Assembly: GCA_007126375.1 (NCBI GenBank)
Contig: SLBI01000225.1
Location: 1 to 45,710, forward strand
Origin: Paracoccaceae bacterium
GTDB taxonomy: Bacteria; Pseudomonadota; Alphaproteobacteria; Rhodobacterales; Rhodobacteraceae
Direction of reading: 5' to 3'
Length of the DNA: 45,710 nucleotides
Each line of letters opens with the position of its first letter. Position 1 is the first letter of the stretch. Under the pieces are notes generated by a model that made no database searches, was not told the DNA's origin, and saw only the letters and a program-made list of their open reading frames with translations. Positions 1 through 45,710 of the stretch are shown here, in pieces. The translations under genes were made by a program, and so were the position numbers.

Positions 1-1
1 G

Positions 2-493
2 GCTCCGCCCGCCACGGAGCGCACTGCAGCCCTCCGCAGGGAGGACGCCGGCTCAGTCGGCAGCGGCCTCGGGCCGGTCACCGGTCTGCCGATGCCGCGC
101 TACGTCTCGCTGCGTGCCGGCGAAGGCAACGCCCGGCGTGGCCCGGCGCTGACGCATCGTGTCGACTGGGTCTTCACCCGCCGCGACATGCCGCTGAAGG
201 TCACCGCCGAGTTCGGCCACTGGCGCCGGGTCGAGGATGCCGAGGGGGTGGGCGGCTGGATGCACTTCGCCTTGCTTTCGGGGGCGCGCACGGTGCTGGT
301 GCTGGAGGAGATGACGCCGCTGCATCTGCAGGCAGACGCCCGCGCCCCGGTCGTCGGTCGGCTGGAAGCCGGTGTGATAGCCCGCGTTCTCTCCTGCGGG
401 GGCGACTGGTGCAGGCTGCGCGCCGACCGGCTGCGCGGCTGGGCGCCTCGGGACGCGCTCTGGGGGGTCGCGGCCGACGAAACGATCGACTGA
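2..493 (+). CDS. SH3-domain (DUF1058-like) protein, 5' end probably truncated by the window
   Basis: Frame is open from base 2 through the ORF-track ATG at 92 (…GPVTGLPMPRYVSLRAGEGNARRGP…THRVDWVFTRRDMPLKVTAEFGHWRRV…GDWCRLRADRLRGWAPRDALWGV); bacterial SH3-like pattern. Confidence 0.75.
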   Translation, partial: APPATERTAALRREDAGSVGSGLGPVTGLPMPRYVSLRAGEGNARRGPALTHRVDWVFTRRDMPLKVTAEFGHWRRVEDAEGVGGWMHFALLSGARTVLVLEEMTPLHLQADARAPVVGRLEAGVIARVLSCGGDWCRLRADRLRGWAPRDALWGVAADETID

Positions 494-584
494 CGCCCCG
501 CCACCACTGCCTGGCACACCCGGTCCATCCAGCCCGACGCTCCTGCGTGACCCATGCGCAAAACCCACCGACGCGTGGCCCGCT

Positions 585-603
585 CGCCCCGGCGCGAGGG
601 GCG
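585..603. terminator. GC hairpin between convergent genes (CGCCCC-N7-GGGGCG), possible terminator
   Basis: Perfect 6-bp inverted repeat between the SH3 gene and the zip gene; no T-tract. Confidence 0.3.
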
Positions 604-619
604 CGGCTGCAGCGCCAGA

Positions 620-1357
620 TCAGCCGAGCAGCAGCGTCACCCCCAGCATGGCCGCAAAGGCCATGACCACCGTGGCACCCAGACCTTCGGTGCCGATGCC
701 GGACTGCGCCTCGGGCAAAAGCTCGGCAAAGATCATCCACAGCATGGCCCCCGCCGCCAGACCCAGACCCACCGGCAACCAGGGTGCGAAGAGCAGCACG
801 AACAGAAAGGCCGGAACCGCCAGCAGCGGTTGCGGCAGGCTGGAAAAGACGCTCCAGAGCGCAGCCTTGGTCACCGTCGCGCCGCGCGGCACCATGATGA
901 GTGCAATCGCGAGCCCCTCGGGCACATTGTGCAGCGCGATGGCGATGGTGATGAAATCGCCCAGTTCGCGACCACCACCATAGGCCACGCCGACCCCTAC
1001 GCCCTCTGCCGCCGAATGTGCCGTCATGATGCCGACGATCAGAAGGATCTTGCGCGCATCCGCCCCCTGCACACTGGCGATGGAGTGACCATTGTGCCGT
1101 TTCAGCCAGTGGTTCGCAACGAGGATCAACCCGACCCCCACAATCACCCCGGCCAGCGTACGCGTTGCGCTGAACTCGAACCCCTCGACGATCAAACTGT
1201 AACAGGCCGCCAGCATGAGGCCCGCCGCGACTGCATTGCCGATCGCAAGCCAGCGGCCGTTACGGACCGCACCGAAGGCCAGCGGCAGGGCGCCGAGGCC
1301 GGTTGCCAGCGCCGTGATCAGGGCCGCCCCGAAAACGAGGATGACGGTGGGTTCCAT
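620..1357 (-). CDS. ZIP-family metal transporter
   Basis: 245 aa, multiple TM helices, ZIP motifs (AHSAAEGVGVGVAYGG, ALHNVPEGLAIALIMVPRG). Confidence 0.9.
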   Translation of the reverse strand: MEPTVILVFGAALITALATGLGALPLAFGAVRNGRWLAIGNAVAAGLMLAACYSLIVEGFEFSATRTLAGVIVGVGLILVANHWLKRHNGHSIASVQGADARKILLIVGIMTAHSAAEGVGVGVAYGGGRELGDFITIAIALHNVPEGLAIALIMVPRGATVTKAALWSVFSSLPQPLLAVPAFLFVLLFAPWLPVGLGLAAGAMLWMIFAELLPEAQSGIGTEGLGATVVMAFAAMLGVTLLLG

Positions 1358-1394
1358 TTGGCTGGCTGGCTTTCCGCTGGCTCGCCCGCATGAC

Positions 1395-1409
1395 TTAGAA
1401 TCGTTCTAA
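1395..1409. promoter_or_regulatory. Irr/ICE-like palindrome TTAGAA-TCG-TTCTAA upstream of the ZIP transporter
   Basis: Perfect 6-3-6 inverted repeat, 37 nt upstream of the ATG of the minus-strand zip gene; matches the recalled ICE/Irr-box pattern TTTAGAA-N3-TTCTAAA. Confidence 0.65.
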
Positions 1410-1610
1410 TGATTGTCAAGGCGGCGTCGACGCGCGCGTCCGGCCGGTGGCACAAACCGAGGACTGTCTGCCTTGGAAACCGCCGACTTGAAGGCATGAC
1501 AGCGGTCGGCACTTGCTGTATCTTGTGGCATCGGATAGCCGGCGCGCAATCGCTGCACCGTTCCGAACGAAGAAGACCGGACAAACAAGAACAAGACAAG
1601 AGGCAGGCAG

Positions 1611-2168
1611 ATGACGGATCTCTCTCGACGCGGGCTGATCGTCGGGCTCGGCGGCGCGTTCATGCTGGCCGGTTGCGGCAACCCCATCGGCGGCCCGGGG
1701 GCCGAGGTGCTCGACGCACGTGTCGATTCGATGCGCGACTTCCTCTTCACGCGCTACCCGGGCACCCGCGATCTCGAAGAAAAGGCGGTCGGCGTGCTCT
1801 ACATGCCGCTGATCACCGAAGGCGGGCTTTTCCTCGGCGGGGGCTACGGCCAGGGTGCGCTGCGCATCAATGGCGTGACCGTGGATTACTACTCGGCCAC
1901 ACGCGCCACGCTGGGGCTGCAGGTCGGTGCGCAGCAGTATGCGCATGCGCTGTTCTTCATGACCCGCGAGGCACTGGCAGGGTTCCGCCGCTCCGACGGC
2001 TGGGCAGCCGGCGCCGATCTGCGATATGCGACCCCCGAGGGAGGTGCCGCCGCCGGCATTGACACCACGACCGAATTCGCGCCGGTGCTGGCCGTGGTGT
2101 TCGGCCAGGCGGGGCTGATCGCCGGCGCCGCTCTGGCCGGCACCAAATACACGCGCATCATTCCCTGA
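1611..2168 (+). CDS. SYLF/YSC84-domain lipoprotein
   Basis: 185 aa; lipobox LAGC; GVLYMPLITEGGLFLGGGYGQGALRINGVTVDYYS… SYLF-type Gly-rich core. Confidence 0.75.
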   Translation: MTDLSRRGLIVGLGGAFMLAGCGNPIGGPGAEVLDARVDSMRDFLFTRYPGTRDLEEKAVGVLYMPLITEGGLFLGGGYGQGALRINGVTVDYYSATRATLGLQVGAQQYAHALFFMTREALAGFRRSDGWAAGADLRYATPEGGAAAGIDTTTEFAPVLAVVFGQAGLIAGAALAGTKYTRIIP

Positions 2169-2186
2169 ACGGGGCAGCTTTCGGGC

Positions 2187-2220
2187 GCAGCAGGCCACCG
2201 GCTGGCCTCCCTTCTGCTGC
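2187..2220 (+). terminator. Nested hairpin downstream of the SYLF gene
   Basis: AGGCCA-ccggc-TGGCCT nested within GCAGC…GCTGC; no U-tract. Confidence 0.35.
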
Positions 2221-2418
2221 TGCCGCGTCAAGCGCGCGTGCAGGCGACCGGGCCACGCAGTCGGCGCGGCCCTATTTCGACGGCGGCGCAGCGGACCGTG
2301 CGGCTCCGGCATCGCCGGCGTCGCCGAGGGAACGTGTCCGGAGCGATTCCGGAACCGCGCGATCCGTTCCGCGCCGGCGGCACCACCAAGCAGCGTGATC
2401 ATCGGCCTTTCGGCAGCG

Positions 2419-2994
2419 TCAGTGCTCGGTCAGGATCAGCTGCCGGGTGTCGTAGCCGTTGGCGGCCAGCACGGTCAGCGCCACGGCGAACCGTGCCGCC
2501 GGGATCTGTGGGCGGCGATGCAATACCCATCCGGCGCGGCCCGAGGGCACGCCCACCACCGCCGTTTCATAGTCCGGCGCGACCCAGAGCACCCAGTAGG
2601 GCGCGGCGAAGGGAATGCGCCCCAGCCGAACCGACAGTTGCCCCGGACCGACCGGGCGGGCGCTGCCCGCGATGCGCTCGAGCTGCCCCCCGGGGTTGTC
2701 CTGCCTGCAGCTGTTGACCACCGAGAGCCGGCCGTCGTCCTGCAGGGCATACTCGGCCGTGGTCGCGGTGCATCGGTTCTGAAAGGGCACCGGGAACCGC
2801 GCGATCTCGTACCAGCGTCCGGAATAGCGGGCGAGGTCGAGTTCCGCGACCGGCGTCATGCGTGTGGCGGTATCGCGCCAGACCTCGCCACAGGCTGACA
2901 GTGTAAGCGCCGCGAGAAGCAGGGCGCCGACGGCAGGCCTCGCACAGGATCGGCCCGCGAAGGCGCGCCGGAACACCCGGTTCGTGCGGCGCAC
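2419..2994 (-). CDS. Lipocalin-family (Blc-like) lipoprotein
   Basis: GTG start at 2994; lipobox LSAC; YSGRWYEIARFPVPFQNRC lipocalin signature. Confidence 0.88.
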   Translation of the reverse strand: MRRTNRVFRRAFAGRSCARPAVGALLLAALTLSACGEVWRDTATRMTPVAELDLARYSGRWYEIARFPVPFQNRCTATTAEYALQDDGRLSVVNSCRQDNPGGQLERIAGSARPVGPGQLSVRLGRIPFAAPYWVLWVAPDYETAVVGVPSGRAGWVLHRRPQIPAARFAVALTVLAANGYDTRQLILTEH

Positions 2995-3399
2995 TCAGCC
3001 CGCTGCCACGTCGCCGGCCGCCTTGGCAGCGGCGGGCCGAGCCGGCGCTGCGTGGCGGAAATGGCCGTTCACTGTCGCACCGCTCTCGACGCTCAGGCTG
3101 TTGTACGTTACCGCACCGGTCACCACCGAGGTGGGTTTCAGCACCAGGTTCACCGCCTCGATGTCTCCCTCGATGGTGCCGTCCACAGTGACATGTTCGC
3201 CGGAGACATTGCCCTGCACCACCGCTGCGCGGCCGATGCCGAGTGCATTCGCACTGAGATCGCCCTCTATCCGGCCGTCGAACTCGAGAACCCCCTCGGT
3301 CGCAACCGAACCGGTGATGCGGACATCCGAAGATATGATCGAGCGGCCTGCCTCGCGGCCGCCGCCGGTCTGGGGGCCATGCCCCGTCTTGGTGAACAT
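2995..3399 (-). CDS. Bactofilin (polymer-forming cytoskeletal protein)
   Basis: MFTKTGHG…SIISSDVRITGSVATEGVLEFDGRIEGDLSANALGIGRAAVVQGNVSGEHVTVDGTIEGDIEAVNLVLKPTSVVTG; β-helical repeats. Start 3399 preferred over 3528. Confidence 0.88.
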   Translation of the reverse strand: MFTKTGHGPQTGGGREAGRSIISSDVRITGSVATEGVLEFDGRIEGDLSANALGIGRAAVVQGNVSGEHVTVDGTIEGDIEAVNLVLKPTSVVTGAVTYNSLSVESGATVNGHFRHAAPARPAAAKAAGDVAAG

Positions 3400-3540
3400 C
3401 GCGCGTCCTTTCGATGCTGTGCCCTGCCGGCCCAAACGGCGCACAGCACGCCGGACCGGGCCCCGCGCTTGTTTGCCCCGGAACACGCCCCGTAGGCAAG
3501 CCAGCCTGCGACGCGAGCCGGAGACCATGCCACCAGGCCG

Positions 3541-4437
3541 TCAGCGTCGCCGCCACCACGCCCGCCTGCGGCGCAGCTTGCGCCAGTCGCGGGCGGCCTG
3601 CCGCAGCGCCTCCGTGGCGGCCGGGCCCGCGGCGCTCCCCCCGGAATCGAGGCGGGCTTCCGTCAGCGCGAGGTCGTTCAATATACCAAGATTGTCCTGC
3701 AAGAGTTTCAGACGAAACAGAAAGTCCTCCTGCCGCCTTCCCGGCCAGAGAGCGGCGAAGAAGTCGGTCTGATACCGCAGCGCCTTCAGATCCTTGCGCA
3801 GCGTGTGGCGTTCCTGCGCCGGCATGCGCCGCAAGCCCTTGCGGTGGCGCTGCAACCGTTCCCAGGCCTCATCCAGCGCATCCGCGGCGACCCTCTCTAC
3901 CGGGCCGCGCGCGATGCGTTTCCGGCCGCGCCGACGCCAGCCGGTACCTTCGGTGAAGTCGGCGATCCGCGCGGGGAAGCCCGCCGCACCGGCCGCCTCC
4001 AGTTCGCCGCGGACCTCGGCGCGACACCTCACCGCTGCGGCCCCCTGCGCCGCTGCCTCCGGAGTGCCGGCCGCGGCTTCGGCCAGCACATCGGCGTCGC
4101 GCAGCCGGCCCAGACAGCGGAACAGGGCCCGAGCCTCGCGTTCCAGCCGTCGGGCGGGGCGGCGTCGCAGTAGCGGCGCGAAGGCACCCAGCGCGGTCCG
4201 CAGCCGGCGAAGCGCAACGCGGGCGCCATGCGGGCCCTCCGGCGTTTCCGAGGCCATCACCGCAGCAAGATGCCGGTCGAAATCAGCGGCGCAGACCTGC
4301 AGCAACTGCTGCAGCGCGGCCTGGGCCGAGTGTTCCGGGCAAAGCCCGGCCCGGGTCTGTCGCGGCTCCGGTGGCGCCCGGCGGGTTCCGGGCGCCTTCG
4401 GCGTGGCCGTGTCGGCGGATCGTTGTCTGGCGCTCAT
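3541..4437 (-). CDS. CHAD-domain protein
   Basis: …CAADFDRHLAAVMASETPEGPHGARVALRRLRTALGAFAPLLRRR…RKDLKALRYQTDFFAALWP; conserved His/Arg CHAD pattern. Start MSARQRSAD at 4437. Confidence 0.8.
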   Translation of the reverse strand: MSARQRSADTATPKAPGTRRAPPEPRQTRAGLCPEHSAQAALQQLLQVCAADFDRHLAAVMASETPEGPHGARVALRRLRTALGAFAPLLRRRPARRLEREARALFRCLGRLRDADVLAEAAAGTPEAAAQGAAAVRCRAEVRGELEAAGAAGFPARIADFTEGTGWRRRGRKRIARGPVERVAADALDEAWERLQRHRKGLRRMPAQERHTLRKDLKALRYQTDFFAALWPGRRQEDFLFRLKLLQDNLGILNDLALTEARLDSGGSAAGPAATEALRQAARDWRKLRRRRAWWRRR

Positions 4438-4545
4438 GACGGTGTGCGACGTCAGGTCTGCCTCATGATGTGCGATGGAGGCGCCGCTGCCAAGGGCCAG
4501 ATGGGCCGACACGAGCCCTGCAGAAACGCGCTGCGGCGCGGCAGA

Positions 4546-4574
4546 TTGACTGCACGGCCGATTTCGCGTATCCA
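4546..4574 (+). promoter_or_regulatory. Candidate sigma-70-type promoter for the helicase gene
   Basis: TTGACT (4546-4551), 17-bp spacer, TATCCA (4569-4574), upstream of the ATG at 4700. Confidence 0.4.
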
Positions 4575-4699
4575 CCCGACGTCCGACGCAAATGGCGTGG
4601 GATTTCGCCGGGGCGCCCGGAACCCAGCGTCCCACGAGGCCGGCGGCCCGACGCCCCCGGCATGATGATCGCGGCCGAGGCCGCACAATCTGGACGCAC

Positions 4700-6169
<1,470 letters not shown>

Positions 6170-6304
6170 TCGCGATGGCCCGGCCATGCATGAGGGGCGC
6201 ATCTTTTGCCCCTGACCGGCAGGGTCGGCCCGATTCGTGAATGTCTCGGCAAGCTTTCGCGTGCTAGTCTGATGTCATCAGGGTAAAAGGCATCGCGCGG
6301 GCCG

Positions 6305-9300
6305 ATGAATGACACTTCCATCTCCGTCGCACGGTTCGCCGGCGCGGACGGGGAGGCGGACTTCTTCTTTCGCAACGCGTCCGAGTTGCTGTGCATCATC
6401 GGCGAGGACGGCTGTTTCCTCAAGGTGAACCCGGCCTGGACGCGGCTTCTCGGCTGGTGCGCCGAGACGCTGCAGGGTCGCCACTTCCTCGAATTCGTGC
6501 ATCCCGATGACCGTGATGCCACCCGTGCCGCAATGCAGGCAATGGCACGCGGCGCCTTGCCGGAAGCGTTCGAGAACCGCTATCGCACGGATGGTGGCGA
6601 CTGGCGCTGGCTGCGCTGGCGCGCCGGGATGCGTGACGGGTCCGGGAACACCCTGGCCATCGCCCGCGACGTTACCGAGTCGCGGCGACGTGATGCGCAT
6701 GCCCGCAGCATCGCCGAGGCCACCGGCGTCGGCACCTGGGAGTTGAGCATCGACCGCCAGCGCGTCATCTGGTCGCGCGAAACCTACCGCATTCACGGCC
6801 TCGATCCGGACGGCCCGCTTCCGTCGACCGAGCAGGCCTTCGCCTTCTACCCCACCGAGGCCCGCAGGCAACTGGAGGCGGCGGTGGAGACATTGCTTGC
6901 CGACGGCACTCCCTACGACCTCGAACTGCCGATTTACCCGGCCCGCGGCGAGATGCTGTGGGTCCGCACCACCGGTGCATCGGAACTGCGCGACGGCAAG
7001 CCGGTGCGCGCCTTCGGCACCTTTCAGGACATCAGCGATTCCCGGGCACGACGCCTCTGGACGGAGCGGTTGCGGGCGGTGGCAGAGACCGCCACCAATG
7101 CGCTGATCCTGCTCGATGCCGAGGGGCGGGTGGAATGGGTCAACTCCGCCTTCGAACGGCAGAGCGGCCTCAGCCGCGATCAGGTCGCCGGCATCAAGCC
7201 TGACGCGCAGTCGCGCGTGGGACTGCCCGATCCCGAGGCGGCCGCCCGGCTCGATGCTGCCGTCGCAACGGGGCAAAGTGCCCGGGCGGAGCTTGTCAAG
7301 CACCGGCCCGACGGCAGCGCCTACTGGGTCGATGTGGCGATCGAGCCGATCCGCGACCCCGACGCCATCCTCACCGGCTTTGTCGTGGTCGAAACCGACA
7401 TAACCGCCACGCGCGAACACACGCTGCGGCTGGAGGCACTGGAGCGCGAGGCGCGGGCCGCGCATGATCGGCTTCGCGCGGCGATCGAGGCAATACCGGG
7501 CGGCTTCATGCTGCTCGACCGCGACGACAGGCTGGTGCTGCACAATTCGCGCCTGTGCGATCTCTACCCGTCCTTCGTCCCGCTGTTGCGCCCCGGCATA
7601 CCCTTTGCCCAACTGCTCGCCGCCGCCGTCGACGCAGGCGACATCGCGGATGCTGGCGACCGGCCCGAGGAGTGGACGGCGCGCAGGCTGGCGGGGCTCG
7701 GCGATGCCGAATTCGAGCGCAATCTCGCCGACGGACGGGTTCTTCGGGTGATCGAGCGGCGCACCACATCGGGCGAACTCGTATCGCTCGTGACCGACAT
7801 CACCGAATTGCGCCGCGAACAGCAGGCAGCCGAAGCGGCCCGCCGCGATCTGCAGGCCACGCTCGACGCCTTTCCCGACCTCCTGTTCGAGATCTCGCCC
7901 GAGGGTCGTATCCTTTCGGCCCGGGCAGGCGCCAGTTCGCAGCTGGAATGGCCCGCGGCAGCCTACCACGGCCTGTGGCTCGAACATCTGCTGGACGAAC
8001 CGTCGGCAGAGACCATACGCAAGTTGCTGCATGCCGGGACGCGCTACGGCCGGGTGCCGCCCGAACCGCTCGTGGTCAGCGACGAGAACCACTTCTTCGA
8101 AGCGGCGGTCGCGCTGAAACCGGTCGAGAACGGCCCGCCCGAGTTCCTCGTCGCGGCTCGAGACATCACCGCCCGCATAGCTGCCGAACGCCAGCGCGAC
8201 GAACGGGAGGCGGCGCTTCAACGCGCACTGGCCGAACGTGACGCGGCCCAGCGCCGGTTTCGCGAGATCGCGGCCGTCAGTCACGACTGGTTCTGGGAGA
8301 CCGATGCGGCGCATCGCTTCACCTATCTCTCGGAATCCTTCGAATCGGTGACGTCCGCATCCCCGTCCATGCTGCTCGGCCGCACCCGCGAGGAGGCGGT
8401 GGGCGGCCAGACCCAGTCGAGCGCCGCCTTCGCCGAGATCCGCAGGCGGATGGAGGCGCGCGAACGCTTCACACAGATCGCCTATCGCCTGACGCGCCGA
8501 TCCGGCAACCCGATGTGGATCAGCGTCAGCGGCGCACCCTTCTATGGCGCCGATGGCCGGTTTGCAGGTTACCGCGGCGTCGGTTCGGACATAACCGCGC
8601 TGACCGAGGCGCGGCTTCGCGCCGAGGAGGCGAATGCCGCCAAGTCCCGCTTCCTCGCCAACATGAGCCACGAGATCCGCACGCCGCTGAATGGCATCCT
8701 CGGCATGGCGACCGTGCTGGAAGACCAACTCACGCGTGCCGAGGATCGCCATCTCGTCGAGGTGATCCGTGGCTCCGGCGAGGCGCTGGTGACGATCCTG
8801 AACGACATCCTCGATTTCTCCAAGATCGAAGCCGGGCTGTTCGAACTCGACAATGCCCCCTTCACGCCGGCCGATCTGGCCAGCCGGGTGGCCGCGCTCC
8901 ACCGCTACCGTGCGCATGAAAAGGGACTCGGCTTTTCGGTCGAGACAGGTCCGGGGGCGGAGTTGCCGCGCCAGGGCGACGGCCACCGGCTGCTGCAGGT
9001 GATGCACAACCTCGTTTCGAACGCGATCAAGTTCACCGAGAGCGGCAGCGTGTCGGTAACGCTGCAATTCGATACCGACCGGCTTCTTCTGAAGGTCACG
9101 GACAGCGGAATTGGCATGGATGCAGAGGCGTTGGCCCGCGTTTTCGAGGAATTCGTGCAGGCCGACAGCTCGGTGGCGCGGCGCTATGGCGGGACCGGCC
9201 TGGGCCTCTCGATCAGCCGGCGCCTGATTGAACTCATGGGCGGCACGCTCGCCCTCGAAAGCCGGCCGGGCGGCGGCACGGTGGCGCGGGTTTCCCTGCC

Positions 9301-9739
9301 GGCACCGCCCGCAACGGCCGCCACCGGGCCTCCGGCACCGCATGCCAGACCACGCCCGGGGCTGCATGTGCTTGTCGCGGACGACAATGCCACGAACCGG
9401 CTGCTGATGGCGAAGCTGCTCGAGCGGCTGGAAATCACGGCGGAGATCGTCGATTCGGGGCAGGCTGCGGTGGCAGCGGCTGCGAGCGGCCGCGCCGAAC
9501 TCCTGCTGCTCGACATTTCCATGCCCGACATGTCCGGGATCGAGGCGCTGGCCGAGATCCGCGCCGCCGATGCCGCCGCCGGCCGCCTGCGCCGGCCGGC
9601 CATCGCGGTCACTGCCAACGCGATGCGGCACCAGATCGCCGAGTACGCCGCCGCCGGCTTCGACGGTCACGTCGGCAAGCCCATCCAGCTCGATACGCTC
9701 GCCGGACGGATCGCCACCGTCATGGCCGCGTCAGGATGA
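6305..9739 (+). CDS. Cytosolic multi-PAS hybrid sensor histidine kinase/response regulator
   Basis: 1144 aa; six PAC-type ends (DVTESR, DISDSR, DITATR, DITELR, DITARI, DITALT); H-box [10 protein letters not shown]; HATPase [11 protein letters not shown]-terminal REC ([18 protein letters not shown]); no obvious TM helix. Confidence 0.93.
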
Positions 9740-9841
9740 GTCGCGCCGCTCCGGCCGCGTGCAACGGGCAGAAGAAATCCTGCGCAGCGTGGCAGAAATC
9801 CCTTGCGCGACTCGGCCCCCTTCCCTATTTGCGCGGTCCCG

Positions 9842-9895
9842 AGAGGTTCCGATCCCAGCTTCGTGCACGACGCGAAGGGGCGCTAAGGTTCCTCT
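9842..9895 (+). promoter_or_regulatory. Structured leader upstream of speD (nested inverted repeats)
   Basis: AGAGG (9842-9846)…CCTCT (9891-9895) enclosing CTTCG (9859-9863)/CGAAG (9873-9877). Confidence 0.25.
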
Positions 9896-9929
9896 GGATT
9901 AGTCTGCTGGTTCAGAAGGGGGTGGCTCC

Positions 9930-10439
9930 ATGAAGGATGCAAACCTCTTCCAACTGGGGATCGGTCTGGAGACAGGCGCCCACGCGGAAGATTTCCGTGG
10001 CCGCAAGGCCATTGCCGACACGTTCGCCGAGCTTTGCGACGCTGAACGCGAGGATCATTTCATCCGCCGCGACGGGCGGGTGTTCGCCGGAACGCATCTG
10101 ATCATCGAGGTGGTTGACGGCCACGGTCTGGATGATGAAGCGCGAATCCGGCAGGCATTCCGGGATTGCGTGGAGCGTTGCGGAGCAACGCTGCTGCACA
10201 TCCACACGCATAAGTTCAGCCCCCAGGGCGTGAGCGGGGTCGCAGTGCTGGCCGAAAGCCACATCTCGGTCCACACCTGGCCCGAGATCGGCTATGGCGC
10301 GTTCGACGTTTTCATGTGCGGCGATGCCGAGCCATGGCGGGCCGTCGATGTCCTGAAGGCCGCCTTCAAGACCGACGATGTTCGGGTGCACGAGTTGTTG
10401 CGCGGCGAAGGGGTGGTGCCCGCCGGCTTGGCCGCCTGA
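9930..10439 (+). CDS. speD: S-adenosylmethionine decarboxylase proenzyme
   Basis: AESHISVHTWPEIGYGAFDVFMCG cleavage and active-site motif; followed by speE. Confidence 0.93.
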   Translation: MKDANLFQLGIGLETGAHAEDFRGRKAIADTFAELCDAEREDHFIRRDGRVFAGTHLIIEVVDGHGLDDEARIRQAFRDCVERCGATLLHIHTHKFSPQGVSGVAVLAESHISVHTWPEIGYGAFDVFMCGDAEPWRAVDVLKAAFKTDDVRVHELLRGEGVVPAGLAA

Positions 10440-10502
10440 TCGGCCGGGCGCCCGTCCGCCCGCTGTGCGGGCGCCCGGCCAGCCGCCCCGAGGGAGACCA
10501 GC

Positions 10503-11348
10503 ATGACGGAATGGATGCAGGAGCGGCTGCACGACGACTATGCGCAGGCGCTGCGGGTGGATCGCGTGCTGTTCGACAGTGCAACGGAGCATCAACGGCT
10601 GCGGCTGTTCGACAATGCCCGTTTCGGCCGTGTCCTCACCCTCGATGACGTGGTCCAGACCACCGAAGGCGACAACTTCATCTATCACGAAATGATGGCG
10701 CATGTGCCGATCCTCGCCCATGGCGCGGCACGACGGGTGCTGATCGTGGGCGGCGGTGATGGCGGGCTGGCCCGCGAGGTTCTGAAACACCCCGACATCG
10801 TGCATGTCACCATGGTCGAGATCGACGCCGGGGTGGTCGCGTTCTCGAAGCAGTATCTCCCGAACCTCTCGGCCGGCGCCTTCGACGACCCGCGGCTGGA
10901 ACTCGTGATCGCCGATGGCGCAGCCTTCATGGCCGGGGCCGGCGAGAGCTATGACGTGATCCTGATCGATTCGACCGATCCGATCGGACCGGGCGAGGTG
11001 CTGTTCACCGACAGCTTCTATGGACATGCGCGGCGAAGGTTGGCCGAGGGCGGCATCCTCGTGACCCAGAACGGCGTGCCCTTCCTGCAGCCGGCGGAGC
11101 TGACAGCCAGCATGCGGGCCTTCAAGGCACTTTTCGCCGACTGGACCTGTTACCTCTGCACCGTGCCGACCTATGCCGGCGGACCGATGGCGCTGGGCTG
11201 GGGCACCGATGGAGTTGCCAGAGCGACTCCGCTCGCGGCGCTGCAGGCGCGGTTTTCCGCAGCCGGGCTCGCCCCGGACTACTACACTCCGGAAGTGCAC
11301 CAAGCGGCGTTTGCCCTGCCCGGCTATGTGCGCCGGCTCATGCCCTGA
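10503..11348 (+). CDS. speE: Polyamine aminopropyltransferase (spermidine synthase)
   Basis: VLIVGGGDGGLAREVLKHPDI, DVILIDSTDPIGPGE motifs. Confidence 0.94.
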   Translation: MTEWMQERLHDDYAQALRVDRVLFDSATEHQRLRLFDNARFGRVLTLDDVVQTTEGDNFIYHEMMAHVPILAHGAARRVLIVGGGDGGLAREVLKHPDIVHVTMVEIDAGVVAFSKQYLPNLSAGAFDDPRLELVIADGAAFMAGAGESYDVILIDSTDPIGPGEVLFTDSFYGHARRRLAEGGILVTQNGVPFLQPAELTASMRAFKALFADWTCYLCTVPTYAGGPMALGWGTDGVARATPLAALQARFSAAGLAPDYYTPEVHQAAFALPGYVRRLMP

Positions 11349-11403
11349 AGGATCCCGTCCGGACGCTCACCCGCCCTGTGAGACGCCCGAGGCAAATCCC
11401 CGC

Positions 11404-11859
11404 CTAGATCTCCTTTCTTTGCCAGCGGCCGTTTTCCTCGGTCCAGTATTGCGGCGCAAGCCCGGCGTCGCGGAAACGGCGCCACAAGCCGCGCGCCTGC
11501 TGCATTGCCTCGGCATCCGCACTGTCGAACAGGATCCAGATGCGTTCGAGCGCAGCCGCCTCCTCGGGCGCGACATCGGCGCGATCGATCGCCACCAGCG
11601 CATGTGGTCGGTTGGGGGCGTCCTTGGCGGAGGTCAGCAAAACCGGCTGACGGGCATCCTGCGGCCCGCCGGCCCGGCCATGCGGCAGGAACCCGTCCTC
11701 GGGGTTCAGCCAGAGCCAGTCGTCCAGGCGTGCCAGCCGATCCGCCATGCTGCCGCGCACCGCCACCCGCCAGCCCTGCGCGAGGGCCCGCGGCAAAAGC
11801 CTGGCCAGCACCGTCTCGGCCGGCGAGCGGGTAAGGTGGTAGAACAGCACCTCGCCCAT
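11404..11859 (-). CDS. holC: DNA polymerase III subunit chi
   Basis: MGEVLFYHLTRSPAETVLARLLPRALAQGWRVAVR…LDDWLWLNPEDGFLPHG; adjacent to pepA. Confidence 0.9.
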   Translation of the reverse strand: MGEVLFYHLTRSPAETVLARLLPRALAQGWRVAVRGSMADRLARLDDWLWLNPEDGFLPHGRAGGPQDARQPVLLTSAKDAPNRPHALVAIDRADVAPEEAAALERIWILFDSADAEAMQQARGLWRRFRDAGLAPQYWTEENGRWQRKEI

Positions 11860-11870
11860 CGTCGGCGCGC

Positions 11871-13340
11871 TCAGCCCTCGAACCGGTCGCGGACCAGCCG
11901 GTCGAGCGCACGCACGCCCCAGCCGGTCGCGCCCTTCGGCGCAAAAGTGGTCTCGTCGCTGCGCAGGGCGGTCCCGGCGATGTCGAGATGCACCCAGGGC
12001 GTGCCGTCCTTGACGAAGCGGGCGAGGAATTGCGCCGCCGTCACCGCGCCGGCCGCACGGCCGCCGACATTCTTCATGTCGGCAAGCCGGCTTTTCAGCT
12101 GTTTGTCGTAGGCCTCGCCCAAGGGCATCCGCCAGGCGCCCTCGCCCTCGGCCGCCGCCGCCTTCAGCACAGACTCGGCCATCGCGTCGTCGTTCGAGAA
12201 GACGCCGGTGTTCTCATGCCCCAGCGCGATGACGATGGCGCCCGTCAGCGTGGCGAGGTCGATCATCGCGGCCGGCTTGAACCGCTCCTGTGCGTACCAC
12301 ATCACATCCGCCAGCACGAGCCGGCCTTCGGCATCGGTGTTGATCACCTCGATCGTGTCGCCCTTCATCGAGGTCACCACGTCACCTGGCCTTTGCGCAT
12401 TTCCCGAAACCATGTTCTCGACCAGACCGACAAGCCCCACGACATTCGCCTTCGCCTTGCGCAGGGCCAGCGTTTTCATCACCCCTGCCACGACAGCGGC
12501 ACCGGCCATGTCCATGGTCATCTCTTCCATACCGGCCGCGGGCTTGATCGAGACGCCGCCGGTATCGAATACAACCCCCTTGCCGACCAGCGCGAGCGGG
12601 GCGGCGTTCTTCTTGCCGCCGCGCCATTCGATCACGGCAACCTTGGACGGGCTGTCCGAGCCTTGCCCCACCGCCAGGAGCGCGCCCATGCCGAGTTTCC
12701 CGAGCGCTTCCTCGTCCAACACCTCGACCGTCAGGCCCAGCTCCTTCATTCCCTTGATCTGCTTTGCAAAGGCCTTGGTGGTGAGCACATTTGCCGGGGC
12801 GTTGACGAGATCGCGGGTGAACAGGACGCCTGCCGCCGCGGCCTGCATCGGGGCCCAATCGGCGCTCACGGCCTTCGGGTCGCTGACAGCCAGCCGCACT
12901 GTGCCGGGCATGCGCCGCTCGCCCGTGCGGTGATCGGCGAAGTCGTAGGCCCGCAGCACCGCACCCAGGCCGATCTGCGCCGCCTGCTTGTGGCTGCCGG
13001 CGCAAATCAGCGCGCCGGCCTTGCCCAGCGCCTTGCCGACGGCAGCCCCGGCCTTGCGTGCCGCGGCGGCATCCTCCTTGCGGCCGAGGCGGATCGCCAG
13101 CACCGTCTCGGCGGCCATGCCGGCGGGCCAGTCCATCCGGACCGCCTCGCCCGGCTTCAGCTTGCCGAAGACGTCGGATGCGACAAGGCGCGCCAAAGCC
13201 CCGCGCTGAGCACGGTTGACCCGCGCCGCCGCCGAGTCGAGCCGCTGTCCGGGTTCGGCAAGCACCGCAACAACGCCCTCATGCGCGGTCACCGCGTCGG
13301 TATCGACAGACTCGATCGCAAGCTTCACGGGGTCGGTCAT
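11871..13340 (-). CDS. pepA: Leucyl aminopeptidase
   Basis: NTDAEGRLVLADVMWYAQ, M17 signature; start MTDPVKLAIES at 13340. Confidence 0.95.
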   Translation of the reverse strand: MTDPVKLAIESVDTDAVTAHEGVVAVLAEPGQRLDSAAARVNRAQRGALARLVASDVFGKLKPGEAVRMDWPAGMAAETVLAIRLGRKEDAAAARKAGAAVGKALGKAGALICAGSHKQAAQIGLGAVLRAYDFADHRTGERRMPGTVRLAVSDPKAVSADWAPMQAAAAGVLFTRDLVNAPANVLTTKAFAKQIKGMKELGLTVEVLDEEALGKLGMGALLAVGQGSDSPSKVAVIEWRGGKKNAAPLALVGKGVVFDTGGVSIKPAAGMEEMTMDMAGAAVVAGVMKTLALRKAKANVVGLVGLVENMVSGNAQRPGDVVTSMKGDTIEVINTDAEGRLVLADVMWYAQERFKPAAMIDLATLTGAIVIALGHENTGVFSNDDAMAESVLKAAAAEGEGAWRMPLGEAYDKQLKSRLADMKNVGGRAAGAVTAAQFLARFVKDGTPWVHLDIAGTALRSDETTFAPKGATGWGVRALDRLVRDRFEG

Positions 13341-13496
13341 CGCCGCCTCTCCTTGAACTGTCCTGTTTGCGCGCGAGCGTAGCGGCGGGCCGCCGGATTT
13401 GCCAGACGACAGTTTCATCCCCCCGCTTCATCCCCCGGGCGCGATCGGCTAGGCTCGTATCGGCGCCGGATCGGCGACGGGGAGGGACCGGCAAGC

Positions 13497-14612
13497 GTGA
13501 CCAGATTCGACCGATACCTGCTGTCGCAACTGCTCATGCTGTTCGGCTTCTTCGCGCTGGTTCTGGTGGCGGTGTACTGGGTCAACCGGGCGGTCTCGTT
13601 GGTCGACACGTTGGTCGCCGACGGCCAGTCGGCGCGGATGTTTCTGGAGTTCACGCTTTTGGCCCTGCCAAACGTGACCCGGCTGGTGCTGCCGGTCGCA
13701 GCCTTCGTCGCCGCGGTCTACGCCATGCACCGCATGGTGACAGAGAGCGAATTCGTGGTGATGCAGGCGATCGGGCTCTCGCCGTTCCGGCTGGCGCGGC
13801 CGGTGCTGGTCTTCGGGCTCGTCGTGGCCATGATGATGGCGGTCCTGATGCACTGGCTGGTGCCGGAGAGCCGGGCCGGGATGGTGGAGCGGCGCGCCCA
13901 GATCGCCGAGAACATCACCGCCCGCGTGCTGACCGAGGGCAGCTTCGTGCACCCCACCACGGGGGTCACGCTCTTTGTCCGGCAGATCACGCCCGAGGGG
14001 GCGTTTCGTGACCTGTTCCTGTCGGATTCGCGCCCGGGCGGACCGCGCACCACCTACACCGCGCGCGAGGCCTTTCTCGTGCGCACCGAGGTCGGGCCGC
14101 AACTGGTGATGCTGGACGGAAGTGCGCAGTCGCTGCGCGAGCCGGGACCACGGCTGAGCGTGACGAGCTTCGATACGCTCACCTACGACCTTGCGGCGCT
14201 GATCGGACCGCGGGGCGCGCTCACGATCGGCCTGCGTGAATTGTCAACGCCCGCGCTGCTGCGCGCAGGCCCGCCTCCGGGTGCAACGGACGCGGCGATG
14301 ATGCTGGAACTCAACGTCCGCCTCGCGCAACCGCTGATGGCAGCGGCAGCAGCGCTGATCGGTTTCACCGCGCTTATCCTCGGTGCATTCAGCCGGCTGG
14401 GTGTCTGGCGGCAAGTGCTGGGCGCAGTGGTGGCGGTGATCGCCATGCAACTCCTGCACACCGTCGTCACCGGGGCGGTGGCGCGCGAGGCGGCGCTCTG
14501 GCCGCTGGTGCACCTGCCGCCTGCGGCGGGCTTCGCCGGCGCCGGACTCGCGCTCTGGCTTGCGGGCCGGCCTCGGCGCCCGGCGGCCGAAATGGCGCAG
14601 GCACCGGCATGA
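13497..14612 (+). CDS. lptF: LPS export ABC transporter permease LptF
   Basis: YjgP/YjgQ family: MTRFDRYLLSQLLMLFGFFALVLVAVYWVNRAVSLVDTLVADGQ. Confidence 0.93.
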   Translation: MTRFDRYLLSQLLMLFGFFALVLVAVYWVNRAVSLVDTLVADGQSARMFLEFTLLALPNVTRLVLPVAAFVAAVYAMHRMVTESEFVVMQAIGLSPFRLARPVLVFGLVVAMMMAVLMHWLVPESRAGMVERRAQIAENITARVLTEGSFVHPTTGVTLFVRQITPEGAFRDLFLSDSRPGGPRTTYTAREAFLVRTEVGPQLVMLDGSAQSLREPGPRLSVTSFDTLTYDLAALIGPRGALTIGLRELSTPALLRAGPPPGATDAAMMLELNVRLAQPLMAAAAALIGFTALILGAFSRLGVWRQVLGAVVAVIAMQLLHTVVTGAVAREAALWPLVHLPPAAGFAGAGLALWLAGRPRRPAAEMAQAPA

Positions 14613-15703
14613 TCCTGAGCCGCTACATGGCCCGGCGTTATCTGGTCAGCTTTCTCGGGGTGATGGCCGTGATGGCCGGAATCCTGCTTCTGGTGGACAT
14701 GGTCGAGCAACTGCGCCGCTTCGGCGGCGCAGGGGTGGGGTTCGCCACCGCTTTGCAGCTCGCGGCGCTGCGCATGCCGTCCAGCCTCTATGCCGTGCTG
14801 CCGCTTATCGCATTGCTGGCGACGCTGGCGATGTTCGTCGCGCTTGCCCGCAGTTCCGAACTGGTGGTGGTCCGGGCGGTGGGCCGATCCGCGCTGGCGG
14901 TGGTGGCGGCACCTGCGCTGGTGGGCCTCTTGCTGGGCCTCGCCGCGATTTCCGTGCTCAACCCGGTAGTGGCGGCGACGGCGAAGCAGTACGATCAGCT
15001 TGCCGCACGGCTGGGCGGGGACGATGCCAACCTGCTGTCGGTCAGCCGCGACGGGCTGTGGCTGCGCGAGGCCGCCGCCGGCCGACAGCGGGTCATCCGT
15101 GCCCTGCAGGCCACCGCAGATGGCAGCCGGCTTTCCGACGTGTCGATCCTCACCTTCGCACCGGGGACCGGGCCGGTGAAACAGATCGAGGCCATGTCGG
15201 CCGAGTTGACGCCAGGCGCCTGGCGGCTGCGCGAGGCCCGGCAGTGGGATCTGACCCTTCCCAACCCGGAAGCTGCCGTCACCCTGCATGCGGAACTCGC
15301 GCTGCCGACCGATCTGACACCCACCGCGCTGCGCGACAGCTTCGGCCCCCCTGCGACGATCCCGCTGTGGGAGTTGCCGGGCTTCATCGCCACGCTCGAT
15401 CGTGCCGGCTTCGCCGCCCTCGAACACCGGGTCTGGCTGCAGCGGGAACTCGCGATGCCATTGATGCTGGTGGCGATGGTGCTGATCGGCGCAAGCTTCA
15501 CCCTGTATCACATCCGCGCTGGGCATCAGGGTCTGCGGGTGCTGATGGCGCTGCTCGCGGGGTTCGGCGCCTTCTTCCTGCGCGACTTCGCACAGGTGCT
15601 GGGCGAGAACGGCCAGATCCCCGCCATGCTGGCCGCGTGGAGCCCTCCGGCAGTGGCGGCATTGCTGGCACTCGGGCTGATGCTGCAGCTGGAGGAAGGC
15701 TGA
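14609..15703 (+). CDS. lptG: LPS export ABC transporter permease LptG
   Basis: MILSRYMARRYLVSFLGVMAVMAGILLLVDMVEQLRRF; ATGA overlap with lptF. Confidence 0.93.
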   Translation: MILSRYMARRYLVSFLGVMAVMAGILLLVDMVEQLRRFGGAGVGFATALQLAALRMPSSLYAVLPLIALLATLAMFVALARSSELVVVRAVGRSALAVVAAPALVGLLLGLAAISVLNPVVAATAKQYDQLAARLGGDDANLLSVSRDGLWLREAAAGRQRVIRALQATADGSRLSDVSILTFAPGTGPVKQIEAMSAELTPGAWRLREARQWDLTLPNPEAAVTLHAELALPTDLTPTALRDSFGPPATIPLWELPGFIATLDRAGFAALEHRVWLQRELAMPLMLVAMVLIGASFTLYHIRAGHQGLRVLMALLAGFGAFFLRDFAQVLGENGQIPAMLAAWSPPAVAALLALGLMLQLEEG

Positions 15704-17835
15704 TGCCGCGCCTGCGCGCCATGGCCGCCACGGTCCTTGCCGGTCTGCTTGCGGCCGTTCCGGCCCTGGCACAGGAGACGCTGCAGCTCGCGGCCGGCAG
15801 CCTGAGGATTGAAGCCGGCAACCGGCTGGTGGCCGAGGGCGATGTCGAGGCGCTGTGGCGCGACACAAGGTTGCGGGCAGCGCGGCTCGTGTTTCAGCCC
15901 GGCCTCGGCGGCCAGCCTGACCGGCTGCAGATTGCCGGGCCCATCGTGCTGGAAGATGGCGACCGCATCCTCGTCCTTGCCGACGCCGCCGAGCTTTCCA
16001 GCGACCTGCGCGACGGACTCATGACCGGCGTGCGGCTGGTGCTCGACCGGCGGCTGCAGCTGGCCGCGCGCGAACTCAGCCGAGAGAGCGGGCGCTTCAA
16101 CCGTCTCGAGCGCGCAGTCGCCTCGTCCTGCCGGATCTGTGCCGAGCGGCCGGTGCCGCTGTGGGAGATCCGCGCCGCCCGCATCAGCCATGACGCCGAG
16201 AAGCGCCGGCTGACCTTCGACCGCGCGGCTTTCCGGCTGGGTGGGCGAACCGTCGCGGTGCTTCCGCGGCTGACCCTGCCGGACCCCAGCGTGCGCCGCG
16301 CCACGGGATTTCTGGCGCCCGACGTGCTGTCCTCGAGCGCGCTCGGCCCCGGCTTTCGCCTGCCGTATTTCATCGTCCTCGGTCCGGACCGCGATCTGAG
16401 GCTGACCCCGCGGCTGCATGTCCGCGGCAGCTACACGCTGGCCGCACGCTACCGCCAGGCCTTTGCCGCCGGACCCGTCGAGATCGAGGCGGCGCTGACC
16501 CGTGACCGTCTGCGACCCGGGATGACGCGTGGCTACTTCGCTGCCACTGCCGATCTGGAGCTGGCGCGGGGCACGCAGTTCGGGCTGCAGCTGGAGCTGC
16601 CGAGCGACGCGCGCTACCGTGGCGATTACGGTCTCGGCGACGAGGACATCCGCGAGAATACCGTGTTCCTGCTGCGACGTGGCCGCGACCGCCTCGACCG
16701 GCTGCGCCTGACGCAGTTTCGCGCCTTCCGGGACGGCGTGGACAATTCAGAGTTGCCGAATCTGCTGCTCGATGGTGCCGTGCTGCGACGCTTCGTGCCG
16801 CCAGGGCTGGGCGGCATGGCCGAGGTGTCGGTCGAGGGGTTGGCGACCGCGCGACGATCGAACGATGCGATCACCGGCGCGGGGCGCGACAGTGCCCGTC
16901 TCACGGCGCGGCTGGCCTGGCGGCGGGACTGGCTGTTGCCCGGCGGCGTGCAGGCCGCCGCGCTTGCGGATCTGCAGGCCGACCGCTGGTGGGTGCGCCA
17001 GGACGACAACCTGCCGCCCCGGATAACGCGCCTCAGCCCCGCGCTCGGGATGGAACTTCGCTGGCCGCTCCTGCGCAGCGCTCCGGGAGGAGCCACGCAG
17101 TTGCTGGAGCCGGTCGCCCAGATCGTCTGGGCACCCGACCGGATCACCGCGGCCCCGAACGAAGACAGCCGGCTGGTGGAATTCGACGAGGTGACGCTGT
17201 TTTCGCTGCACCGTTTCACCGGTCGTGACGCGCGCGAGCCGGGGCTGCGTGCAAATCTGGGGTTGAGCTGGACCCGTCAGGATCCTTCCGGCTGGTCACT
17301 CGCCCTGGCCGCCGGCCGGGTCCTGCGCCTCCGGCCTGCCGATTTCTCGCCCGCTTCGGGCCTCGGCGGTCGGCGTTCTGACTGGCTGGCCGTGATGCGG
17401 CTCGAGACGGCGGGCGGCCTTCGGCTCGACGGGCGCGCGGTGATCGACGATGACGGGCGCATCGGCCGGCAGGAACTCCTTCTGACCTATGCCGGCGACG
17501 GCGTCTCGATCGGCGGCAGCCTCGTGCATCTCCTGGCCGACCCGGCCGAGGAGCGGCCCGACCGCAGCACCGAGTTGGGCCTCGACGGCAGCCTCGCGCT
17601 GGGTGCGAACTGGACCGCACTGGCCGATCTGCGCTATGATGTGGCCCGGCGCGAGCCGGGGCGTGCCGGCCTTGGCGCAAGGTTTCGCAACGAATGCCTT
17701 GCGGTGGATGTTTCCCTCTCGCGTCGCTTCGTCTCCTCGACTAGTGTGGCCGCGCGGACCGAGTTCGGCCTCAGGGTCGATCTGATCGGCTTCGGTGATC
17801 GGCAGCCGGGACCGGCTCGCCCCTGCGCACGCTGA
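15703..17835 (+). CDS. lptD: LPS-assembly outer membrane protein LptD
   Basis: Signal peptide MPRLRAMAATVLAGLLAAVPALAQ; OstA-like N-domain (GNRLVAEGDVEALWRDTRLRAARLVFQP); long β-rich C-domain; TGATG overlap with lptG. Confidence 0.92.
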   Translation: MPRLRAMAATVLAGLLAAVPALAQETLQLAAGSLRIEAGNRLVAEGDVEALWRDTRLRAARLVFQPGLGGQPDRLQIAGPIVLEDGDRILVLADAAELSSDLRDGLMTGVRLVLDRRLQLAARELSRESGRFNRLERAVASSCRICAERPVPLWEIRAARISHDAEKRRLTFDRAAFRLGGRTVAVLPRLTLPDPSVRRATGFLAPDVLSSSALGPGFRLPYFIVLGPDRDLRLTPRLHVRGSYTLAARYRQAFAAGPVEIEAALTRDRLRPGMTRGYFAATADLELARGTQFGLQLELPSDARYRGDYGLGDEDIRENTVFLLRRGRDRLDRLRLTQFRAFRDGVDNSELPNLLLDGAVLRRFVPPGLGGMAEVSVEGLATARRSNDAITGAGRDSARLTARLAWRRDWLLPGGVQAAALADLQADRWWVRQDDNLPPRITRLSPALGMELRWPLLRSAPGGATQLLEPVAQIVWAPDRITAAPNEDSRLVEFDEVTLFSLHRFTGRDAREPGLRANLGLSWTRQDPSGWSLALAAGRVLRLRPADFSPASGLGGRRSDWLAVMRLETAGGLRLDGRAVIDDDGRIGRQELLLTYAGDGVSIGGSLVHLLADPAEERPDRSTELGLDGSLALGANWTALADLRYDVARREPGRAGLGARFRNECLAVDVSLSRRFVSSTSVAARTEFGLRVDLIGFGDRQPGPARPCAR

Positions 17836-17885
17836 CCGGCACGACGGCCACGCGGACTATCGAGAGGGGCCAAAAGACCCCGCAC

Positions 17886-19103
17886 ATGAGGAACGACGAG
17901 CGATACGACATGCCCATGATGCGCCTGATCCCCTTCCTTGCAGCGGTCCTTGCTGCGCTGTTCATGCCCGGCGCGGCCACCGCGCAGAACCCCTTCGCGC
18001 CCGTCGCCCATGTCGACGATCGGGTGGTCACCCGGCACGAGGTCGACCAGCGGGCCCTTTTCCTTGAGCTTTTCAACACCCCCGGAGATCTGCGCGAGCA
18101 GGCTCTGGAACGGTTGATCGAGGAGCGACTGCAAATGGCCGAGGCGGCGCGGCTCGGAGTGCGGCTCGCCGAGGCGGATGTGCGCGACGGGATGGAGGAG
18201 TTCGCCGGACGCTTCGAGCTTTCATCCGACGAGTTCGCAGCCGCGATCGGCGAGGGCGGGGTCGCGGTCGAGACCTTCCGTGCCTTCGTCGAGGCCGGCC
18301 TCGCCTGGCGGGCGGTGCTGCAGGTGCGCTTCGGGGGCCGCTTCGGTGTCCTGGACTCCGAGGTCGATCGCGCCATGTCGCTGACAGCACAGCGCGGTCC
18401 GGTGCGGCTGCTGCTGTCCGAACTCGTGTTGCCCGACACGCCCGACAACCGCGAACTGGCGGAGGACCTTTCCCGCCGCGCCAGCCCTGACGAGTTCGAG
18501 GAGGCGGCGCGGCTCTATTCGGCTGCGCAGACACGGCTTGACAGCGGCCGGCTGGGATGGGTGCCGCTGGCCGGTCTGCCCGAGCAGATCCAGACCATCC
18601 TCTCGGCGATGAGCCCGGGTCAGGTCAGCCCCCCCATTCAGGTGGAGGGGGCGGTCGTACTGTTCCTGCTGCGCGGAATCGACCGCAGCCTGAACCTGCC
18701 GCCCTCGGCCATCCGGGTGGAATACGGCCGGGCGTTGCTGCCTGCTGCGACCGCCGCCGAGGATCTGGCCCGGCTGCGCGCCCGTGCCGACAGTTGCGTC
18801 GATTTCCTGCCGTTGCTGGGGCACCTGCCCGAAGCCGCGACGGCACTCGACGGCGGGACGCTGGCCAGCCTGCCGCCAGACATCGCCACCCGGCTGGCCC
18901 GGCTTGACGCGCGGGAGATCTCGGCCGAAGCGCGGGCAGACGGCACGGTCGAGGTTCTGATGCTGTGCAGCCGCACCCCAGGCGGCGACCGCCTGCCCGA
19001 CCGTGCGGCGGTCCGGGAGGGGCTGACCGACCGGCGGCTGGGACAACTGGCGGATGGCCTTCTGGCCGAATTGCGTGCTGCTGCCGTCATCCGTCGGCGC
19101 TGA
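17886..19103 (+). CDS. surA: SurA-like periplasmic peptidyl-prolyl isomerase/chaperone
   Basis: Signal peptide …FMPGAATAQNPFAPVAHVDDRVVTRHEVDQRALFL; position between lptD and pdxA. Confidence 0.85.
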   Translation: MRNDERYDMPMMRLIPFLAAVLAALFMPGAATAQNPFAPVAHVDDRVVTRHEVDQRALFLELFNTPGDLREQALERLIEERLQMAEAARLGVRLAEADVRDGMEEFAGRFELSSDEFAAAIGEGGVAVETFRAFVEAGLAWRAVLQVRFGGRFGVLDSEVDRAMSLTAQRGPVRLLLSELVLPDTPDNRELAEDLSRRASPDEFEEAARLYSAAQTRLDSGRLGWVPLAGLPEQIQTILSAMSPGQVSPPIQVEGAVVLFLLRGIDRSLNLPPSAIRVEYGRALLPAATAAEDLARLRARADSCVDFLPLLGHLPEAATALDGGTLASLPPDIATRLARLDAREISAEARADGTVEVLMLCSRTPGGDRLPDRAAVREGLTDRRLGQLADGLLAELRAAAVIRRR

Positions 19104-19116
19104 CCGCAGCCTCTGC

Positions 19117-20121
19117 ATGCCCCCGTTTGCGCCGCTCGCCGTCGACCTGCCGCTGGTGATGACCGTCGGCGAACCGGCAGGCGTCGGACCGGAGATCGCC
19201 GTGAAGGCGCGCGCGGAGCTGGGGGATGCCCTGCCCTTCTGTCTGATCTCGGATCCGGCGCATCTGCCGGCGGGAACACGTTTTGCCAGGGTTGCTTCAC
19301 CGGCAGAGGTGCGCGGCTTGCCCGGCGACGTGCTGCCGGTGATCCCCCATGAATTCCCCGCGCCGGCGTATCCCGGGCGGCCCGAGCCCGCCAATGCGCC
19401 TGCGGTGATCGATGCCATCGCCCGCGCCGTTGCCCTGGTGCAGGCCGGCATGGCCAGCGGCCTTGTCACGGGCCCGATCCACAAGCAGGTGCTGACAGAG
19501 GGAGCCGGCTTTGCCTATCCCGGCCACACCGAATACCTTGCGGCACTGGCCGGGGTGGATCGGGTGGTGATGATGCTGGCGTCGCCGCTTTTGCGGGTGG
19601 TGCCGGCCACCATCCACATCCCGCTCGCCGAGGTGCCCGCCGCCCTGACGCCCGATCTGCTCGAAACCACGCTGCGGCTGACCGAGGCCGGGCTGTCACG
19701 CGATTTCGGGCTGGCCGCTCCGCGGATCGCGGTCGCGGGCCTCAATCCCCATGCCGGCGAGGGCGGGACGATCGGAGGTGAGGAGCTTCGCGTGATCCGC
19801 CCGGTTCTCGAGCGACTGCGGGCCGAGGGCATGCAGTTGCACGGGCCGATGCCGGCAGACACGATGTTCCACCCGGCGGCGCGCGCCGGCTATGACGCGG
19901 CGGTCTGCATGTATCACGATCAGGCGCTGATCCCGATCAAGACGCTCGATTTCGCGGGGGGCGTCAACGTCACGCTGGGGTTGCCGTTCGTGCGCACCTC
20001 GCCCGACCATGGGACCGCCTTCGACATTGCCGGACAGGGGCGAGCCGACCCCACAAGTCTGATTGCCGCGCTGCGCCTTGCCGCCGAGCTTGCCGCCCGC
20101 CGGGCGCTCGCACCGGCATGA
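19117..20121 (+). CDS. pdxA: 4-hydroxythreonine-4-phosphate dehydrogenase
   Basis: [43 protein letters not shown]. Confidence 0.95.
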
Positions 20122-20176
20122 TGCGGTCCGTCCGGCCGCCGGTGTCGGGCGGGGCCGCTGCACTTCCGGCGCCGCG

Positions 20177-21007
20177 ATGATCGATCCGCTGCCGCCCCTG
20201 CGGGAGGTGATTGCCCGTCACGGCCTCTCGGCGCGCAAGAGCCTCGGGCAGAATTTCCTGCTGGATCTCAATCTAACCCGCCGCATCGCCGAGGCAGCGG
20301 GCGATCTGTCCTGCTGCGACGTGCTCGAGGTCGGGCCGGGCCCCGGCGGGCTGACCCGCGGTCTGCTCGCCGCCGGCGCTCGTCATGTGCTGGCGGTGGA
20401 GAAGGACAAACGCTGCCTGCCGGCGCTGGCCGAAATAGCCGCCGCGTATCCGGATCGGCTGACCATCGTCGAGGGCGATGCGCTCGGGATCGATCCGAAC
20501 GCGCATCTGCAACCGCCGATCCGCGTGGTCGCCAACCTGCCCTACAACATCGGTACCGAATTGCTGGTCCGCTGGCTGACGCCGCACGACTGGCCACCCT
20601 TCTGGCAGAGCCTGACCCTGATGTTCCAGCGCGAGGTGGCCGAGCGCATCGTCGCGCGGCCCGGCAGCAAGGCCTATGGTCGGCTGGCGCTGCTCGCACA
20701 GTGGCGATCCACCGCGCGCATCGTGCTGCGTCTGCCGGCCCGGGCCTTCACGCCGGCCCCCAAGGTGGATTCGGCTGTCGTGCATCTCGCGGCGCTGGCC
20801 GTTCCGCGCTTTCCCGCAAATCCCCAACTGCTTGAACGTGTTGTGGCAATGGCCTTCAATCAGCGGCGCAAGATGCTGCGTGCCGCCTTGAGAGGCCTTG
20901 CCCCGGACATCGAGGCCCGGCTTCAGTCGGTCGGGATCGCACCCACACAGCGTGCCGAGGAATTGGCGCTGGAGCAGTTCTGCGCTCTCGCGCGCACCCT
21001 CGAATAA
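20177..21007 (+). CDS. rsmA: 16S rRNA (adenine1518/1519-N6)-dimethyltransferase
   Basis: [42 protein letters not shown]. Confidence 0.96.
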
Positions 21008-21058
21008 CCCTGATCAGACAAGCTTCGAACCGGCCCGCCGCGCCCGGGCAGGTAGCGA

Positions 21059-21670
21059 TCACTCCGCCGCGGAACTGCGCGGCTCGGTGCTCCCGGTTTC
21101 CTTCGAACCACCGCGGGGACGGCGCGGCGCGCGGCGGCGCGGCGCCGGCTTTCCCTCGGCAGGTTCGGCGGGCTTCTCGGCGGACGGCGCCGGCTGTGCC
21201 TCGGCCGACAGCTCGGAGGCATCGCCTCCTGCGCCCTGACCGCCGCGCGTTTCCGGCGTCTCCACCAGAGCCGGCCCGCCCTCGTCGAATTCGATCACCG
21301 CAGCCGCCTCGCCGCCGCGCTGGCCGTCCTCGCCACGGCCGCTGCGCGAGTCGTCACGGGGGCGGCCCTGCTGTCCGCGACCGTCGGTGCCACCGTCGCG
21401 GCGCGCGTCGGCCTCGCGCTGCATCTCACGCTGCGCCTCGCCCAGCATGCGGGTGTAATGCTCGGCATGCTGCAGAAAATTCTCCGCCGCCACCCGATCG
21501 TTGGAAAGCTGCGCATCGCGCGCCAGCACCAGATACTTGTCAATGATCTGCTGCGGCGTTCCGCGCACCTTGCCCTCGGGACCGGAGCTGTCGAAAACAC
21601 GGTTGATGATGTTGCCCAGAGAGCGCGGACGGTTCGCCTTGGAACGCGAGCGGGACTTCGATGATCTCAT
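21059..21670 (-). CDS. DUF4167 domain-containing protein
   Basis: MRSSKSRSRSKANRPRSLGNIINRVFDSSGPEGKVRGTPQQIIDKYLVLARDAQLSNDRVAAENFLQHAEHYTRML; upstream prmC-prfA. Start 21670. Confidence 0.92.
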   Translation of the reverse strand: MRSSKSRSRSKANRPRSLGNIINRVFDSSGPEGKVRGTPQQIIDKYLVLARDAQLSNDRVAAENFLQHAEHYTRMLGEAQREMQREADARRDGGTDGRGQQGRPRDDSRSGRGEDGQRGGEAAAVIEFDEGGPALVETPETRGGQGAGGDASELSAEAQPAPSAEKPAEPAEGKPAPRRRAPRRPRGGSKETGSTEPRSSAAE

Positions 21671-21900
21671 GCTGTCCTGTGTCCAGTCTTGACCTGGAGT
21701 TGCCCGGACGGCGGCGCGCGTTGCGCCAAGTGACGTCTTCGGGCGGCTGATGCGGCTTTCGCATGCGGGGGATGTCAGCAAACCTCGCCGCCGCACGCCA
21801 CTGACTAAGCATGCCCTGCGCTGCGAGACAAGGGCAAACTTGCAAGAAATTGCAGATCCGGCATCGCGCAGGCACGCCACCTTGTCATGTTTCAGGTCGG

Positions 21901-22806
21901 TCAGGTTGCCGGTTCTCCCGCCCCGGAGGCGGACCGGACAAGTATGGCCCGTGGTCGACCGTCGAGATCGTGGCGCAGGCCAAGCGGGCCGAAACCCGCG
22001 CGCCGGAGGAGACTGCCGACCGCTTCGGCCTGGGTCGGGCCGATCTCGAGGATCAGGCGTCCACCCGGTGCCAGAAGCGCGCCAACCTCCGACACGATGC
22101 GACAATAGGCCGCCAGCCCGTCCTCGCCCGGGCTCAGCGCCTCGAGGGGTTCCCAGTCGCGAACCTCGGGGGCAAGACCGGCGACCTCCGCGGCGGCAAT
22201 GTACGGAGGGTTGGAGACCACCAGGTCGAACCGCTCCGACAGACCGTCCGTCCAATCGCCCGGAGCCAAGGCGGCGCGGTCCTCCAGTCCCAGATCCGCC
22301 GCATTACGCCGTGCGACCGCCAGCGCGGCCGCGGACCGGTCGATACCCAGCCCGGTTGCCCCACACCTCTCGGCCAGCAGACTGAGCAGGATGCAGCCCG
22401 AGCCGGTGCCCAGATCGAGCACACGAAGAAACGGCTCCTCCAGCGCCGCGGCGATCAGCGTCTCGGTCTCGGGTCGTGGATCGAGCACATCAGGGGTGAC
22501 GTGGAACACACGCCCCCAGAACAGCCGCCGGCCGGTTATCTGCGCCACCGGTTGCCGCGCCGCCCGAGCCGCCAGTGCCGCCGCGAACCGCACCTCCGCC
22601 TCTGGCGCAAGAGGGTCGGCCGCGACGAGCGTCACTCGTCCGGGGTCCAACCCCAGCGCATGAGCCATGAGCCGGCGCGCGTCGCCGGCTGGGTCCTCTA
22701 CCCCCGCTGCCTGCAACCTTGCGACCGCTTGCCGCAGGGCGGCGGCGACGGTGCCCGGCGCACCGATCATCCGGCGGGCCGCGTCGCCGCAGCGCGCCGG
22801 TATCAC
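21901..22806 (-). CDS. prmC: Peptide chain release factor N5-glutamine methyltransferase
   Basis: [24 protein letters not shown] motifs; overlaps prfA. Confidence 0.95.
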
Positions 22807-23858
22807 GCCTGCAGCTCCGCCAGCAGCGCCGCCTGATCCGCCGCCGTCAGCGCGTCGATCACCTCCCCCAGATCGCCATCGAGGATCGCCTCCAGTCGAT
22901 AGAGCGTCAGGTTAATTCGGTGGTCGGTCAAACGGCCCTGCGGGAAATTGTAGGTCCGGATCCGCGCGCTGCGGTCGCCCGATCCGACCTGCGCCTTGCG
23001 AACGCTGGCACGTGCCGCCGCGCTCTCGCTGCGCGCCCTGTCGAACAGGCGGGCGCGTAACACCTCCATTGCCAGAGCACGGTTCTGGTGCTGCGACTTC
23101 TCCGAACTCGTCACGACGATGCCGCTGGGCAGATGCGTGACGCGGACCGCCGAGTCCGTGGTGTTGACATGCTGCCCGCCGGCGCCCGAGGCGCGCATCG
23201 TCTCGATGCGCAGTTCGGCCGGGTCGATCGCCACCTCCACCGCCTCGGCCTCGGGCAGAACCGCCACCGTTGCGGCCGAGGTATGGATGCGCCCGCCGGA
23301 CTCGGTCTCGGGCACGCGCTGCACGCGATGAACGCCGGATTCGTATTTCAGCCGCGCATACACCCCCTCGCCGGCGATCCGCATCACTGCCTCCCTGACC
23401 CCGCCCAGTTCGGTCTGGGCAAGCTCGATGACCGCCACCTCCCATCCCATGCGTTCGGCGTGGCGATGATACATCCGCATCAGATCGCCAGCGAAAAGCG
23501 CCGCCTCCTCGCCGCCGGTCCCCGGCCGGATCTCGAGGATCGCCGGGCGGGCATCGGCGGCGTCCCGCGGCATCAGCGCGAGTTGCAGCCCCTGCTCCAG
23601 AGCCGGGAGCTCGGCGCGCAGCCGCGCGATCTCTTCTTCGGCCAGCACACGCATCTCGGGGTCGGCTCGCAGCGCCTCGGCCTCGGCCAGCGCCCGCCGC
23701 GCGCTGGCGCGCGCCGCGATCTGCGCCACCACCGGCTTCAACTCGGCGTATTCGCGCGACAGCCGGGCGATCTCTTCGGGCTCGACGGTCTCGCCCAGCT
23801 TCGCCTCGAGGAACTCGAAGCGTCGGGCGATCTGATCGAGCGTTTCCTGCGGCAGCAT
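22803..23858 (-). CDS. prfA: Peptide chain release factor 1
   Basis: [41 protein letters not shown]; start 23858. Confidence 0.96.
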
Positions 23859-23890
23859 GGGCCGGCATGTGCCCCCACCCGGCCTGCCGG

Positions 23891-24793
23891 TCAAGGGCGG
23901 GCGTCAGCCGCGGCCTTCGCCCGGGCTGCGGCGAGGTCGACGGCATGGGCCATCAGGGCCGCCCGTGCCGGTCCGAGCGCGGCATCGGACCAGATCAGAA
24001 GCCGTCCCTTGTCATCGCGCAGCCGCGCCCCTTCGGCCAGCGCGGCCAGTGCTTCGGGCTTGACCCCGGCGCCCGGCAGGGTGATGGCGCGCAGCCCGGC
24101 GCGGCGTCTGCGCACCCAGGGCAAGCGGGCGCGCAGATGTACCGCCCAGGCCCACGGCAGCATGAACTCGGTCGGGAGTTTCACCGCGAACCAGCCCGGG
24201 ACAGCCCGCATCTGCGGCTGCAAGGCCCAGCTGATGAAACGCTCGTCTGCCGCCAGTGGCCGGAAATCCAGATCGGGATGTGCCGCCACCGCGGTGCGAA
24301 ATCTTTCCGCCACGGCATGGCAATGCCTCGGGTGAAACAACAGCACGGAGGAATTGCCGCGCGCGTGCTTGCGCCCCCGCGTCAACCGCCATGCCAGCCG
24401 GCCCAGCGGCCCGAAGGGCAGGATCGCGCTTTGCAGCATGGCGACCGTTTGCGGGGTGTCCATCAGCGCCAGAAGCTCCGAGATGTCGCCCAGTATCACG
24501 GTATCGAGGTCGAGATAGACCGCCGGCAGATCATCCTGCAGCACCCCGGGCTCGAACAGGGCAAGCTTGGTCTGGCAGCCCGGCCCCATGAACTCGCGCC
24601 GCAGGTAGAACCGGGGGATCGGCCGCGTCTCCACGTCGTCGGCAAGGCCGTGTCGCGGCCGATCGCTCAGCAGGACCATGCGCGGCGGCCGGTGCGTGCG
24701 CGCGCGCACCGCCGAAACGATGTGGTTGACATCGCCCGCGCCGTATTTCGCACCCCAGAGGAGGAAGACGCATTGCCACTCGGGCGCGGACAT
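23891..24793 (-). CDS. Putative glycosyltransferase (nucleotide-diphospho-sugar transferase-like)
   Basis: [29 protein letters not shown]…[20 protein letters not shown] (DxD-like motif). Confidence 0.65.
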
Positions 24794-24818
24794 GACCGCT
24801 TCCCCCGTTCCCGGTCGC

Positions 24819-25694
24819 TCAGCCCGCTCGCAGGACGAGCAGGTAGTAGCGAAGGAACCATGCCGCCAGCAGACCCAGTGCGGCGAAGGCGCCGATCGGC
24901 CCCACCCATTCGGCCGGGGCAAAGGCAAGTCCGGCCTGCATCTGGAGCAGCGTCGCCAGCAGGATCGTCGGGAGCAGGAACAGGATGCAGCCGATCAATG
25001 GCAGCGCGATCACATGCCCCAGCGGCCGGTCGCGCAACACCAGCAACGCCGCGACGAGGCTGAGCGGCGCGATCAGCCCGAGGTCGAGCACCTGCGTGAC
25101 CTTGGTCGTCAGGCTGTCCAGCCGCGGCGGCGTCCGCCCCGCCGCCAGATCCGCCAGCAGAGTCGGCGCCCAGATCAGCAGGGTTCCGATGCCGGCCAGC
25201 GCCAGGAAGCCCGCCAGCCCCGCCCCCGGCAAGCCCGGTCGCGCGAACCCTGCCACGGCCCCGCGTCCGGCCCGCCACAGCGCGAAGAACGAGAGCGAGA
25301 AAAGCAGGATATAGACCGGAAGCAGCCAGTCCAGAGCCGCCGACAGGGCCACCGACGCATAGCCGTAGAAGATGTAGCCGAGCACCGCCAGCAGCACAGC
25401 GAGCGCCCGCGCCCCGCGCATCATCAGCACCGACCAGAGCGCGACCATCAGCGCGAGTGCCATGACCACATCCTGCGCGCGAAACGCCCAGCCATGAAAC
25501 ACCGGATTGTAGCGATAGACGCCCTCACCGAACAGCGTCACCGTCTCGCCACGAACGGTCGTTACCACCAGTTCGGGCGGTGGGCTGCCCTGCCACATCC
25601 ATCCCGACCAGACCGCGAACCCGCCCAGCACCACGATCAGCAGCACGAGAACGCCCAGCAGGGGATCGTCGCGCACACAGAGCCTGTCAGCCAT
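24819..25694 (-). CDS. Multi-pass membrane protein of unknown function
   Basis: 291 aa with multiple hydrophobic segments (LLGVLVLLIVVLGGFAVW, VVMALALMVALWSVLMM, LAVLLAVLGYIFYGY); overlaps the DUF1499 gene by 8 bp. Confidence 0.75.
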   Translation of the reverse strand: MADRLCVRDDPLLGVLVLLIVVLGGFAVWSGWMWQGSPPPELVVTTVRGETVTLFGEGVYRYNPVFHGWAFRAQDVVMALALMVALWSVLMMRGARALAVLLAVLGYIFYGYASVALSAALDWLLPVYILLFSLSFFALWRAGRGAVAGFARPGLPGAGLAGFLALAGIGTLLIWAPTLLADLAAGRTPPRLDSLTTKVTQVLDLGLIAPLSLVAALLVLRDRPLGHVIALPLIGCILFLLPTILLATLLQMQAGLAFAPAEWVGPIGAFAALGLLAAWFLRYYLLVLRAG

Positions 25695-26169
25695 CTTCCG
25701 CCTCCTGCGCCCGCACCGCCGCGTCGATTTCAGCTAGCCAGCCTTCGATCCGCTTGCGGTTGGTGCCCAAGTCGGACCGGCCGAAACGCGCGCGCGAGAA
25801 TATCGCGAAGCTCGACCCCGCCTCGGTCGCATGGACCCGGATCGAAACGTAGTCGGGATAGCCCATCAGCGGTGTTCGGGTCAGATAGGTCATGTGCCCG
25901 CTTTCGACCGATCCGGCCACCCGGGACGTGCGCGGTTGCTTCAGTGCCACGCCATCGACGATACGGGCAAGCTCGACCGCATCGAGCGCATAGGCCGGTG
26001 GGCGCGCATCGCCGCCGACAGGCCGGATCAGCCAGTGATTCGGCGTGTCGGGTTTGGGGATCGCCCGCGGATCGACGTGCCACAGGGCCGGATCGGACGG
26101 AGTGAACCGCACATAGAGCATCACGCCCGCGACCGCGAGCAGGGCGATAATGACGATCGTCTTGATCAT
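25687..26169 (-). CDS. DUF1499 domain-containing protein
   Basis: 160 aa, N-terminal TM; SVESGHMTYLTRTPLMGYPDYVSIRVHATEAGSSFAIFSRARFGRSDLGTNRKRIEGWLAEIDAAV. Confidence 0.8.
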   Translation of the reverse strand: MIKTIVIIALLAVAGVMLYVRFTPSDPALWHVDPRAIPKPDTPNHWLIRPVGGDARPPAYALDAVELARIVDGVALKQPRTSRVAGSVESGHMTYLTRTPLMGYPDYVSIRVHATEAGSSFAIFSRARFGRSDLGTNRKRIEGWLAEIDAAVRAQEAEDG

Positions 26170-26173
26170 CTGG

Positions 26174-27142
26174 TCAGCCCCTCTGGCGCAGGTTGTGGCA
26201 GTAGAGGCAGATCAACTCGACCGCGACATGCGCGCCGGCAATGGCGGTGGCGCCGGTGGTGTCGAAGGGCGGGCTGACCTCCACCACATCGCCGCCGACA
26301 AGGTTGATGCCGGCAAGATCGCGCAGCATTGCCGCGGCCTGCGCCGAGGTCAGACCGCCCCAGACGGGGGTGCCGGTGCCCGGCGCATAGGCGGGATCGA
26401 GCGCGTCGATGTCGAAGCTCAGATATACCGGCCGGTCGCCGAGGATTTCGCGGATGCGCGCCACTGCCACCCGTGGCCCGTTTTCATGCACCCAGCGAGC
26501 GTCCAGGACATGAAAGCCCATGGTGTCGGGATTCGTCGTGCGGATGCCGACCTGCACCGAGCTGGCAGGATCGACCAGCCCGAGCTTTGCCGCCTTGTAG
26601 AACATCGTGCCGTGGTCGATGCGGTCGAGGTCGTCATCGGCCCATGTATCGGAATGCGCATCGAACTGTAGCAGCGACAGCGGCCCGAACCTTTGCGCAT
26701 AGGCGCGCAGGATCGGGAAGGAGATGGAATGGTCGCCCCCCAGCGCCACCGTCCCCGGTCCCGCCGCCAGCATCGCCCTGACGTGGGTGGTCAGCGCGGC
26801 GGGAAAGTCCTGCACCCGGGCATAATCGAATCCCAGGTCGCCGGCATCGACTACTGCGAACTCCTCGAAGGCATTGAAATCCCAGCCATAGGGTGGATCG
26901 AACGCCTGCAGCGCGCTGGCCTCGCGGATCGCTCGCGGACCAAGCCGGGTGCCCGGACGATTGGTCACCGACTGGTCGAAGGGGACGCCAAACACCGCCA
27001 GATCGGCGCCTGCGAGATCCTTGGTGTAGCGACGCCTGAGAAAGCTCGTGGCGCCGCCGAACGTGTTCTCGAAGCTCATGCCGCGCGTGCCGGGGCGGGT
27101 GAAGGCCGTGTCCACCTGGTCGCGCGCTTCGTCCAGTCCCAT
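26174..27142 (-). CDS. speB: Agmatinase/ureohydrolase-family protein
   Basis: VALGGDHSISFPILRAY, LLQFDAHSDTW, VYLSFDIDALDPAYAPGTGTPVWGGLT; start MGLDEARDQ at 27142. Confidence 0.92.
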   Translation of the reverse strand: MGLDEARDQVDTAFTRPGTRGMSFENTFGGATSFLRRRYTKDLAGADLAVFGVPFDQSVTNRPGTRLGPRAIREASALQAFDPPYGWDFNAFEEFAVVDAGDLGFDYARVQDFPAALTTHVRAMLAAGPGTVALGGDHSISFPILRAYAQRFGPLSLLQFDAHSDTWADDDLDRIDHGTMFYKAAKLGLVDPASSVQVGIRTTNPDTMGFHVLDARWVHENGPRVAVARIREILGDRPVYLSFDIDALDPAYAPGTGTPVWGGLTSAQAAAMLRDLAGINLVGGDVVEVSPPFDTTGATAIAGAHVAVELICLYCHNLRQRG

Positions 27143-27267
27143 GCCGGCCCCTCCTGATGTGTTACGGCGGAGATTACCCATACCGCGGCGGAAGGCCAGC
27201 CCCGACGCGGCTGCGACAGCCACGCCGGATCGTGGACAGCGGCGCAACGACCCGCTAGGCAGCCCGC

Positions 27268-28125
27268 ATGCAGGCTTCCGACCCCACATCGCCCTTCGCC
27301 ACGCCGGTTGATGGCAAACAGCCCGACACCGCGCGCGAGATCGCCCGTCTCCTCGCCATCATGGCAAGGCTGCGCGATCCCGAAACCGGCTGCCCCTGGG
27401 ATATCGAACAGGATTTCGCCTCCATCGCCCCATACACAATCGAGGAGGCCCATGAGGTCGCCGACGCCATCGACCGGAAGGACTGGACCGGGCTGGAGGG
27501 CGAACTGGGCGACTTGCTTCTGCAGGTGGTCTACCACGCGCAGATGGCGAAGGAGGCGGGGTATTTCGACTTCGCCGACGTCGCCCGCGGTATCGCAGAC
27601 AAGATGGTCGCCCGACACCCGCATGTCTTCGGCAGCACGCGCCACGACAAGACCGCCGCGCAGCAGATCGCCGACTGGGAGGCGGTGAAGGCGGCGGAAC
27701 GTGCGGCACGGTCGGCGGACGGCGTGCTCGACGACGTGGCGCTGGGTCTGCCGGCCCTGCTGCGGGCGGTGAAGCTGCAGAACCGTGCGGCAAGGGTGGG
27801 CTTCGACTGGCCGCATCCGGACGACGTGCTGGTCAAGCTGGCCGAGGAACTGCGCGAACTTGTCGAGGCGCGCGAGGCACTGACCGAGACGGAGGTGTTC
27901 GAGGAGTTCGGTGACATGCTCTTCGTTGTCACCAACCTTGCGCGCCATCTCAACGTCGATCCGGAATCCGCTCTGCGTGCTGCCAATTCCAAGTTCACCC
28001 GGCGTTTCCGCTCGGTCGAGGCGGCGCTGGCGGCGCAGGGGCGGCGGCCGCAGGACAGCTCGCTGGATGAGATGGACGCGCTGTGGGACGCCGCCAAGCG
28101 TGCCGAGAAGGAGACCAGCCGGTGA
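27268..28125 (+). CDS. mazG: Nucleoside triphosphate pyrophosphohydrolase MazG
   Basis: LRDPETGCPWDIEQDFASIAPYTIEEAHEVADAI, EELGDLL-type repeats. Confidence 0.95.
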   Translation: MQASDPTSPFATPVDGKQPDTAREIARLLAIMARLRDPETGCPWDIEQDFASIAPYTIEEAHEVADAIDRKDWTGLEGELGDLLLQVVYHAQMAKEAGYFDFADVARGIADKMVARHPHVFGSTRHDKTAAQQIADWEAVKAAERAARSADGVLDDVALGLPALLRAVKLQNRAARVGFDWPHPDDVLVKLAEELRELVEAREALTETEVFEEFGDMLFVVTNLARHLNVDPESALRAANSKFTRRFRSVEAALAAQGRRPQDSSLDEMDALWDAAKRAEKETSR

Positions 28126-29066
28126 GCCCCGAGCATCGCATCATCATCGACACCGATCCGGGCCAGGACGATGCGCTGGCGATCCTGCTTGCCCTGGCGA
28201 GCCCCGAGATCGAGTTGCTGGGGATCACCGCCGTCGCCGGCAATGTGCCCCTGCCGCTGACGGCGCGAAATGCCCGCGTGGTCTGCGAACTGGCCGGCAG
28301 TCCGGATGTACCGGTCTTCGCCGGGTGCGACAGGCCGATGAAACGGCCGCTCGTTACCGCCGAACATGTTCACGGCAAGACCGGTCTGGACGGCGCCGAT
28401 CTGCCGGACCCGGCGATGCCGTTGCAGCCGGTGCATGCGGTCGATTTCCTTATCCGCACCCTGCGCGAGCAGGTCGCCGGCAGCGTGACGCTGGTACCCA
28501 TCGGTCCGTTGACGAACATCGCCACGGCCCTGCAACGGGCCCCGGACATCGCCCCACGCGCGGCCCGCATCGTGATGATGGGCGGCGCCTATTTCGAGGT
28601 GGGCAACATCACCCCGGCCGCCGAATTCAACATTCATGTCGATCCGGAAGCCGCGGAAATCGTTTTCAGTTCCGGAATACCCATCACCGTCGTACCGCTT
28701 GATGCAACGCATCAGGCGATCACCACGCGGTCGCGTGTCGATGCGTTCCGCGCGCTCGGCACCGCCACCGGTCGCGCCGTGGCCGGCTGGCTCGATTTCT
28801 TCGAACGGTTCGATGTCGAGAAATACGGCGCCGAGGGTGGGCCGCTGCATGACCCCTGCACCATCGCGTGGCTGCTGCGGCCCGGGCTGTTCGCCGGCCG
28901 CGAGATCAACGTCGAGATCGAGACCGAGGGGCGCTTCACCGCCGGCATGACCGTCGCCGACTGGTGGGGCGTCACCGACCGTGCGCCGAACGCGCTGTTT
29001 CTGCGCGATGTCGATGCCGACGGCTTCTTTTCATTGCTTACGGAACGCCTTGCACGGCTCAGATGA
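28122..29066 (+). CDS. Nucleoside hydrolase (IunH family)
   Basis: [38 protein letters not shown] start at 28122 overlaps the mazG stop (GTGA). Confidence 0.93.
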
Positions 29067-29595
29067 ACCGCAGCAAAAGCACCATCAGTACCGTGTAGAG
29101 CAGCACGCCGCCCAGCACGAGCCAGACACCGTAGTTCCGCGACAACGTTGCGGCAGCCATCTGCCGTGCCTGGAACAGCAGGTCCGGCCATGTGTAGCTG
29201 ACGAAATCGCCCTGGGTGAATACCGCGAGGATCTTGCCGTCGGCGTCCACCACCGGCAGACGGCGAAAGCGCTCGTTGGACATGGCGCGCATCCACTGCA
29301 GCACCTCATCGGTCTCGCGCGCGACCTTCACCTCGCGGGTCATGATGTCATCGAGCTTCAACGCCTTGGGATCACGATCGGCGCCCACGATCTTGATCAG
29401 GATGTCGCGCTCGGTGACAACCCCGATCACCTTGTCCGCGTCGTCAACGATGATCACTGCGCCGATGTTCTTTGCCGCCATCACCGCCACGGCCTCGGCA
29501 ACACTGGCGTCCTTGCCGAAGGTGATGGGCCGGGACTTGGATTTGAACTCGGGCCGGTCACGCAGTTGCATGCCCACGCGGTCTCTCGGTGCCAT
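29059..29595 (-). CDS. CBS-domain protein with C-terminal TM helix
   Basis: Two CBS repeats ([36 protein letters not shown]…[46 protein letters not shown]), terminal [24 protein letters not shown]. Start at 29595, not 31629. Confidence 0.9.
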
Positions 29596-29700
29596 CCACA
29601 GCCTCCCCTGCTGGTCCGCTCGCCAGTCTGGCACAACATGCATCCGAGGCAAGGCTTTTGCCACTGGCAGGGCGGCGGGGCGACGACTAGATTGCGTGTC

Positions 29701-31140
29701 ATGACGCTTCGGATTGCCTTCGACAACAGCTACGCCCGCCTGCCCGACCGTTTTCATGCCCGGCTGGATCCGGAGCCGGTGCCGACACCGCGGCTGATCG
29801 CACTGAACCGGGACCTGGCCGCGGCGCTCGGCCTCGATCCGCAGGCGCTGACGGAGCCGGAAGGTGTGGCGATGCTCGCCGGCAATGCGCTGCCGGCGGG
29901 AGCCGAGCCGATCGCCCAGGTCTACGCCGGCCATCAGTTCGGCGGCTTCGTCCCGCAGCTTGGCGATGGCCGGGCAGTCCTGCTGGGCGAGGTGAAAGAC
30001 CGCCATGGGCGGCGGCAGGACATTCAGCTGAAGGGCTCCGGGCGCACGCCCTTCTCGCGCATGGGCGACGGGCGTGCCTGGTTGGGTCCGGTGCTGCGCG
30101 AGTACATCGTCTCGGAGGCGATGCATGCCCTGGGCGTGCCGACGACACGCGCGCTCGCCGCCGTTGCCACCGGCGACTGGGTATTCCGCGAGGATCGCCT
30201 TCCCGGTGCCGTGCTGACCCGTGTGGCCGAGAGCCATATCCGCGTCGGCACTTTCCAGTTCTTCGCAGCGCGGCGCGACGTGGAGGCGCTGCGTCTTCTT
30301 TACGAGCATACCCGGGCGCGGCACTATCCCGAAACCACGACCCCGCTGGAGTTCCTGCGCGCCGGCATCGCCCGCCAGGCCCGGCTGATCGCGCAATGGA
30401 TGGCGCTGGGATTCATCCACGGGGTGATGAACACCGACAACTGCCATGTCGGCGGGCTGACCATCGATTACGGTCCCTGTGCCTTCATGGACGCCTATCA
30501 TCCCGAGACGGTGTTCTCCTCCATCGACCAGCACGGCCGCTACGCCTATGCCAACCAGCCGCAGATCGCGGTCTGGAACCTCGCGCAATTCGCCTCCACC
30601 CTGCTGCCGTTGATGGGCGAGGATGTGAACTCCGCGATCGAGGAAGCGACAGCAGCGGTGCATGAGTTTCCGGACCTTTACGCTGCCGCCTGGCTTGAAC
30701 GTTTCCGCGCGAAGATCGGTCTGGCGGAGGCGCGGGACGGTGATGCCGCGCTCATCGAGACCCTGCTCGGGCGCATGGCCCGGCAGGGTGCGGATTTCAC
30801 GCGGGTTTTCAGCGGCCTCGTACGCGGCGCCGCACGCGACGAGTTCGTCGAACCGGAGGCCTGGGACAGCTGGGCGAAGGACTGGACTGCGCGCCTCGCC
30901 GCCGAGGGGCGCGACGTCGCCACCGCGCAGGCGGCGGCAGCTAGGGTCAATCCCCTCCGCATTCCACGCAATCACCGCGTGGAGGAGGCGATCAAGGCCG
31001 CTGTCGCCGGCGATCTCGCTCCCTTCGAGCGGCTGTGCACGGCCCTCGCGGACCCCTTTGCCGAAATCGCGGAATTCGCCGATCTGGAGGCCGCACCGCA
31101 ACCCGGTGAGCGGGTGCGCGCCACTTTCTGCGGCACGTGA
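29701..31140 (+). CDS. selO: SelO/YdiU-family protein adenylyltransferase (pseudokinase)
   Basis: [30 protein letters not shown]-type [25 protein letters not shown]. Confidence 0.95.
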
Positions 31141-31254
31141 TCTGGCGCGTCGCGCCCGCGCCATCGGCGCGCCGCCGCCATGGCGGTCCGCCGGGGCTTT
31201 TCCCGCCGCGCCGAATCCCCTAAACCGCCGGCAGATCACCGCGGACCGGCGCCC

Positions 31255-32954
<1,700 letters not shown>

Positions 32955-33060
32955 ACGCCGCCTGCGTCATGATGGTGTCATGCCGGACAATCAGGCTATC
33001 TGACAGGCTGGCAGGGTGGTGCGCCGCCGTTGGCAGCAGCGAAAGGAATGGATCGAACCG

Positions 33061-33486
33061 ATGACGGCCGATGGAATCATCGCGGCCCTGGGCCTTGCTC
33101 CGCATCCCGAAGGCGGCTGGTACCGCCAGACCTGGGTGGCCGAGGCTTCGGGGAGCGACCGGCCGGCCGGCACCGCTATCCTGTTTCTGCTGCGCGAAGG
33201 TGAAACCAGCCACTGGCATCGCGTCGATGCGACGGAGATCTGGCATTTCCACGCGGGCGCACCGCTTGAACTCGCGATGGCCCCGCAGGATGCCGGCCCC
33301 GCACTGCCGCATCGGCTGGGCCCGGACGTGCTCGCCGGCGAAATGCCCCAGTTGATCGTTCCGGCCCGTTACTGGCAGGCGGCGCGCACCCTGGGGGGCT
33401 GGACGCTGGTCGGCTGCACCGTCTCGCCCGGTTTTCACTTCGACGGTTTCGAACTGGCGCCGCCGGATTTCGACATTCCGCGCTGA
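33061..33486 (+). CDS. Cupin, DUF985 family
   Basis: LGLAPHPEGGWYRQTW…FLLREGETSHWHRVDATEIWHFHAGAPLEL. Confidence 0.9.
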   Translation: MTADGIIAALGLAPHPEGGWYRQTWVAEASGSDRPAGTAILFLLREGETSHWHRVDATEIWHFHAGAPLELAMAPQDAGPALPHRLGPDVLAGEMPQLIVPARYWQAARTLGGWTLVGCTVSPGFHFDGFELAPPDFDIPR

Positions 33487-33532
33487 GCGTGCCAGTCTGC
33501 CGCTGACAGGGCAGCAAGCGGGAGGAACGGCC

Positions 33533-33946
33533 ATGTACTCGAAGATCATCGTGCCAGTGGCACTGGGGGGAACCGGCGTAGGCCGCGGGCTGGTCGAGCG
33601 CGCGCGCAACTATCTCGACAAGGACGGCACGATCGTTCTTCTGCATGTGATGGAAGAACTGCCGCCCTATCTGGCCACCACCATTCCACGCGAACAGCTT
33701 GCGGGCCGACGCAAGGATGTGTTGCGCAAGCTGGAATCACTTGCCCGCGGCGCCGGCAAGGCAAAGGTTGACCTCGACATCCGCGAGGGCAACGCGCCCA
33801 GCAACATCCTGAAGGCAGCCGAGGATCATGACGCCGACCTCATTCTGATCGGCTCACATGTGCCCGGTTTTTCCGACTACTTCCTCGGTTCGACAGCGGC
33901 GCGGGTGGTCCGGCATGCGCAATGTTCGGTGCTCGTCGAACGCTGA
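33533..33946 (+). CDS. Universal stress protein (UspA family)
   Basis: KIIVPVALGG…DADLILIGSHVPGFSDYFLGSTAARVVRHAQCSVLVE. Confidence 0.93.
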   Translation: MYSKIIVPVALGGTGVGRGLVERARNYLDKDGTIVLLHVMEELPPYLATTIPREQLAGRRKDVLRKLESLARGAGKAKVDLDIREGNAPSNILKAAEDHDADLILIGSHVPGFSDYFLGSTAARVVRHAQCSVLVER

Positions 33947-34043
33947 GGCCGCACCGGCGCCAGAATCCGCCGGATTCGTGCTGTGCGTCGCTGCGCCCCG
34001 GGTTATCTGAGGCGCAGCCACAGGCAGACGGGACGGGTCGGGC

Positions 34044-36074
34044 ATGCAGGACGCACTGGTGATCTTCACCCCCTCGGGCAAGCGCGGGAGGGTGCCGCTG
34101 GACACGCCGGTTCTTGCGGCGGCGCGCCAGCTTGGCGTCGATCTCGATTCGGTATGCGGCGGGCGCGGTATCTGCTCGAAATGCCAGGTGGCGCCGCAGT
34201 TCGGCGATTTTGCCAAGCACGGGGTGCTTTCGGCCCCCGGAGCGCTGTCGGAGTGGAACGCGGTCGAGGAACGCTATCGCAGCAAGCGCGGAATGGCCGA
34301 GGGGCGCCGGCTGGGGTGTCAGGCGCTGATCCGGGGCGATGTGGTGATCGACGTGCCACCCGAAAGCCAGCTGCACCGGCAGGTGGTGCGCAAGGCTGCC
34401 AGTGCGCGCGCGATGGAGATGGATCCGGCCACGCGGCTGTTTCTGGTCGATGTGGCCGAGCCGGACATGCACGAGCCCTCGGGCGATTTCGAGCGGCTGG
34501 CGCAGGCGCTGGCCGAGCAATGGCAGATCGACGGGTTGGCGGCCGATCTGGAGGTGCTTCGCGGGCTGCAACCGGCGCTGCGCAAGGGCGACTGGCAGGT
34601 CACTGTGGCGGTGCATCGCGGCCGCGACGGCACGCCACCGCGGCTGACGGGCGTCTGGCCCGGGTTTCACGACGGCGGGCTTTTCGGCCTCGCCATCGAT
34701 CTCGGCTCCACCACCATTGCCGCACATCTGACCGATCTTGCGGACGGCAGCGTGCGGGCCAGCGCGGGCGTGATGAATCCCCAGATCCGTTTCGGCGAGG
34801 ATCTGATGAGCCGGGTCTCCTATGTCATGATGAATCCGGGTGGCGATGCGGAGATGACGGCGGCGGTGCGCGCCGCGATGAATGACCTCGCCCGTGAACT
34901 GGCGGCCGAGGCGGCGGTGGCGCCAACGGCCATCCTCGAAGCCGTGGTCGTGTGCAATCCGGTAATGCATCACCTCTTTCTCGGGATCGACCCGGTCGAG
35001 CTTGGGCAGGCACCGTTCGCGCTTGCCACCTCCGGCCCGGTCGAGACCGCAGCGCGCGATCTGGGTCTGACGGCGATCGCCACGGGGGCCCGCCTCTACA
35101 TGCTGCCCTGCATCGCCGGGCATGTCGGCGCGGATGCAGCCGCCGTCGCGCTGTCCGAAGCGCCGGAAAAATCGGAGGATCTCGTTCTCGTCGTCGACGT
35201 CGGTACCAATGCCGAGATCCTGCTGGGCGACCGGCGCCGGGTGCTGGCCTGCTCCTCGCCCACGGGCCCGGCCTTCGAGGGGGCGCAGATCTCCTCCGGC
35301 CAGCGGGCCGCGCCCGGCGCCATCGAACGGGTGGAGATCGACCCGGAAACAAAAGAGCCACGGTTCAAGGTGATCGGCTGCGATCTTTGGTCAGACGACC
35401 CGGCCTTTCCCGCCGACCAGAGGGTCACGGGCATCTGCGGCTCGGGCATCATCGAGGCGGTGGCCGAGATGCGCATGGCCGGGCTGCTGGATGCCTCCGG
35501 CCTGATCGGCAGCCCCGGGCAGACCGGCACCTCGCGGTGCGAGCCCGAGGGGCGCACGCATGCCTGGCTGCTGCACGATGCCAGCGACGGGGGTGGCCCG
35601 CGCATCCGCGTCACCCAGAGCGACATACGGGCGATCCAGCTCGCGAAATCGGCGCTCTATGCCGGAGCGCGGCTGCTGATGGACGAGATCGGCACAGACC
35701 ATGTGGATCGCGTGGTGCTGGCCGGCGCCTTTGGTGCGCACATCTCGCCCAAGCATGCGATGGTGCTGGGGATGATCCCCGACGTGCCGCTCGACAAGGT
35801 GCGATCGGCCGGCAACGCCGCCGGAACCGGCGCGCGCATGGCGCTGTGTTCGCGGGCTGCGCGAGCGCAGATAGAGGCCAATGTGCGCCGCATCCACAAG
35901 GTCGAAACCGCCATCGAGCCGCGATTTCAGGAGCACTTCGTGGCCGCCAACGCCCTGCCCCACGCCACTGCCTCCTTCGCCGGTCTGCGCGCGACAGTTC
36001 CGCTGCCCGAGCCGAGCTTCAACCGTGGCAACGAGGGCGGCGACGGCCGCCGGAGGCGGCGCGCGCCGGCGTGA
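34044..36074 (+). CDS. 2Fe-2S ferredoxin/ASKHA-domain protein (DUF4445, RACo-like)
   Basis: N-terminal CX5CX2C (CGGRGICSKC) plus RLGCQ; C-terminal actin-like ATPase motifs (LAIDLGSTTIAAHL, VVDVGTNAEILLG, VVLAGAFGAHI). Confidence 0.9.
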   Translation: MQDALVIFTPSGKRGRVPLDTPVLAAARQLGVDLDSVCGGRGICSKCQVAPQFGDFAKHGVLSAPGALSEWNAVEERYRSKRGMAEGRRLGCQALIRGDVVIDVPPESQLHRQVVRKAASARAMEMDPATRLFLVDVAEPDMHEPSGDFERLAQALAEQWQIDGLAADLEVLRGLQPALRKGDWQVTVAVHRGRDGTPPRLTGVWPGFHDGGLFGLAIDLGSTTIAAHLTDLADGSVRASAGVMNPQIRFGEDLMSRVSYVMMNPGGDAEMTAAVRAAMNDLARELAAEAAVAPTAILEAVVVCNPVMHHLFLGIDPVELGQAPFALATSGPVETAARDLGLTAIATGARLYMLPCIAGHVGADAAAVALSEAPEKSEDLVLVVDVGTNAEILLGDRRRVLACSSPTGPAFEGAQISSGQRAAPGAIERVEIDPETKEPRFKVIGCDLWSDDPAFPADQRVTGICGSGIIEAVAEMRMAGLLDASGLIGSPGQTGTSRCEPEGRTHAWLLHDASDGGGPRIRVTQSDIRAIQLAKSALYAGARLLMDEIGTDHVDRVVLAGAFGAHISPKHAMVLGMIPDVPLDKVRSAGNAAGTGARMALCSRAARAQIEANVRRIHKVETAIEPRFQEHFVAANALPHATASFAGLRATVPLPEPSFNRGNEGGDGRRRRRAPA

Positions 36075-36126
36075 TAGCGGCCGGTATCGGCCTCTCCTCA
36101 GGCTGCAGTCCTGCGACCGAATAACC

Positions 36127-36168
36127 GAGTGAAGCAATCGGGAATTGACAAGCCCGACTGCTTCACTC
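36127..36168. promoter_or_regulatory. Long inverted repeat between the RACo-like gene and the hemP-bfd-bfr locus (terminator or operator)
   Basis: GAGTGAAGCAATCGGG (36127-36142) / CCCGACTGCTTCACTC (36153-36168): 15 of 16 bp paired, 10-nt loop containing TTGACA. Confidence 0.5.
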
Positions 36169-36243
36169 AGTCTTTCCGTCGTGCCGAGCCACCCGATACG
36201 GTCAGCCAGGGCCAGAACGAGGAACCCGAACCGGAGATGACCG

Positions 36244-36369
36244 ATGCCCCGACTTTTCCGTACCCCGCCCGGATGGCTGAGAGACACGCTGAACCTGATC
36301 CGCCTCGTGCTGCTGCCGCCGCCCCGGCGCCTTGACCTGATGTTCGACCGGATCGAGAGGCAGCCATGA
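36244..36369 (+). CDS. Small 41-aa ORF, possible hemP leader/partner peptide
   Basis: MPRLFRTPPGWLRDTLNLIRLVLLPPPRRLDLMFDRIERQP; GGAG 7 nt upstream of the ATG; stop overlaps the hemP ATG as ATGA. Not in the supplied ORF track. Confidence 0.55.
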   Translation: MPRLFRTPPGWLRDTLNLIRLVLLPPPRRLDLMFDRIERQP

Positions 36370-36527
36370 ACATGTCCTCCTCCCAACCCTTGGTGCTGCA
36401 GGACGATACGCCGCTGCACGACGCGCGCTGGCTGACCGATGGCGGGTCCCAGGCGCGGATCCATCTCGACGGTCAGATCTACACCCTGAGGATAACCCGC
36501 CAGGGCAAGCTGATCCTGACGAAGTAG
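36366..36527 (+). CDS. hemP: Hemin uptake protein HemP
   Basis: 53 aa; C-terminus GQIYTLRITRQGKLILTK is the HemP signature; followed by bfd and bfr. Not in the supplied ORF track. Confidence 0.88.
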   Translation: MNMSSSQPLVLQDDTPLHDARWLTDGGSQARIHLDGQIYTLRITRQGKLILTK

Positions 36528-36537
36528 GGGGCGCGCG

Positions 36538-36834
36538 ATGATCGTCTGTCACTGCCAGTCCATCACCGACCACGAGATCAGGGCCGCGGTGGACTGGATG
36601 CGCGCCGCCGACCCGGATACCCTCATCACGCCCGGCAAGATCTATCGGGCGCTGGGCAAGCGTGCCGACTGCGGCGGATGCCTGCCGCTTTTCTTGGATA
36701 CCATGGCCGCCTGCGATAAACTTGAAGTTCCCATGAACCTGCGCGGACTGAGCCGCGCGCGCACACAGGAAAGAGCATCGAATGAAGGGCGACGCCAAGG
36801 TCATCGAGTATCTCAACGCCGCGCTGCGCAGTGA
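36538..36834 (+). CDS. bfd: Bacterioferritin-associated ferredoxin (2Fe-2S), Bfd-like
   Basis: [20 protein letters not shown]…[21 protein letters not shown]-x-C…C-x2-C. Confidence 0.9.
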
Positions 36835-37270
36835 GCTGACGGCGATCAACCAGTACTGGCTGCACTACCGTCTGCAGGAGGACTGGGGATACGGCCGCAT
36901 CGCCGCCAAGTCGCGCGAGGAGAGCCTGGAGGAGATGAACCACGCCGACAAGCTGATCGAGCGCATCCTCTTCCTCGAGGGGCACCCCAACCTGCAGAAG
37001 CTCGATTCGCTGCGGATCGGCCAGAGCCTGCACGAAACGCTGGAATGCGATCTCGCCGCCGAACATGGTGCGCGCTCGCTTTACATCGAGGCACGCAACC
37101 ACTGTGACAGCGTCGGTGACTATGTCAGCAAGAACCTGTTCGAGACGCTGATTGCCGACGAGGAAGGCCATATCGACTTCCTCGAAACCCAGCTGGCGCT
37201 CTGCGACGAGATCGGGATCGAGCGCTACGGCCTGCTTCAGGCGAAGCCCGCCAACGAGGCCGGGGCCTGA
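36782..37270 (+). CDS. bfr: Bacterioferritin
   Basis: [72 protein letters not shown]. Confidence 0.96.
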
Positions 37271-37872
37271 GTGTCCTTGTCCTGATCCCGGCCGCCGGCG
37301 CCGCGCGGCGGATGCGCGGGGCAGACAAGCTGCTGGAATCCGTTGAGGGACGGCCCGTGCTGGCCCTCCTGGCTGCACGGGCGCGGGCGACAGGGGCGGT
37401 GGTGCTTGTCACCCTGCCTCCCGGCGCCACCGCCCGTGCGGCAGCGCTGGCTGGGTTGGACGTGGCGCGCGCCGAAGTTGCGGACGCGGCCGAGGGGATG
37501 GCGGCCAGCCTGCGCGCCGGCGCGGCGGCGGCTGCGGCAGACGGTCATGCCGGCCTGATGGTGCTGCCCGCCGACATGCCCGATATCGAGACTGCCGATA
37601 TCCGCGGAATGCTGGACGCCTTTGCCGCGGCACCTGCGCCCCGCCCGATCCTGCGTGCAACAACTGCAGATGGCCATCCCGGCCATCCGGTCATCCTGCC
37701 GGCGCGGCTCTTTCCGGCACTGGCAGACGTTTCCGGCGATACCGGCGGGCGCGAGGTGCTGCGCACCCATGCCGGCGACCTGCTGTTGCATGCCCTGCCC
37801 GGTGCCCGCGCCGTTACCGATCTCGACACGCCCGAGGCCTGGGCCAGATGGCGCGCGGCGCGGGGCGGCTGA
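37267..37872 (+). CDS. MobA/MocA-like nucleotidyltransferase, probable non-canonical (CTG) start
   Basis: Motif [22 protein letters not shown] begins upstream of the first ATG (37312); CTG at 37267 has GAGG 7 nt upstream and overlaps the bfr stop. Confidence 0.75.
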
Positions 37873-38328
37873 TCAGGTGATCACCCCGCTACGCCGCATC
37901 CAGCGCGCGTAGAGCCACAGCAGCAGCGCCAGCACCGTCGCACCGATCATCACCCAGGTGAATTCGATTCCGACGGCCTGCTGCATCGGCGGTTGCGCCA
38001 GCAGCGTCAGCCACACCGTCGCCGCCGCCACCGCAAAGAAGGCGACTGCCAACAGTAGCGGCGCCCAGTGTTCGCGCATCAACAGCATCAGGGCACCGAT
38101 CAGCCCGACCCAGACGCCGATCGCCCAGGCCGCGGTCACCCACATCGGCATGTCGCCGAAGTAGACCAGCCATTCTGGCGGAACCTGCGACGTGTAGGGT
38201 TCGTAATCAATCTGCGTGAGAAGATAGTCGAGCGCGCCTCCGGCGTGCCAGAGGAGGGCGAGAAGGCCAACCGGCACAAGGTGCCACGGGCGTTCGACGG
38301 CGACAGTCGGCATCGGCAAGTCTCCCAA
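37873..38328 (-). CDS. Small four-helix membrane protein of unknown function
   Basis: 151 aa; RPWHLVPVGLLALLWHAGGALDYLLTQ…WVTAAWAIGVWVGLIGALMLLM…LLLWLYARWMRRSGVIT. Confidence 0.75.
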   Translation of the reverse strand: MGDLPMPTVAVERPWHLVPVGLLALLWHAGGALDYLLTQIDYEPYTSQVPPEWLVYFGDMPMWVTAAWAIGVWVGLIGALMLLMREHWAPLLLAVAFFAVAAATVWLTLLAQPPMQQAVGIEFTWVMIGATVLALLLWLYARWMRRSGVIT

Positions 38329-38382
38329 TCATCGGCGGCAGACTGCCGCGCCGAACCGGGAGTGTCCAGTGCCGCGGCGGGT

Positions 38383-38982
38383 TCAGGCAAAGACCCGGGT
38401 GTGGGGTGCGCAGCCGTGCAACGCCGGGCGAACCAGTCGGGTTCCGTCTGCCGGCGCTTCGCTCGCACACCAGGCTCCCTCGGCCCAGATCAGTTCGTGA
38501 CGATCAAACGTCAGGGCGACCAGATGCACGCAGGCCGCCGCATCCGTCCGGCCGATGCCGGCACGACCGACGAGATCGCCGGCAGCTACCAGCACCTCGG
38601 GCGTGCCGAAGCGCAGGCTCGCCTCGGCACAACGGACCATAAGGCACTGATCCGGCGCAACCAGCAGATCGCCCTGCGGCAGGCCACGGCCGAATGCCCC
38701 CGCGGGAATGCGCACCGCTGTGCCCGTTGGCACAGACGCCGCCGAGACGGATGCGGCGATGACGCCGCGCAGGGGCCGAAAGCCGCGGTCGCGTGTCAGC
38801 ACCCGGTCGCCGGGCGCCAGCCGGCCCGCGGGCCGCAGCCCCTGCAAGGTCATCACCGCCGTCGTGCAGGACAGTCCGCCGGCCGGTCCGGGGCCATGAC
38901 CGGCTGCAACCGGGCGTGGTCCGGTCGTACCCGGCGCCAGGTGCCGCACACTGTCGAGAAGCGCCAAATCGCCGTCTGCCAT
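38383..38982 (-). CDS. Hint-domain protein, divergent copy
   Basis: SCTTAVMTLQGLRPAGRLAPGDRVLTRDRGFRPLRGV…LVAPDQCLMVRC; parallels the downstream-numbered paralog at 39126-39806. Confidence 0.75.
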   Translation of the reverse strand: MADGDLALLDSVRHLAPGTTGPRPVAAGHGPGPAGGLSCTTAVMTLQGLRPAGRLAPGDRVLTRDRGFRPLRGVIAASVSAASVPTGTAVRIPAGAFGRGLPQGDLLVAPDQCLMVRCAEASLRFGTPEVLVAAGDLVGRAGIGRTDAAACVHLVALTFDRHELIWAEGAWCASEAPADGTRLVRPALHGCAPHTRVFA

Positions 38983-39125
38983 CCTGCCGTCTCCCCGTTC
39001 CGCCTGCCGCAGCGGGCGGGCCCATCTTCACCCACTGTCAGGGCTTAGGCCGACACTGTGGTCAAAGCGGGCGAGGATTGTGGCGTTTTGCGGGCGGGCG
39101 CCTACGCCCGCAGCGGGCGCAGGGC

Positions 39126-39806
39126 TCAGACGAGCAGCTTCGCCTCCTGCCGGCCGAGTGTCCGGCGGGCAGCGGCGAAGCGCTCCGTCGTGTCGGGATC
39201 GGCGAGTTCGGGGAAGAGCTGCTGCAGTTCCAGCCGCTGGGCGTTGCCCATACCCTTCAGCGACCGGTCGGCGGGCTGGAAACTCTCGGTCCAGGCACCG
39301 TTGGAAAGCACCACCTCGTGCCGGGCGCACATGAAGTGCACGTAGGTTACCCCGGGCGCGTCGATTTCGCGGATGCTGCCGTGGTTGATCAGGTGCTTGG
39401 CGGCGACCAGCACCTCCCGTTCCTCGAAGAAGAGCTGTGTGCGCTCGTTGGCCACCAGCACCCGGTGCTGTGGCGAGACCAGCATGTCGCGTTCCGGCAG
39501 GCCGTGGCCGAGGGCGCCGGCCTCGATCAGCACGGGCTTCATGTGGCGCTCGCTGGCCAGACGGTGCCAGTCGAGGCGGCACCGCCCGACCCAGCACACC
39601 TCCTGAAGGCCGTTGTCGCGGGTCACGACGCGGTCGCCGGCGCGCAGTTCATGGACCGGGCGTTCCCCGTCCGGCGTCGCAACGCGTGTTCCCGGGGTGA
39701 AGCACGGCACGCGCAGCGGCGTGACCTGCCCCGCGCCGTCGTTGCCTTCCCTCGCGTGCAGGTGAAGCCCGCGGTCGAGGTTTCCGAAGATAGCATCGGC
39801 AGCCAT
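39126..39806 (-). CDS. Hint-domain protein (Hedgehog/intein-type)
   Basis: CFTPGTRVATPDGERPVHELRAGDRVVTRDNGLQEVCWVGR…LVSPQHRVLVAN…VTYVHFMCARHEVVLSNGAWTESF; start MAADAIF at 39806. Confidence 0.88.
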   Translation of the reverse strand: MAADAIFGNLDRGLHLHAREGNDGAGQVTPLRVPCFTPGTRVATPDGERPVHELRAGDRVVTRDNGLQEVCWVGRCRLDWHRLASERHMKPVLIEAGALGHGLPERDMLVSPQHRVLVANERTQLFFEEREVLVAAKHLINHGSIREIDAPGVTYVHFMCARHEVVLSNGAWTESFQPADRSLKGMGNAQRLELQQLFPELADPDTTERFAAARRTLGRQEAKLLV

Positions 39807-40340
39807 GTCGTTCTCCCGGCCTGCCCGTTCGGGGGCCCGGCCTCCACCTGTCCAGTTCCAACTGTCGCCTGCCGGCCGGAACGAGCCCTTCGAAGCTGCG
39901 TACCCGGCCGGAAGGCCGCGCCCCCACGCAGCCCCGGCGAGACCTGCCGTCTTCGTGACCACCCGATACGGCGGGGCGAAAGTCGGCTGGAACCTTCTAT
40001 ATTCCCGAAAACTTTCCTCAAAGCCGATTCTCCTTTGGCCTGATGTGCCGTCGCTCCGAACCCGCCGTGATGACCCCGCATTGTTCACGCGGCGGTGGCG
40101 ACGCGAGCTCGGATTCGGGCGAAATCATGGCGCAGTCGCGGCAAAAGCCGGCGACCCGTCCCGCCCCGCCCCCGCCGTTGTTTCGAACGCGGAAACGATA
40201 ACGATCTTGTTCAGATGCCCCACCCGCGGCAGCGCCGGTTTCTGAGGCCGGACCAATCGGCCCTGCTTCGGCTCAGGGTTTCTCCCGAACCGACTGCGCC
40301 GATGCCCTGACTGCGAATCACTCTCGCGCAGCGGCGGCGC

Positions 40341-40397
40341 CTCGTTGCAGCCTGTGCGCGAGCTTGCCCGCCCTCCACGCGCATCGCGTGCAACGAG
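40341..40397. other. Structured intergenic element upstream of the bciB-like gene
   Basis: CTCGTTGCA (40341-40349)/TGCAACGAG (40389-40397), perfect 9-bp inverted repeat, plus CACGCG-cat-CGCGTG (40376-40390). Confidence 0.35.
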
Positions 40398-40475
40398 TTG
40401 AACGCAAACCGCTTCGCCCGGCAACGGCATCGCCGCCAACCTGTGCGGCAGAAAGGCCCGACGGGGTGGACAGTC

Positions 40476-40493
40476 TGTCAGGAATGATTGACA
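40476..40493. promoter_or_regulatory. PpsR/CrtJ-like operator TGTC-N10-GACA
   Basis: TGTCAGGAATGATTGACA, extended arms CTGTCA/TGACAG, 28 nt upstream of the ATG at 40522. Confidence 0.5.
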
Positions 40494-40521
40494 GTTTTTG
40501 CGATTGCACAGGAGATCCGCC

Positions 40522-41775
40522 ATGCCGCTCGACCCCGCCAACCCGCCCGGCCTCCACGCCCCGGCGCTGGGTGGCGCTGCACGCGAGGGGCTCTGCACCG
40601 ATTGCGGTGTTTCCAGAATGGGTGACGGCAAGGCCTGCGGCCGTGCCTGTCAGTTCATCCGTCCCGACTATCCTGCGCTCGAACGTGCGGCGCACGGCCG
40701 CAGCGCCGATCCCGAACGCGGCGAGGAAGGCTTCTTCGGTCCCTATCGCGCCATGCACCGCGCCCGCCTCACGGCACCCGCCGAGGGCGCCCAGTGGACC
40801 GGCATCACGACGGCGCTGGCCGCCCGACTGCTGGAAACCGGTGCGGTGGATGCCGTGCTAACGGTCGCCCCGGATCCCGAGGACCGCTGGAAACCGCTTC
40901 CCGTGATCGTCACCGACCCCGCCGCCCTGGCGCAGTGCCGCGGCATGCGGATGGGCTATGCGCCGCTGGTGGCCCTGCTGGAGCCTGCGCGTGCTGCCGG
41001 CCATCGGCGCATCGCGATGATCGGCATCCCCTGTCAGGTCTATGCGCTGCGCGCCCTCGAGGCAGAACTGGGCTTCGAACGGATCTTCGTGATCGGCACG
41101 CCGTGCTCGGACAACACCACCACCGAGAACTTCCATACCTTTCTCAAGCTCCTCGATCCGAAGCCCGAGACCATCAGCTATCTCGAGTTCCGCGCCGACT
41201 ACCGGCTGGAGCTTCGCTTCGATGACGGCCGGCCCGGGCGCACCATTCCCTTTCTTCGGCTGCCGATCTCGAAACTGCCGGCGGATTTCTTTCCGATGAC
41301 CTGCAAGACCTGCGTGGATTATACCAATCGGTTGGCCGACATCACCGTCGGCTACATGGCGGGTGACGGCGATCAGTGGGTGATCGTGCGCAACCGGCGC
41401 GGCGCCGAACTGCTGCAACTGCTTGAAGGAGAGTTGCAGACGCGGCCGTTCGCCGACAAGGGCAAGCGCCGGGGCCCGGTCGCGGGGTTTCTGAAGAACA
41501 CCGAACGCGCCGCGGGCGGGCTGCCACTGCGCGCGATGCCCGACTGGGCCCGCCCCATCGCCGCCTGGCTGCAGCCGCGCATCGGCCCGCGCGGGCTGGA
41601 ATTCGCCCGGGCGCGAGTGGAGATGAAGGCAATCGAGACGGTTCTGCACCTGCGTCGTGCGCATCCCGCAAGGATGAAGAACATGGTGCCCGACCATGTC
41701 TGGCGACTCGTCGCGCCCTACGGCATCGCCCCCGAGCCGGGCGAGCGGCGCGAGGAAGGAGACACGCAGCCGTGA
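40522..41775 (+). CDS. bciB: F420 hydrogenase/dehydrogenase β-subunit family protein, BciB-like 8-vinyl reductase
   Basis: LCTDCGVSRMGDGKACGRACQFIRPDY, IGIPCQVYALRALE, GTPCSDNTT, CKTCVDYTNRLADITVGYM; AGGAG 7 nt upstream of the ATG at 40522. Confidence 0.75.
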   Translation: MPLDPANPPGLHAPALGGAAREGLCTDCGVSRMGDGKACGRACQFIRPDYPALERAAHGRSADPERGEEGFFGPYRAMHRARLTAPAEGAQWTGITTALAARLLETGAVDAVLTVAPDPEDRWKPLPVIVTDPAALAQCRGMRMGYAPLVALLEPARAAGHRRIAMIGIPCQVYALRALEAELGFERIFVIGTPCSDNTTTENFHTFLKLLDPKPETISYLEFRADYRLELRFDDGRPGRTIPFLRLPISKLPADFFPMTCKTCVDYTNRLADITVGYMAGDGDQWVIVRNRRGAELLQLLEGELQTRPFADKGKRRGPVAGFLKNTERAAGGLPLRAMPDWARPIAAWLQPRIGPRGLEFARARVEMKAIETVLHLRRAHPARMKNMVPDHVWRLVAPYGIAPEPGERREEGDTQP

Positions 41776-41837
41776 AGGCGGTGCTGTAACGTCGGCCGTC
41801 CGCATCCCGACCAGTCCGTCATAACGGAGGTCCGCCC

Positions 41838-42809
41838 ATGCCTGCAACGATGCGTCTCGCCGCCGCCTTCACCTGCGTGCTTGCGCTTCCCGCCGCCGCT
41901 GACCCTGCGCAGTGGGGCGGTGAATGGCCCGACACGGATTTCAGCCGTGCCAGCGTCCCCTTTTCCGAGATCATCTCCGGCGGTCCGCCGAAGGACGGCA
42001 TCCCGGCGATCTGGGAACCGGCCTTCCTGCCGGTCGCCGAAGAAACGAGGATCGAGGATCTCGAACCGGTGATGACGCTGGAAATCGACGGCGAGACGCC
42101 GCGTGCCTATCCGATCCGCTACCTGATGTGGCACGAGATCGTCAACGACGTGGTCGGCGGCCTGCCCGTCGCCGTCACCTACTGCCCGCTGTGCAACTCC
42201 GGCATGGTGTTCGACGCCCGCCTCGATGGCGGGGCGCTGACCTTCGGCGTTTCCGGGAAGCTGCGGCACTCGGACATGGTGATGTACGATCGCGAGACGC
42301 AGAGCTGGTGGCAGCAGGCCATCGGCGAGGGGATCGTCGGCACCCACACCGGCCGCAAGCTGGACCAGCTTCCCGCCTGGATGGAAAGCTGGGGTGATTT
42401 CCGCAGCCGCAACCCGGATGGCCTGGTGATGGACGAGCCCGAATGGCGCCGCCAATACGGTGCCAACCCTTATGTCGGCTATGACGGATCCATCCGGCCC
42501 TTCCTTTATTCGGGCGAGTTGCCGCCACACGGCATCCCCGCACTCGCCCGCGTGGTGCGGGTGGGCGACCGCGCATGGACCTTCGAGCGGGTTCGGGAGG
42601 CCGGCGAAATCACCGAGGCCGGAGTCCGGATCAGCTGGTCATCGGGCCAGGCCTCGGCGCTCGACGACATGCGCATCAGCGAGGGGCGCGATGTTGGCAC
42701 CATCCGCGTGCGTGACGCCGCCAGCGGCAGGGATGTCGCGCACGACATACCCTTCGCCTTCGCCTTCCATGCCTTCTTTCCCGATGGCGAATGGATGCTC
42801 GGCAACTGA
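41838..42809 (+). CDS. DUF3179 domain-containing secreted protein
   Basis: Signal peptide; EIDGETPRAYPIRYLMWHEIVNDVVGGLPVAVTYCPLCNSGMVFDARLDG. Confidence 0.92.
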   Translation: MPATMRLAAAFTCVLALPAAADPAQWGGEWPDTDFSRASVPFSEIISGGPPKDGIPAIWEPAFLPVAEETRIEDLEPVMTLEIDGETPRAYPIRYLMWHEIVNDVVGGLPVAVTYCPLCNSGMVFDARLDGGALTFGVSGKLRHSDMVMYDRETQSWWQQAIGEGIVGTHTGRKLDQLPAWMESWGDFRSRNPDGLVMDEPEWRRQYGANPYVGYDGSIRPFLYSGELPPHGIPALARVVRVGDRAWTFERVREAGEITEAGVRISWSSGQASALDDMRISEGRDVGTIRVRDAASGRDVAHDIPFAFAFHAFFPDGEWMLGN

Positions 42810-42872
42810 GCACGCAAGCACACCCGACGCGCGCGCCGCCGGCTCAAGCCCTGGAGGCCTAACGCCGCGCCA

Positions 42873-42909
42873 GGCCCCGGCCCGCGCAGCCCGCTGCCCG
42901 GCCGGGGCC
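42873..42909. terminator. GC-rich hairpin between convergent DUF3179 and tyrS
   Basis: GGCCCCGGCC (42873-42882)/GGCCGGGGCC (42900-42909), perfect 10-bp inverted repeat, 17-nt loop with internal GCAGC/GCTGC; no T-tract. Confidence 0.5.
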
Positions 42910-42944
42910 GCCCAACCTGCCCGCCTCGCATGGCGCCGCGACGA

Positions 42945-44192
42945 TCAGTCGGCCAGAACCACTCGCGCGTGGCGCTTCTTGCCCGCGGTCAGCTTCAGCG
43001 GCAGCCGCGCAGCATCGACCATCAGCCCGGCATCGGCCACGACGTCGTCGTCCAGCCTTGCGCCGCCTTCGGCGATCAGGCGTTTCGCATCCTTGCCGGA
43101 TTTCACGAGCCCGGAGCGCACGAAGAGCTGGACCACCGAAAGCCCGTCCGCCAGTTCGGCCGCCGAGAGCCGCAGCGTCGGCAACTCCTCGCCCGTTCCG
43201 CCCCGCTCGAACACGGCGCGCGCGGTCGCCTCGGCCGCCGCCGCTGCCTCGGCCCCGTGCAGAAGCGCCGTCACCTCATTGGCGAGCCGCACCTTGGCGG
43301 CGTTGATCTCGGCACCGCCCAACGCGCCCATCCGGTCGCATTCGTCGAGGGGAAGTTCGGTATAGAGCCGCAGGAACCGGCCCACATCGGCGTCCGTGGT
43401 GTTGCGCCAGAACTGCCAGAACGCATAGGGCGAAAGCATCTCGGCATTGAGCCAGACCGCCCCGGACGCGGACTTGCCCATCTTCCGGCCGTCCGAGGTG
43501 GTCAGCAGCGGCGAGGTCAGCCCGAAGATGTCGCGGTCCAGCACCCGGCGCGTCAGATCGATCCCGTTGACGATGTTGCCCCACTGGTCCGACCCGCCCA
43601 TCTGCAACAGGCAGCCGTGGCGGCGATGCAGTTCGAGGAAGTCATAGGCCTGCAGGATCATGTAGTTGAATTCGAGAAAGCTGAGTGACTGTTCGCGGTC
43701 CAGCCGCGACTTCACGCTCTCGAAGCTGAGCATGCGGTTGACGCTGAAGTGCCGGCCGATGTCGCGCAGGAAGTCGAGATAGTTGAGCCCGTCCAGCCAT
43801 TCGGCATTGTCGAGCAGGACGGCATCGCCCGGCCCGTCGCCGAAGGCGAGGTAGCGCGCGAAGACCTGCTTCATGCCGGAGATGTTGGCCGCGATCTGCG
43901 CAGGGCCGAGCAGCGGGCGCTCCTCGGACCGGAACGACGGGTCGCCAACCTTGGTTGTGCCCCCTCCCATCAGCACGATCGGCTTGTGGCCCGTCCTCTG
44001 AAGGATCCGCAGCATCATCACGTTCAGCAGATGCCCGACATGCAGCGAGGCGGCGGTGGCATCATAACCGATATAGGCCGGCACGATGCCTGCCATCAAC
44101 GCCTCGTCCAGCGCCTGCAGGTCAGTGCAATCGGCAAGATAGCCGCGCGCGATCAGCGTGTGCAGGAACTCCGATTTCGGGTGGTAGGTCAT
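42945..44192 (-). CDS. tyrS: Tyrosyl-tRNA synthetase
   Basis: [44 protein letters not shown]; start 44192. Confidence 0.97.
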
Positions 44193-44254
44193 CGCGCCAT
44201 CGTCCATTCTGCCGGGGCCGTGCTATAGCGGGGGGCGGGGACGAGGGAAAGGCC

Positions 44255-45388
44255 ATGCGGCAGGGCGAGGCGGCAGGTCCGGTCTGGGCGCTGGGGGCGA
44301 TGTCGGGCACCTCGCTCGACGGCGTTGACGCGGCGATGCTGCAGACCGACGGCCACCGCATCCACGGCTTCGGCCTGGACGGGTATCGCCCCTACAGCGA
44401 CAGCGAGCGCGCAACGCTGCGCGCCGCGCTTGGCTGCTGGCCGGGCGAGGCGGGCGTCGCCGCGGCCGCGGCCGTGGTCGAGGCGGCGCATGCCGAACTG
44501 CTCGCGCGGTTTCCGCAGGCCGAGGTCGTCGGCTTCCACGGCCAGACGCTGGCGCATGAACCGGGCGCGCGCGGCACCCATCAGGCCGGATGTGGCCAGC
44601 GCCTTGCCGAAGCGCTGGGCAAGCCCGTCGTCTGGGATTTCCGAACCGCCGATGTCGCGCTGGGTGGTCAGGGCGCACCGCTCGCGCCCTTCTACCATCA
44701 TGCCTGTGCGCAGTGGATGGGAGCCACGGCGCCGCTGGCCTTCCTCAATCTGGGCGGCGTCGCAAACCTGACCTGGGTAAACCCTGCGGTCGCGGCGCCC
44801 GAATTGCCAGGCGCCCTTCTCGCCTTCGATGCCGGACCCGCCAACGCGCCGATGGACGATCTGATGCTGAGCCGCCACGGCCGCACCCACGACGAAGGCG
44901 GCGCGCTGGCAGGCACCGGCAAGCCGGACGAGGCGCTGATCGCCCGGCTTCTGGCTCACCCCTATCTCCACCGAATGCCGCCCAAATCGCTCGATAGGAT
45001 GGATTTTCCGGAGCTTCCGACGGCGCTCGCCGGCCTTGACGACGCTGATGCGCTGGCCACCGCCGCAGGCTTCGCCGCGGCCTGCGTCGCGGCGGGGATG
45101 GCGCACTTGCCCGCGCCGCCCTCCAGGGTGCTGGTTACCGGTGGTGGGCGACTCAACCCGGTGCTGGTGCGGATGATCGCCGAACGTCTGCCCTGCCCCG
45201 TCGATCCTGTCGAAGTCGCCGGTCTGAACGGCGACATGCTGGAGGCACAGGCCTTTGCCCACCTCGCGGTGCGTGTCCTGCGCGGCCTGCCGACCAGTTG
45301 CCCCGGTACCACCGGCGTGGCCGCAGCCGTTGGCGGCGGACAGTTGAGTGACCCGACCGATTTCCGCCCGCTGCTGGGGCGCGCCTAG
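44255..45388 (+). CDS. anmK: Anhydro-N-acetylmuramic acid kinase
   Basis: [39 protein letters not shown]; start 44255. Confidence 0.95.
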
Positions 45389-45710
45389 ACCACCAGTGCC
45401 GCGCCCCGGTTCGCCGGCCCCACACCGACACGGAAGGCGGCGAAGAGTTCGCGGCCGATACCGGTTTCATTGGCCGACAGATCGGGCCGCACCGGTTCGC
45501 GCGCGGCGAAGCCTTGCGCAAGCACCTCCAGCACGCCGGCACGCGCATCCAGCCGCACCCGGTCGCCATCGCGAAGCCGGGAAAGGGGGCCGTCCTCGGC
45601 CGCCTCGGGAGACATGTGGATCGCTGCCGGCACCTTGCCCGACGCTCCGGACATCCGCCCGTCGGTCACCAGCGCCACCTTCAGCCCGCGATCGATCAAC
45701 ACCGACAGCA
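45385..45710 (-). CDS. edd: Phosphogluconate dehydratase, C-terminal part (truncated by window)
   Basis: [50 protein letters not shown]; Edd-type C-terminal region. Confidence 0.85.

Follow-up and report, generated by a model that had tools for sequence, protein, structure and literature searches.

bciB, a stand-alone gene for a likely 8-vinyl reductase, is very probably repressed by PpsR through a palindromic operator just upstream of its start codon. The operator, TGTCAGGAATGATTGACA, is of the PpsR/CrtJ type and lies at positions 40476–40493 (plus strand) of the window, i.e. the whole stretch of 45,710 nt that was analysed. The genome carries ppsR and a set of sites distributed like a PpsR regulon, the operator is conserved upstream of orthologs, the protein belongs to the HCAR/BciB family, and bciB and bciA exclude each other among related genomes. 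From these observations we infer PpsR binding, the repression of bciB and the 8-vinyl reaction of its product.

In their oxidised form or under light, repressors of the PpsR family bind their palindrome and block transcription. PpsR, whose gene lies elsewhere in the genome of this phototrophic member of the Rhodobacteraceae, would bind the palindrome upstream of bciB and repress the gene under oxygen and/or light, probably by covering the transcription start, with the TTGACA arm serving as the −35 element. The product, a predicted flavin/[4Fe-4S] enzyme, would reduce the C8-vinyl group of (proto)chlorophyllide. bciB, although outside the photosynthesis cluster, would share one switch with bch, crt and puc.

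Operator site and score

The operator ends 28 nt before the ATG at 40522 and matches both the TGT-N12-ACA core and the TGTC-N10-GACA form. The palindrome had been described at this place and distance in a first-pass annotation of the DNA, and the sequence confirms it. The arms also extend to CTGTCA/TGACAG as described, one base further on each side (40475–40494). TGTC-N10-GACA occurs only once in the window. In shuffled versions of the window, the bare pattern was found a mean of 0.48 times and in 39 of 100 shuffles. Since about 0.5 matches are expected per window of such composition, the bare match alone is not significant, and the site was therefore scored with an independent ChIP-derived matrix.

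The matrix was built from 13 R. sphaeroides ChIP-seq PpsR sites (PMC4344238, Table 2), whose own scores range from 13.6 to 26.2 bits, with a median of 20.6. The bciB site scored 20.6 bits, which equals the median of the ChIP sites. In random sequence of order 2 (2 Mb), no position reached 20.6 bits or more; in the whole window, every other position stayed at or below 9 bits.

The first-pass annotation had found a single site nearby where PpsR often uses two. This holds for strong sites, of which there is one. However, 3 nt upstream of the operator there is a half-site, TGGACA (40467–40472, plus strand), a possible degenerate second PpsR site. It is common to the genome studied here and two genomes of the same genus (G000, G001 and G002), and the 18-mer at this position scored only 0.4 bits. 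A full tandem PpsR-like pair with the same 3-nt gap is present upstream of bciB in genome G061, and tandem sites also precede the gene in G053. In R. sphaeroides, the ChIP table gives a single motif for most targets (PMC4344238).

A further element, TGGAC, was seen, always 7 nt after the operator, in five loci of the Rhodobacter/Gemmobacter group (L114, L115, L116, L118 and L120). Its form is TGGACG, or TGGACT in L115. It may belong to a second, overlapping PpsR site or be a promoter element.

PpsR and photosynthesis genes in the genome

The genome is a metagenome-assembled genome (MAG) of 401 contigs and 76% completeness. It encodes a full-length PpsR (G000:C56:3131-4453; 490 bits against a cut-off of 275.4). 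Genes found were bchN, bchF, ppaA/aerR, crtF, bchC, bchX, crtA, bchI, crtI, crtB, bchP, bchG and pucBAC. With the Roseinatronobacter photosynthesis cluster as the reference, four cluster fragments were recognised: bchN-bchF/ppaA-ppsR, crtE-crtF-bchC-bchX, bchI-crtA/crtI-crtB-tspO-crtC-crtD, and bchG-BCD-type transporter-bchP-idi. pucBA-pucC is on a separate contig, where pucBA was recognised by eye. Among the genes by which the first-pass annotation proposed to check the genome, ppsR and bch genes are present and puf was not found. No reaction-centre genes (puf, pufLM) were found in the MAG, and three genomes of the same genus contain pufLM; we attribute the absence to the incompleteness of the MAG. 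None of the other photosynthesis genes was found in the window, as the first-pass annotation had noted.

A genome-wide count gave seven copies of the short pattern TGTCA-N8-TGACA and none of a reversed control pattern. One copy is the bciB site. The other six precede bchF/ppaA, pucBA (two copies), bchC, crtA/crtI and bchG, so that every copy elsewhere is at a bch, crt or puc promoter, the concentration that the first-pass annotation had suggested looking for. The statistics for this genome combine pattern searches of the whole genome with 388 kb of its DNA chosen around pattern matches. In these 388 kb, the 13 best matrix matches were the bciB site and 12 photosynthesis sites, located at bchF/ppaA, pucBAC, crtF/bchC, crtA/crtI and bchG; as the DNA was picked around pattern matches, this ranking is supportive and not unbiased.

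The site could be real and yet be used by another regulator that recognises TGTCA-N8-TGACA. Some genomes with no detected ppsR hold four to six copies of the short pattern, which would fit such a regulator. However, the copy number tracks ppsR (on average 5.6 copies in genomes that have it, 1.8 in the others; p 2e-8), and six of the seven copies in the MAG are at classic PpsR promoters. We consider a different regulator very improbable.

Conservation of the operator upstream of orthologs

A site of at least 13 bits was found for 11 of the 16 family-genome orthologs with readable upstream DNA, and within 450 nt upstream of 34 of the 78 homologs from named genomes. The remaining locus DNA (652 kb) contained 11 matches at this threshold. 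In genomes of the same genus, the site was 94–100% identical, while the next 28 nt were only 18–29% identical (ungapped). The alignment of upstream regions, another check put forward in the first-pass annotation, thus found the palindrome kept.

Five of the 16 family orthologs and about 12 Rhodobacterales in the named set had no such site, meaning that the operator is not universal at bciB. Its presence or absence changed at least 10 times on the gene tree, so it was gained or lost repeatedly. Nearly all bciB homologs are outside the photosynthesis cluster; bch neighbours within ~4 kb of bciB were seen only in Phycosocius (L172) and in L177.

Genome G048 (98% complete) has an intact bciB on contig C24 (L074) with a near-perfect PpsR site of 27.1 bits, and neither ppsR nor reaction-centre genes were found there. 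We propose that photosynthesis was lost recently or that a plasmid is missing.

These data bear on the view that the palindrome has no regulatory role, being a chance match or a relic, and that bciB is constitutive. The expected number of bare matches per window, the orthologs lacking the site and the case of G048 all fit this view. So do strong yet silent PpsR sites in R. sphaeroides, where two ChIP-bound genes with strong motifs showed unchanged expression in a ppsR mutant (PMC4344238). However, the matrix score is at the median of functional sites, the site is kept within an otherwise diverged spacer, and it recurs at 34 of the 78 named-genome homologs. A chance match or relic is therefore improbable, and a functional PpsR operator is the preferred reading.

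Promoter elements and leader

A Shine-Dalgarno-like AGGAG at 40510–40514 (plus strand) was read from the sequence. The sigma-70 scan found no consensus promoter at bciB in the window. Among 33 non-redundant relatives, the gene-proximal operator arm reads TTGACA in 24 and the distal arm in 8. This bias points to the proximal arm as a −35 box, and suggests that TTGACA at 40488–40493 (plus strand) doubles as the −35 element here. A −10-like hexamer (GATACT, GATAGT and similar) follows 17 nt after TTGACA in 7 of the 33 relatives; the corresponding hexamer in the window is not convincing.

A scan called CTGTCAGGAATGATTGACAG-TTTTT terminator-like, which raises the question of whether the element acts as RNA, i.e. 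as a stem-loop followed by a U tract (a terminator or attenuator) in the bciB leader. The folding of the leader was no better than that of shuffles (z −0.44). Among 36 sites, the seven-pair stem was present in only 10 and the T-rich tail in 6, while the TGT/ACA ends stay. Moreover, the stem is disrupted in asymmetric variants, e.g. TGTAAA...TTGACA. Given these fold statistics and the loss of pairing in relatives, the RNA reading is scarcely credible and was rejected.

The bciB-like gene and its protein

The bciB-like gene (40522–41775, plus strand) encodes a flavoprotein of 417 aa with FrhB_FdhB_N and FrhB_FdhB_C domains, a likely 8-vinyl reductase by its HCAR match and its place in the tree. 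BciB is a ferredoxin-dependent 8-vinyl (proto)chlorophyllide reductase (Synechocystis slr1923, Chloroherpeton). The protein shares with BciB the FrhB_N/FrhB_C domains and cysteines able to hold two [4Fe-4S] clusters, the likeness having been measured over the full length against the BciB-related HCAR. The best PDB match was 7-hydroxymethyl chlorophyll a reductase (HCAR, 5dqr; E 6.5e-68), a plant chlorophyll-cycle enzyme, with ~35% identity over residues 8–400, nearly the whole length. As the organism is a bacteriochlorophyll producer, the HCAR function is not expected here.

In the tree, the protein groups with HCAR and a Thiodictyon homolog, apart from the Rhodobacterales FrhB paralogs. The branches to the distant rows are long and the exact placement of these rows is unsure; the BciB side is represented by HCAR, with no assayed BciB sequence. 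Both similarity and tree agree with the earlier naming of the gene as BciB-like. An F420-dependent hydrogenase/dehydrogenase beta subunit (FrhB, FpoF) was considered and rejected: the scores were 66–85 bits against curated cut-offs of 269–475, and the tree separates the FrhB paralogs. One annotated plasmid homolog bears no more specific name than 'Coenzyme F420 hydrogenase/dehydrogenase, beta subunit C-terminal domain'.

Eight cysteines (C25, C28, C39, C43, C171, C195, C261 and C264) are the putative ligands of two [4Fe-4S] clusters and are kept in nearly all proteobacterial members. Seven of the eight align with HCAR, and C39 stands in for the third motif cysteine of HCAR. All 87 proteobacterial rows (including L098–L177) have Ser in place of the third Cys of the N-terminal CxxCxxC motif, whereas HCAR and the Thiodictyon homolog retain Cys at this position. 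In nearly all proteobacterial rows a new cysteine, C39 here, precedes C43. By its place in the alignment, C39 may be a relocated [4Fe-4S] ligand.

Co-occurrence with ppsR and BciA

The sample for co-occurrence comprised 121 related genomes centred on the MAG. A close bciB homolog was found in 17 genomes and ppsR in 34; 16 of the 17 bciB genomes had ppsR (p 9e-10). The query for BciA, an 8-vinyl reductase unrelated to BciB, came from an R. sphaeroides-like genome, where the motifs SCLASR and LLSAICVQ identified it. BciA was present in 12 genomes, all of them with ppsR. No genome of the 121 had both bciB and bciA. Among the 34 ppsR genomes, this lack of overlap has p 3e-5 if the two are independent, a figure that shared ancestry weakens. 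This pattern is the one expected of two enzymes that can replace each other at a single step.

G004, a genome of the same genus (99% complete), has ppsR and pufLM, and neither BciB nor BciA was found in it; 8-vinyl reduction there would need BchXYZ or another enzyme.

The operator might be genuine and the enzyme catalyse another reaction, e.g. on a degradation substrate or an HCAR-like one. The nearest solved relative, HCAR, acts at C7 of chlorophyll, and one cysteine of the N-terminal motif is shifted in the proteobacterial clade. Against this, bciB and bciA were never in one genome and both go with ppsR. Moreover, according to a review (PMC7242693), some purple bacteria have BciB as their 8-vinyl reductase, and the green sulfur bacterial enzyme contains FAD and two [4Fe-4S] clusters. 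Another reaction is unlikely, and 8-vinyl reduction is preferred. No assayed Rhodobacterales member of the family was found in the literature searched.

The named homologs were mostly from Roseicyclus, Rhodophyticola, Rubrivivax, Roseomonas relatives and Phycosocius. These lineages include phototrophs.

Comparison with known PpsR regulons

The PpsR/CrtJ regulon of R. sphaeroides and R. capsulatus has the same operator (TGT-N12-ACA, mostly TGTC-N10-GACA) and the same repressor family, and the core targets bchF/ppaA, bchC, crtA/crtI, bchG and puc are shared. R. sphaeroides uses BciA. No PpsR site was found before R. sphaeroides bciA; this upstream search covered 3 of the 12 bciA loci. The R. sphaeroides ChIP table contains no 8-vinyl reductase gene (PMC4344238), whereas in the MAG bciB would form a target of its own, apart from the photosynthesis cluster. 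No report of PpsR control of bciB was found in the literature searched, of which coverage was partial.

The first-pass annotation had regarded the gene as a possible outlying member of a PpsR regulon. The presence of ppsR, the distribution of sites, the conservation at orthologs and the grouping of the protein all speak for this at the sequence level; none of the computable counter-observations that it had named occurred, and the assignment is therefore well supported. In the same sense, bciB as a new satellite target of a known type of PpsR regulon is well supported. The regulon would then reach beyond the photosynthesis cluster, to one step of the pigment pathway whose enzyme differs between relatives. 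The bciB site offers a concrete conserved target for studying how satellite genes stay under one oxygen/light switch, and a widespread gene receives a functional assignment as candidate BciB.

A broader scheme for the Rhodobacterales is possible and is offered tentatively, as somewhat less probable than its opposite. In lineages with BciB (Fe-S, ferredoxin-dependent), a PpsR operator with a TTGACA/−35 arm may have been acquired or retained repeatedly, while in lineages with BciA (NADPH-dependent) PpsR may not control bciA. The BciB of proteobacteria would form a sub-family of its own, in which a cluster cysteine has moved: in contrast to the CxxCxxC of HCAR and Thiodictyon, it has Ser in the third position and an extra cysteine further on (C39).

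Other genes in the window

A pair of Hint-domain (PF13403) genes (38386–38982 and 39129–39806, minus strand) lies just upstream of bciB and divergent from it. Directly downstream on the same strand as bciB is a gene for a DUF3179 protein (41838–42806; E 1.7e-84). The window also encodes a RACo-type corrinoid-activating ATPase (ASKHA domain) at 34044–36071.
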